From an uncultured Rhodospirillales bacterium (GTDB taxonomy: Bacteria > Pseudomonadota > Alphaproteobacteria > Acetobacterales > Acetobacteraceae), in assembly GCA_903835235.1 (NCBI GenBank), contig CAILMF010000044.1:62001-126000 (forward strand): a stretch of 64,000 bases of DNA, given 5' to 3'. Below the pieces are notes generated by a model. That model did no database searches, had not been told where the DNA came from, and saw nothing but the letters and a program-made list of their open reading frames with translations. Below are positions 1-64,000 of the stretch, one piece after another; positions within the stretch are counted from its first letter, which is position 1, and every line of letters begins with the position of its first letter. The position numbers and the translations under genes were made by a program.

Positions 1-354
1 ATTGTCCACCGTGGTGGTCACCTGCCCGGCGCCGAGCTTGCCCAGCAGGATCAGCAGGCCCACCGCGAAGAACGGCAGCAGCAGCCGCACCGCGCGCCGT
101 TCCAGCAGCGTGGCCCAGCGCGCCGGCGGCGTGGCCAGCACGCCCGAGAGCATGGCCACCGTGCCCGACAGGTAGAAGAACAGCGGCATGTGGAAGCGAT
201 AGACCGCGAAGCGCAGCGGCTCGTACCAGGTCAGCCCCTCCGGCTGCTGGCGCGCGACGATGTGGCCGAACACCACCAGCAAAATGGCGAGGCCCTTCGC
301 GCGGTCGAGGTCGAGGCGGCGTTCCCGCACCGGCGCGAAGGGGCCTTCCGGCAT
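1..354 (-). CDS. Acyltransferase family 3 membrane protein (3' part beyond window)
   Basis: The first 118 codons are present and the frame runs off the left edge. The start is the ATG whose complement is at 352-354. Residues read ERRLDLDRAKGLAILLVVFGH, then a YRFHMPLFFYLSG segment. This is the usual first-helix pattern of acyltransferase-3/OafA-like proteins, with the conserved His at the end of helix 1 and the R/K-rich segment before it. Such proteins move acetyl or other acyl groups onto exported sugars. It starts 5 bases after the O-antigen ligase gene ends, so the two are probably co-transcribed and decorate the same polysaccharide. The acyl donor and acceptor cannot be told from this fragment. 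Confidence 0.8.
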   Translation of the reverse strand, partial: MPEGPFAPVRERRLDLDRAKGLAILLVVFGHIVARQQPEGLTWYEPLRFAVYRFHMPLFFYLSGTVAMLSGVLATPPARWATLLERRAVRLLLPFFAVGLLILLGKLGAGQVTTTVDN

Positions 355-359
355 GCGGG

Positions 360-1757
360 TCAGCCGGCGGCCAGGGCGAGGCGGCGGGTCTCGGCGCGGC
401 TGGCCTGCAGCGTGGCCGCGGCTTCCCGCGTCTCCAGCCTGGCGCGGGCCAGCGCGGCGCCGAACCAGGTGAACTGGATGACCGCGGTGCTGGCGATGAG
501 GGTGTTGTCGAAGCCGCTGTGCAGCAGCACCGCGGCAATGGCGGCGCGCAGCACCAGCCGGTCCGCCAGCGGCGCGCGGCGGGTGCCGATGACCACCCAG
601 GCGACCAGCGAGAGGAAGATGGCCGCGCAGCCGATGACGCCGCCATCCACCGACAGCCGCAGGTATTCGTTATGTGCGGCATTGCTGCCGAGGTAGCGGA
701 TGCCGGGGTCGGCGGGGTCCACGATCAGCTTGCCGGCGCCCAGGCCGAAGCCGAACAGCGGGCGCCGTTCGATGGCGTCGAGGAAGAACGGCCAGATGAT
801 GTCGCGGCCGGAGAAGTTGAAGTCGCCGCCGCTGTAGTTGGGCTGGCTGAAGCGCTGCAGCGCATAGGCGGTGATCGGGCCGAGCACGACCAGGGCGGGC
901 AGCGTGCCGCCCATGACCAGGTCCACCTTGCGCTTGAGGGGAAAGGTGTGGCGGTTGGACAGCAGGAACACCACGCCAAGGAACAGGATGACCGCGGCCA
1001 GCGGCGCGCGTGCCTGGGTGGCCAACAATATCGCCAGGTTGATGCCGCCCAGCAGCAGCCAGGGCAGGCGGAAGCCGCGCAGGTATTCCAGCGTGCAGGC
1101 GAAGATGGCGGTGGAGCAGAACCCCGCCAGGAAGGGCGGCGAATGCAGCCCCTGGAAGCGGCCGAAGGTATCGATGGCGGGGTAGAAGCCGACCAGGGTG
1201 GCCAGCAGCCCGCCCAGCGTGGAGATCAGCGGCACGAAGCAGGCGCCGCGGCACAGCGCGGACCACAGGCTCTTCGGCGCCAGGGCGAAGCCGAGCACGA
1301 AGGGCGCGGTGCTGCCGACGAAGCTGCGGATCATCTCGGCATTGCCGACCACGCGGCCCATGGGCAGCACGGCGATGCTGATGGCGGCGATGGCGCTGAA
1401 GGCCAGGAAGGGCCAGTTGATGGCTGACGCCACGCCGTAGCGCAGGATCAGCACGGCCGCGAGCGCGAAGGGCACCAGCTTGATCAGTGCCGCGCCCATG
1501 GCGCCGGCGGCGCCGGTGCCGGCCACCGCGGTCAGGTTGTCCACCTGCACGTCCATCGCCGCGCCGTAGACCAGCACCAGCATGCCCGCCAACAGCCACG
1601 GGAATTCGTAGAACAGCAGCACCGCCAGCAGCAGCACCAGCAGCGGCATGGCCAGCAGCGTTGTCTCCGGCGCCATCACGGCGGCGGTGAGCAGCGCGGC
1701 AATGCCGAGGCCGCCGATAACGCGAAGGTTCGTAGGAGATACAACGAAATCGAGCAT
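360..1757 (-). CDS. O-antigen ligase / polysaccharide polymerase (Wzy/WaaL-like) membrane protein
   Basis: The 465-residue protein is very hydrophobic, with about ten or more predicted membrane helices. It has a large loop near residues 290-365 followed by AAHNEYLRLSVDGG at about residue 360, a signature of the O-antigen ligase/Wzy family (PF04932 type). These enzymes join or polymerise undecaprenyl-linked glycans on the periplasmic face. I chose the ATG at 1757 over the TTG at 1793 because the ATG leads directly into a first hydrophobic helix; neither has a strong ribosome binding site. The gene is divergent from the acyltransferase at 1817 and runs into a second acyltransferase at 354. Ligase and polymerase cannot be separated by sequence reading alone. 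Confidence 0.85.
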   Translation of the reverse strand: MLDFVVSPTNLRVIGGLGIAALLTAAVMAPETTLLAMPLLVLLLAVLLFYEFPWLLAGMLVLVYGAAMDVQVDNLTAVAGTGAAGAMGAALIKLVPFALAAVLILRYGVASAINWPFLAFSAIAAISIAVLPMGRVVGNAEMIRSFVGSTAPFVLGFALAPKSLWSALCRGACFVPLISTLGGLLATLVGFYPAIDTFGRFQGLHSPPFLAGFCSTAIFACTLEYLRGFRLPWLLLGGINLAILLATQARAPLAAVILFLGVVFLLSNRHTFPLKRKVDLVMGGTLPALVVLGPITAYALQRFSQPNYSGGDFNFSGRDIIWPFFLDAIERRPLFGFGLGAGKLIVDPADPGIRYLGSNAAHNEYLRLSVDGGVIGCAAIFLSLVAWVVIGTRRAPLADRLVLRAAIAAVLLHSGFDNTLIASTAVIQFTWFGAALARARLETREAAATLQASRAETRRLALAAG

Positions 1758-1816
1758 GCTGCGTTGTCTCACGCGGCCCCCCGCCGGGGCCAATCAGCCT
1801 ATCGTCAGGAGACGGC

Positions 1817-2950
1817 ATGCAAGCGACTCCTCGCGCGATTGCGACAGCGGCGGCGCCTCAGGCGGGACGCCTGGCTGAAGCTGCGCCCCGCGCGGCAGGG
1901 CTGACCAGGCTGCGCTTCTTCTTCATTGCCTGGGTGGTGCTGTACCACCTCGACCTGGCGCTGGATGTCTCGGCCGAGCTGCCCTGGTTGAAGCCGGTGC
2001 TGGGGCGCGGCTATCTGGGGGTGGACGGGTTCTTCCTGCTCTCGGGCTTCGCGATGTGGCTGGGCTATGCCACCCGGCCGCCGCGGGACTGGCCGGCGAT
2101 CAAGCAGTTCCTGGTACGGCGACTCGCAAAAATCTGGCCGCTGCATGCGCTGGCGCTGCTGGCGCTGGCGCTGCTGGTCGGGCTGGCGATGGCCAGCGGC
2201 ATCGGCATCCGCGCGCCGGAACGCTTCAACCCGCGCGACCTGCTGCTGCAACTGCTGCTGGTGAACGACTGGGAGACCATGTCGGCGCATGCCTGGAACT
2301 ACCCGTCCTGGGCGCTTTCGGCCGAATGGGCGGGCTACCTGTGCCTGCCGCTGCTGCTGGGGGTGCTGCTGCGGCTGCCGGCCCGCGCGGTGCCGGCGCT
2401 GGTGGGCCTTGCCTTCGCCGGGCTGTGCCTGCTGCCCTATGCGGACCCCGGTTCGGGGCTGAACCTGACCCTGCACCTGGGCCTGGCGCGGTTCTTCCTG
2501 GAGTTCGTGCTGGGCATGGCGTTGGCGCGGTGGAACCCGAGCCGTGGCCTGACCCTGGCGACCCTGGCGCTGCCGCTGGGCCTGGCGCTGCGGCTGGACC
2601 CGCTGGCGGTGGCGGGGTTGGCGGCGCTGATCGCGCTGGCCTGGCGCTGGCCCTCGCCGCGCCGGCCGGACCTGCTGATGCGGTTGGGGGAGGCGAGCTT
2701 CGGCGTCTACCTGTGCTGGATCTTCGTGGAGGCCGGGCTGGTCGGCGTGCTGCGGCTGACCGAACCGGGGCTGGGCGGGCGGATCGGCCTGCTGCTGCTG
2801 GGCTTCCTGCTGAACCTGGTGGCCGGCTGGTGCGCCTGGCGCTGGGTGGAGGTGCCGCTGCACCGCTGGGTGATCGGCGTGCTGCTGCCCAAGCCCAGCC
2901 GCGGCTTTTCACCCCAGCAGATTGCCGATCGACTGGCGGGGCGTGGCTGA
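1817..2950 (+). CDS. Acyltransferase family 3 (OafA/YrhL-like), probable exopolysaccharide O-acyltransferase
   Basis: The 377-residue multi-pass protein has the family-3 pattern: LRFFFIAWVVLYHLDLAL with the conserved His near residue 46, then GYLGVDGFFLLSGFAMWLG (the G-V-D-x-F-F-x-L-S-G motif). About ten hydrophobic segments follow. AGGAG at 1807-1811 lies five bases before the ATG. The role is transfer of an acyl group to a sugar, probably on the polysaccharide made by the neighbouring glycosyltransferases. It is transcribed away from the ligase gene, with 59 bases between the two starts. Its 3' end overlaps the convergent GH5 gene by about 40 bases. Confidence 0.85.
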   Translation: MQATPRAIATAAAPQAGRLAEAAPRAAGLTRLRFFFIAWVVLYHLDLALDVSAELPWLKPVLGRGYLGVDGFFLLSGFAMWLGYATRPPRDWPAIKQFLVRRLAKIWPLHALALLALALLVGLAMASGIGIRAPERFNPRDLLLQLLLVNDWETMSAHAWNYPSWALSAEWAGYLCLPLLLGVLLRLPARAVPALVGLAFAGLCLLPYADPGSGLNLTLHLGLARFFLEFVLGMALARWNPSRGLTLATLALPLGLALRLDPLAVAGLAALIALAWRWPSPRRPDLLMRLGEASFGVYLCWIFVEAGLVGVLRLTEPGLGGRIGLLLLGFLLNLVAGWCAWRWVEVPLHRWVIGVLLPKPSRGFSPQQIADRLAGRG

Positions 2951-3811
2951 CCCGCCCTCCTGCAGGCGCCACCAGCTGCCATGGGTATACGCCCATAGCG
3001 TCGCCGGCAGCCGCAGCTGGCGCATGGCGGGCAGCGACTGCGCGAGGTCGGCGGCATGGGCCTCGCGGTTTTCCTCATGGCCCTGGGCGCCGCCGAGTTC
3101 GCTGACCAGCACCGGCACGCCATGGCGGTCCCGCCAGGCGGCGGCGGCGGCGAAACGGCGGGCGACGGCGGCGGTGCTGCCGCCCTGGTAGTCATGCACC
3201 TCCGCGATGCAGTCGCGGTCCGCCGGCGGCGCCATGCTGGCCAGCGAGCGCAGGCTGCACCACTCGAAGCCGCCCCAGCCCAGCAGGTGGCGCGGCGCGT
3301 GCCGGCGGACCACGGCCAGCAGGCGGTTGCGCGTGGGCGTCCAGGCGGCGGCGTCGGGGAAGGCGGGTTCGTTCAGCGGCGCCAGCACCACCATCGCGGG
3401 GTCGGTCTTGGCCGCCAGGTAGGCGGCGCGGGCTTCCAGGGCGCGCCATTCGCGCTCTCCCCAGGGGGCCGACTGGTGGAAGCTGTCGGTCAGGCCGAGC
3501 ATGACGGGGATGCCGTTGTTGGTGGCGTCCATCGTCGCCTCGGCGAAGATCCGCAGCAGGTCCTCGCCCTCGCCGCTGTCCTGCACATTGGGGATGAACA
3601 GCCGGGCGTGGTCGAAGCCGGCGGCGCGGAACTGCCGCCACCAGGTGGGGCCAAGCCGGCGCGGCTGGTTGTTCTCGGCCACCGCGAACCAGCGTTCCAG
3701 GTTGGCGCCGACCTTCAGGTTGCCGAGCCGCGCGCGCAGCGGGTGCGGCTGCTGCGCCTGCGCCGCCAGGGGCAGCGCCGCGCCGGAGAGAAGAAGGGTA
3801 CGCCGGTTCAT
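2909..3811 (-). CDS. Secreted glycoside hydrolase, GH5/cellulase-like
   Basis: The 300-residue protein has an N-terminal signal peptide (NRR then a hydrophobic stretch ending AAQAQ at residue 20) and a TIM-barrel glycosidase pattern. LAPLNEPAF places the acid/base Glu at 148, and VPVLVSELGG gives the probable nucleophile Glu at 238. Spacing and motifs fit clan GH-A, family 5 type. It probably trims or releases the exopolysaccharide made by this locus in the periplasm or outside; many EPS clusters carry such a glycanase. The ATG overlaps the stop of the upstream GT2 gene by 4 bases (ATGA), so the two are translationally coupled. The glycan substrate is unknown. Confidence 0.8.
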   Translation of the reverse strand: MNRRTLLLSGAALPLAAQAQQPHPLRARLGNLKVGANLERWFAVAENNQPRRLGPTWWRQFRAAGFDHARLFIPNVQDSGEGEDLLRIFAEATMDATNNGIPVMLGLTDSFHQSAPWGEREWRALEARAAYLAAKTDPAMVVLAPLNEPAFPDAAAWTPTRNRLLAVVRRHAPRHLLGWGGFEWCSLRSLASMAPPADRDCIAEVHDYQGGSTAAVARRFAAAAAWRDRHGVPVLVSELGGAQGHEENREAHAADLAQSLPAMRQLRLPATLWAYTHGSWWRLQEGGSATPRQSIGNLLG

Positions 3812-4809
3812 GCCGCGACCTCCGCCAGCGGCGCGCCCAGCCGGCCCCGCAGGTAGCCCAGGTTGTAGGCGGCGCCGCAGCGGGCGCGCAGCAATGCCGA
3901 GGACGCCGGCGGCCAGAGCAGCAGCGGCGCCTGCACCGCCAGCTTGCCGGCGGCGGCGGCGGTGCGGCGCAGGCTGCGCTGGCGCAGCGCGTCGGTGGCG
4001 CCCTGCCACAGCAGGCGATTCAGCAGCCAGGCCGGATGCAGCCGGTTCTGCTGGATGGAATGGCCAACGCTGACCGCGCCGTCATAGAAGGCGCGCAGGC
4101 CACGCCTGTGCAGCCGAGCCACCACCTCCTCCTCCTCGCCGCTCAGCAGCCGGTTGCCGATGCGCCCCAGCGCTTCCGGGAAGCCGCCGACATCGCGCAG
4201 CGGCTGCGCCGCGAAGGCCATGTTGGCGCCGTAGACCGCGACATCCGGCGGGGTGCCGGGGCCGACCTCGCCGCAGCCTTCCCATTCCACGATGGTCAGC
4301 ACGCCGCGCAGGCCCTTTGGCCACCAGGCGGGCAGGGGGGCTTCCCAGCGCGGCATGATGCGGCCGCCGACCACACCGATGGTGGCCGGCAGGCTGGCGA
4401 TGCGCGCCAGTAGCCGGGCCTGCCAATCAGGCGCGGGCACCGCGTCGTCGTCCAGGTAGGCCACCCAGGCGCCGCTGGCCGCGGCCAGGCCCAGGTTGCG
4501 GGCCAGGCTCAGCCCGGCGCGGTCGGTGCGGACCAGCCGGGCGCCGTACTGCGCCGCCAGGGCGGCGATGCGCTCGGCCGGGCCTGGCGGCGAGGCACTG
4601 TCCACCACCAGGATTTCCGCCTGGCCGTCCTGCTGGGCGGCCAGGGCGGCAAGGCAGACGGCCAGGTAGTCCGGCCGGGCATGCGAACAGAGCACGACGC
4701 TGAGCGCCAGCCTGTCGGTGGTGTGGTGGGGCTCCAGCGGCAAATAATCGCTCCCGCGCGGTTCAACCGAAGCGGAACGCGCCAGGCACCGCTGCGAGAT
4801 CGGGCTCAC
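3808..4809 (-). CDS. Glycosyltransferase family 2
   Basis: The 333-residue GT-A fold enzyme reads ALSVVLCSHARPDYLAVCL at the N-terminus, ILVVDSASP in the nucleotide-binding region, GLSLARNLGL, and the metal-binding DDD in VAYLDDDAVPAPDW at about residue 155. It should transfer a sugar from a nucleotide-sugar during repeat-unit assembly on the cytoplasmic membrane face. The listed ATG at 4809 overlaps the preceding small gene by 46 bases. A TTG at 4743, seven bases after GGGAG, would start 20 bases after that gene and give 311 residues. The GH5 gene follows with an ATGA overlap. Donor and acceptor sugars are not recognisable. Confidence 0.9.
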   Translation of the reverse strand: MSPISQRCLARSASVEPRGSDYLPLEPHHTTDRLALSVVLCSHARPDYLAVCLAALAAQQDGQAEILVVDSASPPGPAERIAALAAQYGARLVRTDRAGLSLARNLGLAAASGAWVAYLDDDAVPAPDWQARLLARIASLPATIGVVGGRIMPRWEAPLPAWWPKGLRGVLTIVEWEGCGEVGPGTPPDVAVYGANMAFAAQPLRDVGGFPEALGRIGNRLLSGEEEEVVARLHRRGLRAFYDGAVSVGHSIQQNRLHPAWLLNRLLWQGATDALRQRSLRRTAAAAGKLAVQAPLLLWPPASSALLRARCGAAYNLGYLRGRLGAPLAEVAA

Positions 4810-5041
4810 TGGAAGGTGCGGGGGCCTGGGCCTGCGCTTCCTTCATGCGGCCTTCGATCTGCTTGATCAGGCCCATGATGCCGTTGGCGAAGTGCGGCAG
4901 CTGGGCCAGCGGCAGGATCAGCTGGCCGGCGGCCACCGGCTTGCCGTCGGCGCCCTGCTGCGCCAGCGTCAGCCGCGCGACGCCGTGGTTGACGGAAGCT
5001 TCGAGGATGCCATCGGCGAAGATGGTGTTGGGACTGGTCAT
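4763..5041 (-). CDS. Small conserved-looking protein of unknown function in the EPS operon
   Basis: The gene codes for 92 residues with no signal peptide or membrane segment. The start is well supported: AAGGAG lies seven bases before the ATG. The N-terminal half alternates like beta strands (ADGILEASVNHGVARLTL) and is followed by a helix-forming stretch (LILPLAQLPHFANGIMGLI) and a charged, Ala/Gln/Pro-rich tail from about residue 68. It recalls small DUF3467-like proteins, but I cannot confirm that. It sits between the HlyD adaptor and the GT2 gene on the same strand, so it is likely part of the secretion/EPS operon, perhaps as a cytoplasmic accessory. Confidence 0.7.
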   Translation of the reverse strand: MTSPNTIFADGILEASVNHGVARLTLAQQGADGKPVAAGQLILPLAQLPHFANGIMGLIKQIEGRMKEAQAQAPAPSSEPDLAAVPGAFRFG

Positions 5042-5152
5042 CAGGGGTCTCCTTGGTCAAACGGCGATGCCGGGCCGCGCGGATGGCGCAACCCGGCACC
5101 GCCGGAGGCGGAGAGGACCAGCGTGGTTCACCCCGCCCCGAGGTGGGGCAGG

Positions 5153-6544
5153 CTACTGCTCCCGGAAGGACCGGTGGAAGCTGTCACGGATCGGCTGGGT
5201 GATGTAGCGGAAGAAGCTCCGCTCGCCGATCTTGATATGGCCTTCCACGGGCATGCCGGGGGTCAGGAACACGTTGGGCAACGCCGCCAGCTGGTCGGGG
5301 TCCACGGCAATGAACGCGCGGTAGTATTGCTGGCGGGTCTGCTCGTTGGTGGTCACATCCGCGGCCACCCAGGTCACGTGGCCGTGCAGGTAGGGCACCA
5401 GGCGCTGCTTGAAGGCCGGCAGCCGGATTTCCGCGACCAGGCCGGGGTAGACCGTGTCGATGTCGTTGGGCTGCACGTTGACTTCGGCCACCAGGCGGTC
5501 GCCATCCGGCACCAGGTCCATGATCGGGTCGCCCGGCTTGATGACGCCGCCGAGGGTGAACTGGCGCAGGTTGACGATGGTGCCGTCCTCCGGCGCCATG
5601 ATGTCGCGGCGGGTCACGATGTCCGACGCGGCGCGCAGGCGCTCCTCGGTCTCGGAGAGCCGGCCGCGGACCTCGCGCAGGTCGGTGCCGGCTTCCTGCA
5701 GGCGCTGGTCGATGGTCTGCTGCATCTGCTTGCGGGCTTCGGCGATGCTGGCCTGGGCGCGGTCGATCTGGCCGGTCAGGTCCACCAGGCTGCCTTCCAG
5801 CCCGGCCATGGAGCGCTGCACCGCCAGCAGGTCCGGCAGTCGGGCCAGGCCCTGCTGCACCAGGCCGCGGCGCATGGCTTCCTCCTGCCGGATCAGCACC
5901 AGCTGGCGCTGCGTGGCCAGCAGCTGGCCGCGGGCGCCGGCGATGACCGCGGTCTGCTGGTCGACGCGGGCTTCCAGCACCTGCAACTGGCTGTTGACGC
6001 TGGCCTGGCGGGCCAGGAACAGCGCGCGCTGGCCGGCCACCGCCTCGATCGCGCGGGGGTCGGTGCTGGCCAGCAGGTCGGCGGGGTAGCTGATCTCCCG
6101 CTTCTGGGCGATCTCGGCGTTCAGCCGGGCGTCCTGCGCCAGCAGGGCCCAGCGCTGGGCGCGCTGGGTTTCCATGCTGCTGTCGGCCTGGATCATGTCG
6201 AGGCGCATCATCACGTCGCCCGACTTCACCTTGCTGCCGTCGCGCACCAGGATCTCGCGGACGATGCCGCCTTCCAGGTGGGAGACGGTGCGGCGGGTGC
6301 CCTCGACCCGGATCACGCCGGGGGCGATGGAGGCTTCCGCCAGCGGGGCCAGCACGGACCACAGCGCGAAACCGCCGACGAAGACGATGCTGGTGATCAG
6401 GCCGACGATCATCGGCATGCGGGTCTTGGGCGCCGGGCGGTCCAGCAGCGGGTGCGGCGGAACCTGGGGCGGCGGGATGATGACGTTGCGCTTGCGCTCG
6501 GCCAGGGCACCGCCGGCGGCGGGGATGGCGATGTTGCTGCTCAT
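5153..6544 (-). CDS. HlyD-family type I secretion membrane-fusion (adaptor) protein
   Basis: The 463-residue protein has a cytoplasmic N-terminal tail, one membrane helix at about 45-67 (MIVGLITSIVFVGGFALWSV) and a first lipoyl half-motif, TRRTVSHLEGGIVREILVRDGSKVKSG. A long alpha-hairpin coiled coil follows at about 120-300, then the second lipoyl and barrel region (APEDGTIVNL), ending with the RSFFRYITQPIRDSF tail typical of PrtE/HlyD. It links the inner-membrane ABC exporter to an outer-membrane TolC-like channel. It overlaps the ABC gene by 4 bases. No RTX-type substrate is encoded in the window, and the outer-membrane channel must lie elsewhere unless the beta-barrel gene at 9160 plays an unexpected part. 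Confidence 0.93.
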   Translation of the reverse strand: MSSNIAIPAAGGALAERKRNVIIPPPQVPPHPLLDRPAPKTRMPMIVGLITSIVFVGGFALWSVLAPLAEASIAPGVIRVEGTRRTVSHLEGGIVREILVRDGSKVKSGDVMMRLDMIQADSSMETQRAQRWALLAQDARLNAEIAQKREISYPADLLASTDPRAIEAVAGQRALFLARQASVNSQLQVLEARVDQQTAVIAGARGQLLATQRQLVLIRQEEAMRRGLVQQGLARLPDLLAVQRSMAGLEGSLVDLTGQIDRAQASIAEARKQMQQTIDQRLQEAGTDLREVRGRLSETEERLRAASDIVTRRDIMAPEDGTIVNLRQFTLGGVIKPGDPIMDLVPDGDRLVAEVNVQPNDIDTVYPGLVAEIRLPAFKQRLVPYLHGHVTWVAADVTTNEQTRQQYYRAFIAVDPDQLAALPNVFLTPGMPVEGHIKIGERSFFRYITQPIRDSFHRSFREQ

Positions 6545-8310
6545 CGGGCGGCACTCCCTTCAAGGCGGGGCGCGCCTGGGCCGGCCGGCACTTCGGCCGG
6601 GCGGGCGGCAGGCTGCATCAGGCGCTTCATGACCTCGGCGCGCGGGCCGAACATCTCGATGGCGCCTTCCTTCAGCAGCAGCACCTTGTCCACGCCCTGC
6701 ACCAAGGCGGGGCGATGCGAGACCAGGATCACGGTGGTGCCCTGGGCCTTCAGCTTCTCCAGCGCGCGGGTCAGCGCGGCTTCGCTGTCGCCGTCCAGGT
6801 TGCTGTTGGGTTCGTCCAGCACCACCAGCTTGGGGCGGTTGTACATGGCGCGGGCCAGGCCGATCAGCTGGCGCTGGCCGCCCGACAGGTGCTGGCCGCC
6901 ATCGCCGATCTCGGTCTCGTAGCCCTGCGGCAGGCGCAGGATCATGTCGTGGCAGCCGGCCAGCATCGCCGCCTCGTACACCGCATCGGGCTCGGATTCG
7001 GCCATGCGGGCGATGTTCTTGAACACGGTGCCGTCGAACAGCTCCACGTCCTGCGGCAGGTAGCCGACATGGCGACCGAAATCCTCGCGCAGCCACATGT
7101 ACACGTCGGCGCCATCCAGCCGGATGCTGCCGGCGGAAGGTTGCAGCGTGCCGATCATCATGCGGATCAGCGTGGTCTTGCCGGCGGCGGATGGCCCGAT
7201 GATGGCCAGGCTCTCACCGGGTTCCAGCGCGAAGTTCACGCCCTTGATCATGGCGACGCCCTGGCCCGGGAAGGCGTAGGAGACGCGCTCCACGGCGACG
7301 CGGCCATCCGGTTCCGGCAGCGGCTGGCCGACCGGGCGCAGCCGGGGCTGGGCCAGGAAGGCCTGCAGCCGGCGGAAGGACTGGCGCGCCTGCACCAGCT
7401 GCTTCCAGCCACCGATCATCTGTTCCACCGGCGCCAGCGCGCGGCCCATGATGATGGAGCCGGCGATGGAGGCGCCCGAGGTCAGTTCCTGGCCCAGCAC
7501 CAGGTAGGCGCCGACGCCGAGGATGGCGATCTGCACCGCGAGCCTGAAGAACTTTGTGAGAGCCACCAGGATGGCGGCGCGGTCGGCGGCCTGCTGCTGC
7601 GGGCCCTGCGTCTCGGCCATCGCCTCGCGCCAGCGGCCGATGACGGCGGGCAGCATGCCCATGCTGTCGATGACCTCGGCATTGCGGGAGATCGCGTCCG
7701 CCCGGCGCTGGCTGGCCATGGCGGAGACATTGGCCTTCTTCAGCAGGTCCGAGGTGGTCACCTCGCTGGCCAGGGTCAGGCCGAACAGGATGAAGGCGCC
7801 GGCCAGGGCGATGAGGCCCATGACCCAGTGCAGCGCGAAGATCACCGCGATGTAGATCGGCACCCAGGGCACGTCGTACAGCGAGAGCATGCCCGGGGAG
7901 GCCAGGTAGCCGCGGCAGACCGCCAGGTCGCGCAGGGCTTCCATGCGGTAGGGCCGGCCGCGCAGCGTGCTTTCGATGGCGCGGATGAAGCCTTCCGGCG
8001 CCACGCGCTGCTCGATCCAGCCGCCGATCCGCTGCATGATCTGGCCACGCACCGCTTCCAGCAGCGCCAGGGTCAGCACGGCGAAGATGGCGATGGCCGA
8101 GAGGTAGAGCAGCGTATCCGTGATGCGCGTGGCCAGGACGCGGTCGAACACCTGCATCATGTAGATGCTGGTGGTCAGCTGCAGCAGGTTGACCACGCCG
8201 CTGAACAGGCCGACCGCGACGAACTGCTGGCGGCAGGCGGCCAGGGCGCGCTTCAGCGGCGTGTCGGCCTGGAGCTCGGAGCCGGGAAGGGCGAGGCGCG
8301 GTTGGGACAT
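6541..8310 (-). CDS. Type I secretion system permease/ATPase (PrtD-like ABC exporter)
   Basis: The 589-residue half-transporter has an exporter membrane domain at residues 20-300 and a nucleotide-binding domain with Walker A GPSAAGKTTL, signature LSGGQRQ, Walker B KLVVLDEPNSNLDG and switch His in VSHRP. There is no N-terminal C39 peptidase domain, so the substrate should carry a C-terminal signal as in PrtD/PrsD systems. In Rhizobium leguminosarum, prsD-prsE sit among EPS genes and export glycanases and adhesins; the arrangement here is similar, although the nearby GH5 enzyme has its own signal peptide. The gene is preceded by a small membrane protein gene 8 bases upstream and followed by hlyD with a 4-base overlap. 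Confidence 0.93.
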   Translation of the reverse strand: MSQPRLALPGSELQADTPLKRALAACRQQFVAVGLFSGVVNLLQLTTSIYMMQVFDRVLATRITDTLLYLSAIAIFAVLTLALLEAVRGQIMQRIGGWIEQRVAPEGFIRAIESTLRGRPYRMEALRDLAVCRGYLASPGMLSLYDVPWVPIYIAVIFALHWVMGLIALAGAFILFGLTLASEVTTSDLLKKANVSAMASQRRADAISRNAEVIDSMGMLPAVIGRWREAMAETQGPQQQAADRAAILVALTKFFRLAVQIAILGVGAYLVLGQELTSGASIAGSIIMGRALAPVEQMIGGWKQLVQARQSFRRLQAFLAQPRLRPVGQPLPEPDGRVAVERVSYAFPGQGVAMIKGVNFALEPGESLAIIGPSAAGKTTLIRMMIGTLQPSAGSIRLDGADVYMWLREDFGRHVGYLPQDVELFDGTVFKNIARMAESEPDAVYEAAMLAGCHDMILRLPQGYETEIGDGGQHLSGGQRQLIGLARAMYNRPKLVVLDEPNSNLDGDSEAALTRALEKLKAQGTTVILVSHRPALVQGVDKVLLLKEGAIEMFGPRAEVMKRLMQPAARPAEVPAGPGAPRLEGSAAR

Positions 8311-8318
8311 GGGTCGGT

Positions 8319-8750
8319 TCAGCCTGGCAGCAGGCCGGCAAGTGCGGCCAAGGTTTCAGGATGCAGATATAGCGTGCCGGCAACCAGTCCGGCCAGGATC
8401 AGTGCCAGCAGGTTGGCCATGACAATCTTTATAAATCCCGCAGGTCGGGAAAATCGACCCAGGTGCTCCATTACTGCTTCCTGGCGGATTTCCAACACCC
8501 GATTGTGCAGATTACGAATCGAATAGGTTGCCAGCGCTGCATGCGCCTGGTCCCGCTGCGCCTGGAGCGACGCCGGCGTGGCCACCAGGCCGCGTTCGGT
8601 GGCCAGGGCAAAGGCAAGCAGGTCCACCAGGCGCTCCTCGGCGGGGCGTCCGGCCAGCCAGGGCCGCAGCGCGTCGCTGGCGGGGCCGCCGTCATTCGCC
8701 GGGGCGTCGGCCGGCAGCAGGTCGCCACGCAGGGGTTGTATCGTCGCCAT
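8319..8750 (-). CDS. Small membrane protein of unknown function, first gene of the secretion operon
   Basis: The protein has 143 residues from the ATG at 8750, which has GGAG six bases upstream; a longer frame starting at 8798 lacks support. Residues 1-95 are soluble and acidic-basic mixed, with an Ala-rich helical stretch. Near residue 96 an RNLHNRVLEIRQEAVMEHLGRF segment leads into a hydrophobic hairpin or single helix (IVMANLLALILAGLVAGTLY) at about 110-130. I do not recognise a family. Being 8 bases upstream of the ABC exporter, it may be an inner-membrane accessory of that system. Confidence 0.65.
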   Translation of the reverse strand: MATIQPLRGDLLPADAPANDGGPASDALRPWLAGRPAEERLVDLLAFALATERGLVATPASLQAQRDQAHAALATYSIRNLHNRVLEIRQEAVMEHLGRFSRPAGFIKIVMANLLALILAGLVAGTLYLHPETLAALAGLLPG

Positions 8751-9159
8751 GTTCAACTCCGTGTGCGGGCAAACGGGGGCCGGGGCAACCCCGGGCACGT
8801 CAGCGACCGCAAAGCTTAATCAAGGCTGATGCAGCGCCGAACGACGAGCGACCGGGGCTGCGGGCCAGGATGCCGGCGCCTTGCGGCAGCGTTTACCGCC
8901 GCCTGGACGCTGTACGTATACACCCCGACCCGCAGCCTGGATGCAAGCGCAAACCCCATGTCGCTGACAAATCAACCATGAAGGCAAACACGGAGCTTTG
9001 AATATCGATCAAATAGCGACATTAATCGACGCAATGGGAACGTTGACGGTCTGGGCATTCCCTTCCGCGTGCATGTCGGCTTTCACACGTCACCGTGAGT
9101 GGAAGCGGTCGTTCCGCCGGGCTACCGGGCTTCTGGGGACTGGATGGGAGATGCAGAGC
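8751..9159. other. 409-base divergent intergenic region between secretion operon and beta-barrel gene
   Basis: This is the only gap above 300 bases in the window. It separates two divergent surface-polysaccharide transcription units and must hold both promoters. The part from about 8930 to 9060 is less GC-rich than its surroundings. A TTGACG occurs near 9044, but I could not pair it with a good -10. An in-frame extension of the beta-barrel gene back to 8998 exists but lacks a signal peptide and a ribosome binding site, so I treat it as non-coding. I see no convincing small gene or terminator. Confidence 0.5.
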
Positions 9160-10416
9160 ATGAATCGGGGATTGAGGTGGAGTGCCGTCGCGGTACTCGT
9201 GGGCGCCGTGCCCTTGGGCGCACAGGCGCAGGGCGTCGCGCCGCAGGACATCGCCCGCGGGGTGACGGTGCAGAACCGGCCACGGCCGGATTTCGACCCG
9301 CTGGGCATGCGGCTGGGCAGCTTCCGGCTGGACGGCGCCGTGGAGGCCGGCGGCGGCTATGACAGCAATGTCTACGGCCGCCCGCGCAACGTGAAGTCCA
9401 GCGCCTACGCCACCGAAGCCGGCGTGCTGTCCATCAACAGCGACTGGACCCAGCATGCGCTGGGCGCCTCGGCCAGTACGCAGTCCCGCCAATTCCTGAC
9501 CCGCAGCGCGCTGGACTGGACCGACTACAATGTCGGCGGCTTCGGGCGCTACGACTTCTCGGCCGATACCAATGTGGAGATGCGCTACCGGCACTACCGG
9601 GAGCACCTGGATGTCTACAACTTCGACGTCCAGACCGCCGGGATCGTGCAGCCGGTGCCCTATGACAGCGACGAGGTGGCGGTGACCGGCACCACCCGGT
9701 TCAACCGCTTCGGCCTGCTGGCCACCGGCGTCTACCGCACCTACCGGTTCGAGGACGTGTTCCTCAACGGCGTGCGCAACAAGGTCTCCCAGCAGAGCTT
9801 CAACAGCGCGGTCGGGGCCGTCGGCGGCAGCTACGCCATTGCCGATGGCCGCTACGTGACGGCGGTGATGCGCTTGCAGGACATCAGCTACACGAACAGC
9901 ATCTCCTCCGGCCGCGACAGCTTCACCTATGAGGCGCTGATCGGCTTCCAGTACGATTTCGACGGGGTCTGGCAGGGCCGCGCCGCCGTGGGCTGGCGCC
10001 ACCGCGACTACCGCAGCCCCAACATCAAGCCGCTGGAAGGCCTGGCGGCCGAGGGCTCCTTGACCTGGCAGCCGACCCGGCTGACCACGGTGACCGCCAG
10101 CGTCAGCCGCACCATCGAGGAATCCATCCGCGCCAATGCGGTCAGCTATACCCGCACCCAGGGCGGCATCCGGCTGGACCACGAACTGCTGCGCAACGTC
10201 ATCATCATGGGCGATGTGCGGCTGGACAACCGGGTCTACCAGGCGCCGAGCCAGAGCGCGACGGACGTGGTGTTCACCGCCGGACCGCGCTGGCTGATCA
10301 ACCGCAACCTGTCGCTGAGCGCCAGCTACTCCTACGCCCGGCGCATCCAGACCAGTGGCGGCATCCAGGAATACGATCGCAACGTGCTGGAGCTCAGGCT
10401 GCGCGTTGCCATCTGA
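9160..10416 (+). CDS. Outer-membrane beta-barrel protein linked to polysaccharide cluster (BBP2-like)
   Basis: The 418-residue protein starts at the ATG at 9160, nine bases after GGGAG and directly before a signal peptide ending GAQAQ. The rest is a run of amphipathic strands rich in Tyr, Arg and Asn (for example RLGSFRLDGAVEAGGGYDSN, VEMRYRHYREHL) and ends in ELRLRVAI, a typical C-terminal strand. Proteins like this (outer membrane beta-barrel, PF10082 type) occur in alphaproteobacterial EPS loci. A role in export or anchoring of the polymer at the outer membrane is inferred. The following WecG gene overlaps its end. Confidence 0.8.
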   Translation: MNRGLRWSAVAVLVGAVPLGAQAQGVAPQDIARGVTVQNRPRPDFDPLGMRLGSFRLDGAVEAGGGYDSNVYGRPRNVKSSAYATEAGVLSINSDWTQHALGASASTQSRQFLTRSALDWTDYNVGGFGRYDFSADTNVEMRYRHYREHLDVYNFDVQTAGIVQPVPYDSDEVAVTGTTRFNRFGLLATGVYRTYRFEDVFLNGVRNKVSQQSFNSAVGAVGGSYAIADGRYVTAVMRLQDISYTNSISSGRDSFTYEALIGFQYDFDGVWQGRAAVGWRHRDYRSPNIKPLEGLAAEGSLTWQPTRLTTVTASVSRTIEESIRANAVSYTRTQGGIRLDHELLRNVIIMGDVRLDNRVYQAPSQSATDVVFTAGPRWLINRNLSLSASYSYARRIQTSGGIQEYDRNVLELRLRVAI

Positions 10417-11176
10417 CCCCGACGGCATAGCGCTGCTGGGGCTGGACTTCGCGGCCCTGGACCTGGCAGCGGTGCTGCGCCTGCTGGGGGAGCGCCCGGC
10501 CGGCGCGCCCTTCGCCGCCGTGGTGACGCCGAATGCGGACCACTTGGTGCGGCTGGCGCAGCGGCCTGACCTGCTGCCGCTGTACCAGGGCGCCTGGTTG
10601 CGCCTGCTGGACAGCCGGGTGGTGGCGCGGGTCGCCCGCGGCTTCGGCCTGGCGGCACCGCCGGTGGTGCCGGGCAGCGACCTGACCGCGGCGCTGTTCG
10701 GCCAGGTGATCCGCCCGGAGGAGCCGGTGACGGTGCTGGGCGGCGAGCCCGCGGTGCTGGCGGCGGTGCAGGCGCGCTACGGCCTGACCCGCCTGGCGCA
10801 CCACAACCCGCCGATGGGCTTCGACCGCGACCCCGAGGCGATTGCCCACGCCATCGGCTTCATCGAGGCGAACCCGGCACGCTTCACCTTCCTGGCGGTT
10901 GGCAGCCCGCGGCAGGAGGTGGTAGCGGCGGCGCTGGCCAAGCGCGGCAAGGCCACGGGCGTGGGCTTGTGCATCGGTGCCAGCCTGCTGTTCCTGGCCG
11001 GGCAGGAGCGCCGGGCGCCCGGGCTGGTGCAGCGGGCCGGGCTGGAATGGGCCTGGCGCATGGCGCAGGATCCGCGCCGGCTGGTGGCGCGCTACTGGGG
11101 CAATACCGCCGTCATCCGCCTGCTGCGGCAGGAAGCCAAGGCGCGCCGGGCCTCAGAAAGCAGCGCGCAGCCTTAG
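10406..11176 (+). CDS. WecG/TagA/CpsF family glycosyltransferase
   Basis: The protein is about 256 residues long. Diagnostic GT26 motifs are visible: VVTPNADHLVRLAQ, LRLLDSRVVARVARGFG (variant of the G-x-P-L... substrate loop), VPGSDLTAALF, VTVLGGEPAVLAAV, NPARFTFLAVGSPRQEVVAA and GVGLCIGASLLFLAGQERRAP. Such enzymes add a sugar (for example GlcA or ManNAcA) to a lipid-linked EPS intermediate; acetan and xanthan clusters carry one (GumM). The start is uncertain. A TTG at 10406 overlaps the barrel gene by 11 bases and fits the family's length, while an upstream ATG at 10355 would add 17 unlikely residues. The 3' end overlaps the convergent porin gene by about 24 bases. Confidence 0.87.
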   Translation: MPSDPDGIALLGLDFAALDLAAVLRLLGERPAGAPFAAVVTPNADHLVRLAQRPDLLPLYQGAWLRLLDSRVVARVARGFGLAAPPVVPGSDLTAALFGQVIRPEEPVTVLGGEPAVLAAVQARYGLTRLAHHNPPMGFDRDPEAIAHAIGFIEANPARFTFLAVGSPRQEVVAAALAKRGKATGVGLCIGASLLFLAGQERRAPGLVQRAGLEWAWRMAQDPRRLVARYWGNTAVIRLLRQEAKARRASESSAQP

Positions 11177-12571
11177 CCCAAGCACCACGGCGGGCCCGCG
11201 GTCTGCGTTGTAGGCGGGGTTCTGCACCAGCTGCAGGTTCACCGCCGCGTTCAGGCCATGGTACAGCTTGGCGTCGTAGTAGGTCTCCACCACCGCTTCC
11301 GGCCGGTAGCGCAGCCGGCCATCGCCGGTGATGAAGCCGATGCCGCCGGCCTCCAGGAACTGCCGGTGCGCGCGGGAAATGCCGCCGACGTTGAAGCCGA
11401 GGCCGATGGTGTCGTCCGGCCGGTTCCAGTGCAGCCCGTTCAGCGCCAGCCCGGCCGAGACCGACCAGTCCTGCTCGGTGTACATCCAGTTGCGGCGCAG
11501 GCCGTCATTCCAGCCCAGCCGCATGAACACGCCGAGGATGTCGGTCAGCTCCTGCTCGGCATTCATCGCCAGGTTCGGCTTGACGCTGCGGCGCTGGGCG
11601 GTGATGGGCGGCTCGTCCCCGGCCAGCACGGCGGATGACATGGCCTGCCAGGTGGGGGCGCGGGTGGAGGAGGCGCCGGCGAGGAAGCGCACCGCGCCCG
11701 GGCGGTTGTTGCCCAGGCGCCAGAAGCGGTCGACCTCGGTGATGGTCTGGTAGCCCTTGAACACCTGCTGGTCCAAGGCCAGGCCATTGGCGCGCTTGCT
11801 GATCATGAAGGCGCCCTGGCGTACCGCCCAGGTGCCGTTCTCCCATTCCACCACCAGGCCATTGGTGAAGCCGCGGGCGTCGGCGGCGTAGTCGAAGCCG
11901 GCGGCGCCGACCATGCCCCAGCCGAGGAACTGGCCGCGGGCGTCGTGGGCGTAGCGGTTGTCGTCGAAGAAGTCCCAGACCGAGACCTTGCCGGCGGTGA
12001 TGGTGATGCGCTCCAGCGCCAGCGGCCCGGCGAAGCGCATCGGGTCGGGGTCGGAGCCCTCGGCGTCGAAGGAGAGGTCGATGGTCTGGCGGATGAAGGC
12101 GCGGCTGACCAGCACATAGGGGTCGCGGCTGCCGAGGCGGAAGGCCTCGTTGTTCGGGAAGCTGGCGACGCCGACGGCATTGGACATGCCGAAGCCGCGC
12201 GTCATCATCGGCACCACCACCGCCTCGGCATTGTTCCACAGCCGGCGGCCGATGACGAGGTCGATGCTCTGGGTGTTGCGGAATACCGGGCGGCGGTCGA
12301 GGCTGGCCGGGCCCTGGTAGGGCGAGTGCATCCTGAGGTGGCCCTGCAGGATGGTGGTCATCTGCCCGCGCAGGAACCAACCCTGTTCCTCCAACCCGGC
12401 CAGCCAGTCCTCGGCGCCGTCGATGGCGCTGTCCAGGTTGGGCTGGTTGATCGGCGCGGCGACGCTGCGCTGGGCCTGGGCTGTGGGGATGGCCAGCAGC
12501 AGGCCGGCCAGGGCCAGGCCGGCCAGCACCAGGGCGGGGCGGTGGGCGCGGTGGGTCAGGAGTCGGAACAT
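11153..12571 (-). CDS. oprB: Carbohydrate-selective porin, OprB family
   Basis: The 472-residue protein starts at ATG 12571 with GAGGAAGGG just before it, and has a signal peptide ending TAQAQ at about 31. Beta-strand-rich sequence follows with OprB landmarks: a conserved region about ITAGKVSVWDFFDDNRYAHDARGQFLGW, an AIDGAEDWLAG-type N-terminal segment, and a terminal strand GPAVVLGLRLRAAF ending in Phe. OprB proteins form outer-membrane channels for sugars. Next to an EPS locus it may import sugars, or it may simply be a neighbour. It is divergent from the truncated haemoglobin gene with 190 bases between them. Confidence 0.82.
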   Translation of the reverse strand: MFRLLTHRAHRPALVLAGLALAGLLLAIPTAQAQRSVAAPINQPNLDSAIDGAEDWLAGLEEQGWFLRGQMTTILQGHLRMHSPYQGPASLDRRPVFRNTQSIDLVIGRRLWNNAEAVVVPMMTRGFGMSNAVGVASFPNNEAFRLGSRDPYVLVSRAFIRQTIDLSFDAEGSDPDPMRFAGPLALERITITAGKVSVWDFFDDNRYAHDARGQFLGWGMVGAAGFDYAADARGFTNGLVVEWENGTWAVRQGAFMISKRANGLALDQQVFKGYQTITEVDRFWRLGNNRPGAVRFLAGASSTRAPTWQAMSSAVLAGDEPPITAQRRSVKPNLAMNAEQELTDILGVFMRLGWNDGLRRNWMYTEQDWSVSAGLALNGLHWNRPDDTIGLGFNVGGISRAHRQFLEAGGIGFITGDGRLRYRPEAVVETYYDAKLYHGLNAAVNLQLVQNPAYNADRGPAVVLGLRLRAAF

Positions 12572-12761
12572 CCCTTCCTCGTGCCGCAGATGGCATGGCC
12601 CTGGCAAGATGGGTCGCAGCCGCCTTGGAAATTTCACACAGGCTTGTGGGGTGCGGGGGCGGGACGCGCGGCGGCCCAGGCGGGGCGGGTAGCCGGTGCC
12701 GCCACGGCCCGAGGGCGCCTTCGGTTGACGGCGCGGCCCGGGCGAGGCTTCTTCCTGGGCC

Positions 12762-13151
12762 ATGAGCGCGAGCGAGACACCCTATCAGCGGATTGGCGGC
12801 GAAGCGGGCGTGCAGCGCCTGGTCGCGCGGTTCTACCGGTTGATGGACGAGCTGCCGGAGGCGGCGGCGTGCCGGGCGATCCATCCGCCCAGCCTGGCCA
12901 ATGCCGAGCAGAAGCTGTTCGAGTACCTGACCGGCTGGTTCGGCGGGCCGCCGCTGTTCGTGGACAAGTATGGCCACCCGCGGCTGCGCAGCCGCCACCT
13001 GCATGCGCCGATCGACACGCCGGAGATCAGCGGCTGGCTGGCCTGCTTTCGCCAGGCCTGGGCCGAGACGGTGGAGGATGCGGCGCTGGGTGCGGCGGTG
13101 CTGCCGCAGGTGGAGCACCTGGCGCAGCACATGCGCAATCGCGGCGACTAG
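12762..13151 (+). CDS. Group II truncated haemoglobin
   Basis: The 129-residue protein matches the trHbO fold: TPYQRIGGEAGVQRLVARFYRLMDELPEA at the N-terminus, EYLTGWFGGPPLF with the distal-pocket region, then YGHPRLRSRHLHAPID with the proximal His, and WLACFRQAW with the conserved Trp. It binds haem and O2 or NO in the cytoplasm; roles in NO/oxidative stress or O2 supply are known for the family. It stands alone between the divergent porin gene and the catabolic operon at 13269. A 117-base gap to the next gene carries a probable promoter, so it is likely its own unit. Confidence 0.88.
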   Translation: MSASETPYQRIGGEAGVQRLVARFYRLMDELPEAAACRAIHPPSLANAEQKLFEYLTGWFGGPPLFVDKYGHPRLRSRHLHAPIDTPEISGWLACFRQAWAETVEDAALGAAVLPQVEHLAQHMRNRGD

Positions 13152-13208
13152 CTGCCGCGGATGGCGGCAAAGCCGTGGCGGCCTGGCTGATTGGTCTCCC
13201 GCCCGCCG

Positions 13209-13238
13209 TTGACGCCGGGCGAGCCGCCTCCCTAGTCT
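13209..13238 (+). promoter_or_regulatory. Sigma-70-like promoter for the hydrolase/transporter operon
   Basis: TTGACG at 13209-13214 and TAGTCT at 13233-13238 are separated by 18 bases. They place a transcript start near 13245, about 25 bases before the ATG at 13269. This fits the first gene of a tightly packed operon running to 19860. The match is read by eye, and the -10 is moderate. Confidence 0.45.
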
Positions 13239-13268
13239 CGGCGCCCAAGCGTGGAGCAGAAGACGGCA

Positions 13269-14507
13269 ATGGCGGCGACGGCGGCTGAGGACAATGCGAT
13301 CGAGCGGATCACCGCCGACCGTGGCCCGCATTATGAGCCGTTCGGCTGGCACCATTGGCCCGAGCACCCCTGGTTGACCTATCAATTCCGTCGCGCGCTG
13401 GGCGAGACGCAGGAAGGCGGCGGCAGCGTCAGCGAATGCTTCCTGGCCGCCAGCCGGATGATCCCGGGCGACCTGGAAAGCTGGCACCGCGAATGGTACC
13501 GCATTGCCGAGGAGAATTGGGCACGGGGGCTGGCTGAGGAGGCCAAGGGGCATGCTCGCACGGCGATGAACTGCTTCCTGCGCGCCGCCGACTACTATCG
13601 CCAGGCCGAGTTCCACCTGGCCGAGGACGATCCGCGGCGGCTGCCGACCTTCGAGAAGATGGAGGCATGCAGCCACAAATTCCTGGCGCGGCTGAACCCG
13701 CCGGGCGAGGTGGTGGAAATCCCCTACGAGAATGGCGTCAGCCTGTGCGGCTACTTTGTGCGCGCGCCGTTTCCGGGGGCGAAGCTGCCGGTGCTGATCT
13801 GCATGGGCGGGCTGGATTCCATCAAGGACGAGATGTGGTTCATGCAGGCGCATGGCTGCCTGCAACGCGGCATTTCCGTGCTGATGGTGGATATTCCCGG
13901 CCAGGGCGGCACGCTGCGGCGGCACAAGGTGGCGGCGCGGCCGGATACGGAAGTGCCGATTGGCCGCTGCATCGACTGGCTGGTGCAGCGGGCGGATGTC
14001 GACCCCGCGCGCATCGCGGTGTGCGGGTCCTCGCTGGGTGGCTACTACGCGGCGCGGGCGGGCTGCTACGAGAAGCGCCTGGCCGCCTGCATCAGCCATG
14101 GCGCGGTGTGGAGCGTGCCCGAATTGTGGGCTGACAAGGGCGAGGAGTTCGGCCTGGCGCCGCATATCCGGTGGGTGTTTGGCAGCAAGACCATGGCGGA
14201 GGCGCATGTGGCGATGCAGCCCTTCGTGCTTGAAGGCCATCTGGAGCACATGACCTGCAACTGGCTGATCCTGCATGGCGGCCACGACGTGCTGACCGTG
14301 ACCGCCGCGACCAAGGCGCATGACTATGCCAAGGCGCGCGGCGTGAAGGTGGACATGCGGATTTTGCAGCCGGAGGAAACCGGCGCCGAGCATTGCCAGC
14401 ACGACAACCCGACGATCGGCCAGGAAGTGATGTGCGACTGGCTGGCCGATTTGTTCGGCATCGACCAGGCCGCGCTGCTGCGCACCGGCTGGAACCCGCT
14501 GGTATGA
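13269..14507 (+). CDS. Alpha/beta-hydrolase family protein (FrsA/DUF1100 or DHPON-hydrolase-like)
   Basis: The 412-residue protein has a helical N-terminal domain (to about 135) and an alpha/beta-hydrolase core: oxyanion region VLICMGGLDSIKDEMW, nucleophile elbow CGSSLGGYYAAR (Ser near 260), acid region LHGGHDVLTV and catalytic His in AEHCQHDNP. The layout resembles 2,6-dihydroxypseudooxynicotine hydrolase, a C-C bond hydrolase, and FrsA-like esterases. It is the first gene of an operon with a deacetylase-fold hydrolase and an ABC importer, which points to breakdown of an imported compound. A GTG at 13251 is an alternative start; I chose the ATG at 13269. The substrate is unknown. Confidence 0.82.
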   Translation: MAATAAEDNAIERITADRGPHYEPFGWHHWPEHPWLTYQFRRALGETQEGGGSVSECFLAASRMIPGDLESWHREWYRIAEENWARGLAEEAKGHARTAMNCFLRAADYYRQAEFHLAEDDPRRLPTFEKMEACSHKFLARLNPPGEVVEIPYENGVSLCGYFVRAPFPGAKLPVLICMGGLDSIKDEMWFMQAHGCLQRGISVLMVDIPGQGGTLRRHKVAARPDTEVPIGRCIDWLVQRADVDPARIAVCGSSLGGYYAARAGCYEKRLAACISHGAVWSVPELWADKGEEFGLAPHIRWVFGSKTMAEAHVAMQPFVLEGHLEHMTCNWLILHGGHDVLTVTAATKAHDYAKARGVKVDMRILQPEETGAEHCQHDNPTIGQEVMCDWLADLFGIDQAALLRTGWNPLV

Positions 14508-15382
14508 AGCCGACCGAGCGGCTCTCCTACTCGCCGATCTCGCAGCGCGCGCCGCTGAAGCTGCCGGGCGGTGCCCGCATGGCGGTGTGGGTGATCGTGA
14601 ATGTCGAGGAATGGGACATCACCCAGACCATGCCGCGCACGGTGCTGACGCCGCCGGCCGGTGGCGCGCCGATGCCGGATATTCCCAACTGGGCCTGGCA
14701 TGAATACGGCAACCGCGTCGGCTTCTGGCGCATGGTGGAGCTGTTCGACCGCTTCAACCTTCCGGCGGTGCTGGCGATCAATGGCAGCGCGATAGAGTCC
14801 TACAAGCCCATCGCCGAGGCGGCGCACCAGCGCGGCTGGGAGTTCATCGGCCACGGCTTCAGCCAGCGCAACATGCAGAAGGTGGAGAACGAGCGGGAGG
14901 ATATCGCCAAGACCTCTGCCGCCATCCAGGGTTTTACCGGCAAGGCGCCGCGCGGTTGGTTGGGGCCGGGACTCACAGAAACCTGGGAGACGCCGGACCT
15001 GCTGAAAGAGGCCGGCTACGACTATGTTTGCGACTGGGTGCTGGACGACCAGCCGGTGTGGCTGAAGACGCGGACCCAGCCGATTTTGAACGTGCCCTAT
15101 ACGCAGGAATGCAACGACGTCGCGATGATGCTGATCCAGCATCATAAGGCCAGCGAATACCGCGACCGCGCCCTGGACCAGTTCACCCAGCTGTATGAGG
15201 ACGCGAAGGACAGCGCGCGCATCATGGCGCTGGTGCTGCACCCCTACATCATGGGCGCGCCGCATCGGCTGCGCTATTTCCGCGAGGTCATCGAGCAGAT
15301 CAAGGCGCGCGGCGACGTCGTCTTCATGACCGGCAGCGAAATCGCCGACTGGTACCTGGCCAACGGCCCGAAAGCGCCATAG
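14504..15382 (+). CDS. Polysaccharide-deacetylase (NodB-fold) family hydrolase, PuuE-like
   Basis: The 292-residue protein has the NodB/carbohydrate-esterase-4 layout: MAVWVIVNVEEWD (motif 1, with acidic residues that bind metal), FLPAV region FDRFNLPAVLAINGSAIE, GWEFIGHGFSQRN (motif 2 His) and RGWLGPGLTETWETPDLLKEAGYDY (motif 3). The style is that of cytoplasmic PuuE allantoinase-type members, which hydrolyse cyclic amides, rather than secreted chitin deacetylases, and there is no signal peptide. Its ATG overlaps the previous stop by 4 bases. Together with the hydrolase and the LivHMKGF-type importer it probably opens or deacylates an N-containing substrate. The exact reaction is inferred. 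Confidence 0.82.
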   Translation: MKPTERLSYSPISQRAPLKLPGGARMAVWVIVNVEEWDITQTMPRTVLTPPAGGAPMPDIPNWAWHEYGNRVGFWRMVELFDRFNLPAVLAINGSAIESYKPIAEAAHQRGWEFIGHGFSQRNMQKVENEREDIAKTSAAIQGFTGKAPRGWLGPGLTETWETPDLLKEAGYDYVCDWVLDDQPVWLKTRTQPILNVPYTQECNDVAMMLIQHHKASEYRDRALDQFTQLYEDAKDSARIMALVLHPYIMGAPHRLRYFREVIEQIKARGDVVFMTGSEIADWYLANGPKAP

Positions 15383-15386
15383 TCGG

Positions 15387-16244
15387 ATGGGGATGAACAG
15401 CTTTCAGCTGCTGAACGGGCTGACCTTCGCGGCGCTGCTGTTCGTCGTCGCCAGCGGGTTCACGCTGGTGTTCGGGCTGCTGCGCATCGTCAACCTCTCG
15501 CACGGCGCGCTGTATCTGCTGGGCGGCTATATCGGCTACAGCACGGCGACGATGACCGGCAGCTTCGGCTTAGGCATGCTGGCGGCCATGCTGGGCGTGG
15601 CCGCGGTGGGGTTGGTGCTGGACCAGGGGCTGCTGCGCTTCGTGCGCGGGCAGGAGTTGCGCCAGGTGCTGCTCTCGCTCGGCGTGGCGCTGGTGCTGAA
15701 TGATGTGGCGCTGGTGATTTGGGGTGGCGACAGCTTCACCGTGCCGACGCCGGAGCTGCTGTTCGGCGCCGTGCCGGTGCTGGACACCTTCTATCCGAAG
15801 TACCGGCTGTTCGTGCTGGGCATGGGCGTGCTGGTCTTCGTGCTGCTGTGGCTGCTGCTGAACCACACGCGGCTGGGCGCGCTGATCCGCGCCGGCGTGG
15901 ATGACCCGGAGATGGTGGAGGCCAGCGGTGTCAATATCCGCCGCGTCTTCGTGCTGACCTTCCTGCTGGGCTGCGCGCTGGCCGGGCTGGGTGGGGTGAT
16001 GGGAGGCGCCTTCCTGGCGCTGTATCCCTCGGCCGATGCCGAGATTCTGGTGTTCTCGCTGGCCGTGGTCGTCATCGGCGGGCGTGGCAGCCTGGTGGGC
16101 GCGGCCATCGGCGCGGTCATGGTGGGGCTGCTGAACACCATGGGCCAGGTGTGGTTTCCCGAACTCGCCTACTTCGTCATCTTCGGCCCGATGGCGGCGC
16201 TGCTCGCCTTCCGGCCGCTGGGCTTGCTGGGGCGTGCGGTATGA
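15387..16244 (+). CDS. livH: Branched-chain amino-acid-type ABC transporter permease (LivH family)
   Basis: The 285-residue membrane protein begins NSFQLLNGLTFAALLFVVASGFTLVFGLLRIVNLSHGALYLLGGY, the conserved LivH start with the N-L-x-H-G motif. Later come GALIRAGVDDPEMVEASGVNIRR (the EAA-like coupling region) and GGRGSLVGAAIGA. With LivM it forms the membrane channel of a HAAT-family importer. Starts at 15387 and 15393 are both possible; the GGATGGGG run lies closest to 15393. It is 4 bases after the deacetylase stop. Members of this family also carry urea, amides and aromatic acids, so the substrate need not be an amino acid. Confidence 0.93.
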   Translation: MGMNSFQLLNGLTFAALLFVVASGFTLVFGLLRIVNLSHGALYLLGGYIGYSTATMTGSFGLGMLAAMLGVAAVGLVLDQGLLRFVRGQELRQVLLSLGVALVLNDVALVIWGGDSFTVPTPELLFGAVPVLDTFYPKYRLFVLGMGVLVFVLLWLLLNHTRLGALIRAGVDDPEMVEASGVNIRRVFVLTFLLGCALAGLGGVMGGAFLALYPSADAEILVFSLAVVVIGGRGSLVGAAIGAVMVGLLNTMGQVWFPELAYFVIFGPMAALLAFRPLGLLGRAV

Positions 16245-17167
16245 ACCGGGGTGTGCTTTGGCTGCTGGCGCTGCTGGCCGCGGCGGTGATGCCGCTGCTG
16301 CTGAGCAGCTACCATGTGGACCTGGCCACGCGCATTCTCATCTTCGCCGTGCTGGCCATGAGCATCGACGTGCTGGCCGGCTTCGTCGGGCGCACCTCGC
16401 TCTGCCATGGCGCCATCTTCGGCGTGGCCACCTATGTGGTGATCTGGGTCATGGCCAAGGCGGGGTTGCCGGCAGTGCCGGCCTTCCTGTCCGGCGTGGT
16501 CGCGGCCACGCTGGTGGCGGCGCTGTTCGGGCTGTTGGCGGTGCGCACCAGTGGCGTGTACTTCCTGCTGCTGACGGTGGCGTTGGGCATGGTGGTCTGG
16601 GGCATCTGCCTGCGCTGGACCGGCGTGACCGGCGGCGAAAACGGCCTGCGTGGCCAGGACATGCGGCCCGCTTTGCTGCTGGCGCGGGAGAACTTTTATT
16701 GGCTGGTGCTGGCGGTGGCGGCGCTGGCGGCCTGGGCCATGCAGCGCTTCGTCAACTCGCCCTTCGGGCTCAGCCTGCGCGGCATTCGTGACAGCGAAAG
16801 CCGGATGCGCGCGCTGGGCTACAACGTGCCGCTGCACCTGTTCATCGGCTTCGCCGTCTCCGGCTTCTTCGCCGGCGTGGCGGGCGCGCTGTATGCCTTC
16901 TTCAACGAGTATGTCAGCCCCTCCAGCGTCGCCATGGGGCAGAGCGTCGCCGGGCTGCTGATGGCGATCGTCGGCGGCATCGGCACGCTGTTCGGCAGCT
17001 TCATCGGTGCCGCCGCGATCATCCTGCTGGAGAACACGGTCAGCTGGTACACCGACCGCTGGCAGGCCGTGCTGGGCCTGGTCTTCATTCTCACCATGAT
17101 CTTCGCCCCCGAGGGCATTCTCGGAACCGTGCGGCGACTGGCCGCGCCAAAAGGGAGAGCACGATGA
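16241..17167 (+). CDS. livM: Branched-chain amino-acid-type ABC transporter permease (LivM family)
   Basis: The protein is 308 residues from the ATG at 16241, which overlaps the livH stop by 4 bases. Typical LivM blocks are present: LDVLAGFVGRTSLCHGAIFGVATY (the G-x-x-S-L-G/C-H-G motif), GVYFLLLTVALGMVVWGI, FGLSLRGIRDSESRMRALGYNV (cytoplasmic coupling loop with E and R residues) and GGIGTLFGSFIGAAAIILLEN. It pairs with LivH to form the channel. No ATPase is fused to its C-terminus; both ATPases are separate genes downstream of the binding protein. Confidence 0.93.
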   Translation: MNRGVLWLLALLAAAVMPLLLSSYHVDLATRILIFAVLAMSIDVLAGFVGRTSLCHGAIFGVATYVVIWVMAKAGLPAVPAFLSGVVAATLVAALFGLLAVRTSGVYFLLLTVALGMVVWGICLRWTGVTGGENGLRGQDMRPALLLARENFYWLVLAVAALAAWAMQRFVNSPFGLSLRGIRDSESRMRALGYNVPLHLFIGFAVSGFFAGVAGALYAFFNEYVSPSSVAMGQSVAGLLMAIVGGIGTLFGSFIGAAAIILLENTVSWYTDRWQAVLGLVFILTMIFAPEGILGTVRRLAAPKGRAR

Positions 17168-18414
17168 CACTGCATCGCCGCACGTTGCTGGGTTCCACGG
17201 CTGCCTTGCTGGCAGCGCCGGCCTATGTGCCCGCCTTGGCGCAGACCGGGCCGATCAAGATTGGCGTGATGGCGCCGCTCACCGGCGTGCTCGCCGCCGG
17301 CGGGCGCGAGATGGTCGATGGCGTGACCATGTTCGTCGAGCAGGCCGGCAAGAAGATGGCCGGGCGCGACGTGGAACTGGTGGTGGAGGATGACGGCTCC
17401 AACCCCGATACCTCCCTGCAGAAGGCGCGCCGCCTGGTGGAGCAGGCCAAGGTCGACTTCATGATGGGCAACCTGCTGGCCAATACCGGCCTGGCGGTGG
17501 CCGGCTATGTGCGCGGCACCGGCACGCCCTACTTCATCCCCATCATCGCCGCCGATGAGCTGACGCAGCGCAACCGCATCCCCAACGTGGTGCGTGTGGC
17601 CGGCTATTCCGCCAGCCAGATGGCGCATCCGCTGGGCGACTGGGCCTTCAAGAAGGGCTACAAGAAGATCGCCACCATCGGCCAGGATTATACGTTTGGC
17701 CATGAGCAATGCGCCGGCTTCGCCCGCGTGTTCAGCAATGCCGGCGGCCAGGTGGTGCGGCAGTTCTGGCATCCGCTGAACACCTCGGACTTCAGCCCGT
17801 ATCTGGGCCAGTTGGCGTCGTTGGGCGTCGATGCGATCTTCGCCATGGAGACCGGCGCGGATGCGACGCGCTTCATCCAGCAGTATTCCAGTTTCGGCCT
17901 GAAGCAGCGCATTCCGCTGCTGGGCGCGATGAACACCACGGACCAGAGCGTGATCCGCACCCTGGGCGCGGAATGCGAGGGCATCGTCTCCGCCGCGCAC
18001 TTCGCCGAGGGTTCCGACGTGGCGGCGACCAAGGCCTTCGTCGAGGAGCACGTGAAGCGCTTCAACCGCATCCCCTCGCTGTACGGCTTCGCGATGTACA
18101 GCTGCACCATGTGGGTGGCCAAGGCGCTGGAGAAGATCGGTGGCCGCGCCGAGGACCGCGCCGCGCTGCTGGCGGCGGTGCGTTCGACCGAGCTGGACAA
18201 CTCGCCGCTCGGCCGCCCGGTGAAGCTGGATGAGTTCGGCAACCCTGTCTACGACGTGTACATCCGCAACACCGTGCGGCGCCCGGATGGCAAGTACTGG
18301 AATGTGCCGCTGGAGACCTATCCGCGGGTGTCGCAGTTCTGGCGCTACTCGCCGGAGGAATACATGCGGCAGTCGCCGTATTCCCGCGAAAACCAGTACA
18401 TCCGGCAGGGCTGA
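17164..18414 (+). CDS. livK: Periplasmic substrate-binding protein, HAAT family (LivK-like)
   Basis: The 416-residue protein has an N-terminal HRRTLLGS motif and a hydrophobic stretch ending PALAQ near 27, a possible Tat-type or Sec signal. The mature part reads PIKIGVMAPLTGVLAAGGREM, then VELVVEDDGSNPDTSLQKARRLVEQ, typical of periplasmic-binding-protein family 6 (type I fold). GYKKIATIGQDYTFGHEQ and a C-terminal RNTVRRPDGKYWNVPLETYP follow. Its ATG overlaps the livM stop by 4 bases. The C-terminal block resembles binding proteins for amides or aromatic compounds more than strict Leu/Ile/Val receptors, but this is a weak hint. Confidence 0.92.
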   Translation: MTLHRRTLLGSTAALLAAPAYVPALAQTGPIKIGVMAPLTGVLAAGGREMVDGVTMFVEQAGKKMAGRDVELVVEDDGSNPDTSLQKARRLVEQAKVDFMMGNLLANTGLAVAGYVRGTGTPYFIPIIAADELTQRNRIPNVVRVAGYSASQMAHPLGDWAFKKGYKKIATIGQDYTFGHEQCAGFARVFSNAGGQVVRQFWHPLNTSDFSPYLGQLASLGVDAIFAMETGADATRFIQQYSSFGLKQRIPLLGAMNTTDQSVIRTLGAECEGIVSAAHFAEGSDVAATKAFVEEHVKRFNRIPSLYGFAMYSCTMWVAKALEKIGGRAEDRAALLAAVRSTELDNSPLGRPVKLDEFGNPVYDVYIRNTVRRPDGKYWNVPLETYPRVSQFWRYSPEEYMRQSPYSRENQYIRQG

Positions 18415-19172
18415 TGCCGGCCGCGCTGACGCTGACCGAGGTGGTGGTGGCGTTCGGCGCGCTGCGTGCGGTCGATGGCGTCTCGCTCAGCATTCCCGCG
18501 GGCGAGCGCCGAGCTATCATCGGGCCGAACGGCGCCGGCAAGACCACGCTGTTCCAGGCCATTACCGGCATGGTGCAGGCGACGTCGGGCCGCGTGGTGT
18601 TCGAGGATGCCGACATCACCGCGCTGCCGCCGCACCAGCGGGCCCGGCGCGGGATTTCCCGCACCTTCCAGATCACCAACCTGTTCCCCACGCTGACCGT
18701 GCGGCAGAACCTGTTCCTGGCGCTGCGCGGCCTGGCGCCGGGCAAGTTCAACCTGTTCGGCATGCCGAAGCCGAGCGCCGACGAGGCCGCGCGCACCGAA
18801 GCCGCGCTGCTGGCGGCGCGGCTGGTCGGGCGCGAGGACACCGAGGTGCGCGCGCTGTCCTATGGCGAGCAGCGCCAGGTGGAGCTGGCGGTTTCCATCG
18901 TCAACCAGCCGCGCATGCTGCTGCTGGACGAACCCGCCGCGGGGCTTTCGCCGAATGAACGCGCGATGGTCGCCGAGGTGATCCGGGCTTTGCCGCGCGA
19001 CATCACGGTGGTGCTGATCGAGCACGACATGGACCTGGTGCTGGGGCTGGTGGACCAGGTGACCTGCCTGCATGAAGGCCGCGTGCTGGTGGAAGCGCCG
19101 CCGAGCGAGATCCGCGGCAACCCGGCGGTGCAGGAAGTGTACTTGGGCAGGGCGCGCCATGCTGCAGGTTGA
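18414..19172 (+). CDS. livG: ABC transporter ATP-binding protein (LivG family)
   Basis: The 252-residue ATPase has Walker A IIGPNGAGKTTLFQAITG, Q-loop RTFQITNLFPTLTV, signature LSYGEQRQVELA, Walker B MLLLDEPAAGLSPNE and switch IEHDMDLVL. The LivG-type HQRARRGISRTFQ segment is present. Its ATG shares one base with the livK stop (TGATG), so the genes are coupled. It powers the importer jointly with LivF. Confidence 0.94.
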   Translation: MPAALTLTEVVVAFGALRAVDGVSLSIPAGERRAIIGPNGAGKTTLFQAITGMVQATSGRVVFEDADITALPPHQRARRGISRTFQITNLFPTLTVRQNLFLALRGLAPGKFNLFGMPKPSADEAARTEAALLAARLVGREDTEVRALSYGEQRQVELAVSIVNQPRMLLLDEPAAGLSPNERAMVAEVIRALPRDITVVLIEHDMDLVLGLVDQVTCLHEGRVLVEAPPSEIRGNPAVQEVYLGRARHAAG

Positions 19173-19860
19173 GGATATCCAGGCCTATTACGGCGAGGCA
19201 CATATCGTGCAGGGCGCCAGCCTGACGGTGAATGCCGGCGAGGTCGTGGCGCTGCTCGGCCGCAATGGCATGGGCAAGACCACGCTGATCCGCGCCATCA
19301 TGGGCATGGCGCCGCCGCAGCTGCGCAGCGGCCGGGTGCGCTGGCAGGGCCAGGACCTGGTGGGGCTGAAGCCGCATGAGATCGCCGCGCGGCGCATCGC
19401 CATCGTGCCGCAGGGGCGGCGGCTGTTTCCGTCACTCACCGTGGTGGAGCACCTGACCATGGTGAAGTCCGCCCGGGCGACCGAGGGCTGGACGGTGGAG
19501 CGGGTGTTCGGCCTGTTTCCGCGGCTGGCGGAACGCAAGGGCCACCGCGGCAACCAGCTCTCGGGCGGGGAGCGGCAGATGCTGGCGATTGGCCGCGCGC
19601 TGATGCTGGACCCCGAGCTGATCCTGATGGATGAGCCGAGCGAGGGCCTGGCGCCGGCGATGGTGCAGCGGGTGGAGGAGATCGTGCTCGACCTCAAGCG
19701 CACCGGCCTGGCGATCTTGATGGTGGAGCAGAACCTCTACAGCGCGTTGACCACCGCGGACCGGATCTACGTGCTGGAGACCGGGCGCATGGTGATGGAA
19801 ACCACCGGCGCCGCGGCCAATGCCGACGAGGCGCCGCTGCGCCGGCATTTGGGCATCTGA
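19159..19860 (+). CDS. livF: ABC transporter ATP-binding protein (LivF family)
   Basis: The 233-residue ATPase starts at ATG 19159, inside the last 14 bases of livG; a longer frame from 19072 merely reads through livG. Motifs are LLGRNGMGKTTLIRAIMG (Walker A), VPQGRRLFPSLTV (Q-loop), LSGGERQMLAIGRAL (signature), LILMDEPSEGLAP (Walker B) and MVEQNLYSAL, where the usual switch position carries Gln-Asn as in most LivF proteins. It is the last gene of the operon and converges on the amidase gene, whose stop is about 30 bases beyond. Confidence 0.94.
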   Translation: MLQVEDIQAYYGEAHIVQGASLTVNAGEVVALLGRNGMGKTTLIRAIMGMAPPQLRSGRVRWQGQDLVGLKPHEIAARRIAIVPQGRRLFPSLTVVEHLTMVKSARATEGWTVERVFGLFPRLAERKGHRGNQLSGGERQMLAIGRALMLDPELILMDEPSEGLAPAMVQRVEEIVLDLKRTGLAILMVEQNLYSALTTADRIYVLETGRMVMETTGAAANADEAPLRRHLGI

Positions 19861-19891
19861 GGGCGCGGCGCCGTCCGCCCGAGCCGACCCG

Positions 19892-22180
19892 TCAGATCGG
19901 CCCGAAGGCCGGCGGCATGATGCGGCGGCGCGAGGCGGCCTCGTAGCTGGAGGCGATGCGCAGCGCGACGTCTTCGCGACCCAATTCCGCGCGGAACACC
20001 AGGGAGAAGGGCAGGCCGGGCGCGGCCAGCTGCGTCGGCGTGTTGCACGGCGTGGGCACGTAGCGCTTGCCGTCCGCGCTGAGCGTGAAGACCGGGTCGT
20101 AGGCGGTGGTGACGTAGCCGGCGGGCACCAGGATTTCCGTCAGCCCGGCATTCGGCCCATGGAAGCTTTCCAGCCGCAGGTTCTGGGCCGTGCCTGGTTC
20201 GATGGCGCCGCCGATCAGCGCCGGCGGCAGCGGCGTGTGCAGGCGCACGAAGGCGTCCAGCCGGTTTTCCAGCAGCACCATCATGTCCACGCGGCGCAGC
20301 AGCTCGCGCAGCATGATGCGTTCGTTGACGCCCTGGCGGCCATCCAGCGGGTTGCGCGGGTCGGTCAGGTCTTCCCAGTTGAGGAAGGCGCTGCGCTGGT
20401 CGTCGCCCCAGAACTTGCTGCGGGCGTTCAACGCGCGCCAGTCGCGCAGCGTTTCGGTGAAGCCGCGCGCGGCCCAGTCGGCGGCGCGGCGTTCCAGGTA
20501 TTGCGAGATGTGGAAGCGGAAGGTCGGCGCCAGCTCCTGCTGCTGGATGGTGGCGATGTCCAGGTTCGCCGGCGGCTTGATGCGGCCTTCGGCCAGGCCG
20601 ACGCACCAGTCCATCGGCGAGAGCGTGCCGCTGCCGAAGACGCGGCCGGGCAGGAACTCGCAGGGCGTGACGGCGGCGGCGAATTCCTTGAACAGCGGCG
20701 TGCCGTCCTCATCCAGCCGGAACAGCAGTTCCGGCATGAAGACCGGGACCAGCCGCGCCAGCGCGGCGGTGAAGTCCACCGTCATCTTCTCGAAGGCCGG
20801 GTCGTGCTCGCTGAAGCGGTCCGCCGAGGCGACCAGCCTGGCGCCGAGCTGCGTGGCCAGCACGGCCTTCATCTCCGCGCGGGCGGCAGTGACGATGGGT
20901 TCCGCCTGCTTCTGCCCGGGGTAGATGCGCAGCGATTCCGTCACCACGCCCAGCCGCATGCCAGCCAGCGAGGCTTGCGCCTGGTGCCGCGGATAGGGCG
21001 GCTGCGCCAGGCTGCGCGGCACGGTGGTGTAGGGGTCGCGCGGGTCGTAGCCGGCGACGTCCGGGTCCAGCAGCGCGTCCAGTACCTTGGCGCAATCCTC
21101 GATCCGGCGGGCATGGATGCCGGTGCGGTCGCAGTAGATGTCGGCACCGATGGCGCCGCCGTCGAAGCCGATCATCGCCTTGTGCGGCAGGATCAGCGCG
21201 ACGGCATTGTGGTTGGAAGGGCCCCGGCAGGAGGCGCGGGTTTCCTCGCCCAGGCTGCACATCACCAGGTTGGTGCTGACCGACAGCGCCGAGCCGGACG
21301 ACGAGCCAAGCGAGGCGGAGCGCGTGGTGTCGTAGGGGTTGGACGGGTTGCCGCCCCAGGTGCTGCGCTGATAGCCCAGCGTGGAGTGCAACACCTTCTC
21401 CGGTTGGTGCGCACCGCCGGGGTCGCCGGCGCGGCCGTTGTATTCGGTGCAGATCGCCTTGGCGTAGATGATGGCGCCCTTGGCCCGCAACTGCTCCACC
21501 AGGATGTGGTCACGCGCGGGGAAGTCCATGTCGTAGGCCGCGTCGCCGCCACCGGTGGAGCGCATGTCGCGGGTGTCGAAGGGGTCCTTGAAGGAGAAGA
21601 CGACGCCGTACATCGGCATCTCCGCCAGCGGCGGGTTGCTGCCGTAATGCGCGTCAAGCTCGGCGGCGCGTTCCAGCGCGTCCGGCTGCTGGCGGAACAG
21701 CTCACAGGCTGGCGGCGCGCCCGGCGGCAGCGGCAGGGACGGGTGGGCGTCGAAGGCGCCCTTGCAGGTGACGCTGCGTTCGCCCCGGATGTTCAGCGTG
21801 GCCAGCGCATTGACCTGGCCGGCGTTGGGCTTGCCAACGAGCATGCCGTATTGCTGCTGCACGCTCGGGTCCGACGCGGTGCTTTCCATGCGGCCGAATT
21901 CCAGCGGCGGGCCGCTGTAGCGGTGCAGGTCCGGCAGCACGGTGGCGGCGGCGACGGTTTCGGTGGGGAAGCGCAGCGGCGCGCCGGCACGCACCGTGCC
22001 TTCGGCCGGGGCCACCTCTGCGCCATCCGCGGTCAGCAGCAGGCTGGCGGGGCCGTTGAAGGCGCGGGCGCGGGCGATGTAGTGCTGCACCACCTGCACG
22101 CAGGTGGTGCAGCCGGCACGGATCGCCGCGTGCAGCTCGGCGATGGTGGCTTCTTCGAGTTGGAAGGTCATCGCGGTCAT
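19892..22180 (-). CDS. Large amidase-signature family hydrolase with atypical active site
   Basis: The 762-residue protein is much longer than usual amidases (about 450-550). The Ser-cisSer-Lys core can be traced: Lys 198 in VVFSFKDPFDTRD, the Ser-rich loop LGSSSGSALSVS with the cis-Ser near 294, and a probable nucleophile Ser near 317 in GEETRASCRGPSNHN, where typical members have a GTDTGGS-like loop. AGCTTCVQVV at 23-31 has two Cys. About 250 residues beyond the core carry extra helices. The ATG at 22180 overlaps the ferredoxin-like stop by 4 bases; ATG 22171 is an alternative. It is last in the operon with the flavoprotein and the 2Fe-2S protein. It should hydrolyse an amide; the substrate is unknown. 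Confidence 0.82.
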   Translation of the reverse strand: MTAMTFQLEEATIAELHAAIRAGCTTCVQVVQHYIARARAFNGPASLLLTADGAEVAPAEGTVRAGAPLRFPTETVAAATVLPDLHRYSGPPLEFGRMESTASDPSVQQQYGMLVGKPNAGQVNALATLNIRGERSVTCKGAFDAHPSLPLPPGAPPACELFRQQPDALERAAELDAHYGSNPPLAEMPMYGVVFSFKDPFDTRDMRSTGGGDAAYDMDFPARDHILVEQLRAKGAIIYAKAICTEYNGRAGDPGGAHQPEKVLHSTLGYQRSTWGGNPSNPYDTTRSASLGSSSGSALSVSTNLVMCSLGEETRASCRGPSNHNAVALILPHKAMIGFDGGAIGADIYCDRTGIHARRIEDCAKVLDALLDPDVAGYDPRDPYTTVPRSLAQPPYPRHQAQASLAGMRLGVVTESLRIYPGQKQAEPIVTAARAEMKAVLATQLGARLVASADRFSEHDPAFEKMTVDFTAALARLVPVFMPELLFRLDEDGTPLFKEFAAAVTPCEFLPGRVFGSGTLSPMDWCVGLAEGRIKPPANLDIATIQQQELAPTFRFHISQYLERRAADWAARGFTETLRDWRALNARSKFWGDDQRSAFLNWEDLTDPRNPLDGRQGVNERIMLRELLRRVDMMVLLENRLDAFVRLHTPLPPALIGGAIEPGTAQNLRLESFHGPNAGLTEILVPAGYVTTAYDPVFTLSADGKRYVPTPCNTPTQLAAPGLPFSLVFRAELGREDVALRIASSYEAASRRRIMPPAFGPI

Positions 22181-22506
22181 TCCAGGCGTTCGTCGGGCGG
22201 CGCGATCACCGTGGCCAGGTCGCGCAGCAGGGTCTTGTTGGGCAGCGGGTCCAGCCGCATGTCGCGCGCTTCCAGCCGGGCGGTGCAGGCGTAGATGACC
22301 TTGCCATCCAGCAGCATCATGCATTCCTTGCAGGCATTGGCGTTGAGGCAGGCGTAGCGGAAGGCCAGTGTCGGGTCGGTGCCGATGCGCAGGCGGCGCA
22401 GCGCGTCGAGCACGGATTCACCGGGCTCGAAGGCCAGTTCGAACACGTCGTGGCGCGGAGGCTCGCCCGGGCCGCCGCGGCGGATGTGCAGCGTGGTGGT
22501 CGGCAT
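22177..22506 (-). CDS. Stand-alone 2Fe-2S protein resembling the N-terminal domain of SdhB/FrdB
   Basis: The 109-residue protein has a beta-grasp ferredoxin pattern. Cysteines at 53, 59, 62 and 74 (C-x5-C-x2-C-x11-C, in ACLNANACKECMMLLDGKVIYAC-like context) match the plant-type cluster of succinate dehydrogenase/fumarate reductase iron-sulfur subunits. The DPLPNKTLLRDLATV segment after the cluster resembles SdhB just before its second domain, but that second domain with the 4Fe-4S and 3Fe-4S clusters is absent. The start shares a base with the flavoprotein stop. It is probably the electron acceptor or donor of that flavoprotein. Confidence 0.85.
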   Translation of the reverse strand: MPTTTLHIRRGGPGEPPRHDVFELAFEPGESVLDALRRLRIGTDPTLAFRYACLNANACKECMMLLDGKVIYACTARLEARDMRLDPLPNKTLLRDLATVIAPPDERLE

Positions 22507-24188
22507 CAGGCAAGCTCCGGCACGCCGGCGCTGAGGCGCAGCGGCAGGTTGCGTTCCCAGTTGGGCGACATCTCGGGGAAGTCCTCGCGCTGATGCGCGC
22601 CACGGCTTTCGGTGCGGGCGGTGGCGGCGACGACGACGCTCTCGGCGACCAGCAGCATCTGCCGCAAATCCAGCCAGTCCATTCGGGCCAGGTCATGCGC
22701 GAGGCCGGGGGCGGCGGGGGGCGTGGTGCCGACTTCCCCGCGCAGCGCGGCCAATGCCGTGGCGGCGCGGGCCAGGCCGGCGGCGGTACGGAACGGGCCG
22801 ACATCGGCGGACATGATGTGCTGCAAGCGGGCCACCAAGGCGGCGGTGTTCTGCGCCGGGCCTTCGCTGGCCAGCAGCGCCAGGGCGGGGCGGGCGGCCG
22901 CCAGGTCGAACCCCGGCGCGCCCTCGGCGGCCTGACGCGCGGCTTCGGCGCCGGCCAGGCGGCCGAAAGCCAGCGCCTCGGTGATGGCATTGCCGGAGAG
23001 GCGGTTGGCGCCGTTCGCACCGCCCACCGCCTCGCCAGCCGCCAGCAGGCCCGGCACATCCGTGCGCATCGCCGTGTCCACGCGCACGCCGCCCATGTGG
23101 TAATGCGCAATCGGCGAGACCTCGATGCAGTCGCGCGTCAGGTCGATGCCATTGGCCGCGAGACGGTCGATGACCGGGCCGAAGGCGGCGCGCAATTCCG
23201 CCGCCGGCACATGGGTGAAGCTGAGCCAGGCGCCGCCATTGGGGGAGCCGCGCCCGGCTTCCACTTCCTTGGTGATCGCGTAGGTCGCCAGGTCCCGCGT
23301 GGTGCTGTAGGTGCCGTTCTCGGCGTCGCCGCCCCAGCGTTCCACGAACTCCTGCATGGCGCCGTTCAGCAGCCGGCCGCCCAGCTTGTAGCGGAACGGG
23401 TCCCACATGATCGGGTCCATGCCGATCAGCCGCGGCGCCAGGTGGCCGATGGGGAAGAACTGCACGAACTCCATGTCCAGCAGCGTGGCGCCGGCGCGCA
23501 TGGCCAGGGCATAGCCGTCGCCGGACATGTTGGCGCTGGCGCTGTTGCGCGCATACAGCCGGGTCAGACCGCCCGTCGCGATGATGGTGGCCGGCGCCGC
23601 GATGGTCAGCGCCGCGCCGCTGGCGACATGCAGCGCCACCGCGCCGGTGACGCGGCCCTGCTGCACCACCAGGTCGGTCACCAGCACCTCGCCGACGCGG
23701 CGGATGGCGTCGCCGACGCGCTGCACCTGCGCCCGAAGCGTCTTGGAGACGGCGGGGCCAGTGGAGAGGAAGTCCACATAGACGCAGCGGGCGCGGTCAT
23801 GCCCCGGCGCCTGCACGCTGGCAAAGCCGTTGCCGGCGCGGGCCCAGCCGACCTTCCAGCGGTCCATCTCCAGGATGCATTCGGCGCCGACTTCGCACAG
23901 CAGCGCCGCCAGTTCCGGGTCGCACAGGCCGCGACCGGCGGCGAGCGTATCCGCCAGATGGTGCCGCCAGTCGTCGCCGGGGCCGACGGCGGCGGCCACG
24001 GTCATCTGCGCCATCACGGTGGCGCCGCCACGGCCGATCAGGCTGCGGTCCAGCAGCAGCACGCTGCCGGCGCCTTGGCGCGCCGCCTCGATGGCCGCGT
24101 ACATGCCGGCCGCCCCGGCGCCGATGATCAGGACATCGGCGGTGAGATGCCGGGGCTGGCCGCTGGCGGGAATGGCGCTGTTCCTCAA
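22506..24188 (-). CDS. FAD-dependent oxidoreductase, SdhA/fumarate reductase flavoprotein family
   Basis: The 560-residue protein has a dinucleotide-binding site at 18-45 (DVLIIGAGAAGMYAA, GxGxxG at 23-28), the GRGGATVMAQ substrate-side FAD loop, TIIATGGLTRLYARNS, the SdhA-type capping region with EFVQFFPIGHL and YHMGGVRVDT, and GLLAAGEAVGGANGANRLSGNAITEAL. The C-terminal helical domain is typical. It is related to succinate dehydrogenase, L-aspartate oxidase and APS-reductase alpha subunits. The partner is a small 2Fe-2S protein instead of a full iron-sulfur subunit, and there are no membrane-anchor genes. It probably oxidises or reduces a carbon-carbon bond of the compound handled by this operon. 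Confidence 0.87.
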   Translation of the reverse strand: MRNSAIPASGQPRHLTADVLIIGAGAAGMYAAIEAARQGAGSVLLLDRSLIGRGGATVMAQMTVAAAVGPGDDWRHHLADTLAAGRGLCDPELAALLCEVGAECILEMDRWKVGWARAGNGFASVQAPGHDRARCVYVDFLSTGPAVSKTLRAQVQRVGDAIRRVGEVLVTDLVVQQGRVTGAVALHVASGAALTIAAPATIIATGGLTRLYARNSASANMSGDGYALAMRAGATLLDMEFVQFFPIGHLAPRLIGMDPIMWDPFRYKLGGRLLNGAMQEFVERWGGDAENGTYSTTRDLATYAITKEVEAGRGSPNGGAWLSFTHVPAAELRAAFGPVIDRLAANGIDLTRDCIEVSPIAHYHMGGVRVDTAMRTDVPGLLAAGEAVGGANGANRLSGNAITEALAFGRLAGAEAARQAAEGAPGFDLAAARPALALLASEGPAQNTAALVARLQHIMSADVGPFRTAAGLARAATALAALRGEVGTTPPAAPGLAHDLARMDWLDLRQMLLVAESVVVAATARTESRGAHQREDFPEMSPNWERNLPLRLSAGVPELA

Positions 24189-24195
24189 GATGCGG

Positions 24196-25149
24196 CTATT
24201 CTGGCTGCACGCCGGCGGCCTGCACCACCGCGGCGTGGCGGGCGATCTCGGCGGCGAGGAAGTCGCGGAAGGCCGTGACGCTCATCGGCAGGCCGACCGC
24301 ACCCAGCGCGGCCTGTGCGGCGATGACCTGCGGTTCGCCCAGGAAGCGATTCACCTCGGCATTCAGCCGCTCCACCACGGCCGGTGGCATGGCGGCGGGG
24401 CCGAACAGCCCGTTCCACAAGCCCGCCTCGAAGCCCGGCCAGGTCTCTGCGAGCGTCGGCAGTTCCGACAATTGCGGGTCGCGCCTGGCGCCGCCGGTGG
24501 CGATGCCGCGAATCTGCCCGGCGCGAATCAAGGGCGCCAGGGTGAAGCTGCCGTCGAACATCAGCTGGATCTGCCCGGCGACCAGGGAGGTGCGCGCCTC
24601 CGCATAGTTGCGGAAGGGGATGTGCTGCATGCGGATGCCCGCCTGCACCGCCAGCCGTTCCATGGAGAGATGCAGCGCCGAGCCGGGGCCGGAGGAGGCG
24701 TAGTTGAGTTCGCCCGGATGCGCCTTCGCATAGGCGATGAGTTCCGCCAGCGACTGCACCGGCAGCGCATTGGCGACGCAGAGCGCGAAGGGCACGCTGT
24801 CGATCATCGCCACCGGCGCCAGGTCGGTCATCAGCCGGAAGGGGCGGCGCGGTTGCAGGGTTTCGTTGATGGCCTGGTTGGTGGTGCCGACCACCAGGGT
24901 GTGGCCGTCCGGCGCGCTCTTCGCCACCACGTCCACGCCGATGGTGCCGGCCAGGCCGGGGCGGTTCTCCACCACCACGGGCTGGCCGAGCACCTGGGTC
25001 AGGCGCTCAGCCAGCAGCCGCGCCACCGTGTCGGTCATGCCGCCGGGGGAATAGGGCACCACCAGGCGCAGCGGGCGGCGCGGCCAGGGCTCCTGCGCGG
25101 CGGCAGGCGTGGCGAGCGCGGCGAGGGCGAGTAGGGTCCGACGGTTCAC
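24196..25149 (-). CDS. Bug-family (tripartite tricarboxylate transporter) periplasmic receptor
   Basis: The 317-residue protein starts at GTG 25149, four bases after AGGAGG. A signal peptide (NRRTLLALAALATPAAAQ) leads into RPLRLVVPYSPGGMTDTVARLLAERL, the diagnostic Bug/TctC N-terminus. GQPVVVENRPGLAGTIGVDVVAKSAPDGHTL, LNYASSGPGSALHLSMERL and AALGAVGLPM follow. These receptors bind carboxylates and other small acids. No TctA/TctB membrane genes are nearby, as is common for this family. It lies between a Gfo/Idh oxidoreductase and the flavoprotein in the same orientation, so it may bind the operon's substrate. Confidence 0.92.
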   Translation of the reverse strand: MNRRTLLALAALATPAAAQEPWPRRPLRLVVPYSPGGMTDTVARLLAERLTQVLGQPVVVENRPGLAGTIGVDVVAKSAPDGHTLVVGTTNQAINETLQPRRPFRLMTDLAPVAMIDSVPFALCVANALPVQSLAELIAYAKAHPGELNYASSGPGSALHLSMERLAVQAGIRMQHIPFRNYAEARTSLVAGQIQLMFDGSFTLAPLIRAGQIRGIATGGARRDPQLSELPTLAETWPGFEAGLWNGLFGPAAMPPAVVERLNAEVNRFLGEPQVIAAQAALGAVGLPMSVTAFRDFLAAEIARHAAVVQAAGVQPE

Positions 25150-25196
25150 GACGCCTCCTGTGGCAGTGGCGCGGGCGGAGCAATCCTCGTGCCGGC

Positions 25197-26192
25197 TCAT
25201 GCCAGCGAGACCGTGCGGCGCTCCGCCAGCGCCTGCTCCACCGCCGCGGCCAGGCGCACCAGGCGCAGGCCGTCGGCGCCGGTGCCCAGGCGGGTGCTGC
25301 CATCGGCCAGGTCCAGCGCAAAGCCGTCCAGCTCATCGCGGTACAGGTCGCAGGCCGGCACGCTCTCGCTGTGCTTGCCATCGGCGTTGGTGACCGTGAG
25401 GGTGAACTCCTCCACCCAGCGCAGTGGTCCCGTGCGCAGCATGCCCTTGGTGCCCAGCACCGTCAGGTCGCTGCCGGAGAAGGGCGCTTCGCGCGAGGCA
25501 CGCAGGCTGACCTGCACGTCATTGGCGGTTTGCAGCAGCAGGGTGATGGTATCGGCGCCCATGCCGCTGCCCGGCGGCGGAAAGGCCAGGCCGGAGACGC
25601 TGGCGAAACCGCTGCCCAGCAGGCGTGGCACCGCATCCAGCAGGTGCAGCCCGACATCATAGAGAATGCCGCCGCCCTGGGCCGGGTCCTCGCGCCAGGG
25701 CGCACGCTCGGAAAGGGGGGCGGCGCGTTCGATGGACAGCGCGCGGGGCGTACCGATGACGCCGCTGCGCAGCACCTGGCCGACGCGGTCCAGGAACTTC
25801 TCGAAGCGCAGATGCAGGCCGAGGCGGAGCATGACGCCGGCCTTGGCGCAGGCGGCGACCATGGCTTCGGCATCGGCCTCGGTCATCGCCAGCGGCTTTT
25901 CGCACAGCACATGCTTGCCGGCGGCGGCGGCGGCCAGCACCACCGGCAGGTGCCGGTCATTCGGCGTCATCACGAAGACCGCGTCCACATCCGGTGCGCG
26001 GACCAGGTCCTCATAGCTGTCGTAGATGCTGGGGATGCCGTGGCGCTGGCCGAACTCGCGGCCCTTGGCCGGGTCCCGCGTGGCGCCGGCGGTCACCACC
26101 GCGTGCTTCGCCCGGCCGGCGGCGGGCATGATGCCGTTGCCGGCCAGGGAACCAAGGCCGACCAGGCCCCACCGCAACGTCTGCACACTCAT
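25197..26192 (-). CDS. Gfo/Idh/MocA family NAD(P)-dependent oxidoreductase
   Basis: The 331-residue protein starts at ATG 26192. It has an N-terminal Rossmann fold (LRWGLVGLGSLAGNGIMPA, with the G-L-G-S-L-A pattern), then DAVFVMTPNDRHLPVVLAAAAAGKHVLCEKPLAMT. The latter carries the EKP motif, whose Lys is catalytic in the family. The C-terminal alpha/beta domain has GGGILYDVGLHLLDAVPRLLG with the conserved Asp/His pair. It oxidises or reduces a sugar- or polyol-like hydroxyl. As the first gene of the leftward catabolic operon it may act on a product of the amidase/flavoprotein pathway, but this is inference. Confidence 0.9.
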   Translation of the reverse strand: MSVQTLRWGLVGLGSLAGNGIMPAAGRAKHAVVTAGATRDPAKGREFGQRHGIPSIYDSYEDLVRAPDVDAVFVMTPNDRHLPVVLAAAAAGKHVLCEKPLAMTEADAEAMVAACAKAGVMLRLGLHLRFEKFLDRVGQVLRSGVIGTPRALSIERAAPLSERAPWREDPAQGGGILYDVGLHLLDAVPRLLGSGFASVSGLAFPPPGSGMGADTITLLLQTANDVQVSLRASREAPFSGSDLTVLGTKGMLRTGPLRWVEEFTLTVTNADGKHSESVPACDLYRDELDGFALDLADGSTRLGTGADGLRLVRLAAAVEQALAERRTVSLA

Positions 26193-26325
26193 GCCGGGCT
26201 CTCCGCTTCGGCGCCCAGCATAGCGAAGCCGCGCGCATCGCCTACTCCCGACCAAGCTCCGGGCCGGGCTGCCGCCCGAATGGGCAGAGTTGGTCCCGCC
26301 GGCGCGTTATGGCCCGGCGTTTTCG

Positions 26326-26355
26326 TTGACAGGGCGGCGCGGCGGCAGCGACCAT
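26326..26355 (+). promoter_or_regulatory. Sigma-70-like promoter of the AapJ-like gene
   Basis: A consensus -35 TTGACA lies at 26326-26331. A weak -10 (GACCAT, 26350-26355) follows 18 bases on. The AAGGA ribosome binding site at 26376-26380 and the ATG at 26389 lie downstream. The same 196-base region must also hold the promoter of the leftward operon beginning at 26192. Confidence 0.42.
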
Positions 26356-26388
26356 CGGCGCCAAGCAACCCTGATAAGGACTGGCATC

Positions 26389-27411
26389 ATGCTCGGACGA
26401 GCCCTTGCGACCATCGCCCTGCTGGCCGGCGCCGCCTTCGCCGCGCCGATGGCCAGCGCGCAGCAGACGCTGGAGGCGATCAAGGCCCGTGGGCAACTGC
26501 TCTGCGGCATCGGCACCGGCGTTGCCGGCTTCGGCCTGCCGGACAGCCGCGGCGTCTGGCAGGGCATGGACGTGGATTTGTGCCACGGCCTGGCGGTGGC
26601 GATCTTCAATGACCGCACCAAGGTGCGCTTCGTGCCGCTGTCCTCCTCCACCCGCTTCACCGCGCTGGGCGCCGGCGAGGTGGACGTGCTGTTCCGCACC
26701 AGCACGCAGACCATGATGCGCGACGTGACGCTGGGGCTGCGCCATGTCACCACCTATTTCTACGATGGCCACGGCTTCATCGTGCGCAGCGGCAGCGTCG
26801 CCAAGGTGGCGGAGATGCGCGACGCGACGATCTGCCTGATCCAGGGCACCACGAATGAGCAGGTGACCGCGGACTACTTCCGCAGCATCAACGTGCCCTT
26901 CCGCCCCGTGGTGTTCGAGCGGACCGACCAGGCCCAGGCCGCCTTGCAGGCCGGGCGCTGCGACAGCTTCGGCACCGATGCCTCGCAGCTGGCCGGCGTG
27001 CGCTCCACCATGGCCAACCCGCGCGACTGGACGATTTTGCCGGAGCGCTTCAGCAAGGAACCCTATGGCGCCTATATCCGCCGCGCCGACGACCAGTGGT
27101 TCGACGTGGTGCGCTGGTACACCACGGCGCTGATCGAGGCCGAGGAGCTGGGCGTGACGCAGGCGAATGCCGAACAGATGATGCGCACCAGCACCAACCC
27201 CAATACCCGCCGCCTGCTGGGCGTGACGCCGGAGCTGGGCGAGGCACTGAAGCTGGATCGCGCCTGGGCCTACAACCTGGTCCGCGCCATGGGGAATTAC
27301 GGCGAGATCTACAATCGCTCCTTCGGCCCCACCACCAGCATCGACCTGCCGCGCGGGCCGAACAACCTGTGGACCCAGGGCGGGCTGATCTACGCGCTGC
27401 CGATGCGCTGA
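26389..27411 (+). CDS. Amino-acid-type ABC transporter substrate-binding protein (AapJ-like), orphan
   Basis: The 340-residue protein has AAGGA eight bases before the ATG and a signal peptide ending MASAQQ near 25. TLEAIKARGQLLCGIGTGVAGFGLPDSRGVWQGMDVDLCHGLAVAIF is the type II binding-fold start found in AapJ/BztA proteins of alphaproteobacteria. RFTALGAGEVDVLFRTSTQTMMRD and a C-terminal MGNYGEIYNRSFG region agree. AapJ binds many L-amino acids for a QMP-type importer. No permease or ATPase genes are adjacent, so it either uses a channel encoded elsewhere or works as a sensor. Confidence 0.9.
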   Translation: MLGRALATIALLAGAAFAAPMASAQQTLEAIKARGQLLCGIGTGVAGFGLPDSRGVWQGMDVDLCHGLAVAIFNDRTKVRFVPLSSSTRFTALGAGEVDVLFRTSTQTMMRDVTLGLRHVTTYFYDGHGFIVRSGSVAKVAEMRDATICLIQGTTNEQVTADYFRSINVPFRPVVFERTDQAQAALQAGRCDSFGTDASQLAGVRSTMANPRDWTILPERFSKEPYGAYIRRADDQWFDVVRWYTTALIEAEELGVTQANAEQMMRTSTNPNTRRLLGVTPELGEALKLDRAWAYNLVRAMGNYGEIYNRSFGPTTSIDLPRGPNNLWTQGGLIYALPMR

Positions 27412-27458
27412 GGCGAAGCGGCGGGGCTGGCCGCGCCCAGCCCCGCGCGACCGCTGGT

Positions 27459-27562
27459 ATGCGCTACCCGCGCAACCATCGGAGATGCGCTATCCGCGCA
27501 ACCGTCGGAAATGCGCTATCCGCGCGACCGTCGGAGATGCGCTATCCGCGCAATGCCCGGAA
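27459..27562. repeat. Four tandem 26-bp repeats at the 3' end of the epoxide hydrolase gene
   Basis: Four near-identical 26-base units start at 27459, 27485, 27511 and 27537 (core ATGCGCTATCCGCGCAACC, then a CGTCGGA-like tail, with a few substitutions). The copy at 27537 contains the last codons and stop of the leftward epoxide hydrolase gene (stop at 27542-27544). The other three are exact-phase duplicates of that segment lying past the stop, each carrying its own copy of the L-R-G-stop codons. The unit is not a multiple of three. It looks like slipped-strand duplication of a gene end, in a convergent gap. Confidence 0.9.
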
Positions 27563-28693
27563 GAAGGCGCGGATTTCCTCGGCCAGCGCCTGCGGCTGCT
27601 CCATCGCCGCGAAGTGGCCGCCGCGCGGCATCACGCTCCAGCGGCGGATATCGGTATAGGTGCGCGCCGCCAGCACCTGCGGCGGGCGCAGGATTTCGCG
27701 CGGGAACTGGCAATAGCCCATCGGCACGTCCACCGTGCCGGGAATGGGCCAGGGGCCGTGCATCCGCGCGAAGTAGGGGTGGAAGGACGCCCCGATGCAG
27801 CCGGTGAACCAGTACAGCGCAATGTTCGCCAGCATGCGGTCGCGGTCCACCGCGCTGTCCGGCGTGCCGGCATTGTCGGTCCAGGCGCGGAATTTTTCCA
27901 CGATCCAGGCGGCCAGGCCGCTGGGGGAATCGCTCAGCCCGAAGGCCAGGGTCTGCGGCCGTGTCCCCTGTATCCACTGGTAGCCGGTCTCCTCCTTCAG
28001 GAAGGTCTGCAACTCCCCGAGGTAGCGCTGCTCCTCCGCCGTCGGCTCCGGCGCGGTCACGGGGTCCCGCCGCACCGCCAGCAGGTTGATGTGGATGCCC
28101 AGCAGCTTTTCGGCATGCACGGCGCCGAGGCGCGACGAGACGAAGCCGCCCCAGTCGCCACCCTGCGCCGCGAAGCGGCGGTAGCCCAGCACCTCGGTCA
28201 TAAGCTCGGCCAGGCAATCGGCAATCGCCTCCAGCCCGAAGCGCTGCTGCCCCGGGGTGAAGGAGAGGCCGTAGCCGGGCAGGGAAGGCGCGACCACGGT
28301 GAAGGCATCGGCGGGGTCGCCGCCGAAGCGGCTGGGGTGGGTCAACCGCGGGATCAGGTCGAGGAACTCGAAGACCGAGCCTGGCCAGCCGTGGGAAAGC
28401 AGCAGCGGCGTCGGCGCCGGGCCTTCTCCGGGCACGTGCAGGTAATGCAGGTCTATGCCGTGCAGCTTCACCTTGAACTGCGGGAAGGCGTTGAGCGCCG
28501 CCTCCTGCGCCCGCCAGTCGAAGCCGTGCTGCCAGTGCTGCAGCAGGCCGGCGAGGTAGTCGACATCGGTGCCGTAGGTCCAGGCCGGCTCGGGCGCCTG
28601 GTCGGGCAGGCGGGTGCGGGCCAGCCGGGCGCGCAGGTCGTCCAGCGCCGCGTCCGGCACGTCCAGGGTGAAGGCGGTCGGGGTCGCGGCCAT
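27542..28693 (-). CDS. Epoxide hydrolase (EHN-domain, microsomal/juvenile-hormone type)
   Basis: The 383-residue protein has the epoxide-hydrolase N-terminal domain (FTLDVPDAALDDLRARLARTRLPD) and an alpha/beta-hydrolase core. HGWPGSVFEFLDLIPRL provides the oxyanion HGWP motif, FAAQGGDWGG carries the nucleophile Asp, Tyr residues in YWFTG can activate the epoxide, and PRGGHFAAMEQP carries the catalytic His. It opens epoxides to diols, useful in detoxification or aromatic/terpene use. No signal peptide is seen. Its 3' end forms part of a 26-bp tandem array. The gene stands alone, divergent from the LLM monooxygenase gene at 28837. Confidence 0.92.
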   Translation of the reverse strand: MAATPTAFTLDVPDAALDDLRARLARTRLPDQAPEPAWTYGTDVDYLAGLLQHWQHGFDWRAQEAALNAFPQFKVKLHGIDLHYLHVPGEGPAPTPLLLSHGWPGSVFEFLDLIPRLTHPSRFGGDPADAFTVVAPSLPGYGLSFTPGQQRFGLEAIADCLAELMTEVLGYRRFAAQGGDWGGFVSSRLGAVHAEKLLGIHINLLAVRRDPVTAPEPTAEEQRYLGELQTFLKEETGYQWIQGTRPQTLAFGLSDSPSGLAAWIVEKFRAWTDNAGTPDSAVDRDRMLANIALYWFTGCIGASFHPYFARMHGPWPIPGTVDVPMGYCQFPREILRPPQVLAARTYTDIRRWSVMPRGGHFAAMEQPQALAEEIRAFFRALRG

Positions 28694-28836
28694 GGTATCC
28701 TCCCGTTATGCGGTGGCGCAGCATGGCGGATGCGCCGGCCGGTGGGGAGGCGGATTGCGCTGGCCGGCCGGCCCGGCGATCCTGTACCCGAGACCCCGGC
28801 GGCCCGCGGCCGTGCTGGCGAGACAGGAGGGCGACG

Positions 28837-29898
28837 ATGCCCGATGATGGCCTGACCCAACCCCCGGCGAGCGAGGCCGCGGCGATGACGCCGGCGGCGC
28901 GCCCGAAGCGGCTGGGCTTCTTCACCCGCCTGCTGGACCTGGTGGAGCCGGCCGAGCGCTACCAGCTGGCCTTGGCGCAGGTGCTGCACGCCGAGCGTTG
29001 CGGCTTCCAGACCGCCTGGGTGGCGCAGCATCACTTCCACGAGCATGAGGGCGGGCTGCCCGCGCCCTTCGTCTTCCTGTCCCAGGTCGCGGCGCGCACC
29101 TCGCGCATCCGGCTGGGCACCGGGATCGTCACGCTGCCGCTGGAATTGCCGATCCGCGTGGCCGAGGATGCCGCCGTCTTCGACCTGATGTCGGGCGGTC
29201 GGCTGGAACTGGGCATCGGCCCCGGCGGCAATTTCGCCGCCTTCCGCGCCTTCGGGCTGGACAGCAATGAGCGTGGCCGCGTCTTCGCCGACAATGCCAG
29301 CCTGATGCTGGACGCGCTGGCCGGGCGCCGGCTGCCGGGGGGCGACACGATGTACCCGGCCAATCCCGGCCTGGTGCAGCGGATGTGGCAGGCGACGTTC
29401 ACGGTGGAGGGTGCCCGCCGCGCTGGTGCCGCCGGCGATGGCTTGATGCTGTCGCGAACCCAGCCGCGCCCGGCGCCGGGCATGACACTGGCAGAAATCC
29501 AGAACCCGATGATCGACGCCTACCTGGCGGCGCTGCCGCCCGGCTGCGCGCCGCGGATCATGGCCTCGCGCTCGGTCTGCGTCGGCGACAACCGGGAAGA
29601 AATCCGCGGCTACGCAGCGGTGGGGCTGGCGCGCTTCCGCGACCGGCTGCTGGGCACCGGCCGGGTGACGGGGCGGGAGACGCTGGACGAGCTGATCGCC
29701 ACCATGGACGTGCACCTGGGCACGGCTGACGAGGTGATCCGATCCCTGGCCGCCGACAGCACGCTGGCGCGGGCGACCGAGCTGACGGTGCAGGTGCATT
29801 CGGTGGACCCGCCGCATCCCTTCATCCTGCGCTCGCTGGAACTGGTGGCGGAACAGGTTGCACCGGCGCTGGGCTGCGTGCCTGATGCGGTGAGATAG
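28837..29898 (+). CDS. FMN-dependent luciferase-like monooxygenase (KPN_01858-type family)
   Basis: The 353-residue protein has AGGAGG six bases before ATG 28837. It shows the LLM TIM-barrel: RLGFFTRLLDLVEPAERYQLALAQVLHAERCGFQTAWVAQHHFHEHEGGLPAPFVFLSQVAARTSRIRLGTGIVTLPL, then DLMSGGRLELGIGPGG. The members I recall with this H-E-H-E-G-G-L pattern are encoded next to two CMD/AhpD-like proteins, exactly as here (TIGR04027 with TIGR04029 and TIGR04030). The flavin reductase partner is not in the window. The substrate is not known for this group. Confidence 0.87.
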   Translation: MPDDGLTQPPASEAAAMTPAARPKRLGFFTRLLDLVEPAERYQLALAQVLHAERCGFQTAWVAQHHFHEHEGGLPAPFVFLSQVAARTSRIRLGTGIVTLPLELPIRVAEDAAVFDLMSGGRLELGIGPGGNFAAFRAFGLDSNERGRVFADNASLMLDALAGRRLPGGDTMYPANPGLVQRMWQATFTVEGARRAGAAGDGLMLSRTQPRPAPGMTLAEIQNPMIDAYLAALPPGCAPRIMASRSVCVGDNREEIRGYAAVGLARFRDRLLGTGRVTGRETLDELIATMDVHLGTADEVIRSLAADSTLARATELTVQVHSVDPPHPFILRSLELVAEQVAPALGCVPDAVR

Positions 29899-29908
29899 GG
29901 AGGGCGCC

Positions 29909-30496
29909 ATGGACGTCATCGACAGGCTGGTCGGCATCGCGCCCGGGTCGGCGTTGGACGCGATCCGCGCCCGCCGGCCGGAGGCGCGCACCCACGCGGA
30001 GGCCAGCTACCAGGCGCTGTTCGCCCCCGCCGAGGCCGGCGAGGTCAGCGCCACCGAGCGCCTGGCCGCCGCGGTCTTCGTGGTGGGGCTGCATGGCGAG
30101 GCGACGACGGCGGCCTTCTACCGCGACGCCCTGGCCGCCACCGGCGCGGCGCCGGCGCTGCTGGCGGCGGTGGACCAGGCGGTGCAGGCGGCGGCCGGGC
30201 AGGGACCGTTCGGCCGCTACCCCGCGGGGCCGCTGAGCGTGGAGGACAGCCCCGGCCCCGCCTGGCAGCCCGACGCGGCACTGCGCGGGGCGCTGGGCGC
30301 CCGGCTGGCGGCGGCCTTCGCGCATCTGCGCCTGCTGGTGCTGCATCCGCGCGACGCTGCGCCGGAACATCTGCAGGCGCTGCTGGATGCCGGCTGGTCC
30401 ACCACCGGCATTGTCACGCTGTCGCAGATCGTGTCCTTCCTGGCCTTTCAGGTGCGCGTCGTCAGCGGCTTCCGCACGCTGGCCGCCGCATCGTGA
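29909..30496 (+). CDS. CMD-domain protein (Avi_7170-like family)
   Basis: The 195-residue all-alpha protein starts DVIDRLVGIAPGSALDAIRARRPEARTHAEASYQALFAP. It ends with LDAGWSTTGIVTLSQIVSFLAFQVRVVSGFRTL, a helix pair like those of carboxymuconolactone-decarboxylase proteins but without the C-x-x-C redox motif. This matches the CMD partner family found with KPN_01858-type monooxygenases. It lies 10 bases downstream of the monooxygenase gene and overlaps the next gene by 4 bases, so the three proteins are made together. Its role is unknown; a structural or carrier role beside the AhpD-like protein is possible. Confidence 0.85.
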   Translation: MDVIDRLVGIAPGSALDAIRARRPEARTHAEASYQALFAPAEAGEVSATERLAAAVFVVGLHGEATTAAFYRDALAATGAAPALLAAVDQAVQAAAGQGPFGRYPAGPLSVEDSPGPAWQPDAALRGALGARLAAAFAHLRLLVLHPRDAAPEHLQALLDAGWSTTGIVTLSQIVSFLAFQVRVVSGFRTLAAAS

Positions 30497-31116
30497 CCGG
30501 AGCCGCCGCCATGGCCGAGACCGTCCTGACCCCGCCCGCGCATGTGCTGCCCGTGGCCTTCACCCGGGACCAGCTGGACTGGCTGCCCTGGGTGGCGCCG
30601 CTGGCGGAGGCCGAGCTGACCGAGCGCCACATCACCGCGCTGGTCGACGCCGCGCGGGCGAAGTCGCCCTATTTCCGCCTGCTGGCGCGGGACCCCGCGG
30701 CGCTGGAGGCGCGCACCCGCACCGACAAGGACATCTTCTACAACCCCGATGCCGGGCTGCCGCGGGCCGAGCGCGAGCTGGCGGCGGCGGCGACCTCTCG
30801 CTTCAACGGCTGCATCTACTGCGCCTCGGTGCATGCGCGATTCTCCGCCACCTATTCCAAGCGGGTGGAGGATGTGCAGCGGCTGCTGGACGAGGGCATC
30901 GGCGCTGATCTCGGCGAGCGCTGGAACGCCATCGTCGCCGCTTCGGTGGCGCTGAGCGCGACGCCGATAGCCTTCGGCCCGGCGCATGTGCAGCGGCTGC
31001 GCGATGCCGGGCTGGATGACCTGGCCATTGCCGACGTGATCCAGGGCGCCGCCTTCTTCAACTGGGCGAACCGGCTGATGCTCTCGCTCGGCGAGCCCGC
31101 CGTGCCGGGGGCCTGA
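30493..31116 (+). CDS. AhpD-like alkylhydroperoxidase-domain protein (Avi_7169-like family)
   Basis: The 207-residue protein carries the AhpD redox motif in SRFNGCIYCASVHARFSATYSK (Cys near 105 and 108, with the following His), flanked by the CMD helices. The family pairs with the preceding CMD protein and luciferase-like monooxygenase. The C-x-x-C-x3-H motif suggests thiol peroxidase or disulfide chemistry, perhaps handling a peroxide formed by the flavin enzyme. A start at ATG 30511 is also possible. A strong palindrome begins one base after the stop and may end the transcript. Confidence 0.87.
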   Translation: MTGAAAMAETVLTPPAHVLPVAFTRDQLDWLPWVAPLAEAELTERHITALVDAARAKSPYFRLLARDPAALEARTRTDKDIFYNPDAGLPRAERELAAAATSRFNGCIYCASVHARFSATYSKRVEDVQRLLDEGIGADLGERWNAIVAASVALSATPIAFGPAHVQRLRDAGLDDLAIADVIQGAAFFNWANRLMLSLGEPAVPGA

Positions 31117-31117
31117 A

Positions 31118-31157
31118 CCGGCCCTTCGGCCTGGCGCGCGCCAGGCCGAAGGGCCGG
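31118..31157. terminator. Perfect 40-bp palindrome after the AhpD-like gene
   Basis: Bases 31118-31137 and 31138-31157 are exact reverse complements (20-bp arms, no spacer). The left arm reads CCGGCCCTTCGGCCTGGCGC. It starts one base after the TGA at 31114-31116. In RNA it would form a very stable hairpin, consistent with a terminator or 3'-end protector for the monooxygenase trio. No run of T follows, so an intrinsic terminator is not proved. The next gene starts about 200 bases on. Confidence 0.7.
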
Positions 31158-31362
31158 GGCGATGGCAGCCTGGCTGCTGGTGGTGTTCACGGCGGGGGTG
31201 CGGTGCCTGGATAGCGCGTGGCGACGGAAGCGCGCGGCGTGATGCGCTTGCGTGGCCCGCCGGTGCTGCCCATACTCCGGCAACCGCGCCACGACCAAAC
31301 ACGGCATCACGCCCTGCTCCGAAAGGACGCATGATGATGCGCGACAGCATGAGGCCGGCCCG

Positions 31363-32664
31363 ATGAGCCGCCGGATGCACCTGGTGGCCTATCTGAAGAC
31401 CGGCCCAACCGCGAACCATCCCGGCGCCTGGCGCCACCCGGAAGCCGACCTGCACGACATCTTTGCGCCGGAGCGCTACGAGCATATTGCCCGCGTGCTG
31501 GAAGCCGCCTGCTTCGACGCCGCCTTCTACGCCGACACCTTCGGCCTGCCGGATATCCATGGCGGCAATTTCGACGCCTATCTGAAGCATGGCGGGCAGA
31601 TAACCTACCTGGACCCGCTGATGGTGCTGCCGCTGATGGCGCGGGTGACCAGGCATCTGGGCCTCGGCGCCACGCTGTCGACCACCTTCATGACGCCGTA
31701 TTATCTGGCGCGGACCATGGCATCGCTGGACATGATCACCGGCGGGCGTGCCGCTTGGAACGTGGTGACCTCGGCCACCGAATTGGAGGCGCGCAACTTC
31801 GGCATGGACGGCCTGCCGCCCAAGGATCTGCGCTACGACCGCGCTGATGATGTGCTGCAAGCCTGCGAGGCGCTGTGGGATTGCTGGGACGCGGACGCCT
31901 TCGTGCTGGACCGCGACAAGGGTGTGTTCATCGACCCGGACAAGGTGCGCTACGCGGATTACGAAGGCCCCTATGTCCGCACGCGCGGGCCGCTGACCAT
32001 GCCGCGGTCGCCGCAGGGGCGGCCAGTGTACCTGCAAGCCGGTGCGTCGGATCGGGGCCGCGAATTCGCTGCGCGCTGGGCGGAGATGATCTTCTGCACG
32101 CCGCACAGCAAGGCCGATGCGGTGGCCTTCACCGCCGATATCAAGGCGCGCATGGCCAGGTACGGCCGCGCGCCGGAGCAATGCAAGGTGCTGCCCAGCT
32201 TCGCCGTGGTGCTGGGGGAAACGCGCGCGATTGCCGAAGCGAAATACCAGCACCTGCACTCCCTGATCGACCCCGACGCGCAGCGCATGCTGAACTCCTC
32301 GCTGCTCGGCGCTGACCTGTCCAAGCACAAGTCGGTCGAGGACATGGCGAAGGTGCAGGGCAACCAGGGCGTCACCGGTTCCACCGACCGCGTGCTGCAA
32401 CTGATGCGCGACGAGGGCATCAGCTTCGACGAAGCCACCGCCAAGCCGCGCGGCCTGCTGGTGGGCACGGCGACGGACGTGGCCGACCAGCTGGAGGATT
32501 GGTTCCGCGACGGCGCCTGCGATGGCTTCATCGTCTGGCCCACCATCTTCCCCCGCATGTTCGAGGATTTCTGCCGCCTGGTGGTGCCGCAGCTGCAACG
32601 CCGCGGCCTGTTCCGCACCGCCTATGCCGGCACCACGCTGCGCGAGAACCTGGCCAACCCCTGA
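31363..32664 (+). CDS. NtaA/SnaA/DszA-family FMNH2-dependent monooxygenase
   Basis: The 433-residue protein starts at ATG 31363, with GAGG eight bases before. Family marks are MHLVAYLKTGPTANHPGAWRHPEAD, FDAAFYADTFGLPD, TYLDPLMVLPLMARVTRHLGLGATLSTTFMTPYYLARTMASLDMITGGRAAWNVVTS and PVYLQAGASDRGREFAARWAEMIF. Known members oxidise nitrilotriacetate, pristinamycin IIB or dibenzothiophene sulfone using FMNH2 from a separate reductase. It sits alone, 206 bases after the palindrome, and converges on the lipocalin gene. The substrate cannot be told. Confidence 0.92.
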   Translation: MSRRMHLVAYLKTGPTANHPGAWRHPEADLHDIFAPERYEHIARVLEAACFDAAFYADTFGLPDIHGGNFDAYLKHGGQITYLDPLMVLPLMARVTRHLGLGATLSTTFMTPYYLARTMASLDMITGGRAAWNVVTSATELEARNFGMDGLPPKDLRYDRADDVLQACEALWDCWDADAFVLDRDKGVFIDPDKVRYADYEGPYVRTRGPLTMPRSPQGRPVYLQAGASDRGREFAARWAEMIFCTPHSKADAVAFTADIKARMARYGRAPEQCKVLPSFAVVLGETRAIAEAKYQHLHSLIDPDAQRMLNSSLLGADLSKHKSVEDMAKVQGNQGVTGSTDRVLQLMRDEGISFDEATAKPRGLLVGTATDVADQLEDWFRDGACDGFIVWPTIFPRMFEDFCRLVVPQLQRRGLFRTAYAGTTLRENLANP

Positions 32665-32728
32665 GCACCTGCCGATGACCCAGCCCTTCGGCCTCGGCTG
32701 GTTGTGGATCAGCCTTCGATGCGCCGGC

Positions 32729-33250
32729 TCAGCCGCCCGGCAACTGCGGGATGCGGACGAACTGGCTGGTGTCGTAGCCCTGCGCCGCGAAGCGGGCGAG
32801 CAGTGACTGGTAGGTCGCCTCGTCCATCTGCGGCTGGCGGGACAGCACCCAGCCATAGCCACGGCCGGGGTAGCCCACCAGCGCGTGGCGGTATTCGGGG
32901 TCCACGTACAGGATGAGGTAGGAGAGGTAGAGCGGCCAGAACGGGCCTTCCCGCCAATACGCGTTGCCGGTGTTGGGCTTAACGTAGCCGCGCATGGTGA
33001 AGCTGGTCAGCGGCGCGTCCAGCGTGGCCTTGCGCGACCAGTAGATGTCGTCGAACCGGTCCGGCGCGGTGAAGCGGATCTCGAAGGAGGAGCCGACCTG
33101 GCCGGCTTCGGCGAAGTAGGGGATGTTGGCGATGATGTACCAGCGCCCGCTGTAGCGTTGCAGGTCCACGTTGGGGTGCAGCGCCTGGGGCGGGTCGTCG
33201 CCGGCGCAGGCGCCCAGCAGCAGCAGGCAGGTCAGCAGCAAGCGGCGCAT
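32729..33250 (-). CDS. blc: Outer-membrane lipocalin lipoprotein (Blc family)
   Basis: The 173-residue protein begins MRRLLLTCLLLLGAC, a lipoprotein signal with the acceptor Cys at 15. It has the lipocalin GxW box (VDLQRYSGRWYIIANIPYF), a barrel centre and GYGWVLSRQPQMDEATYQSLLARFAAQGYDTSQF, typical of bacterial Blc. Blc binds lysophospholipids or fatty acids and is linked to envelope stress. It is the last gene of the leftward ECF-sigma operon (11 bases after the DUF6134-like gene). That fits repair or transport of oxidised or modified lipids. Confidence 0.93.
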   Translation of the reverse strand: MRRLLLTCLLLLGACAGDDPPQALHPNVDLQRYSGRWYIIANIPYFAEAGQVGSSFEIRFTAPDRFDDIYWSRKATLDAPLTSFTMRGYVKPNTGNAYWREGPFWPLYLSYLILYVDPEYRHALVGYPGRGYGWVLSRQPQMDEATYQSLLARFAAQGYDTSQFVRIPQLPGG

Positions 33251-33261
33251 GGCGGCGTCCT

Positions 33262-33894
33262 TCAGGTACGGTGGTAGGTGATGGTGGAGCCGTCCTTGCC
33301 CGGGGCGCTCAGCGCGCACCAGGTATCCGCCTGGTCGTACCAGAGCTCCAACCGTGGCTCGCCGGTCAGGCTGAAGCGGCGGCAGGGGCGGGAGGTTCCG
33401 TCCGGCAGCGGCATTGGCGCCGGGCCGCTGCGGGCCACGCTGGGCCGGAACAGCTTGCCGTTCTGCGGGTTGACCATGGCGGCTTCGTGTTCGGCCGGGT
33501 TCCAATGCGTGGCCGGCAGCGCGCCGGGCGGTGCCACGTAGCGCGGCGCGTCCGAGCCTTCGATGACCAGGGCTTCCGCGTCGCGGCGGGCACGCATGAA
33601 GGCGGGGGTGCCGTTGTTGTCGGTGGTGAAGTCGGCCTGCATCACCTGGCTGCCGCGCCATTGCTCGGTGCCGCGCATGCGGTAGCGGAACAGCTTGATC
33701 GGGCCGATGCCGATGGCGATGTCGACCGCGATGCGGACCTCCAGGCTGTCCGGCCCGGGGGTGAACTCCAGCACATGGCTGCCGACCTCGCTGCCGTTGC
33801 GGAACACCTGGAAGGCCAGGCGGTTGCCGGCGGGCACCGCGGCGCGCGCCGTGCCGGCGGCGCAGGCCAGCAGCAGGGCGCGGCGGGCGATCAT
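33262..33894 (-). CDS. Exported protein of DUF6134-like family
   Basis: The 210-residue protein starts at ATG 33894, overlapping the methyltransferase stop by 4 bases, with a short signal peptide ending TARAA. The mature part alternates as beta strands: LAFQVFRNGSEVGSHVLEF, VRIAVDIAIGIGPIKLFRYRMRGTEQWRG and LELWYDQADTWCALSAPGKDGSTITYHRT. I connect it with DUF6134, periplasmic proteins often found beside cyclopropane-synthase operons, from memory and with moderate confidence. A beta-sheet lipid-binding or carrier role is plausible from the context only. Confidence 0.78.
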   Translation of the reverse strand: MIARRALLLACAAGTARAAVPAGNRLAFQVFRNGSEVGSHVLEFTPGPDSLEVRIAVDIAIGIGPIKLFRYRMRGTEQWRGSQVMQADFTTDNNGTPAFMRARRDAEALVIEGSDAPRYVAPPGALPATHWNPAEHEAAMVNPQNGKLFRPSVARSGPAPMPLPDGTSRPCRRFSLTGEPRLELWYDQADTWCALSAPGKDGSTITYHRT

Positions 33895-35096
33895 TCGGCG
33901 TGTTCCAGCTGCCACAGCCCGACATCCAGCGCCGCGGCGCGGAAGCCGGCTTCGCAATAGCAGAGGTAATAGGTCCACAGCCGGCGGAAGCGCGGCGGGA
34001 AGCCCATGGCGGCAATGCCGGGCCAGGCGGCCTCGAACCGGCGATGCCATTCGGCCAGGGTGCGGGCGTAGTCCTGGCCGAAATTCTGCTGTGCCACCAC
34101 GCGCAGCCCGGCCTGCGCCACCTGTTCGTGCATCACGCTGGGGGAGGGCAGCATGCCGCCGGGGAAGACGTAGCGCTGGATGAAGTCGGCGTTGCGGCGG
34201 TACTGCTGGAAGCGGTCGTCGGCGATGGTGATGACCTGCAACACCGCGCGTCCCCCCGGCTTCAGGCAGCGCTTCAACTGGGCGAAGTAGCTGGGCCAGT
34301 ATTCCTCGCCCACCGCTTCCAGCATCTCGATCGAGACGATGCGGTCGTGCTGGGCGGCCTCGTCGCGGTAGTCGCGCAGGTGCAGCTCGGCGGTGGTGCC
34401 GGCCAGGCGTTGCCGCGCCTTTTCCAGCTGTGCCGGGGAGAGGGTGAGGCCGGTGACCTGCGCGCCCGCCTGCACCAGGCGTTCCGCCAGCCCGCCCCAG
34501 CCGATGCCGATCTCCAGCACGCTGTCGCCTGGCGCCAGGCCCAGCAGTTCCAGAACGCGGTCCTGCTTGGCCGCCTGCGCCTGTTCCAGCGTCAGGTCGG
34601 CGCGCGGGTAGAGGGCGGAGGAGTAGCTCATGCCCGCATCCAGCCAGCGGGCGTAGAACTCGTTGCCGAGATCGTAATGCGCCTGGATGTTGCGCTTGCT
34701 GCCGCTGCGGGTATTGGCGCGCTTCAGGTGCAGCAGGCGGTGCACGCCGCGCATCAGCGCGGTGCCCTGCACCAGGTTGTCCAGGCTGTGGCTGTTGTGG
34801 GCGCCGAGTTCGATCAGCGCGGTCAGGTCCGGCGTATCCCAGTCGCCATCCATGTAGCTTTCGGCAAAGCCGACATCGCCGCCGAAGAACAGGCGGCGCA
34901 GGGTGCGCCAGCGATGCAGCGTTATCTCGGCTTCCGGCCCAGGCGTCTCGGCGCGGTGATGCAGCCGCACGCCCTCCGGCGTGTTGATGGCCAGGCTGCC
35001 GCAGCTGAGCGCGCCGCAGACCCGGCGGAGCAGGGCCGCCTGCATGCCGCCTGGCTGGCGCGTCGCCGTCAGGGGGGCGGTGACGTTCTGGCTCAT
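33891..35096 (-). CDS. Cyclopropane-fatty-acyl-phospholipid synthase family methyltransferase
   Basis: The 401-residue protein starts at ATG 35096, sharing one base with the DUF1365 stop. Class I SAM methyltransferase of the CFA family: FFGGDVGFAESYMDGDWDTPDL in the N-terminal part, KRNIQAHYDLGNEFYARWLDAGMSYSSALY, SAM motif DSVLEIGIGWGGLAERLV, RIVSIEMLEAVGEEYWPSYFAQLKRCLKPGG and a Tyr/Cys-rich end (WTYYLCYCEAGF). It adds a methyl(ene) group to double bonds of membrane phospholipid acyl chains. In the RpoE-ChrR context it may form cyclopropane or methylated (furan-precursor) fatty acids. Confidence 0.92.
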   Translation of the reverse strand: MSQNVTAPLTATRQPGGMQAALLRRVCGALSCGSLAINTPEGVRLHHRAETPGPEAEITLHRWRTLRRLFFGGDVGFAESYMDGDWDTPDLTALIELGAHNSHSLDNLVQGTALMRGVHRLLHLKRANTRSGSKRNIQAHYDLGNEFYARWLDAGMSYSSALYPRADLTLEQAQAAKQDRVLELLGLAPGDSVLEIGIGWGGLAERLVQAGAQVTGLTLSPAQLEKARQRLAGTTAELHLRDYRDEAAQHDRIVSIEMLEAVGEEYWPSYFAQLKRCLKPGGRAVLQVITIADDRFQQYRRNADFIQRYVFPGGMLPSPSVMHEQVAQAGLRVVAQQNFGQDYARTLAEWHRRFEAAWPGIAAMGFPPRFRRLWTYYLCYCEAGFRAAALDVGLWQLEHAE

Positions 35097-35866
35097 CAGG
35101 GCGTTCCGAGGCTGACGGGATGGGCCGGCGGTGCCGGGCGCGGATGCAGGGCCATGCCCTTGCGCCAGAGCTTCAGCGCTTCCCAATGGATGCCGCCCAG
35201 CACCTTCAGCGCCAGCAGCGGATGGGAGAGGAAGGCGCGCAGCAGGCCGGCATCGGTGAGCGCCTGGCGGTGGCCGGCGAAGGCGGCGAACAGCAGGGCG
35301 CCCTTGGCGTCGTGCACTTCCATGGCCAGGGAGACCGCTTCGCCCGGCGGCGCAACGCGGAAGTGGTAGGTCAGCGCCATGTCCATGAACGGGGACACGT
35401 AGAAATCCTTGGCGATGCGCTGGCGGATCACCGCCTGTTCGTCGGGCTTCACCGGGATCAGGTAGCTGTGGCGCTGGCCGAAGGTGTTGTTGACCTCGTA
35501 CAGCAGCGCCTGCGGCGTGCCGTCGGCGGCGTCGCAGAAGTAGACGGTGAGCGGGTTGAACACCATGCCGAGCAGGCGCGGCATGCACAGCACGCGGATG
35601 CGCCCGCCCGCCGGGTCCAGGCCGGCGGCGCGCAACTGCGCCTCCACCTGCTGGCGCAGCGGCGTGGCGCTGCCGTCGCCGTGGTCGGCCTCGCGGAATT
35701 CGAACAGCGCGCGACTGTTATGGCCGAACAGGCGCAGCCGCGCGTCCAGTGCGGGCAACTCGTCCAGGTCCAGCAGCAGGTTCAGCATGCGGTAGCGCAG
35801 CCGATGCCGCACCGGGCGGGTGCGGGCGTGCAGCACGGTGCCGGGATAGATCGCGGAGGCGGTCAT
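35096..35866 (-). CDS. DUF1365 family protein
   Basis: The 256-residue protein reads IYPGTVLHARTRPVRHRLRYRMLNLLLDLDELPALDARLRLFGHNSRALFEF, the defining DUF1365 start, with PRLLGMVFNPLTVYFC and VNNTFGQRHSYLIPV later. The family has no firm reaction but is almost always coded with a CFA-type methyltransferase and a flavoprotein, as here. It overlaps the flavoprotein gene by 4 bases and the CFA gene by 1 base, so equal production of all three is likely. A role in fatty-acid modification is supported by context. Confidence 0.93.
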   Translation of the reverse strand: MTASAIYPGTVLHARTRPVRHRLRYRMLNLLLDLDELPALDARLRLFGHNSRALFEFREADHGDGSATPLRQQVEAQLRAAGLDPAGGRIRVLCMPRLLGMVFNPLTVYFCDAADGTPQALLYEVNNTFGQRHSYLIPVKPDEQAVIRQRIAKDFYVSPFMDMALTYHFRVAPPGEAVSLAMEVHDAKGALLFAAFAGHRQALTDAGLLRAFLSHPLLALKVLGGIHWEALKLWRKGMALHPRPAPPAHPVSLGTP

Positions 35867-37176
35867 GCCGGCACCAGCTCCGGCCGCGGCGCGTGGATGC
35901 GGGGCGGCTGCGCCGGCATGGCCCAGGGGCGCCGCATGCCGCCCAGCTGCTCGGCCACGGCCAACCCGGCCTGCAACCCGTCCTCATGGAAGCCGGCGCC
36001 GAACCAGGCGCCGCAGAACCAGGTGCGGCGGGTACCCTGCAGGCTCCACAACGCGCGCTGGGCGCGGATGGCGGCGGCGTCGAATTGCGGGTGGGCCAAC
36101 GATTCCTCGTGCAGGGTTTCCGCCGGCGTCTCCTGCGGGTTCAGCGTGACGAAGTGCTGGCGCGGGTCGCGCAGCCCCATCAGGTGGTTCATCCAATAGG
36201 TCACGCACAGGCCGCCATCGGGCTGGCTCAGGTAGTTCCAGCTGGCCCAGGCGCGGCGGCGGCGCGGCATCAGCCCGGGGTCGCGGTGCAGCACCACCCG
36301 GTTGGGTGCGGTGCGGATGCTGCCCAGCAGGTTGGCCTCGGCGTCCGACGCATCCTCCAGCATCGCCAGGGCCTGCGGCGCGTGGCTGGCGATGACCACC
36401 TCGTCGTAGCGCGCGGTCTCGCCACTGGTGTCGCGCAGCAGCACGTGATCGGCGTGGCGGGTCAGGCCGACCACGCCGCAGCCCAGGCGGATATTGTGGG
36501 CGTAGGGCGCGGTGAGCTTTTCGATATAGGCGCTGCTGCCGCCCACCACGGTGCGCCACACCGGGCGGTTGGTCAGTTGCAGCAGGCCGTGATTCTCGCA
36601 GAAACGGATGAAGGCGGTGGCGGGATAGGCGCCGACCTCGGCGGCGGGCGTGGACCAGATGGCGGCGGCCATCGGCAGCAGGTGGTCCTGCACGAAGCCG
36701 GCGCCATGGCCGCGGCCGCGCAGATAGGCGTCCAGGCTGATCAGGTCGCGTTCCAGCGCCGGGGCGTCCTTGGGGGCTTCGCGGTAGAAGCGCAGCAGGT
36801 CCCGCAGCATGCCCCAGAAGCGCGGGCTGAGCGCGTTGGACGGCTGCGCGAACAACCCGGCCAGGTTGGTGCCGGCATATTCGCGCGCGCCCCCGTTCAG
36901 GGAGGCGGCGAAGGACATGTCGGAGGCGCGGGTTTCCACGCCCAGGTGGCGGAACAGCGCAACCAGGTTGGGGTAGGTGGCCTCGTTGTAGACGATGAAG
37001 CCGATGTCGACCGGCCCCACGCCGGGCACTGCCACGCTGCGGGTATGGCCGCCCAGGCGTGGCGCGGCCTCGTACAGCACCACCTCATGCCGCTGCGCCA
37101 GCAGCCAGGCGGCGGACATGCCGGAGATGCCACTGCCGATGACGGCGATGCGCTTCGCTCTCGCGTCGTGGTGCAT
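35863..37176 (-). CDS. FAD-dependent amine-oxidase-like flavoprotein of the CFA/DUF1365 operon
   Basis: The 437-residue protein starts at ATG 37176, five bases after GGGAG. It has an N-terminal FAD site (RIAVIGSGISGMSAAWLLAQRHEVVLYEA, then RLGGHTRSV) and the family blocks DIGFIVYNEATYPNLVALFRHLGVE and WNYLSQPDGGLCVTYWMNHLMGL. This COG2907-type flavoprotein accompanies DUF1365 and CFA synthase in sigma-E regulons of alphaproteobacteria. In Rhodobacter sphaeroides furan fatty acid synthesis a methyltransferase and a desaturase act on vaccenate; this flavoprotein is a candidate for a desaturation step, by inference. It is the first gene of the leftward operon from the divergent ECF promoter region. 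Confidence 0.9.
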   Translation of the reverse strand: MHHDARAKRIAVIGSGISGMSAAWLLAQRHEVVLYEAAPRLGGHTRSVAVPGVGPVDIGFIVYNEATYPNLVALFRHLGVETRASDMSFAASLNGGAREYAGTNLAGLFAQPSNALSPRFWGMLRDLLRFYREAPKDAPALERDLISLDAYLRGRGHGAGFVQDHLLPMAAAIWSTPAAEVGAYPATAFIRFCENHGLLQLTNRPVWRTVVGGSSAYIEKLTAPYAHNIRLGCGVVGLTRHADHVLLRDTSGETARYDEVVIASHAPQALAMLEDASDAEANLLGSIRTAPNRVVLHRDPGLMPRRRRAWASWNYLSQPDGGLCVTYWMNHLMGLRDPRQHFVTLNPQETPAETLHEESLAHPQFDAAAIRAQRALWSLQGTRRTWFCGAWFGAGFHEDGLQAGLAVAEQLGGMRRPWAMPAQPPRIHAPRPELVPA

Positions 37177-37216
37177 GAAATCTCCCGCCCTTCGCCCCTT
37201 GCGGGCTAACATTCCC

Positions 37217-37244
37217 TGAACGGACGGTACAAGCGATTGGATCA
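37217..37244 (-). promoter_or_regulatory. Candidate RpoE (ECF) promoter for the leftward lipid-modification operon
   Basis: On the minus strand, TGATCC (37244-37239), 16 bases, then CGTTCA (37222-37217). The transcript would start near 37210 and reach the ATG at 37176 with a GGGAG site. TGATCC is the known -35 type of RpoE promoters in ChrR systems. The same -35 and -10 words with the same spacing occur on the other strand facing rpoE. Confidence 0.68.
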
Positions 37245-37258
37245 CTCCGGTTTGTTGG

Positions 37259-37286
37259 TGATCCAAACCGCGCGGCCGTCCGTTGA
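37259..37286 (+). promoter_or_regulatory. Candidate autoregulatory RpoE (ECF) promoter for rpoE-chrR operon
   Basis: TGATCC at 37259-37264, 16 bases, then CGTTGA at 37281-37286. The flanking CCGTC before the CGTT is shared with the divergent promoter. A transcript would start near 37293. That is compatible with the GTG start at 37354 (about 60-base leader) or near-leaderless use of ATG 37294; it rules out the longer frame opening at 37237. Confidence 0.68.
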
Positions 37287-37353
37287 AGGGGTCATGCATG
37301 CAGTGCTCGACATGCCGCGTCCCGCGGCCCGGCAACAGCGAGAGGCGAGGGCG

Positions 37354-37911
37354 GTGACGCCGGATGATGCGGCCGAGGAAGCCGCCGGCTGGCTGCGCGC
37401 CATCGCCGAGCATGGCGACCGCGTGGCCTTTGTGGCGCTGTATGGCCGCTTCGCGCCGCGGGTAAAGGCGTATCTGCTGCGCTTGGCCCTGCCGCCGGCC
37501 CAGGCCGAGGAGCTGACCCAGGAGGCCATGCTGGCGGTGTGGCGCAAGGCCGCGCAGTTCGATGCCCGCACCTCAGGCGCCGCGGCCTGGATCTTCACCA
37601 TCGCGCGGAACCTGCGGGTGGACGCCGCCCGCCGCGCCGCGCTGGCGGTGCCGGAAGACATGCCGCCGGATGAGCTGGAGCCGACGATGCCGGCCGATGC
37701 GCAACTTGACGACGCGCGCCGTGCCGACCGCCTGCGGCAGGCGATGCAGACCCTGCCCCCCGAACAGGCCGAGGTGGTTCGGCTTGCCTTCTTCGACGAC
37801 CGTCCACATGCGGAGATCGAGCGTCGGCTCGGCATTCCGCTCGGCACGGTGAAGTCCCGCCTGCGCCTGGCGATGGTGCGGCTGCGGGCCCAGTTGGACG
37901 CGTTCAAATGA
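37354..37911 (+). CDS. rpoE: ECF sigma factor RpoE of the ChrR (singlet-oxygen) type
   Basis: The 185-residue protein has sigma region 2 (VAFVALYGRFAPRVKAYLLRL, EELTQEAMLAVWRKAAQFDAR, AWIFTIARNLRVDAARR) and region 4 (AMQTLPPEQAEVVRLAFFDDRPHAEIERRLGIPLGTVKSRLRLAMVRLR). I chose GTG 37354 because AGAGG/GAGG lie just upstream, the length suits RpoE, and it lies after the predicted promoter; ATG 37294 is the main alternative. The next gene is a ChrR anti-sigma with an ATGA overlap, which identifies this as the singlet-oxygen responsive group. It should drive both divergent operons in this island. Confidence 0.92.
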   Translation: MTPDDAAEEAAGWLRAIAEHGDRVAFVALYGRFAPRVKAYLLRLALPPAQAEELTQEAMLAVWRKAAQFDARTSGAAAWIFTIARNLRVDAARRAALAVPEDMPPDELEPTMPADAQLDDARRADRLRQAMQTLPPEQAEVVRLAFFDDRPHAEIERRLGIPLGTVKSRLRLAMVRLRAQLDAFK

Positions 37912-38525
37912 CCCATCATCCTTCCGCGGCGACCCTGCTTGCCTATGCCGCCGGCCGGCTGCCGGTGGCGCATGGCATCGTGGTGCGCACCCACCTGGCG
38001 CTGTGCGCGGAGTGCCGCGCCGAGGCTGCGCTGGCCGCGGCGATCGGCGGCGAGATGCTGGCGGAGCTGCCGCCGGCCGCGCTGGCGGCGGATTCCCTGG
38101 CCAAGGTACTGGGCCGGCTGGACGAGGCCGCCCCGCCCGCGCCGCCCGCGCGCCCGGTGCCGACAACGGTGGAGCAACTCGCCACCGGGCGCTGGTGGTG
38201 GATCGGCCCGGGCATGCGGCTGATGCCGCTGATGCGGCGCGGTGCCGACAATGTCCGGCTTGATCTCATCAAGGTGGCGCCCGGCGTGCGGCTGCCCGGC
38301 CATGGCCATACCGGCACCGAGCTGACCTGCGTGCTGCGCGGTGCCTTCGGCGACGAGACCGGTGAATACCACGCCGGCGACTTCGCCGAGGGCGAGCCGG
38401 GGCTGGAGCATGAGCCGATGGCGCTGCCGGTGGGCCAGGACTGCGTCTGCCTGATCGCCACCGAGGGCCGGCTGCGCGCGCATAGCTGGGTGGCGCGCCT
38501 GGTGCAGCCGCTGGTGGGAGTCTAG
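37908..38525 (+). CDS. chrR: ChrR-type zinc anti-sigma factor with cupin domain
   Basis: The 205-residue protein has an N-terminal anti-sigma domain with zinc ligands His 4, His 29, Cys 33 and Cys 36 (THLALCAEC). The 25-residue spacing between the two His is the same as in Rhodobacter sphaeroides ChrR (His 6, His 31, Cys 35, Cys 38). The C-terminal cupin-like domain has LPGHGHTGTELTCVLRGAF and FAEGEPGLEHEP, supplying the His/Glu metal site needed for the singlet-oxygen response. It holds RpoE inactive until singlet oxygen or related stress triggers release. It is coupled to rpoE by a 4-base overlap. Confidence 0.95.
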   Translation: MTHHPSAATLLAYAAGRLPVAHGIVVRTHLALCAECRAEAALAAAIGGEMLAELPPAALAADSLAKVLGRLDEAAPPAPPARPVPTTVEQLATGRWWWIGPGMRLMPLMRRGADNVRLDLIKVAPGVRLPGHGHTGTELTCVLRGAFGDETGEYHAGDFAEGEPGLEHEPMALPVGQDCVCLIATEGRLRAHSWVARLVQPLVGV

Positions 38526-38526
38526 C

Positions 38527-39378
38527 GTGGCGCGCCGTGCGGTGCTGGGCTCGCTGGGGGCGTTGCTGGCCTCGGCCTGCGCGCCGACCACGCTGCTGAA
38601 CGCGGTGGCGCCGCGCGGCGGCGTGGTGACGGCCAGCGCAAGCTACGCCGAAGGCCCGCGCCATGGCGTGGACGTATATGCGCCGGCGGGGGCGCACCAG
38701 GCGCCGGTGGTGGTGTTCATCTATGGCGGCGGCTGGCGCGCCGGCGACCGCGGCATGTATCGCTTCCTCGGCGCCACGCTGGCGGCGGCGGGCCTAGTCT
38801 GCGTGGTGCCGGATTATCGGGTCTGGCCGGAAGTGCGCTCGCCCGCCTTCGTGCAGGATGCGGCGCAGGCGGTGGGCTGGGCGCGGGCGCATGCGGCCGA
38901 GCATGGCGGGGACCCTGGCCGGCTGTTCCTGATGGGCCACAGTGCCGGCGCGCAGATCGCGGCGCTGCTGGCGCTGAACCCGGCCTGGCTGGGTGCGGTC
39001 GGCATGCAGCCGGGGCGCGACATCCGCGGCGTGGTCGGGCTGGCCGGCCCCTACGATTTCCTGCCGCTGCAAAGCGACACGCTGAAGGAGATCTTCGGGC
39101 CGGAGGAGCAGCGCCCGGCCTCGCAGCCGATCAACTTCGTCACCCCGGGCGCGCCGCCGATGCTGCTGGCCACCGGCAGCGACGACACCACCGTGCTGCC
39201 GCGCAACTCCACGCGCCTGGCGGCGAAGCTGCGTGAGGCCGGCAATAAGGCCGAGCTGATCATCTACCCCGGCGTCGGCCACGCCACCATCATGGGCGCC
39301 TTCAGCGCGCCGCTCGGCTTCATCGCCCCGGTGCGGCAGGACGTGCTGCGCTTCATCACCCAACGGAGCCAGGCATGA
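38527..39378 (+). CDS. Alpha/beta-hydrolase lipoprotein (carboxylesterase/HSL-like)
   Basis: The 283-residue protein begins at GTG 38527, two bases after the chrR stop. The N-terminus ARRAVLGSLGALLASACAP carries a lipobox with Cys near 18. The core shows VVVFIYGGGWRAGDRGMYRFLG (oxyanion), FLMGHSAGAQIAALLAL (nucleophile Ser), Asp in ATGSDDTTV and His in PGVGHATIMG. This is the esterase/lipase type that cleaves short esters. In the sigma-E operon it may release oxidised acyl chains in the envelope; that is inference from its neighbours. Confidence 0.9.
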   Translation: MARRAVLGSLGALLASACAPTTLLNAVAPRGGVVTASASYAEGPRHGVDVYAPAGAHQAPVVVFIYGGGWRAGDRGMYRFLGATLAAAGLVCVVPDYRVWPEVRSPAFVQDAAQAVGWARAHAAEHGGDPGRLFLMGHSAGAQIAALLALNPAWLGAVGMQPGRDIRGVVGLAGPYDFLPLQSDTLKEIFGPEEQRPASQPINFVTPGAPPMLLATGSDDTTVLPRNSTRLAAKLREAGNKAELIIYPGVGHATIMGAFSAPLGFIAPVRQDVLRFITQRSQA

Positions 39379-40145
39379 GCATCCCGATCCTCGCGGCGCT
39401 GGCGCTGTTCCCGGCCATGGCGGGGGCCTGGTGGCTGCAACGTCGCAGCATGAACGCCGGCTGGGTGGATGTGGTCTGGACCTTCTCGCTGGGCCTGGCC
39501 GGGGTGGTGGCGGTGCTGGCCACCGGCGAAGGCGCGCGGGCCTGGCTGGTGGCGGCGCTGGTCGCGGCCTGGGCGCTCAGGCTCGGCCTCTACATCCTCG
39601 GCCGCACGCGGGGCGGGCCGGAGGATGCGCGCTACAACCACTTCCGCCGGGAATGGGGCGCGGCGTTCCAGCAACGCATGTTCGGCTTCCTGATGATCCA
39701 GGCCGCCGCCGCCGCGCTGCTGATGTTGCCGATGGTGCTGGCCGCCGCCTCTCCGCGCCCCTTGGGCTGGCCGGATGCGCTGGCGGTGCTGGTGCTGGTG
39801 GTGGCGGTGGTGGGAGAGGGCGTGGCCGATGCGCAGCTCGGCCGCTTCCGCGCCAACCCGGCCAACCATGGCAAGGTCTGCGATGCCGGGCTGTGGGCCT
39901 GGTCGCGCCACCCCAACTACTTCTTCGAATGGCTGCACTGGCTGGCCTATCCGCTCTTCGCGCTGGGCGCTGATTACGGCTGGCTGGCGTTGCTGGGGCC
40001 GGCCTTCATGTACTGGCTGCTCGTCCATGTCTCCGGCATTCCGCCGTTGGAAGCGCAGATGCTGCGCAGCCGGGGCGAGGCCTATGCCGCCTATCAGCGG
40101 CGCGTCAGCGCCTTCCTCCCTCTGCCGAGTGGAACCACGCCATGA
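39375..40145 (+). CDS. DUF1295 family membrane protein (steroid 5-alpha-reductase-like)
   Basis: The 256-residue protein has about six membrane helices. DUF1295 signatures are present: MNAGWVDVVWTFSLGLAGV, RYNHFRREWGAAFQQRMFGFLMIQ, KVCDAGLWAWSRHPNYFFEWLHWLAYPLFAL and SRGEAYAAYQRRVSAFLP. The fold is that of NADPH-dependent sterol/fatty-acid double-bond reductases and isoprenylcysteine methyltransferases. It overlaps the genes on both sides by 4 bases. A job in reducing or modifying unsaturated acyl chains beside the methyltransferases is plausible but unproved. Confidence 0.92.
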   Translation: MSIPILAALALFPAMAGAWWLQRRSMNAGWVDVVWTFSLGLAGVVAVLATGEGARAWLVAALVAAWALRLGLYILGRTRGGPEDARYNHFRREWGAAFQQRMFGFLMIQAAAAALLMLPMVLAAASPRPLGWPDALAVLVLVVAVVGEGVADAQLGRFRANPANHGKVCDAGLWAWSRHPNYFFEWLHWLAYPLFALGADYGWLALLGPAFMYWLLVHVSGIPPLEAQMLRSRGEAYAAYQRRVSAFLPLPSGTTP

Positions 40146-41167
40146 ACCTCGTCGCTGCCGCCACCAGCGCGGTTGAACGCCTGCCGATACCCGACAGCGT
40201 CATGCGCGCCGGCATCTCCGCGCTGGTCGGCCGCACCAGCCGCAAGCTGGCGCATACGCCGGTGGGCGCCGAGCTGGCCTTTGCCGAGGCGATGCGCAGC
40301 CACCCGATCGCGCTGTTCCCGGAAGACGCCAACGCGCAGCACTACGAACTGCCGGCGGCCTTCTTCAGCCAGGCGCTGGGGCCGCGGCGCAAGTATTCCT
40401 GCTGCCTCTACCCCAGCGCGACTACGACGCTGGCCGAAGCCGAGGAATTCGCCCTGGCCGAGACCGCCGCCCATGCCGCGCTGGCCGATGGCCAGGCCAT
40501 TCTGGAGCTCGGCTGCGGCTGGGGCTCGCTGTCGCTCTGGATGGCCGAGCACTACCCGGCGGCGCGGATCACCGCGGTCTCCAACTCGGCGCCGCAGCGC
40601 GAGTATATCGAGGTGCAGGCGGCGCGGCGCGGGCTGCTGAACCTGACCGTCGTCACCGCCGACATGAACGTCTTCGACACCGAGGCGCGTTTCGACCGCG
40701 TGGTCTCGGTGGAGATGTTCGAGCACATGTCCAACTGGCCGGCGCTGCTGGGGCGGATCGACCGCTGGCTGCTGCCGGAAGGGCGGCTGTTCCTGCACGT
40801 GTTCAGCCACCAGGCGACGCCCTATCGGTTCGACCACGCCGACAAGGCGGACTGGATCGCGCAGCACTTCTTCACCGGCGGGATCATGCCCAGCCACAAC
40901 CTGATCCGGCACGTCGCGGCGCCCTTCACGCTGGAGGCGGATTGGCGCTGGTCCGGCACGCATTATGCCCGCACCGCCGACCACTGGCTGGCGAATTACG
41001 ATGCGCGGGCCGCGGCGATCGAGCCGATCCTGCGGCAGACCTATGGCCGGGACTGGCAGTTGTGGCAGCGCCGCTGGCGGCTGTTCTTCCTGGCCACGGC
41101 GGGGCTGTTCGGCGCCATGGGCGGCGCCGAATGGGGTGTCAGCCACTATCGCCTGAAGCGCCCGTGA
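40142..41167 (+). CDS. CFA-family SAM-dependent methyltransferase (second copy in the island)
   Basis: The 341-residue protein is shorter than the CFA synthase at 33891 and not closely similar by eye. It has QHYELPAAFFSQALGPRRKYSCCLYPSATTTLAEAEEFALAETAAHA, SAM motif ILELGCGWGSLSLWMAEHYPAARI, FDRVVSVEMFEHMSNWPALLGRID and FFTGGIMPSHNLI, all typical of the CFA superfamily. It is the last gene of the rpoE operon. Having a distinct CFA-like enzyme in each arm suggests two methyl transfers or two substrates. Confidence 0.9.
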   Translation: MNLVAAATSAVERLPIPDSVMRAGISALVGRTSRKLAHTPVGAELAFAEAMRSHPIALFPEDANAQHYELPAAFFSQALGPRRKYSCCLYPSATTTLAEAEEFALAETAAHAALADGQAILELGCGWGSLSLWMAEHYPAARITAVSNSAPQREYIEVQAARRGLLNLTVVTADMNVFDTEARFDRVVSVEMFEHMSNWPALLGRIDRWLLPEGRLFLHVFSHQATPYRFDHADKADWIAQHFFTGGIMPSHNLIRHVAAPFTLEADWRWSGTHYARTADHWLANYDARAAAIEPILRQTYGRDWQLWQRRWRLFFLATAGLFGAMGGAEWGVSHYRLKRP

Positions 41168-41183
41168 ACCCGCTGGCGCCGCT

Positions 41184-42230
41184 TCACCGCAGATGCGCAA
41201 GGCGCGGCGCGACATGTTCGGCGAAGCGCCGCATCTCCGGCTCGAAGGGCTGGAATTGCAGCAGCAGCGTCTCGATGCCGATCTCGTGGAAGGCGGTGAT
41301 GCGGTCCGCCACCTGTTGGTAGCTGCCGACCAGCCCGGCCGCGGTGCCGCCATTGGTGCCCACCCGCACGGACTTCGCCATGGTCTGGCGCATCACCACC
41401 GCGGGGTCCGTATTGGCCTTCACATAGGCCTTGATGTCGCTGTCCAGCGCCGCCAGCGCCAGCAGGCGCTGATAGGCCGCCTCGGCCTCGGCCTCGGTTT
41501 CCCGCGCGATGACGAAGGCGGAGAGGCCGTAGCGCAGGGGGGCACCGCTGCGCGGTCGCGCGTCCACGTCGGCGATCAGGGCGCGCACATCCTCCAGCGG
41601 CTGGCCGTTGATGAACCACACATCCGCCTGCGCCGCGCTGAGGTCGCGCGCCGGCGCGCTCTCGCCGCCCACATAGATGCGCGGGCGCGGGCGGAAGGTG
41701 CCGGCGGGGCGCAGCATGTAGTCCCGCACCTGGAAGTAGCGGCCCTCGTGGTTCACCCGCTCGCCGCGCATCAGCCGCTCCACCACGCTGAGCCATTCGC
41801 CGCCATAGGCGTAGCGCTCGTCGTGTTCCAGGAAGGCGATGCCGGCGTTGACGATCTCCTTCTGGTTCCAGGCGTTCACCAGGTTGATGGCGAAGCGGCC
41901 CCCGCTGATATGCTCGATCTGCAGCGCCATCTTGGCCAGCACGACGGGGTTGTAGAGCATCGGCTTGATCGCGCAGATGATCTCGATGCGCTTCGTCTCC
42001 GCCGCCAGCGCGGCCGAGGAGGTCCAGGCTTCCAGCTGGTCCAACTCCTCCTTGTGCGGGTTGGCGGTGTGCTGCGCCACCAGCACGCAGTCATAGCCCA
42101 GCGCGTCGGCTTCCAGCACCAGCGCGCGGTTGCGCGGCCAGGAGGCGTCGTAGGGCTCCTCGGGGTCGTGCAGCGCGGCGCGGTTGCCGTGGACCAGCGC
42201 CCAGATGCCGATGCGGAGCGGAAGGGTCAT
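41184..42230 (-). CDS. LLM-class flavin-dependent monooxygenase (SsuD-like)
   Basis: The 348-residue protein starts at ATG 42230. Luciferase-like features are RIGIWALVHGNRAALHDPEEPYDASWPRNRALVLEADALGYDCVLVAQHT, KRIEIICAIKPMLYNPVVLAKMALQIEHISGGRFAINLVNAWNQKEIVNAGI and RYAYGGEWLSVVERLM. The AINLV-x-x-W/N segment is shared with alkanesulfonate monooxygenases. It needs reduced FMN from a partner. It converges on the sigma-E operon (16 bases between stops) and is not part of it. The substrate may be an organosulfur or similar compound. Confidence 0.9.
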   Translation of the reverse strand: MTLPLRIGIWALVHGNRAALHDPEEPYDASWPRNRALVLEADALGYDCVLVAQHTANPHKEELDQLEAWTSSAALAAETKRIEIICAIKPMLYNPVVLAKMALQIEHISGGRFAINLVNAWNQKEIVNAGIAFLEHDERYAYGGEWLSVVERLMRGERVNHEGRYFQVRDYMLRPAGTFRPRPRIYVGGESAPARDLSAAQADVWFINGQPLEDVRALIADVDARPRSGAPLRYGLSAFVIARETEAEAEAAYQRLLALAALDSDIKAYVKANTDPAVVMRQTMAKSVRVGTNGGTAAGLVGSYQQVADRITAFHEIGIETLLLQFQPFEPEMRRFAEHVAPRLAHLR

Positions 42231-42284
42231 GGCGGTACGTCTCCTGTCGGAAACAGTCAGCCAGAAACGCGTCGCCGCGAAAAG

Positions 42285-42812
42285 CTACCAGCCCAGCGTG
42301 CCCGGCCCGCCCTTGAACGGGCCTGTGAGCTCCGAGGTGATCCAGCCGCCATAGAAGCCGCCGGGCTGCGGCTGCACGCGCTCCTCATCCACGAAGCAGG
42401 CATCCATCATGCCGGCATAGACCGCGACATGGTCGGCCAGGTCGGCGAAAGCCGGGGTTGGGTCCGGGTAGCTCCAGCCGGCGCGCTCGGCCAGGCGCCA
42501 GCCGGCGGCCAGCGTCCAGTAGCGGGCGCGGCCCTTCCACTCACAAAAACTGCCGCCGGGGGCCGGGCGCAGCACGCCGGGTAGGAAAGCGTCGGGCGGC
42601 AGGTACCAACTGGGTGGGTGGAAGGTCTCCAGCACGCGGAAGGCCTGGGTGGTATCGGCCGCCGTGATGCCGCCGAGCACGATGCGGACCCGGCGCGGGC
42701 TGCGTTCCAGGCGGGGCGGGCGGGGATAGTCGGCGACACGTTCCATCCCCGGCAGATGGCGCCGTGCCGCGCCGGCGCAAGGTCGGTCCGGCGGATCGAT
42801 CAGCCGTGGCAT
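42285..42812 (-). CDS. DUF427 family protein
   Basis: The 175-residue protein has the DUF427 pattern: DYPRPPRLERSPRRVRIVLGGITAADTTQAFRVLETFHPPSWYLPPDAF, SFCEWKGRARYWTL and FADLADHVAVYAGMMDACFVDEERVQPQPGGFYGGWITSELTGPFKGGPGTLGW. The fold is a small beta structure of unknown function, often in actinobacteria and alphaproteobacteria. The start could instead be ATG 42746, nearer the conserved block. It lies upstream of the LLM monooxygenase gene on the same strand with a 54-base gap, so they may be co-transcribed. Confidence 0.9.
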   Translation of the reverse strand: MPRLIDPPDRPCAGAARRHLPGMERVADYPRPPRLERSPRRVRIVLGGITAADTTQAFRVLETFHPPSWYLPPDAFLPGVLRPAPGGSFCEWKGRARYWTLAAGWRLAERAGWSYPDPTPAFADLADHVAVYAGMMDACFVDEERVQPQPGGFYGGWITSELTGPFKGGPGTLGW

Positions 42813-42862
42813 GGCGGCGGCCCTGGCTCTAACCTCGGGGCCTTCAGACCGGAACGCTCAGC

Positions 42863-43822
42863 ATGCCCCAGCCCATCGCCCTCGGATTAATCGGCTTCGG
42901 CATAATGGGAGAGCGGTTGCTGCGCGCGGCCCTGGACCACGCCGCCGAATCCGTGACCCCCGTGGCGGTGTGGGACCCCGCGCCGGAAGCCACCGCACGG
43001 CTGGCCGCGGTGGCGCCCGGCGTGCCGATGCTGGCTTCCGCCGAAGCCGTCATTGCCGCCTGCGACTGCCTCTACGTCGCCGCGCCGCCGGCCGCGCATA
43101 TCCCGCTGGCGGAAGCCGCCTTTGCCGCGGGCCGCGCCGTTTTCCTGGAAAAGCCGCTGGCGACCGACCTGGCGCTGGCCCGCGGCTTTGTCGCGCGGGC
43201 CGAGGCCAGCGGCGCGCGCGCGGCGGTGAACTTCCCGATGGCGTCCTCCCCGGCCGTGGCGCAGCTGGCGCAGTGGCAGGCGGCCTTCACCCCGGAGGCG
43301 CTGGAGATCGAGGTTGGCTTCGCCACCTGGCCGCGCGGCTGGCAGCAGGGGGCGGTCGGCTGGCTGGGCAGGCGGGCGGAAGGCGGCTTCACGCGCGAGG
43401 TGGTCTCCCACTTCCTGTTCCTGACGCGCCGCCGGCTTGGCCCGCTGGTGCTGCACGAAGCCAGCGTCAGCTACCCCGCCGGCGACGGCGCCGAGACCGC
43501 CATCCGCGCCCGGCTGACCGCCGGCGGCGTGCCGGTGACGCTGCTGGGCGGCGTCGGCACCACGGCGAAGGACGACCACAACACCTGGACGCTGAACGCC
43601 GCGATCCGCCTGCGCGACTGGTCATTCGCCGAGACGCTTGGCGCCGATGGCTCCTGGGCGCAGGCGCCGGACGCGCAGCCGAACGAGAAGATGCGTCCCC
43701 TGGTGCTGCGCGGCCAACTGGCCGGCGTGGCGGCGATGACCCGCGGCGAGGCGCATCACCTGGCGACCCTGCGGGAGGCGCTGGAGGTGCAGCAAGTGGT
43801 CGAGGCGATCCTGGCCGCCTGA
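42863..43822 (+). CDS. Gfo/Idh/MocA family oxidoreductase
   Basis: The 319-residue protein has an N-terminal Rossmann motif (LGLIGFGIMGERLLRAAL), then CLYVAAPPAAHIPLAEAAFAAGRAVFLEKPLATD with the catalytic EKP Lys near 97. EGGFTREVVSHFLFLTRRRLGPL takes the place of the usual substrate-side His motif. It is not similar to the Gfo/Idh gene at 25197 beyond the shared fold. It should use NAD(P) to oxidise a hydroxyl group. It is divergent from the DUF427 gene and separated by 151 bases from the FabF gene, so it is probably single. Confidence 0.87.
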   Translation: MPQPIALGLIGFGIMGERLLRAALDHAAESVTPVAVWDPAPEATARLAAVAPGVPMLASAEAVIAACDCLYVAAPPAAHIPLAEAAFAAGRAVFLEKPLATDLALARGFVARAEASGARAAVNFPMASSPAVAQLAQWQAAFTPEALEIEVGFATWPRGWQQGAVGWLGRRAEGGFTREVVSHFLFLTRRRLGPLVLHEASVSYPAGDGAETAIRARLTAGGVPVTLLGGVGTTAKDDHNTWTLNAAIRLRDWSFAETLGADGSWAQAPDAQPNEKMRPLVLRGQLAGVAAMTRGEAHHLATLREALEVQQVVEAILAA

Positions 43823-43973
43823 GGCGCTTTCCGCCCGTGCTGGGAGGCCCGCGGGCACCGGGCCAGGCCCTGCCAGGGCGACGCCTGCCGGAATGGGTTT
43901 CATCGAAGCTTCACCCCACTTTCCGCGAATTCGTCGCTTTTGGTACGACCACCGGCAGCCCTGAGGATTCGGC

Positions 43974-45185
43974 ATGCGGCGCATCGTCATCACCGGCATG
44001 GGCATCGTCTGTCCGCTCGGCCAGGGTCTTGAGCCGGTCTGGCGCCGCCTGGTGAACGGGCATTCGGGCATCGGCGCCATCGCCAGCTTCAATGCGGACC
44101 TGCCCTGCCGCGTTGCCGGCCAGGTGCCGGCCACCGTCTGGGGCCAGCCCACCGCCAGGCCCAGCGCCACCCGCTTCAGCCACCTGGCCCTGCTGGCGGC
44201 GCGGGAGGCATTGGACGATGCCGGCTGGCACCCGGCGGCGGATGAGGCGCGCGAGGCCACCGGCGTCAGCGTCGGTTCCGGCTGCGGCGGGCTGGAGGCG
44301 CTGAACGAGGGCGCCCTGCGCCTGGCCAGCGCCGCCACGCCCTTCCTGCCCGGCGCCATGATCCACCAGATGGCCACCGACCTGGCCGAGGCCTTCGCGC
44401 TGCATGGTCCGCGCCGCGCCGTCTCCACCGCCTGTTCGTCCGGCGCCCATGCCATTGGCGACGCGGCGCGGCTGATCGGCTTCGGTGATGCCGATGTCAT
44501 GTTGGCCGGCGGCGCCGAGGCCGCGGTGCATGAACTCGGCATGGCCGGCTTCGCCGCCGCCCGGGCGCTGTCCACCGGCTTCAACGACACGCCGCAGCAG
44601 GCCTCCCGCCCCTGGGACCGCGACCGCGACGGCTTCGTGATGGGCGAGGGCGCCGGCATGCTGGTGCTGGAGGAGCGCGAGCATGCCCGCCGCCGTGGCG
44701 CGCGCATCTACGCCGAACTCTGCGGCTACGGCATGTCGGGCGACGGCTGGCACATCACCTCGCCCTCCGAGAGCGGCGACGGCGCCTTCCGCGCCATGCA
44801 GCAGGCGCTGAAGCACGGCGCGCTGGCGGCCGAGGGCGTGCAGTACATCAACGCCCACGGCACCAGCACGCCGATGGGCGACGACCTGGAACTGGCGGCG
44901 GTGGAGCGTCTGTTCGGCGCGGCGGTGCGCCAGTTGGCGATGTCCTCCACCAAATCCGCCACCGGCCATCTGCTGGGCGCCGCCGGCGCGGTGGAGGCGA
45001 TCTTCTCGATCCTGTCGATCCGCGACGGCGTGGCGCCGCCGACGCTGAACCTGAACCAGCCGAGCCGCGAGAGCGCGGTCGACCGCGTCGCCAAGGTGGC
45101 GCAGGAGCGGCGCATCGACGCCGTGCTGTGCAACAGCTTTGGCTTCGGCGGCACCAACGCCAGCCTGCTGTTCCGCGCCGCCTGA
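43974..45185 (+). CDS. fabF: Beta-ketoacyl-ACP synthase II (FabF-type), extra copy
   Basis: The 403-residue thiolase-fold enzyme has the active-site Cys at 154 (AVSTACSSGAHA), His near 294 (INAHGTSTPMGD), His near 329 (KSATGHLLGAAGAVEAIFSI) and the NSFGFGGTNASLLF end. All catalytic residues are intact, so it should be a working condensing enzyme rather than a chain-length factor. It stands outside any fab cluster, so it is probably an additional KAS with a special role (for example in unsaturated or modified fatty acids). The adjacent glycosyltransferase/PlcP genes converge on it. Confidence 0.9.
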   Translation: MRRIVITGMGIVCPLGQGLEPVWRRLVNGHSGIGAIASFNADLPCRVAGQVPATVWGQPTARPSATRFSHLALLAAREALDDAGWHPAADEAREATGVSVGSGCGGLEALNEGALRLASAATPFLPGAMIHQMATDLAEAFALHGPRRAVSTACSSGAHAIGDAARLIGFGDADVMLAGGAEAAVHELGMAGFAAARALSTGFNDTPQQASRPWDRDRDGFVMGEGAGMLVLEEREHARRRGARIYAELCGYGMSGDGWHITSPSESGDGAFRAMQQALKHGALAAEGVQYINAHGTSTPMGDDLELAAVERLFGAAVRQLAMSSTKSATGHLLGAAGAVEAIFSILSIRDGVAPPTLNLNQPSRESAVDRVAKVAQERRIDAVLCNSFGFGGTNASLLFRAA

Positions 45186-45201
45186 GCGCGGCCGCCGCGC
45201 C

Positions 45202-46272
45202 TCAGTCGCGCGGCAGCATCACCAGGTGCTGGCGGAAGGTCTCGGCGCAGGCCTGCCAGGAAAAGCCCTCGGCATGGCGGCGGCAGGCCTCGCGGTCGCA
45301 GTCCAGGGCCGCCAGCACGGCGGCGCGCAGGTCCTGCCCCAACGCGCCGGTGCCGGGCGCCACCACGTCCAGCGGGCCGGTCACCGGAAAGGCCGCCACC
45401 GGCGTGCCGCAGGCCATGGCTTCCAGCAGCACCAGGCCGAAGGTGTCGGTGACCGAGGGGAAGACGAAGACATCGGCGCCGGCATAGGCCGCCGCCAGTT
45501 CCTGCCCCTGGCGCCAGCCGGCGAAGTGGACATCCGGAAAGCGGCGCTGCAACGCGGCGCGCTGCGGGCCGTCACCCACGACCACCTTGCTGCCCGGCAG
45601 GTCCAGTTGCAGGAAGGCCTCGATGTTCTTTTCCACCGCCACGCGCCCGACATAGAGCGAGATCGGCCGCGGCAGGTCGGCCCAGGGGTTGGTGAAGGCC
45701 GGGTCCGTGTCGCCGGGGCGGAACTGCTCCAGCGCCACGCCTCGGGTCCAGGCGCGCAGGTTGGTGAAGCCGCGCCGGCGCAGTTCCGCGCGCAGGCTGG
45801 CGGTGGCGGCGAAGACCCCGCTGCCGGCGGCGTGGAAGCGCCGCAGCATGCCCCAGGCCAGCCCTGGCGGCAGCCCGGTGCGGGCCTGCAGGTATTCCGG
45901 GAAGCGGGTGTGGAAGCTGGTGGTGAAGGGCCAGCCGCGCTTCAGGCAAATGGCCCGCATCGCCCAGCCCAGCGGGCCTTCGGTGGCGATGTGGATCGCG
46001 TCCGGCGCAAACTCGTCGACCAGGCGCTGCAACCGGCGGCGCGGCCAGGGCACGATGCGGATTTCCGGGTAGCTGGGCAGCGGCAGGGTGCGGAAGCGAT
46101 CGGGACCGATCACCTCCACCGTGTCGCCGCTGCGCTTCAGGTGCTCCGTCACCGTGTCCACGGTGCGGACCACGCCGTTCACCTGGGGGTGCCAGGCGTC
46201 GGTGACGATGAGCAGGCGCATCGCGGCCGTGCCTGCCATCGCCGGGCGCACCGCCCAGGAGAGGTCGTTCAT
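45202..46272 (-). CDS. GT4 glycosyltransferase, probable diacylglycerol glycosyltransferase (Agt-like)
   Basis: The 356-residue GT-B enzyme has MRLLIVTDAWHPQVNGVVRTVDTVTEHLKRSGDTVEVIGPD, FTTSFHTRFPEYLQ, ISLYVGRVAVEKNIEAFL, VVVGDGPQRAALQRRFPDV and VFPSVTDTFGLVLLEAMACGTPVAAFPVTGP, the GT4 donor site. It is close in type to MgtA/mannosyl-diacylglycerol enzymes. It overlaps the upstream phosphoesterase gene by 4 bases. PlcP with an adjacent glycosyltransferase (Agt) is the known pair that swaps phospholipids for glycolipids under phosphate starvation, and I infer that role here. Confidence 0.85.
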   Translation of the reverse strand: MNDLSWAVRPAMAGTAAMRLLIVTDAWHPQVNGVVRTVDTVTEHLKRSGDTVEVIGPDRFRTLPLPSYPEIRIVPWPRRRLQRLVDEFAPDAIHIATEGPLGWAMRAICLKRGWPFTTSFHTRFPEYLQARTGLPPGLAWGMLRRFHAAGSGVFAATASLRAELRRRGFTNLRAWTRGVALEQFRPGDTDPAFTNPWADLPRPISLYVGRVAVEKNIEAFLQLDLPGSKVVVGDGPQRAALQRRFPDVHFAGWRQGQELAAAYAGADVFVFPSVTDTFGLVLLEAMACGTPVAAFPVTGPLDVVAPGTGALGQDLRAAVLAALDCDREACRRHAEGFSWQACAETFRQHLVMLPRD

Positions 46273-47072
46273 GCCTCGGCGAGCGCCGTGGCCCGGCCTT
46301 CGGCACGCACCGAGAGGCGCTGGCGTGCCGGCCAGTCCACCAGTTCGAAGGCGCCGTCGGCGTGCTCCACCAGCGCGGTGCAGCTTTCCACCCAGTCGCC
46401 GGTGTTCATGTACAGCACGCCGTTCACCGGGCGCATTTCCGCGTGGTGGATGTGGCCGCAGATCACGCCGTGCAGGCCGCGCCGCTTGGCCTCGCCGGCC
46501 AGCGCGCCCTCGAAGCGGTCGATCGCCTTGACCGCTTCCTTGACCTGGCGCTTCAGCCATTGGCTCAGCGACCAGTAGGGCATGCCCAGCCGGCGCCGCA
46601 CGGCGTTGAAGATGCGGTTCAGGTACAGCGCGGTGTCGTAGGCCCAGTCCCCCAGATAGGCGAGGAACTTGGCGTAGCGGATCACGCCGTCGAACTGGTC
46701 GCCATGGATCACCAGGAACTTGCGGCCATCGGCGGCTTCGTGCACCGCTTCCGGCTGCAGGCTGATGCCGGCGATCTCCAGCCCGAACCAGTCGCGCAGC
46801 GCCTCGTCATGGTTGCCGGGGATGTAGACGACATGCACGCCGCGGCGCGCCATCGCCATGACCTGTCGCAATACGGTATCGAAACTTTCATTCCAGTACC
46901 ACGACTTGCGCAGCCGCCACCCGTCGAAGATATCGCCGACGAGGTACAGCGTCTCGCAATCCGCCCGGCTGAGGAACTCCATCAGCAGGTCGGCGCGGCT
47001 TCCGCGGGTGCCGAGATGAATATCCGAGACGAAGATACTACGATACTGCAGTTTCGGTTCGATCAGATTCAT
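46269..47072 (-). CDS. plcP: Metallophosphoesterase, PlcP-type phospholipase C / LpxH-like
   Basis: The 267-residue protein starts at ATG 47072. The calcineurin-like metal motifs are complete: SDIHLG (about 14-19), GDIFDGW, YIPGNHDEALRDWFG, VIHGDQFDGV and VICGHIHHAEMRPVNGVLYMNTGDWVES. The sequence type is annotated either as UDP-2,3-diacylglucosamine hydrolase or as PlcP. Coupling to a GT4 gene, the divergent PmtA-like gene, the phn genes and the Pho-box-like repeats favour PlcP, which cuts phosphatidylcholine/ethanolamine to diacylglycerol when phosphate is scarce. LpxH of lipid A synthesis remains possible but usually lies elsewhere. Confidence 0.85.
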   Translation of the reverse strand: MNLIEPKLQYRSIFVSDIHLGTRGSRADLLMEFLSRADCETLYLVGDIFDGWRLRKSWYWNESFDTVLRQVMAMARRGVHVVYIPGNHDEALRDWFGLEIAGISLQPEAVHEAADGRKFLVIHGDQFDGVIRYAKFLAYLGDWAYDTALYLNRIFNAVRRRLGMPYWSLSQWLKRQVKEAVKAIDRFEGALAGEAKRRGLHGVICGHIHHAEMRPVNGVLYMNTGDWVESCTALVEHADGAFELVDWPARQRLSVRAEGRATALAEA

Positions 47073-47128
47073 CCGAATCGTCCGCCTGTTGCCTTCGGGG
47101 CCTGTAACGCGGCAGCCCATGTAACAGC

Positions 47129-47146
47129 GTGAAACTTGCGTGAAGC
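47129..47146 (-). promoter_or_regulatory. Pho-box-like direct repeat upstream of plcP-agt
   Basis: On the minus strand GCTTCAC, four bases, GTTTCAC (47146-47129) repeat at 11-base spacing, 57 bases or more before the plcP ATG. A 7+4 direct repeat ending in TCAC resembles half-sites of PhoB boxes (CTGTCAT/C, 11-base period). The match is partial. It gains weight because two other 11-base-period repeats lie upstream of pmtA and phnC. Confidence 0.4.
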
Positions 47147-47169
47147 GGCTAAGACCTGCGGTCATGGAA

Positions 47170-47187
47170 CTGTCGGTTTTGTGTCAC
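47170..47187 (+). promoter_or_regulatory. Pho-box-like direct repeat upstream of the PmtA-like gene
   Basis: CTGTCGG (47170-47176), TTTT, GTGTCAC (47181-47187) gives two TGTC-containing units 11 bases apart, 54 bases before ATG 47242. This is close to the alphaproteobacterial PhoB pattern of CTGTCAT units with four A/T bases between. It is an eye match only. Confidence 0.42.
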
Positions 47188-47241
47188 AGGGTTGCAATCA
47201 CTCTGCCGCTAGCACGCACGCGGAAGATGAAGGACCAGCCG

Positions 47242-47841
47242 ATGTCGAATGCGATGCTGCGGGCTGACGAAACAGGCCAGGCCGGTAGTGGCCCGCTGCT
47301 GTTCCTGCGCCGCTGGATGGCCAACCCGCTGCAGATGGGCTCGATCGTGCCGTCCTCGCCGGCGCTGTGCCGGCGCATCGCCGCGCTGGTGCAGCGCGCG
47401 CCGCAGGAATACGTGCTGGAAATGGGCGCCGGCACCGGCGTGGTCAGCCGCGCGCTGCTGGCCGCCGGCGTGCCGGCCGAACGCCTGATCGTCGTCGAGA
47501 TCGTGCCCGAGATGGCCGAGCACCTGCGCCAGGCGCTGCCCGGCGTGACCGTGCTGTGCGGCGACGCCTTCGACCTGCCGAACCTGCTGCCGGCGCACAT
47601 GCACAACCAGATCGGCACCGCGATCTGCGGCATTCCGCTGGTGCTGCTGCCGCTGGAAATGCAGCAGCGCTTCGTCGCGGCGGTGGAGGCGGTGGCGCCG
47701 GGCCGCGGCTTCCTGCTCTACACCTATTGCGTCACCTCGCCGCTGCCCTGGCGGGCGCTGGGCCTGGCCGCGGACCGCCGCGCCTGGACACCGCTGAACT
47801 TTCCGCCGGCCAGCGTGTGGAAGTATCGCCCGGCGCGATAA
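47242..47841 (+). CDS. pmtA: Phospholipid N-methyltransferase, PmtA-like
   Basis: The 199-residue protein starts at ATG 47242, seven bases after AAGGA (ATG 47227 is an alternative). PmtA landmarks are FLRRWMANPLQMGSIVPSSPALCRRIA, the SAM motif YVLEMGAGTGVVSRALLAAGV, VTVLCGDAFDLP and GTAICGIPLVLLPLEMQQRFV. The family methylates phosphatidylethanolamine toward phosphatidylcholine. Here it faces a PlcP-like phospholipase gene across a shared regulatory region, so the pair may turn over the same phospholipids. A relaxed role on another lipid cannot be excluded. Confidence 0.87.
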   Translation: MSNAMLRADETGQAGSGPLLFLRRWMANPLQMGSIVPSSPALCRRIAALVQRAPQEYVLEMGAGTGVVSRALLAAGVPAERLIVVEIVPEMAEHLRQALPGVTVLCGDAFDLPNLLPAHMHNQIGTAICGIPLVLLPLEMQQRFVAAVEAVAPGRGFLLYTYCVTSPLPWRALGLAADRRAWTPLNFPPASVWKYRPAR

Positions 47842-47961
47842 GCCGGGTGCGCCCTGCTGGGCGCACTTCCCACCGCAACGACATCGCACATCGCCCTGGA
47901 ATACGCTGCGTCCACCTGGGCGCAGGTCGTGTTCCCGCAGGCATTGAATCCATGGCAGGAA

Positions 47962-47991
47962 ATGCGTTCAGATGATTCCATCTGAACGCAT
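47962..47991. terminator. 13-bp perfect hairpin between convergent pmtA-like and phn operons
   Basis: ATGCGTTCAGATG (47962-47974), loop ATTC, and its exact reverse complement (47979-47991) form a stem of 13 bp. It lies about 120 bases after the PmtA-like stop and 12 bases after the end of phnN on the other strand. It can act as a terminator for both, mainly for the phn operon. Neither side has a long T run. Confidence 0.6.
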
Positions 47992-48003
47992 GTTGCTCTG
48001 GGG

Positions 48004-48543
48004 TCAGCGCTCGGCCAGCCGGGCCCGCAGGTGCTGCAACAGCAGGGCGGCGCCGGCTTCGGCGGTGCTGTCGTTCAGGATGCGCAGCTCGACCTCGGCG
48101 CTGGCCTGGCGGGCCAGGCGGGCCGCGGGGTCGCCATCCTCCGCGCGGCCGCGCTGGGCCAGGCGGGCGGCCAGCACCTCCGGCGGCGCGGTGATCTCCA
48201 CCGCGGTCACCCCGGGCAGTGCGGCGCGGGCCGGCGCCACCACGCCGCGGGAGACATTGGCCACCACCAGCGCGCCGCCGCGCGCCGCCTCGGCATAGCG
48301 CGCGGGGATGCCGTAGCGCAGGCCATGCGCCTGCCAGTGCAGGCAGAAGGCGCCATCGGCCAGCGCGGCCAGGAAGCCGGCCTCGTCCAGCGTGTCATGC
48401 GCCTCGGCGGCGCTTTCCGGCCGGGTGACCACGCGGCGGGCGAAGCGCAGGCGCGGCTCGCTGGCCAGTTCCTCCCGCGTCAGGCGCAGCAGCGTGTCCT
48501 TGCCGGCGCCGCTGGGCCCAACCACCAGCACGAAGCCGCCCAT
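48004..48543 (-). CDS. phnN: Ribose 1,5-bisphosphate phosphokinase PhnN
   Basis: The 179-residue protein has a P-loop (FVLVVGPSGAGKDTLL) and guanylate-kinase-like features: RFARRVVTRPESAAEAHDTLDEAGFLAALADGAFCLHWQAHGLRYGIP. This matches PhnN, which makes PRPP from ribose 1,5-bisphosphate in the C-P lyase route. It directly follows the second phnE gene and is last in the operon. No C-P lyase genes (phnG-M) are in the window, so the enzyme either supports a C-P lyase coded elsewhere or has been kept as part of the transport operon. Confidence 0.92.
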   Translation of the reverse strand: MGGFVLVVGPSGAGKDTLLRLTREELASEPRLRFARRVVTRPESAAEAHDTLDEAGFLAALADGAFCLHWQAHGLRYGIPARYAEAARGGALVVANVSRGVVAPARAALPGVTAVEITAPPEVLAARLAQRGRAEDGDPAARLARQASAEVELRILNDSTAEAGAALLLQHLRARLAER

Positions 48544-49377
48544 TCAGCCGGCCATGGCGGCACGCAGCCGGCCGGAGATCACGTCGATGACGGCCACCAG
48601 CACCAGGATCAGCAGGATGATGAAGGAAACCGCCTGCCATTCCAGCGTGCGGATCATTTCCGTCAGGTGCAGGCCGATGCCGCCGGCGCCGACGATGCCG
48701 ATGATGGCGGAGGAGCGGACATTGCTCTCGAAGAAGTACAGCACCTGGCCGGCGATGACCGGCAGCACCTGCGGCAGCACGCCCAGGCGGATGCGCGCCA
48801 GCCCGTTGCCGCCCGCCGACAGGATACCCTCCTGCGGCTTGCGGTCGGCCGCCTCCAGCGCCTCCGAGAAGACCTTGCCGAAGGTGCCGATGTCCGAGAC
48901 CAGGATCGCCAGCACGCCGGCGAAGGGGCCCAGGCCGACGACGGAGACCCAGATCAGCGCCCAGATCAGCGCATCGATGCCGCGGATGCCGTCCAGCACG
49001 CGCCGGCTGGCGAAGCGCATCAGCCAGTGGATGGTGGTGTTGCGCGCGGCCATCAGCGCCACCGGCAGCGCGATGATGGCGGCGCCGAGCGTGCCGAGGA
49101 AGGCGATGGCCAGGGTCTCGCCGATGCCGCGCAGGATCAGGTGCAGGTGCGGCCCGGGGTCGGGCGGGAACATCAGGGTGATGAAGTGGGCAAGCTGCCC
49201 CAGCCCGGCGATGAAGCGCAGCGGCACCAGCTCCAGCCGCCATACCGCCAGCGCCAGCAGGCCGATGCCGGCCAGCACCACCAGCATCGCCAGCACGCCG
49301 CCCCAGGTCAGGCGGCGGAACACGGCCGGGTGCTGCTGGCGCAGCTGCGGCAGGTTGGCGAGCGCCTCGGTCCTCAT
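48544..49377 (-). CDS. phnE: Phosphonate ABC transporter permease PhnE (second copy)
   Basis: The 277-residue membrane protein has about six helices and the PhnE coupling pattern: IRGIGETLAIAFLGTLGAAIIALPVALMAARN, RGIDALIWALIWVSVVGLGPFAGVLAILVSDIGTFGKVFSEALEA, and NVRSSAIIGIVGAGGIGLHLTEMIRTLEWQAVSFIILLILVLVAVIDVISGRLR. It overlaps the first phnE gene by 4 bases. The two PhnE proteins probably form a heterodimeric channel with PhnC. Confidence 0.93.
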   Translation of the reverse strand: MRTEALANLPQLRQQHPAVFRRLTWGGVLAMLVVLAGIGLLALAVWRLELVPLRFIAGLGQLAHFITLMFPPDPGPHLHLILRGIGETLAIAFLGTLGAAIIALPVALMAARNTTIHWLMRFASRRVLDGIRGIDALIWALIWVSVVGLGPFAGVLAILVSDIGTFGKVFSEALEAADRKPQEGILSAGGNGLARIRLGVLPQVLPVIAGQVLYFFESNVRSSAIIGIVGAGGIGLHLTEMIRTLEWQAVSFIILLILVLVAVIDVISGRLRAAMAG

Positions 49378-50252
49378 CGGGCCTCCAGCAGGCGGCGGCG
49401 CAGCAGGCCGGTCAGGGTATCGATGACGACGACGGTCAGGATGATCAGCACCAGCAGGGCGGCCACATCGTTGTAGTAGAACTTCCGCACCGCCTCGATC
49501 AGATCCTGGCCGATGCCGCCGGCACCGACGAAGCCCAGCACCGCGGCGCCGCGGACATTGATCTCGAACCGCAGCAGCGAATAGCTCAGGAAGCCCGGCA
49601 ATATCTGCGGCAGCACGGCAAAGCGCACCATGGCCACCCAGCTGGCGCCGGCGGCGATGGCGCCCTCCACCGGCTTCATGTCGATGTTCTCGACCAATTC
49701 AGAATTCTGTTTGCCCAGCGCGCCCAGCGAATGGATGGCCAGCGCCATGACACCCGGCAGCGGGCCGAGGCCGAAGGCGATGACGAAGAGCAGCGCGAAG
49801 ACCAGGTCCGGCACGGTGCGGCAGAACTCCGCCAGGCGCTTGGCGCCCCAGCGCAGCGGCTGGTTCTGCACCAGGTTGGCGGCGCCCAGCACCGCCAGGC
49901 AGAAGCCGCCGAGCGCGCCGAATAGCGTGCCGGCATAGGCCATTAGCACGGTGTCGCCCAGCTGCACCAGCCAGGGCCGCAGCCCCCAGAACCATTCGCC
50001 CGGGTCGGTCCAGACCCGGCCGCCGCCGCCTTCCAGCCGGGTCAGCCGGTCGAAGTAGCTGAAGAAGCCGCCGATATGCTTGCCGAACTTGCCGAGGTCG
50101 ACCTCGGCCATCCAGCCGCTGGCCAGGCTGCCTGCCACCAGGCAGGCCGCCACCAGCAGGCCGCGCCAGAACACGGCACGGCGCGACCGGGCATAGGCGG
50201 CCAGCAGCGGCGCGAGTTGCGCCGCCGGCAGCAGGGGGAGGGCCTGGCTCAA
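49374..50252 (-). CDS. phnE: Phosphonate ABC transporter permease PhnE (first copy)
   Basis: The 292-residue membrane protein has a longer periplasmic N-terminal part (residues 50-90) than the second copy. Core motifs are LGDTVLMAYAGTLFGALGGFCLAVLGAANLV, EFCRTVPDLVFALLFVIAFGLGPLPGVMALAIHSLGALGKQNSELVENID and NVRGAAVLGFVGAGGIGQDLIEAVRKFYYNDVAALLVLIILTVVVIDTLTGLLRRR. It is the first of two tandem permeases after phnD, a common phnCDEE layout. The gap to phnD is 7 bases. Confidence 0.93.
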   Translation of the reverse strand: MSQALPLLPAAQLAPLLAAYARSRRAVFWRGLLVAACLVAGSLASGWMAEVDLGKFGKHIGGFFSYFDRLTRLEGGGGRVWTDPGEWFWGLRPWLVQLGDTVLMAYAGTLFGALGGFCLAVLGAANLVQNQPLRWGAKRLAEFCRTVPDLVFALLFVIAFGLGPLPGVMALAIHSLGALGKQNSELVENIDMKPVEGAIAAGASWVAMVRFAVLPQILPGFLSYSLLRFEINVRGAAVLGFVGAGGIGQDLIEAVRKFYYNDVAALLVLIILTVVVIDTLTGLLRRRLLEAR

Positions 50253-50259
50253 CCGGGCC

Positions 50260-51159
50260 TCAGCCGCGCTGGCGGCGCAGGCTGTCGACGAAGCGGTTCA
50301 GCTCGATGATCGGGTCGTAGGCGGCGTTGGTCACCGGCTCCCACGGCTTCGCCTTGCCGTCGTAGATGCGGTCGAAGGCGGCGCGGTCGCGCTGCGGGAA
50401 GGCCAGGGCCGCGGTGCGGATGGCGGTGCGCAGCTCGGCCGGCAGGGTGGTCAGGTAGGCCATCGGCGAGTTCACGATCTGGTCGGACTTGAAGACGATG
50501 CGGAAGTCGCCGTACTTCGCCATGCCCTTGCGCTCCATGCGCATCAGGTTGCTCTCGCTCTCGTCGTTCCACCAGTTGGCGGCCATGTCGACGGTGCCCT
50601 GCTGCAGCGCGATGATCGCGTTCTCGTGGCTGCCGGTATAGACGACGCGGCCGAAGAACTGCTCAGGCGTGATGCCCATCTTGTTCAGCGCAAAGCGCGG
50701 CACGTTGTTGCCGCTGGTGCTGTTGGGGTCGACCAGGCCCAGGTTCTTGCCGCGCAGGTCGGCCACCTGGTGGTAGGGGCTGTCCTTCTTCACGTAGAAC
50801 ACCGAGTAGTAGCCCTTGGTGCCGTCCTCGTTCACCTCAATGGCGAAGGCTTCGGTCTGGGCGCCGGTCATCAGCGCGCGGGCGAAGCTGCTGGGGCCGT
50901 AGCTGGCGATGTGGATGTTGCCGGCGCGCTGGCCTTCAATGACCGCGGCGTAGTCGTTCGCCACGCGCAGGGTCACCTTCACGCCGAGCGTGCTGGTCAT
51001 GTAGGCCATGAACGGCGCCCAGCGGTCGGTCACGCCGGAGGCGTTTTCGGCCGGGACGATGGCGAAGGTCAGTTCCGGAAAGGCGGTCTTCCAGGCCTGC
51101 GCCAGGGCGGGGGTGGCGAACAGCGCGGGCGCGGCCAGCAGGGAACGGCGTGAGAGCAT
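50260..51159 (-). CDS. phnD: Phosphonate ABC transporter substrate-binding protein PhnD
   Basis: The 299-residue protein has a signal peptide (LSRRSLLAAPALFATPALAQ, with a twin-Arg). The PhnD/phosphate-phosphite binding fold follows: LTFAIVPAENASGVTDRWAPFMAYMTSTLGVKVTLRVANDYAAVIEGQRAGNIHIASYGPSSFARAL, GYYSVFYVKKDSPYHQVADLRGKNLGLVDPNSTSGNNVPRFAL and YTGSHENAIIALQQGTVDMAANWWNDE. The S-T-S-G-N loop and the YGPSSFA segment line the phosphonate pocket in the family. It delivers phosphonate or phosphite to PhnE. Confidence 0.95.
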   Translation of the reverse strand: MLSRRSLLAAPALFATPALAQAWKTAFPELTFAIVPAENASGVTDRWAPFMAYMTSTLGVKVTLRVANDYAAVIEGQRAGNIHIASYGPSSFARALMTGAQTEAFAIEVNEDGTKGYYSVFYVKKDSPYHQVADLRGKNLGLVDPNSTSGNNVPRFALNKMGITPEQFFGRVVYTGSHENAIIALQQGTVDMAANWWNDESESNLMRMERKGMAKYGDFRIVFKSDQIVNSPMAYLTTLPAELRTAIRTAALAFPQRDRAAFDRIYDGKAKPWEPVTNAAYDPIIELNRFVDSLRRQRG

Positions 51160-51187
51160 GGGTCTTCTCCGGTTCTTGGTCGGGGGG

Positions 51188-51985
51188 TCAGGCTACGGCG
51201 GCGGCGAAGCCGTCCGGCAGGGCAGGGGGTGGGCTGTCCATCACGTCGCGCGCCTCGATGCCGTAGAGGCTCTGCGCGACGGCGTCGGTCAGGGCGGCGG
51301 GCACGTCGTCGAACACCAGCCGGCCATGCGCCAGACCGACCAGCCGGGTGCAGTAGCGCCGCGCCAGGTCCAGCGAATGCAGGTTGCACAGCACGGTGAT
51401 GCCGTAGCGCTGGTTGATGTCGGCCAGCGCCTGCATGACCATCTCCGCGTTGCGCGGGTCCAGCGAGGCCACGGGTTCGTCGGCCAGGATGATCTCGGGT
51501 TCCTGCACCAGGGCGCGGGCCAGGGCCACGCGCTGCTGCTGGCCGCCGGAAAGCTGCCCCGCCGCCTGCGCCGCCAGCGTGCCCATGCCGAATTGCTCCA
51601 GCGCCGAAAGGGCAATGGCGCGGTCCGCCTGCGGCCACATCCGCAGCAGCGCGCGCCAGGTGGGCACGTGGTGCAGCCGGCCGACCAGCACGTTGGTCAG
51701 CACGTCCAGCCGCGGCGAGAGGTTGAATTGCTGGAACACCATGGCGCAGCGCGCCCGCCAGGCCAGCAGCTCGGCGCCGCGCAGCGTGGTGATGTCCTGC
51801 CCCTGCCAGAGGATCTGCCCCTCGCTGGGGTCCTGCAACCGGTTGATCATGCGCAGCAAGGTGGATTTGCCGGCGCCCGACCGCCCGATGACGCCAACGA
51901 AGGCGCCCCGGGGAATCTCCAGGCTGAGGTTGTCCACCGCCGTCGCTGCGCCGAAGCGCCGTGTCAAACCCTGGATGACCAGCAT
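51188..51985 (-). CDS. phnC: Phosphonate ABC transporter ATP-binding protein PhnC
   Basis: The 265-residue ATPase has Walker [41 protein letters not shown] (PhnC-specific Q-loop region), [40 protein letters not shown] and [26 protein letters not shown]. The switch region reads CNLHSLD as in PhnC. It is the first gene of the operon. The nearest strong purine-rich site lies beyond a small hairpin (51990-52010) just before the ATG. A Pho-box-like repeat lies at 52038-52066. Confidence 0.95.
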
Positions 51986-52037
51986 GCTGCCGCCCGTAAG
52001 CCTCGGGCGGGTGTTAACCTCCCTTGCCTGCGGTTCG

Positions 52038-52066
52038 ATGACGAATTTGCTTCCATTTTATGACAA
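52038..52066 (-). promoter_or_regulatory. Pho-box-like repeat upstream of phnC
   Basis: On the minus strand TTGTCAT (52066-52060) is followed by AAAA, a degenerate unit, AAAT, and TCGTCAT (52044-52038), so TGTCAT/CGTCAT units recur at exactly 22 bases (two 11-base turns) with A/T spacers. This is the best match of the three in this island to the PhoB consensus of CTGTCAT units with four A/T bases between. It ends 53 bases before the phnC ATG. Confidence 0.52.
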
Positions 52067-52112
52067 CGCCCCGGCGCCGGCCGAAACCGGGCAGCGCCGG
52101 CCGGGCCCGGCG

Positions 52113-53561
52113 CTACCTGTCCGTCAGCCGGAACTCGATGCGCCGGTTGCGGGCATAGGCCTCGGGGCCCTCGGCGGCGTCGATCGGCTGGTTCTCGCCG
52201 AAGGCGGTCGGCGCCACCCGCGAGGCCGGCAGCCCCTCCTGCACCAGCAGGCGGGCCACCGCGATGGCGCGGGCCGCCGAAAGCTCCCAGTTGCTGGCGA
52301 AGCGCTGGTTGTTGATCGGCACCCGGTCGGCATGGCCATCCACCCGCAGCACCCAGTTCACATCGGCCGGAATGCGCCGGCTGATATCCCGCAGCACGCC
52401 GCCGACCCGCCTGATCTGCGCCTGCCCGGCCTCGGACAGGTCAGCCGAGCCGGGTGGGAACAGCACTTCGCTCTGGAACACGAAACGGTCGCCGACCACG
52501 CGGATTTCGGGCCGGTTGCCCAGCACCTCCCGCAGGCGGCCGAAGAAGTCGCTGCGGTAGCGCTGCAAGGTCTCCACCTGCGCTGCCAGCGCGGCATTCA
52601 GCCGCTGGCCCAGGTTGGCGATCTGCACGTCCTTGTCGCGGCCCTGCGTCTCCGCCAGGTCCAGCGCGGCGGTGATGCGCGACAACTGGCTGCGCAACTC
52701 GTCGATCTGCCGGCTCAGCAGCGCCACCTGGGCCTGCGCCGAATCGGCCAGCCGGGTGGCCTGCTGGTTCGCCTCGCCCTGGGTGCGCAGCTCAGCCTCC
52801 AGCCGGTCGCGCAGCGCGGTCAGCGCGCGGATCTGCTCGGAAAGCCGGGCCAGGTCGGCCAGGCGCATCTCGATGGTCGCGCGGTCCGCCCGCACGGTGC
52901 GGTTCAGCTCCGCCAGTTCGGCGCGCATTGCCTCCAGCTGGCGCTGCGCCTCCGCCAGGTTGCGCGCCACCGCGGCGGCCTGGGTCTCGGCGGCGGTACG
53001 GGCGCCGCGCTCGGCCTCCAGCGCGCGGGTCGCCTCGCCCAGCCGGGCCATGGTGCGGGTGGCTTCCTCGCCGGCGCGCTCGGCACGGGCATTGGCGTCG
53101 GTCAGCCGGGTTTCCAGCCCGGCCAGGCGCTGCGCCGCGCCCCGCGCCGCGAGTTCCAGCTCGGCGATCCGCGCCGTCGCGCGCTCATGCTCGGCGCGGC
53201 TGGCGTCGCGTTCGCTGGTGAGCTGCGCCCGCGCCTGCTCCGCCGCCCGCAGGTCCAGCGCCAGCCGGTCGCGTGCCGCCGCGGTGTCGCGCAGTTCCTG
53301 CACGGTGCGGCCCAGCGTGGCGCGCAGCTCCGTCACCTGGGTGCGTTCCAGGTTCAACAGGTCGGAAAGCTCCGTCACCTGGCGGTTCAGCCGCTCCAGC
53401 GCCTCGTCGCGGCTGGACAGCGCGGCGCCCAGGAAGCCCTGTGCCAGCACGAAGACCAGCAGCACGAAGATGATGACCATGAGCAGCGTGGACAGCGCGT
53501 CCACATAGCCCGGCCAGGCATCCAGCCCACCCCGGTCGCCCCGCCTGCGGCTGAGTGCCAT
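52113..53561 (-). CDS. MotB/OmpA-family protein with long periplasmic coiled coil
   Basis: The 482-residue protein has one membrane helix near 18-46 (GYVDALSTLLMVIIFVLLVFVLAQGFL). Asp 21 sits where MotB carries its proton-binding Asp. Residues from about 50 to 330 are a heptad-rich, Arg/Glu/Ala/Leu coiled coil. The C-terminal OmpA domain has LFPPGSADLSEAGQAQIRRV, VLRVDGHADRVPI, FASNWELSAARAIAVARLL and YARNRRIEFRLTDR, the peptidoglycan-binding pattern. With the MotA-like gene 6 bases upstream it probably forms a proton-driven stator-like complex. The task is unknown; no flagellar genes are nearby. Confidence 0.88.
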   Translation of the reverse strand: MALSRRRGDRGGLDAWPGYVDALSTLLMVIIFVLLVFVLAQGFLGAALSSRDEALERLNRQVTELSDLLNLERTQVTELRATLGRTVQELRDTAAARDRLALDLRAAEQARAQLTSERDASRAEHERATARIAELELAARGAAQRLAGLETRLTDANARAERAGEEATRTMARLGEATRALEAERGARTAAETQAAAVARNLAEAQRQLEAMRAELAELNRTVRADRATIEMRLADLARLSEQIRALTALRDRLEAELRTQGEANQQATRLADSAQAQVALLSRQIDELRSQLSRITAALDLAETQGRDKDVQIANLGQRLNAALAAQVETLQRYRSDFFGRLREVLGNRPEIRVVGDRFVFQSEVLFPPGSADLSEAGQAQIRRVGGVLRDISRRIPADVNWVLRVDGHADRVPINNQRFASNWELSAARAIAVARLLVQEGLPASRVAPTAFGENQPIDAAEGPEAYARNRRIEFRLTDR

Positions 53562-53567
53562 GGTCGC

Positions 53568-54581
53568 CTACCGCCGGCTGTCGGCAATGCCCGCGAGCGT
53601 GCGGGTGAGCACCTTGATCTCGCTGCGCAGTTCCTGCACCGCCTGGATGCGGCCGGTGCTGGCTTCCTCGTTGCCGCGCTGCACCGCCTGCATGCTGGCG
53701 CGCATCTGCTCGGCCAGCACGCTCAGCTTTTCCGCCAGGTCGGTGATCGCCTGGTTGGACTGCGCCCGGCCGTCGTCGCCGCGGGTCAGCAGGCGCTGCA
53801 ACTGCTCCAGGTTCTCGGCATTCTGCTCCAGCAGGGCCTGGACGTAGCTGGGCACATTGCCCTCGCCCTCATTGCCCAGCAGGCCGCTGGAAAGCCGGGT
53901 CTGCCCGGCCAGCCATTCCTCCAGCTCGTTGAAGAAGCGGGTCTGCGCCTGGCCGGCGGTCAGGTCCAGGAAGCCCAGCACCAGCGCGCCGGCCAGCCCG
54001 AGCATGGAGGAGGAGAACGCCGTGCCCATGCCCTTCAGCGGCTGCGCCAGCCCGGTCTTCAACTGGTCGAACAATTGGTTCACGTCGCCGCCGCCCACCG
54101 ACATGCCGGCGATGACGTCGCTGACCGAGGAGATGGTCAGCAGCAGCCCCCAGAAGGTGCCGAGCAGGCCGAGGAAGATCAGCAACCCCGTCATGTAGCG
54201 CGAGAGTTCGCGCGATTCGTCGAGGCGCGAGGCGATGCCGTCCAGCAGGCTGCGCATCGAGGAAGCCGAAAGCGACAGCCGCTCCCCGCGCCGCAGCGAC
54301 AGCATGGAGGACATCGGCCCCAGCAGCTTCGGCGCCGCCTGCGCCGGGGCGCCCAGCTTCGGCGCGCGGAAGGCTTCCAGCCATTCCACCTCCGGCGCCA
54401 GGGTGGCGACCTGGCGGATGTTCCAGAGCACGCCGATCATGGCGACCGCGAGGATGACGCCGTTCAGCACCGGGTTGGTGAAGAAGGCGGTGGCGAGCTG
54501 CGGCCAGATCAGCCACCCCACGCCGCCAACCGCGGCCAGGAACAGGATCATGCGCCACAGATAGCCGGAAGGTCTGGTCAT
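53568..54581 (-). CDS. MotA/TolQ/ExbB-like proton-channel protein
   Basis: The 337-residue protein has two N-terminal helices (MILFLAAVGGVGWLIWPQ; LNGVILAVAMIGVLWNI), a cytoplasmic loop to about 125, then the MotA/ExbB core. That core has SRYMTGLLIFLGLLGTFWGLLLTISSVSDVIAGM and GLAQPLKGMGTAFSSSMLGLAGALVLGFLDLTAGQAQTRFFNELEEWL, with the conserved L-G-L-L-G-T-x-x-G and G-M-x-x-A-F-x-S/T-S motifs. A helical tail of about 110 residues follows. It pairs with the MotB-like protein as a likely ion-driven complex. The tail is much shorter than in ZorA of the Zorya defence system, and no ZorC/D/E genes are present. Confidence 0.87.
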   Translation of the reverse strand: MTRPSGYLWRMILFLAAVGGVGWLIWPQLATAFFTNPVLNGVILAVAMIGVLWNIRQVATLAPEVEWLEAFRAPKLGAPAQAAPKLLGPMSSMLSLRRGERLSLSASSMRSLLDGIASRLDESRELSRYMTGLLIFLGLLGTFWGLLLTISSVSDVIAGMSVGGGDVNQLFDQLKTGLAQPLKGMGTAFSSSMLGLAGALVLGFLDLTAGQAQTRFFNELEEWLAGQTRLSSGLLGNEGEGNVPSYVQALLEQNAENLEQLQRLLTRGDDGRAQSNQAITDLAEKLSVLAEQMRASMQAVQRGNEEASTGRIQAVQELRSEIKVLTRTLAGIADSRR

Positions 54582-54618
54582 CGGCGGTTCCCGAACAAGG
54601 GGGGTAACGGGGCAGGGC

Positions 54619-55176
54619 TCAACGGGGCGGCCGGGCGGCGGGCTGCGCCTCGGCCGGCAGGATGTCGACGGCGTCCACCGCCTCGGCGGTGCGGCCGAGC
54701 GCGCGGACGTCGATGCGGGTTTCCGCCAGGCCGCCGGCGGCCAGCGCCTGCTTCACCGCCAGCGCCCGCGCCAGGGTGAGGCGCCGGGCGGCCGATGCGT
54801 CGCCCACCGGGCCGCTGGCCAGCGCCACCAGGCTGACCCGGCCGCGCGGCCGGTTGGCCAGGCGGCGACCGATCTCGGCCAGCGTGGCCTGCAGCGCGGG
54901 GGCGATGATGGCTGCGGATTCGTCGGCGAAGCCCAGGCGCCAGCCGCCCTGGGGCAGTGCCGACATGCCCGGCGGCAGCGCCAGGGGCGGCTCGGGCGGC
55001 TGGGCCGGGCCGCTGGGCGTGGGGGCGGCCAGGCTGACCGGCGGCGGCGGCGCGGCGGCCGGGGCCGGCGGTGGCGCAGGCGCAGGGCTGCGGCCAGCGT
55101 TCTGCGCCAGGGCCGGAACCGCGGCGGCGGCAAGCAGCAGCACTGCCAGCACAGGGAGCGAGCGGGGGGGCGTCAC
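54619..55176 (-). CDS. Exported proline-rich protein with OmpA-like C-terminal domain
   Basis: The protein has 185 residues from GTG 55176 (AGGG eight bases upstream; an upstream start at 55233 would precede the signal peptide by 19 residues). The signal peptide ends PALAQ, followed by a Pro/Ala linker (about 25-75) and a degenerate OmpA-like domain (IIAPALQATLAEIGRRLANRPRGRVSLVALASG, DASAARRLTLARALAVKQALAAGGLAETRIDVRALG). It lies 37 bases upstream of the MotA-like gene on the same strand, so it is probably a periplasmic third part of that system. Confidence 0.78.
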   Translation of the reverse strand: MTPPRSLPVLAVLLLAAAAVPALAQNAGRSPAPAPPPAPAAAPPPPVSLAAPTPSGPAQPPEPPLALPPGMSALPQGGWRLGFADESAAIIAPALQATLAEIGRRLANRPRGRVSLVALASGPVGDASAARRLTLARALAVKQALAAGGLAETRIDVRALGRTAEAVDAVDILPAEAQPAARPPR

Positions 55177-55297
55177 GGCGCGCACCCTAGAGCGAATACC
55201 GGCAAAGTGGAAACGTCCCGACGGGAAAGCCAACTCTGCCGCAACACTGTGACGTGGATGTGACGCAACGCCACATCCCCCGATGGCATCGCCGGCG

Positions 55298-56164
55298 TCA
55301 GCCTGCGGCGCGGGCCCGGGCCGCTTCGGCCGCGGTGATGCCCTCGGCCACGGCTTCCCGCAGCTTCGGGTGCAGCGTAGCGTTGCCGGCCACCAGGTTC
55401 ACCGTCATGGCGCCATCCTGCGGCCAGGCCTCAAGCCCGTTCGGGTCGGTCAGGGTGCCGCCGGCTTCCTTGACCATGACCATGCCGGCGGCCACATCCC
55501 AGGGCTTCAGCCCCAGCTCCCAGAAGCCGTCGTAGCGCCCGGCGGCCAGCCAGGCCAGGTCCAGCGCCGCGGCGCCGAAGCGGCGGATGCCCGCGACCTG
55601 CGGCATCAGCCGCGCCAGGGTGTGGCTGAACTCGGCCTTCTGCTTCACGGGCGCGAAGGGGATGCCGGTGGCGAACAGCGCCTCCTTCATCTCCCGCCGG
55701 CCGGAAACCCTGAGGCGCTTGTCGTTCAGGAAGGCACCGGCGCCCTTTTCGGCCCAGAACAACTCGTTGCTGGCGGGGTTGTAGACCACACCGGCCATGA
55801 CTTCGGACTTGCCATCCGCGCTGCGCTTTTCCACGCCGACGCTGATGGCCCAGTGCGGAATGCCGTGCAGGAAGTTGCTGGTGCCGTCCAGCGGGTCCAC
55901 CACCCAGCGCCATTCCCAGTCCGCGTTGCCGGATTCGCCGCTTTCTTCCATCAGGAAGCCGAATTGCGGCCGGGCGCGGCCGAGTTCCTGGCGCAGCGTC
56001 TCCTCCGCCCGCAGGTCGGCAGCGGAGACGAAGTCTCCCGGCGCCTTGGCGGAGACCTGCAACTGCTCGACCTCGCCGAAGTCGCGCAGCAGGCGGCGTC
56101 CTGCCTTTTCCACCGCGGCGACGACGACATTCAGCGCCGGGGAAAGCCGGGGATTGCCTGCCAT
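55298..56164 (-). CDS. Inositol monophosphatase family protein (SuhB/CysQ-like)
   Basis: The 288-residue protein contains the family's metal-binding motifs: GFLMEESGESG, WRWVVDPLDGTSNFLHGIPHWAISVGVEKR (the DPLDGT box) and GLKPWDVAAGMVMVKEAGG (the WDxAAG box). It removes phosphate from inositol phosphates or related compounds such as 3'-phosphoadenosine 5'-phosphate; SuhB also assists rRNA synthesis. It lies downstream of efp on the same strand, and a hairpin lies near 56305 between them. The substrate within the family cannot be fixed by eye. Confidence 0.92.
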   Translation of the reverse strand: MAGNPRLSPALNVVVAAVEKAGRRLLRDFGEVEQLQVSAKAPGDFVSAADLRAEETLRQELGRARPQFGFLMEESGESGNADWEWRWVVDPLDGTSNFLHGIPHWAISVGVEKRSADGKSEVMAGVVYNPASNELFWAEKGAGAFLNDKRLRVSGRREMKEALFATGIPFAPVKQKAEFSHTLARLMPQVAGIRRFGAAALDLAWLAAGRYDGFWELGLKPWDVAAGMVMVKEAGGTLTDPNGLEAWPQDGAMTVNLVAGNATLHPKLREAVAEGITAAEAARARAAG

Positions 56165-56304
56165 GGTATGTTCCTAAAATGCGGTCGAGGCACGTCTTCG
56201 GGCCAGCTGGCCGGCTGACCCAAGGGCGCTGGTGCGCTGACAACCAGGTCCTGCGACCTGCGTTGCCCGGCCACCGGCGCAGCTTTTCAGTGTGGCCTGC
56301 CTGT

Positions 56305-56322
56305 CCGCTGCATCCGCAGCGG
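56305..56322 (-). terminator. Hairpin just downstream of efp
   Basis: CCGCTGC, loop of 4, GCAGCGG (56305-56322) form a 7-bp GC stem 9 bases past the efp stop (56331-56333 on the complement). It may end or attenuate the efp transcript before the phosphatase gene. No T run follows. Confidence 0.4.
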
Positions 56323-56330
56323 GCCGCAGA

Positions 56331-56900
56331 CTAGCCCTTCGCGCGTTCCACGTAGCTGGCGTCTTCGGTCTTCACCACCACGCGTTCGCCGACGGTGACG
56401 AAGGGCGGCACCATGGTCTTGACGCCATTGGCCAGCAGCGCCGGCTTGTAGGAGGAGGTGGCGGTCTGGCCCTTCACCACCGGGTCGGCTTCGACGATCT
56501 CAAGCGTGACCTGTTCGGGCAGTTCCATCGCCACCGGCTCGCCTTCGATCAGGCGCACCTGGACCGGCATGTTCTCGACCAGGAAGGGCAGGCGGTCGCC
56601 CAGGATGTCCTTGTGGACGGTGGTCTGCTCGAAGCTCTCCGGGTCCATCAGCACCAGGCTGTCGCCTTCGGCGTAGGTGAAGTTGAACTCCTTGTCCTCG
56701 GTCTGCAGCCGCTCCACCACATCCGCCGTGCGCCAGCGCTGGTCCTTCTTGGACCCGGTCTTGATGTTGCGCATGTCCACCTGGATGATGGCGTTGCCCT
56801 TGCCGGGGATCATGATGTTCTGGCGGATGATGGTGTAGCGCTGGCCTTCGAACTCGATGACCATACCGGCACGCATCTGATTGGCCTGCATCTTCGCCAT
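56331..56900 (-). CDS. efp: Elongation factor P
   Basis: The 189-residue three-domain protein (KOW-like domain I, then two OB domains) has QANQMRAGMVIEFEGQRYTIIR, and MIPGKGNAIIQVDMRN with Lys 34 at the modification loop. The C-terminal signature region ADPVVKGQTATSSYKPALLANGVKTMVPPFVTVGERVVVKTEDASYVERA is present. EF-P rescues ribosomes at polyproline stretches after beta-lysylation of this Lys. The genes for the modifying enzymes, epmB and epmA, lie at 58777 and 59872. Lys 34 and the P-G-K-G loop match the EpmA-dependent type. Confidence 0.97.
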   Translation of the reverse strand: MAKMQANQMRAGMVIEFEGQRYTIIRQNIMIPGKGNAIIQVDMRNIKTGSKKDQRWRTADVVERLQTEDKEFNFTYAEGDSLVLMDPESFEQTTVHKDILGDRLPFLVENMPVQVRLIEGEPVAMELPEQVTLEIVEADPVVKGQTATSSYKPALLANGVKTMVPPFVTVGERVVVKTEDASYVERAKG

Positions 56901-57102
56901 GGTGACGGACCCTGATTTCTGAGTGGTTGGCAATGAACGGTCGCGCCTGGGGCGCGCGGTGACGCGGCCCCGCCGGCCTGTGCGGCGGCGGGGCGTTGGG
57001 GCGGGGGTATAGGCGGGGGCTGAGGGGCTTGGCAACCTGGGCGGTGATTCCGCCGCCGGAAGCGTGTTATCCTGCCCCCTGCAAGGAGGCACCGCCCACC
57101 CC

Positions 57103-57717
57103 ATGTCCCAGGCCATGCAGCCCCGTCGCTGGACCGAGGAAGAGTTCTTCGCCTGGTTGCAGCACCAGGAGACGAAGTACGAGCTGGTGGACGGCCAGCC
57201 GGTTCCGCGCCGTGCGCCGGACCCGGTAACGGGGATGGTGGGGGCAACACAGCGGCATGACCGGGTGGCCGTGAACTTGCTCGTCGCCCTGGCTGGCAGG
57301 TTGCGGGGTTCCCCCTGCCGCCCCGGTACCAGCGACACCGCCATCCGCATCCCGGGCCGAAACATCCGCTACCCCGATGTCGCCGTGGATTGCGGCAAGT
57401 TCCAGGATGCCGAACGCACCGCGACCGAGCCGGTGCTGGTGGCCGAGGTGCTGTCGCCTTCCACCCGCGACTTCGACCAGACCGAGAAGCTGGAGGAATA
57501 TCGTACCGTCCCGACTCTGCGGTACATCCTGGTGATCGACCCGATGCAGCCGCGCCTGCTGCTGCACACCCGCGGCGCTGATGGCCATTGGTCGGCCGCG
57601 CGCATTGCCGGTTTGGAGGCGGTGGCCGTGCTGCCGGCGCTGGGCATTGAGCTGACCTTGGCAGAACTTTACGAGGGCCTGACCTTCCAGCCGCTGCCGC
57701 GCGTGGTGGACGGCTGA
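57103..57717 (+). CDS. Uma2 family protein (DUF820, PD-(D/E)XK nuclease fold)
   Basis: The 204-residue protein starts at ATG 57103 (AAGGAGG lies 13 bases upstream; ATG 57115 also possible). Uma2 marks are RRWTEEEFFAWLQHQETKYELVDGQPV, NLLVALAGRLRGSPCRPGTSDTAIRIPGRNIRYPDVAVDC and EPVLVAEVLSPSTRDFDQTEKLEEYRTVPTLRYILVID. The P-D-x-x-V-D and E-V-x-S-x-S...K elements are the nuclease-like active site. The family is abundant in cyanobacteria and scattered elsewhere; its role is not settled. It sits between efp and a dehydrogenase gene without an operon link. Confidence 0.9.
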   Translation: MSQAMQPRRWTEEEFFAWLQHQETKYELVDGQPVPRRAPDPVTGMVGATQRHDRVAVNLLVALAGRLRGSPCRPGTSDTAIRIPGRNIRYPDVAVDCGKFQDAERTATEPVLVAEVLSPSTRDFDQTEKLEEYRTVPTLRYILVIDPMQPRLLLHTRGADGHWSAARIAGLEAVAVLPALGIELTLAELYEGLTFQPLPRVVDG

Positions 57718-57731
57718 CGCAACCCGGCTAT

Positions 57732-57753
57732 CCTTCCGCGCAACCTCGGAAGG
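57732..57753 (+). promoter_or_regulatory. Hairpin covering the ribosome binding site of the hydroxyacid dehydrogenase gene
   Basis: CCTTCCG (57732-57738), 8-base loop, CGGAAGG (57747-57753) form a 7-bp stem whose 3' arm contains the GGAAGG ribosome binding site, eight bases before ATG 57762. It lies 15 bases after the Uma2 stop. It could terminate the upstream transcript or limit translation of the downstream gene. Confidence 0.4.
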
Positions 57754-57761
57754 AAACGCCC

Positions 57762-58727
57762 ATGCCCACCATCACCCTGATGGCCAACCCGCTGAACGAA
57801 CCCGCGCTGGCCCGCGAACTCCTGCCCGCCGGGTTCGAACTGCTGGTCGCCGAGGGCGGCACGCCCGAATTCGCCGCCGCCGCCGCCCGCAGCGAATTCG
57901 TCGTCGGCTACAGCCAGCCCTACCTGAACGACGCCTTCTTCAAGGCCTCGCCCAACCTCAAGCTGGTCCAGCTGCTCTCCGCCGGCTACGACCGCAGCGA
58001 TATCGAAGCGCATCGCCGCGCCGGCGTGCCGCTGTGCAACAATGGCGGCGCCAACTCCACCGCGGTGGCGGAACACGCGCTGCTGCTGATGCTCGCCACC
58101 TGCCGCCGGCTGCCCTGGCTGCACGCCTCCACCGCCGCCGGGCGCTGGCGCGGCAACGACATCAGCAACACCAAGCTGTATGAACTGCGCGACAAGACGC
58201 TCGGCATCATCGGCCTGGGCACCATCGGCAAGAAGGTGGCGCGCCTGGCCAATGCCTTCGGCATGAACGTGCAGTACTACGACGTGAAGCGCGTGCCGGA
58301 GGAGACCGAGGACGCGCTTTCCGTCCGCTTCCGGCTGATGAAGGAAATCCTGCGCACCTCGGACATCGTCTCGCTGCACGTGCCGCTGCTGCCCACCACG
58401 CGCCACATGATCGGCCGCGCCGAGATCGCGCTGATGCAGCCGCATGCCTACCTCATCAACACCTGCCGCGGCCCGGTCATCGACGAACCCGCGCTGACCG
58501 AGGCGCTGTCCACCGGCAGGCTGGCCGGCGCCGGCCTGGACGTGTTCGACCAGGAACCGCCGCCCGCCGACAACCCGCTGCTGAGCCTGCCCAACGTGGT
58601 GCTGACCCCGCACTTCGCCGGCCCCACCTGGGACAACCAGGTGGCGCGCTTCCGCAACGCCTTCGACAACTGCCAGCGCGTGGCGCGGGGCGACAAGCCG
58701 CTCTGGGTGATTCCGGAACTGGGCTGA
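57762..58727 (+). CDS. D-isomer-specific 2-hydroxyacid dehydrogenase
   Basis: The 321-residue NAD(P)-dependent enzyme has the catalytic set of the family: the Rossmann motif TLGIIGLGTIGKKVARLANAFGMNVQYYD (G-L-G-x-I-G), the active-site Arg in INTCRGPVIDEPAL, Glu in VFDQEPPPADNPLL and His in VVLTPHFAG. GAANSTAVAEHALLLMLATCRRLP is the inter-domain region. It interconverts 2-hydroxyacids and 2-oxoacids (for example glyoxylate/hydroxypyruvate or phosphoglycerate); the exact substrate is not clear. It converges on epmB. Confidence 0.92.
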   Translation: MPTITLMANPLNEPALARELLPAGFELLVAEGGTPEFAAAAARSEFVVGYSQPYLNDAFFKASPNLKLVQLLSAGYDRSDIEAHRRAGVPLCNNGGANSTAVAEHALLLMLATCRRLPWLHASTAAGRWRGNDISNTKLYELRDKTLGIIGLGTIGKKVARLANAFGMNVQYYDVKRVPEETEDALSVRFRLMKEILRTSDIVSLHVPLLPTTRHMIGRAEIALMQPHAYLINTCRGPVIDEPALTEALSTGRLAGAGLDVFDQEPPPADNPLLSLPNVVLTPHFAGPTWDNQVARFRNAFDNCQRVARGDKPLWVIPELG

Positions 58728-58776
58728 GGTCCGATCGGCGTAGCGCCGCAGGGCGCGAAGCCGTGAATCGGCCCGC

Positions 58777-59745
58777 CTATGTTACCTCCCAGGCCGGCCC
58801 CAGCGGCTTCTTCCCCGTGCCGCCGGGGCCTTCCTGCACATAGGTCGGCCAGGCCAGGCCACTCACGCGGCCGCGCAACTCCCGCAGCAGGGCGCGGCCG
58901 CGCTCCACCGGCACGGCGAAGCGCGCGGTGCCCGGCGCCGGGTCCAGCTGGTGCAGGTAGTATGGCTTCACCCGCGCCCGCAGCATGGCGCGGAACAGGT
59001 CTTCCAAGGCCGCGGCGCTGTCGTTCACGCCGGCCAGCAGCACGCTCTGCCCCAGCAGCACCACGCCGGCCTGGTGCAGCGCCGCCAGAGCGGCCATCGC
59101 GTCGGCACTGAACTCCCGCGCATGATTGGCGTGGACGCAGACATACACCGGCTTGTCGCGGGGCAGCGCCGCGCACAGCGCCGCCGTCACCAGGCCGGGT
59201 GCGGCTACCGGCACCCGCGTATGCAGCCGCAGCAGCTCGATATGCGGCATCGCCGCCAGCCGCCCCAGCATGCCGCCGAGCCGGCGCGGCGAGAGCATCA
59301 GCGGATCGCCGCCGGTCAGGATAGCCTCCCGCACCGCGGGTGTGCGGGCGAACCAGTCCAGCGCGGCGTCCAACTCGGCGGGCGAGAGCAACCCGCCATC
59401 CGGTCCGACATGCTCCCGCCGGAAGCAGAAGCGGCAATAGACCGGGCAGGCCAGCAGCGGTTTTAGTAGTGCCCGGTCGGGGTAGCGATGCACCACGCCC
59501 TTCACCGGCGTGAACGGTGCGTCGGCGGTCGGGTCGTCCTGCTCCCAGGGCTGGGTCAGCAGCTCCGCCGCATCCGGCACGTATTGCCGCGCGATGGGGT
59601 CGTCCGGCGCCTGGATCAGCGCCGCCACGGCGGGCGTGACCGCCACGGCGTAGCGCTGCGCCACCTGATCCAGCGCCGGGCGCGCGGCTTCCGGCGCCAG
59701 GCCGGCCGAGATCAGCGCATCGACGGTGGTGATGGTACGGGTCAT
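58777..59745 (-). CDS. epmB: EF-P (R)-beta-lysine-forming lysine 2,3-aminomutase EpmB
   Basis: The 322-residue radical SAM enzyme starts at ATG 59745. The 4Fe-4S cysteines are at 100, 104 and 107 (LLACPVYCRFCFRREHVG). Other KamA-family blocks are REAILTGGDPLMLSPRRLGGMLGRLAAMPHIELLRLHTRVPV, VLLGQSVLLAGVND, KPYYLHQLDPAPGTARFAVP and the PLP-lysine region GPGGTGKKPLGP at the end. The short form lacking the N- and C-terminal extensions of clostridial KamA is the EpmB type. It provides (R)-beta-lysine for EF-P. It is divergent from epmA. Confidence 0.95.
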   Translation of the reverse strand: MTRTITTVDALISAGLAPEAARPALDQVAQRYAVAVTPAVAALIQAPDDPIARQYVPDAAELLTQPWEQDDPTADAPFTPVKGVVHRYPDRALLKPLLACPVYCRFCFRREHVGPDGGLLSPAELDAALDWFARTPAVREAILTGGDPLMLSPRRLGGMLGRLAAMPHIELLRLHTRVPVAAPGLVTAALCAALPRDKPVYVCVHANHAREFSADAMAALAALHQAGVVLLGQSVLLAGVNDSAAALEDLFRAMLRARVKPYYLHQLDPAPGTARFAVPVERGRALLRELRGRVSGLAWPTYVQEGPGGTGKKPLGPAWEVT

Positions 59746-59871
59746 GTTGGCGGCGGAGTTAGACCATCCGCGCTTCCGACTGAAGCGCTCATGGCCTAGC
59801 GTCACGCTCCGGGAAACCCACCGTCAGCGGCGATCCCGCCTCGACCAGCCAGCCCAAGGCCGCCCCGCGCA

Positions 59872-60897
59872 ATGCCCTTGCCCCTTTGGCACCCCGAAAG
59901 CCTGGCCGCGCGGCTGCCCTTCCTGCTGGCCCGCACCCGGCTGACCGCCGCCACCCGCGCCCACTTCACCGGCCTTGGCTACACCGAGGTCGAGACCCCC
60001 AGCCTGGTCCCGGTGCCAGGCATGGAGGTGCATCTGCACGCCTTCCGCAGCGAGTTCACGCCGCATCTGGGCGCCGGCACCGGCCGCACGCTGTGGCTGC
60101 GTACCTCGCCGGAACTGGCGCTGAAGCGGCTGCTGGTGGCCGGCGCCGGGCCGGTGTTCGAACTCGCCCGCGTCTGGCGCAATGGCGAGGTCAGCCCGCG
60201 CCACGCCCCGGAATTCACCATGCTGGAATGGTACCGCCCCGGCCTCTCCTTCGCGGGCATGATGGACGAGACGGAGCGCTACCTCCGCGCCGTCTGCCCC
60301 GCCGTGGTCGCGCACCAGGGCATCGCCTGCGATCTCACCCAATCCTTCGAGCGGCTGACCATGGCCGAGGCCTTCGCCCGCCACTGCAACGGCCTGGACA
60401 TCCTGGCCACCGAGGGCGACAGCGCCCGCCTGCGCGCCGCCGCCACCGCCGCGGGCTTCCCGCCGCGCGGCGAAGAGGAATGGGAAGACCTGTTCTTCCG
60501 CCTGCTGCTGGAGCGCATCGAGCCGCATCTGGGCCGCGGCCGCGCCACCTTCCTGACCCATTGGCCCACCCCCCAGGCCGCCCTGGCCCGGCGCGACCCG
60601 TCCGACCCGCGCGCCGCCCTGCGGTTCGAGCTGTTCGTCGCCGGGATGGAACTGGCCAATGCCTTCGACGAGCTGACCGACCCGGCCGAGCAGCGCACCC
60701 GCTTCCAGCACGACGTGGCCGAGCGCCGCCGCCTGCACCCCGGCGAGGGCTGGGACGTGGACGAGGAGTTCCTCGCCGCGCTGGAGCACGGCATGCCCAG
60801 CAGCAGCGGCATCGCGCTGGGCTTTGACCGCCTGGCCATGCTGGCCAGCGGCGCCCGCACGATCAGCGACGTGCAATGGCTGCCGTTCAGCCCATGA
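59872..60897 (+). CDS. epmA: Elongation factor P--(R)-beta-lysine ligase EpmA (GenX/PoxA)
   Basis: The 341-residue class II lysyl-tRNA-synthetase-like protein lacks the N-terminal anticodon domain. Motif 2 reads FELARVWRNGEVSPRHAPEFTMLEWYRP, motif 1 lies in ARTRLTAATRAHFTGLGYTEVETPSLVPVPGMEVHLHAF, and motif 3 in MPSSSGIALGFDRLAMLASGARTISDVQWLPF. This is the EpmA architecture; it activates beta-lysine and joins it to EF-P Lys 34. With efp and epmB the system is complete except for EpmC (hydroxylation), which many bacteria lack. The ATG at 59872 has no strong ribosome binding site. The end overlaps the convergent TauE-like gene by 11 bases. Confidence 0.96.
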   Translation: MPLPLWHPESLAARLPFLLARTRLTAATRAHFTGLGYTEVETPSLVPVPGMEVHLHAFRSEFTPHLGAGTGRTLWLRTSPELALKRLLVAGAGPVFELARVWRNGEVSPRHAPEFTMLEWYRPGLSFAGMMDETERYLRAVCPAVVAHQGIACDLTQSFERLTMAEAFARHCNGLDILATEGDSARLRAAATAAGFPPRGEEEWEDLFFRLLLERIEPHLGRGRATFLTHWPTPQAALARRDPSDPRAALRFELFVAGMELANAFDELTDPAEQRTRFQHDVAERRRLHPGEGWDVDEEFLAALEHGMPSSSGIALGFDRLAMLASGARTISDVQWLPFSP

Positions 60898-61645
60898 GGC
60901 CGTCCCACAGCAGCTTCAGACCGGTAGCCACCAGCAGGATGTAGCACCACAGGTACAGCCGCTTCTCATCGAGACGGCTGTGCAGCACCCAGCCCAGCCA
61001 GACGCCCAAGGGGCAGAACAGCCCGCAGAACGCCGTCAGCCACCAGGTCTGCGCGGTGGGTTCGGCCACGAACAGCCAGGGGCCAACTTTAAAAATGTTG
61101 GCGACGAAGAAGAACACCGCCGTGGTCCCGGCATAGACCGCCTTGGGCAGTTGCAGCGGCAGCAGGTACATCGCAATCGGCGGCCCGCCGGAATGCGCCA
61201 GCATGGTGGTGATGCCGGAGACGAACCCCGCCAGCAGCCCGCGCGGCGCGCTGTGCGGCCGGGCCACCACCGTGCCGCGCCCGGCGAACCACTTGGCGGC
61301 GAAGCCCAGCGTCACCACTGCCATCACCGTCGCCACCCAGTGCTTCGGCAGCACCGCGATCAGCAGCGCGCCCACGCCGATGCCCAAAGGCACCGTCGGC
61401 AGCACCACGCGCAGCTCCTCGCGCGACCAGGTGCTGGGCTTCCAGTAGCGAAAAGCAAAAAGGTCCATCACCAGGAACAGCGGCGCCAGCAGCGCCCCGG
61501 CCTGCAAGGGGTCCATCACCAGCCCCAGCAGCGGAATGCCCAGCAGCGCGAAGCCACCGCCAAAGGCGCCCTTCAGCATGGAGATCACCAGCACGCCCAG
61601 CGGCGCCACCAGCCAGGCGGCATCCAGCACCGGAAGCGCGATCAT
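60887..61645 (-). CDS. TauE/SafE family sulfite/organosulfonate exporter-like membrane protein
   Basis: The 252-residue protein starts at ATG 61645 and has about seven to eight helices. The family pattern is AAWLVAPLGVLVISMLKGAFGGGFALLGIPLLGLVM (glycine-rich N-terminal repeat) and ARPHSAPRGLLAGFVSGITTMLAHSGGPPIAMYLLPLQLPK (the matching C-terminal repeat with the H-x-G-G-P-P motif). Members export sulfite, sulfoacetate or related anions. It is divergent from the GH75-like lipoprotein gene with 39 bases between starts. The specificity is unknown. Confidence 0.93.
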   Translation of the reverse strand: MIALPVLDAAWLVAPLGVLVISMLKGAFGGGFALLGIPLLGLVMDPLQAGALLAPLFLVMDLFAFRYWKPSTWSREELRVVLPTVPLGIGVGALLIAVLPKHWVATVMAVVTLGFAAKWFAGRGTVVARPHSAPRGLLAGFVSGITTMLAHSGGPPIAMYLLPLQLPKAVYAGTTAVFFFVANIFKVGPWLFVAEPTAQTWWLTAFCGLFCPLGVWLGWVLHSRLDEKRLYLWCYILLVATGLKLLWDGLMG

Positions 61646-61684
61646 GGGTTGGGTCCGTGGCCGGTTCGCGGCGATACTCGGGCC

Positions 61685-62497
61685 ATGCTTCGCGTCCTCA
61701 TCCTGTTGCTGCTGGCCGCCTGCGCCGGCGGCCCGCCCGAGCCACCCACCACCGCCCTGGCGCCGGAACTCGCCCGCGTCCTGGCACAGGGCGTGCCAGT
61801 GGATGAAAGCTACCGCGCCCTGTTCGCGCAATGCGACAGGCAGGACCGCTTCGGCGGCGTCGCCCTGCCGGTGCGCGGGCGGGAAGGCCAGGTGCATGAG
61901 GGCTGCTCACGCGACCCCAACCGCGTGCGCTACCTGCTGCGCCTGCCCGGCGGCGCCATCGCGTTCGAGAGCAAGCTGGCGGTGGACGTGAATGGCGGCC
62001 TGCTGTCCTGCACCCGGCCGCGCCCCGGGGACCTCTGCGCCACCGCGCTGCAACCCGGCCGCCGCCCGCTGGATGCCGATACCGTCCCCTGGGTGGTGAT
62101 CCCGTATAACGGCCCGCCGGCGGACCCGGCGCGGCCGGGCCTCAACCTCTCCACCGAGTTCATGCAGCGCACCGGCCTGCGCCTGGGCGATGTCGGCGTG
62201 GTGGTGCTGGGCACGCGGGTGGTGCCGGTCATCATCGGCAATGGCGGGCCGTTCAACAAGCTGGGGGAGGGCTCCATCGCGCTGCACCGCGCCCTGGGGC
62301 ACGAGCAATGCGGCGCCTGGACAGCCGAGGGCCGCTGCGCCCGGCTGGCGCCCTGGTTCGGCAGCCTGCCTGGTGGTGCCGTGACCATCCTGTGGCCCGG
62401 CAGCGCACCGCCCGGCCTGGCGCCGGGCAACGTGGCGGCGCTGACGGCGCAGCGCGCGGCGCCGCTATGGAATGCGCTGCTGGCTCAGCCGCGATAG
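61685..62497 (+). CDS. Lipoprotein with GH75 (chitosanase)-like domain
   Basis: The 270-residue protein begins LRVLILLLLAACAGG, a lipobox with Cys at about 13. The C-terminal 150 residues read LDADTVPWVVIPYNGPP, GLRLGDVGVVVLGTRVVPVIIGNGGPFNKLGEGSIALHRALGHEQCG and GGAVTILWPGSAPP. The D-x-x-x-x-P-x-V-V-I-P, V-G-D/N-x-G-P and G-E-x-S-x-A-x-x-x-A-L-G elements are those of family 75 chitosanase-like proteins. It could act on cell-wall or exopolysaccharide amino sugars at the outer membrane. The assignment is by motif memory, so I am fairly but not fully sure. Confidence 0.75.
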   Translation: MLRVLILLLLAACAGGPPEPPTTALAPELARVLAQGVPVDESYRALFAQCDRQDRFGGVALPVRGREGQVHEGCSRDPNRVRYLLRLPGGAIAFESKLAVDVNGGLLSCTRPRPGDLCATALQPGRRPLDADTVPWVVIPYNGPPADPARPGLNLSTEFMQRTGLRLGDVGVVVLGTRVVPVIIGNGGPFNKLGEGSIALHRALGHEQCGAWTAEGRCARLAPWFGSLPGGAVTILWPGSAPPGLAPGNVAALTAQRAAPLWNALLAQPR

Positions 62498-62589
62498 CGC
62501 CCGATCCGCGGAGGCGGCATCGCCGGAGCGGTGCATCAGTTTCTCGAACAAGGTCGAGCGGGTGATTCACGCCTGGCGGCGGTTGCGCC

Positions 62590-63309
62590 TCAGGCGACCC
62601 CGCGCTGAAGCCGGGCCAGCATCTCCGGCGCGGTCTCCCGCGGCAGGAAGTAGAACACGAACACATAGGGGGTGCTGGCGGTGAAGACGGCGGGGCTGCT
62701 GCTGGCCACCTGCATCTTCGGCCGGTCGAAGTCGCGGATCGGGTGCCACACATCGTCGAGTTCGAACCAGGCATCATAGCCCAGCGCATCCAGATAGGCC
62801 GGCACGGCATAGGTGGCGCCGATGCGGTGGCGTTCCTCGATTTCCAGCGTCAGCACCGGGCGGCAGCGCAGCAGCGTCTCCCGCGCGCCGCGGAGGATCT
62901 CGTACTCGGCGCCCTCGGCGTCCAGCTTCACGCCGGTGAGGTCGTGCAGCCCGAACTCGTCCACCTTGCGCAGCGGCACGGTGAAGCTGGCCTCGGTGAC
63001 GCGCGCGCCGAAGCCGGCATAGCCCTTGGCGGTGCTGGCCCATTGCTCCTGTGGCACGCCATCCAGCAGCGGCATGGTGAGGGTCGCCTGGCCGACCTGG
63101 TCGCCCAGCGCCGCCTGGTGCAGCTCCACATTCGCCAGCCCGGCGCAGGCCGCCTGCAACCGCGCGAAGGCGGCCGGCAGCGGCTCGAAGGCCAGCACGC
63201 GGCTGCCGGGCAGGGCGGCGAAGGGCAAGGTCAGCAGGCCGTCATGCGCGCCGATGTCCAGCAGCGTGCCGGGGCGGTGGAGCACCTGGTGGAAGCGGGT
63301 TTCGTCCAT
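62590..63309 (-). CDS. FkbM family SAM-dependent methyltransferase
   Basis: The 239-residue protein starts at ATG 63309. SAM-binding motif I is GTLLDIGAHDGLLTLPFAALPGSRVLAFEPLPAAFARLQ, followed by VELHQAALGD, then VPLRKVDEFGLHDLTGVKLDAEGAEYEILRGARETLLRCRPVLTLEIEERH, the FkbM signature (K-x-D-x-E-G-x-E). Such enzymes O-methylate sugars, polyketides or other small molecules. No pathway genes are directly adjacent, so the acceptor is unknown. It converges on the GH75-like gene and is separated by 229 bases from the AT-rich gene to its right. Confidence 0.9.
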   Translation of the reverse strand: MDETRFHQVLHRPGTLLDIGAHDGLLTLPFAALPGSRVLAFEPLPAAFARLQAACAGLANVELHQAALGDQVGQATLTMPLLDGVPQEQWASTAKGYAGFGARVTEASFTVPLRKVDEFGLHDLTGVKLDAEGAEYEILRGARETLLRCRPVLTLEIEERHRIGATYAVPAYLDALGYDAWFELDDVWHPIRDFDRPKMQVASSSPAVFTASTPYVFVFYFLPRETAPEMLARLQRGVA

Positions 63310-63538
63310 GCGCGCCAGCCTGCCACGGAACCCGGTGCCGCGCACCTGCGGCTTCGCGCGGGTATCGAGCAGCCATGCGGGCTGCCGAGCGACTCACCCT
63401 GGGGTCAGCGGCTTGCGGTGGTGGGCGTTGGGCCGGAGGCGGCCGGTGGTTGGAGTGCGTGCAAGACCGTTGCCGAACTTGGTCATTCTACGATTGTCTG
63501 GTATCCTAACAATCATCTGCCCCAAACTGGAGTACAGA

Positions 63539-63835
63539 ATGTCCAGCACTGCACCGCAGGAAGAGCTGATGCTAGCTCTGCTCAGCGCCATCAACGATGA
63601 AAAACTCGCAGTCGTGCAAGAAATACGTACGTGGTACGCGCCATATCGAGCAGATTTAGCCGCGATAGCTATAATAAATAGCTACGTGGATCAGGCTTCA
63701 ATCGAGATTAATAAAGCGCCGTACAAGGAATCGAAGCGCCATCCGCCCGACATGCTATACAAAATTTCGAGTTGGCGGGATAGGATTTCGGCACATTTGC
63801 AAAAGGCGGGATCCAATCCCGGCAAGAAAATTTGA
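63539..63835 (+). CDS. Small AT-rich orphan gene, unknown function
   Basis: The gene codes for 98 residues, with GGAG six bases before the ATG, so translation is well supported. Codon use is clearly more AT-rich than in the rest of the window (AAA, ATA, TTT and TAT codons are common), suggesting recent acquisition. The protein looks helical and soluble (MSSTAPQEELMLALLSAIND, then EKLAVVQEIRTWYAPYRADL) with a basic C-terminus ending PGKKI. No signal, membrane segment or known motif is visible. The flanking bases 63480-63900 are also AT-rich. Confidence 0.65.
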   Translation: MSSTAPQEELMLALLSAINDEKLAVVQEIRTWYAPYRADLAAIAIINSYVDQASIEINKAPYKESKRHPPDMLYKISSWRDRISAHLQKAGSNPGKKI

Positions 63836-63908
63836 TATAAAAATCGTTGTTTGGGCATCAAAAAACTAAAAATCAATCAGGGGCAGAAGAGCGCCCGAAT
63901 AGATTGTC

Positions 63909-63935
63909 GGAGCCGCTTGTGCGTCAAACGGCTCC
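63909..63935. terminator. Hairpin between the AT-rich gene and the right-edge gene
   Basis: GGAGCCG (63909-63915), a 13-base loop, and CGGCTCC (63929-63935) form a 7-bp stem between two convergent genes, the small orphan gene and the leftward gene ending at 63948. It may be a shared terminator. The loop is long and there is no T run, so confidence is limited. Confidence 0.38.
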
Positions 63936-63947
63936 CGCTATTGGTAC

Positions 63948-64000
63948 TTATTCGGAACGCAGGCTCGCCTCGCCGATGATCGCCGCGCCCATCGCCTGCA
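63948..64000 (-). CDS. C-terminal end of a leftward gene (5' part beyond window)
   Basis: The complement gives an open frame from the right edge to a TAA at 63948-63950, reading QAMGAAIIGEASLRSE. GC content returns to the level of the other genes here, and no other frame looks better. Seventeen codons are too few to name the product. Confidence 0.5.
   Translation of the reverse strand, partial: QAMGAAIIGEASLRSE

Follow-up and report, generated by a model that had tools for sequence, protein, structure and literature searches.

A divergent ECF11-type promoter pair in an RpoE-ChrR island in which the fourth -10 base appears to have changed together with sigma residue 73

The region upstream of rpoE in an uncultured member of the Acetobacteraceae very probably holds a divergent, autoregulated pair of ECF11 (RpoE-ChrR) promoters, in which the fourth base of the -10 element has changed from A to T together with residue 73 in the L3 loop of the sigma factor. 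The DNA analysed was a stretch of 64 kb, here called the window, on contig 44 of genome G000 (5.97 Mb), and the pair is located at positions 37177-37353 of this stretch.

The promoter pair and the operons it faces

We found that the minus-strand site reads TGATCC AATCGCTTGTACCGTC CGTTCA and the plus-strand site TGATCC AAACCGCGCGGCCGTC CGTTGA, which is exactly the TGATCC, 16 bases and CGTT(C/G)A that the first-pass annotation had placed on both strands (Table 1). It had also described one promoter as facing the operon of the flavoprotein, DUF1365, CFA, DUF6134 and lipocalin genes and the other as facing rpoE-chrR-hydrolase-DUF1295-CFA. Deep conservation bears this out, as does the published arrangement in Rhodobacter sphaeroides, where an RpoE promoter precedes RSP_1091-1087 and also rpoE-chrR (PMC3818230), so that the divergent arrangement as such is known biology.

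Table 1. Genes and promoter elements of the island, with positions in the window
Feature	Position	Strand	Basis
Blc-type lipocalin	32729..33250	-	NF007786, E 3e-19, under curated cutoff
DUF6134 protein	33262..33894	-	domain
CFA-type methyltransferase, UfaM position	33891..35096	-	domain matches
DUF1365 protein, UfaO (RSP_1090) position	35096..35866	-	domain; R. palustris/R. sphaeroides gene order
FAD-dependent desaturase-like protein, UfaD (RSP_1091) position and type	35863..37176	-	domains; R. palustris RPA2571-2569 order
ECF11-type promoter, ufaD operon	37219..37244	-	TGATCC-N16-CGTT; -35 37239-37244, -10 CGTT 37219-37222; kept in relatives
ECF11-type promoter, rpoE-chrR operon	37259..37284	+	TGATCC-N16-CGTT; -35 37259-37264, -10 CGTT 37281-37284; kept in relatives
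rpoE, ECF sigma, RpoE-ChrR (ECF11) type	37354..37911	+	Pfam sigma70 r2/r4; L3-loop T73 (most relatives R/K/Q)
chrR, zinc anti-sigma factor	37908..38525	+	TIGR02451, 178 bits vs cutoff 124.5
Alpha/beta hydrolase (esterase/lipase fold)	38527..39378	+	kept in L036, L038, L041, L042
DUF1295 membrane protein	39375..40145	+	conserved in relatives
Second CFA-type SAM-dependent fatty-acyl methyltransferase	40142..41167	+	~30% identity to first CFA

The rightward operon begins with an ECF sigma factor that has regions 2 and 4 and whose nearest solved structure is R. sphaeroides RpoE (2Q1Z, E 8.9e-36); its GTG start is supported by close relatives, which have ATG at the same place. The adjacent ChrR carries the HxxxCxxC signature as the ZAS motif HLALCAEC (H29/C33/C36), with the zinc ligands shared with R. 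sphaeroides, and cupin metal ligands at H132, H134, E138 and H168. In the leftward operon a UfaD-type flavoprotein, a DUF1365 protein and a CFA-type methyltransferase in the UfaM position follow one another, UfaO being a DUF1365 protein, and the gene order is that of ufaD-ufaO-ufaM in Rhodopseudomonas palustris (RPA2571-2569). We refer to this operon as ufaDOM-like on the basis of domain type and order, rather than of a one-to-one protein comparison with R. sphaeroides.

The published ECF11 motif is TGATCC-N16-CGTA, and the promoters of Pseudomonas syringae PSPTO_1043 and Shewanella RpoE2 share TGATCC and the 16-base spacing with the window but have CGTA where the window has CGTT (PMC5507510, PMC4336711). 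The earlier reading of TGATCC as the -35 of RpoE/ChrR systems is thus the word of the published motif, and it is found ahead of rpoE at the expected spacing. The -10 is CGTT on both strands and CGTA in most relatives, and for this reason the system is filed here as a variant of ECF11, a family whose definition rests on its sigma and anti-sigma proteins. The suggestion that CGTT might be specific to the lineage held true, the wider family having CGTA; it is a one-base variant of a known -10 and not an unknown element.

With a CGTT -10, both promoters might also be read by EcfG, the general stress sigma, which itself uses CGTT as its -10; the EcfG -35, GGAAC, is nevertheless absent at the window sites, and TGATCC is retained in the window and in relatives. 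Although E. coli RpoE fitted with the L3 loop of EcfG shifts to the base that EcfG prefers (PMC8103513), we consider the assignment to EcfG very improbable and treat the sites as ECF11-type promoters.

Conservation across relatives

Among named relatives, Acetobacteraceae MAGs and Neoroseomonas soli stand closest to the window genome. We collected sigma homologues together with their upstream DNA, starting within the family and widening to the class, which gave 183 rpoE upstream regions. These contain 206 copies of TGATCC-N16-CGT, 124 of them on the sense strand and 82 on the divergent strand, while other spacings from 8 to 24 reach at most 7 per strand and at most 13 overall. The comparison across related genomes, one of the checks proposed earlier, shows both elements kept, with the spacing fixed at 16, in Acetobacteraceae and in other Alphaproteobacteria. 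At the fourth -10 position of the 206 sites we found A in 178 cases, T in 25 and C in 3. The T sites belong to the clade of the window, where this base is T and sometimes C, and to two genomes outside that clade (L102 and L111).

The genes are conserved as well. The divergent neighbour of rpoE is a UfaD-type flavoprotein in most Acetobacteraceae, and L036 and L038 carry the ten genes of the island in the same order, as L041 nearly does, with 9 of the 10 genes matched and no lipocalin. In the other relatives the island is collinear up to the contig ends, save L040 with the hydrolase unmatched.

Within a pair the fourth base can differ between the two promoters, as can be seen in genus g33 (L011, L051, L052, L054), where the rpoE promoter has CGTC and the divergent promoter CGTT. 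Three further relatives (L010, L053, L056) are mixed, with one CGTT or CGTC promoter and one CGTA promoter. The CCGTC immediately 5' of CGTT, which the first-pass annotation had listed as a shared feature, is indeed present at both window sites, but it is not conserved among relatives and was rejected as a promoter element; inside the CGTT clade there is no more than a slight preference for C-[AG]-T-[CT].

In the window the TGATCC arms are perfectly symmetrical over 9 bp (TTGGATCAC-N12-GTGATCCAA), and they could in principle be an inverted-repeat operator for a DNA-binding regulator instead of two promoters. In relatives, however, the TGATCC-TGATCC distance varies from 2 to more than 100 bases with no significant helical phasing of the two -35 boxes (p 0.18 on distinct gap values), several relatives have one of the two sites only, and by far the commonest distance between a TGATCC and the CGT that belongs to it is 16 bases. 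An operator is hardly to be expected on these grounds, and we retain the reading as two promoters; the common gap of 13-14 bases between the -35 boxes likely reflects ancestry.

Occurrence of the motif in the window and the genome

TGATCC-N15-17-CGTT has two matches in the 64-kb window, which are the promoter pair only; shuffled windows gave a mean of 0.21 matches, with two or more in 3 of 100 shuffles. The exact TGATCC-N16-CGTT was found five times in the 6 Mb of the genome (reversed control 0), against roughly five matches that we estimate to arise by chance at about 70% GC, so the word alone is unenriched, and it is position and conservation that carry the argument. L001 and L005 fall within genes. 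L004 (G000 C45:69442-69467) lies about 70-90 bases 5' of the ATG of a CrtI/phytoene-desaturase-like gene and is probably a chance match, because the site showed no conservation among the three congeners examined. Carotenoids quench singlet oxygen, which is noted here beside the position of L004 upstream of a CrtI-like gene.

A wider regulon defined by TGATCC-N16-CGTT was rejected, with L001 and L005 intragenic and L004 unconserved, and the expectation that a genome scan would place the motif ahead of stress genes found no support, the five matches including no conserved target beyond the island. In a scan of the three congeners the island pair was the only recurring CGTT-type target (imperfect -35 sites would escape). 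It thus appears to be the sole conserved CGTT-type target pair of the genus, and stress genes elsewhere were not found via the motif. TGATCC-N16-CGTA also has five matches in the same genome, three of which (L045, L047, L048) belong to one dispersed repeat, TGATCC[GT]CGAAGGCG[GA]AATCGCCGTAGCGGTGAATCAGTCTCTCAG.

Sigma residue 73 and the fourth -10 base

In solved ECF complexes the fourth -10 base, the 'master nucleotide', is flipped into a pocket of the L3 (specificity) loop, swaps of this loop redirect specificity at the flipped base, and in Mycobacterium tuberculosis sigma H, which reads GTT, residues T76 and N77 of the loop contact the flipped T (PMC6411747, PMC6372665, PMC8103513). Since the flipped base is read by the L3 loop, we scanned every column of the sigma alignment in 137 genomes, none chosen in advance. 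The column of T73 alone separates T/C from A promoters perfectly (MI 0.541, equal to H(y)), and the next-best column reaches an MI of 0.327, or 60% of the information of T73. Residue 73 is located in the L3 loop, six residues before its conserved Trp. It is R, K, Q, L, M or C with A promoters and T, S, G, F or I with T/C promoters; sigmas of the former group have CGTA at 168 of 168 sites, and those of the latter CGTT or CGTC at 29 of 32. The helix motif DAARR was tried as a specificity determinant and ruled out, because L012 carries DAARR and yet has CGTA.

Later samples came from a phylum-wide search, a genus search and further regions, and were gathered with the association already in mind. 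Here a third lineage (L237, L240, L241) combines T73 with CGTT ahead of rpoE, and L264, an added member of the clade of the window, has Ala at residue 73 and CGTT on both sides. Further R and K sigmas again have CGTA, except for one distant K site at -372. Partial exceptions to the residue rule are L292 (T) and L243 (V), both with CGTA, for which only a divergent-strand site was found. The mixed relatives L010, L053 and L056 also depart from it, each retaining one CGTA. Two phylum-level genomes (L233, L234) have His at the L3 position, a TGATCT -35 and CGTA ahead of rpoE.

A tree was built with the L3 loop masked. It places just three changes of the base, a small number of independent events, and five of the residue, and all three base changes lie inside lineages with a changed residue, one of these events (16 rows) having a modest support of 81. 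Sigma and promoters thus appear to have changed together, from A to T. The association of residue and base across three lineages is the result; the role of residue 73 as its cause is a prediction.

The data can also be read as an ordinary ECF11 pair whose fourth -10 base drifted while the specificity of the sigma stayed as it was, the residue-base link reflecting shared ancestry only. One clade supplies most of the CGTT sites, the mixed relatives carry CGTT beside CGTA, and a test on independent row pairs has too few pairs for significance, all of which would suit drift. It sits poorly with the invariant A of the R/K/Q/L/M/C lineages and with three separate base changes that all fall within changed-residue lineages, and the one sigma column with perfect separation belongs to the very loop that reads the base. 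Drift is therefore in our view unlikely, and a joint change of sigma and promoters is preferred. The mixed pairs of L010, L053 and L056 suggest in turn that specificity was relaxed en route. We give even chances to a fuller account, in which the sigma went over from A to T as its master nucleotide through a relaxed intermediate and became largely orthogonal to CGTA-type ECF11, the key step being that the L3 loop lost its long side chain (R/K/Q at 73), which happened at least three times.

Genome G1155 encodes two ECF11 sigmas, L262 and L284, which differ in their L3 residue (T and R). CGTA accompanies the R-type sigma, and no promoter was found for the T-type sigma of this genome; the two are a possible natural orthogonal pair.

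Proposed mechanism and relation to known systems

In R. sphaeroides UfaD and UfaO (RSP_1091/1090) are required for ChrR turnover under singlet oxygen (PMC3818230; PMC7380195; reviewed in PMC6852236), and UfaD, UfaO and UfaM form a furan fatty acid pathway (PMC7380195). By analogy we infer that singlet oxygen or peroxide stress would remove the anti-sigma factor ChrR and free RpoE, which would then read T in both -10 elements and fire both promoters in opposite directions. Rightward transcription would supply more RpoE and ChrR together with the hydrolase, DUF1295 and the second CFA-type methyltransferase, and leftward transcription the UfaD-UfaO-UfaM-like furan-fatty-acid enzymes, DUF6134 and the lipocalin. 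As UfaD and UfaO promote ChrR turnover in R. sphaeroides, the lipid enzymes may help to remove ChrR, and the pair would close a positive loop, acting as a compact switch that controls about ten genes in both directions. In both promoters the fourth -10 base would have gone from A to T as the long side chain (R/K/Q) at residue 73 gave way to a small or branched one (T73).

The closest known counterpart, the RpoE-ChrR/RSP_1091-1087 system of R. sphaeroides, agrees with the window in that rpoE-chrR adjoins the ufaD-ufaO operon with RpoE promoters on both. Unlike there, the leftward operon of the window continues with the ufaM-like gene, DUF6134 and the lipocalin, and the rpoE operon adds the hydrolase, DUF1295 and the second CFA methyltransferase. 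The R. sphaeroides sigma has Arg at the L3 position (FDPSRASVATW), whereas the window sigma has Thr, with CGTT.

ECF sigmas are stringent about one flipped base, which raises the question of how a sigma factor and all its promoters can shift their code jointly. A general code that relates residues of ECF sigmas to bases of their promoters was reportedly published by Todor in 2020 (cited in PMC8103513), so that the principle is not new. In the work on the L3 loop and the master nucleotide (Campagne; PMC6372665; PMC6411747; Todor 2020) it is the loop that sets the accepted flipped -10 base. In the parts of these studies available to us the changes are engineered or lie between families; CGTT for CGTA in ECF11 is, judged from the sequences compared here, a change that arose naturally inside a single ECF family, some relatives being in mixed states. 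A literature search did not find CGTT in an ECF11 system, which is weak evidence, since most subscription papers lay outside the search. As the conserved target set of the genus is apparently two back-to-back promoters, the code change is easy to trace, and relatives preserve both end states besides the mixed ones. The island thereby offers a one-residue, one-base prediction and what appears to be a natural example of the rewiring of a gene switch. A FufM-like role (dimethyl furan fatty acids) is possible for the second CFA-type methyltransferase, located beside DUF1295.
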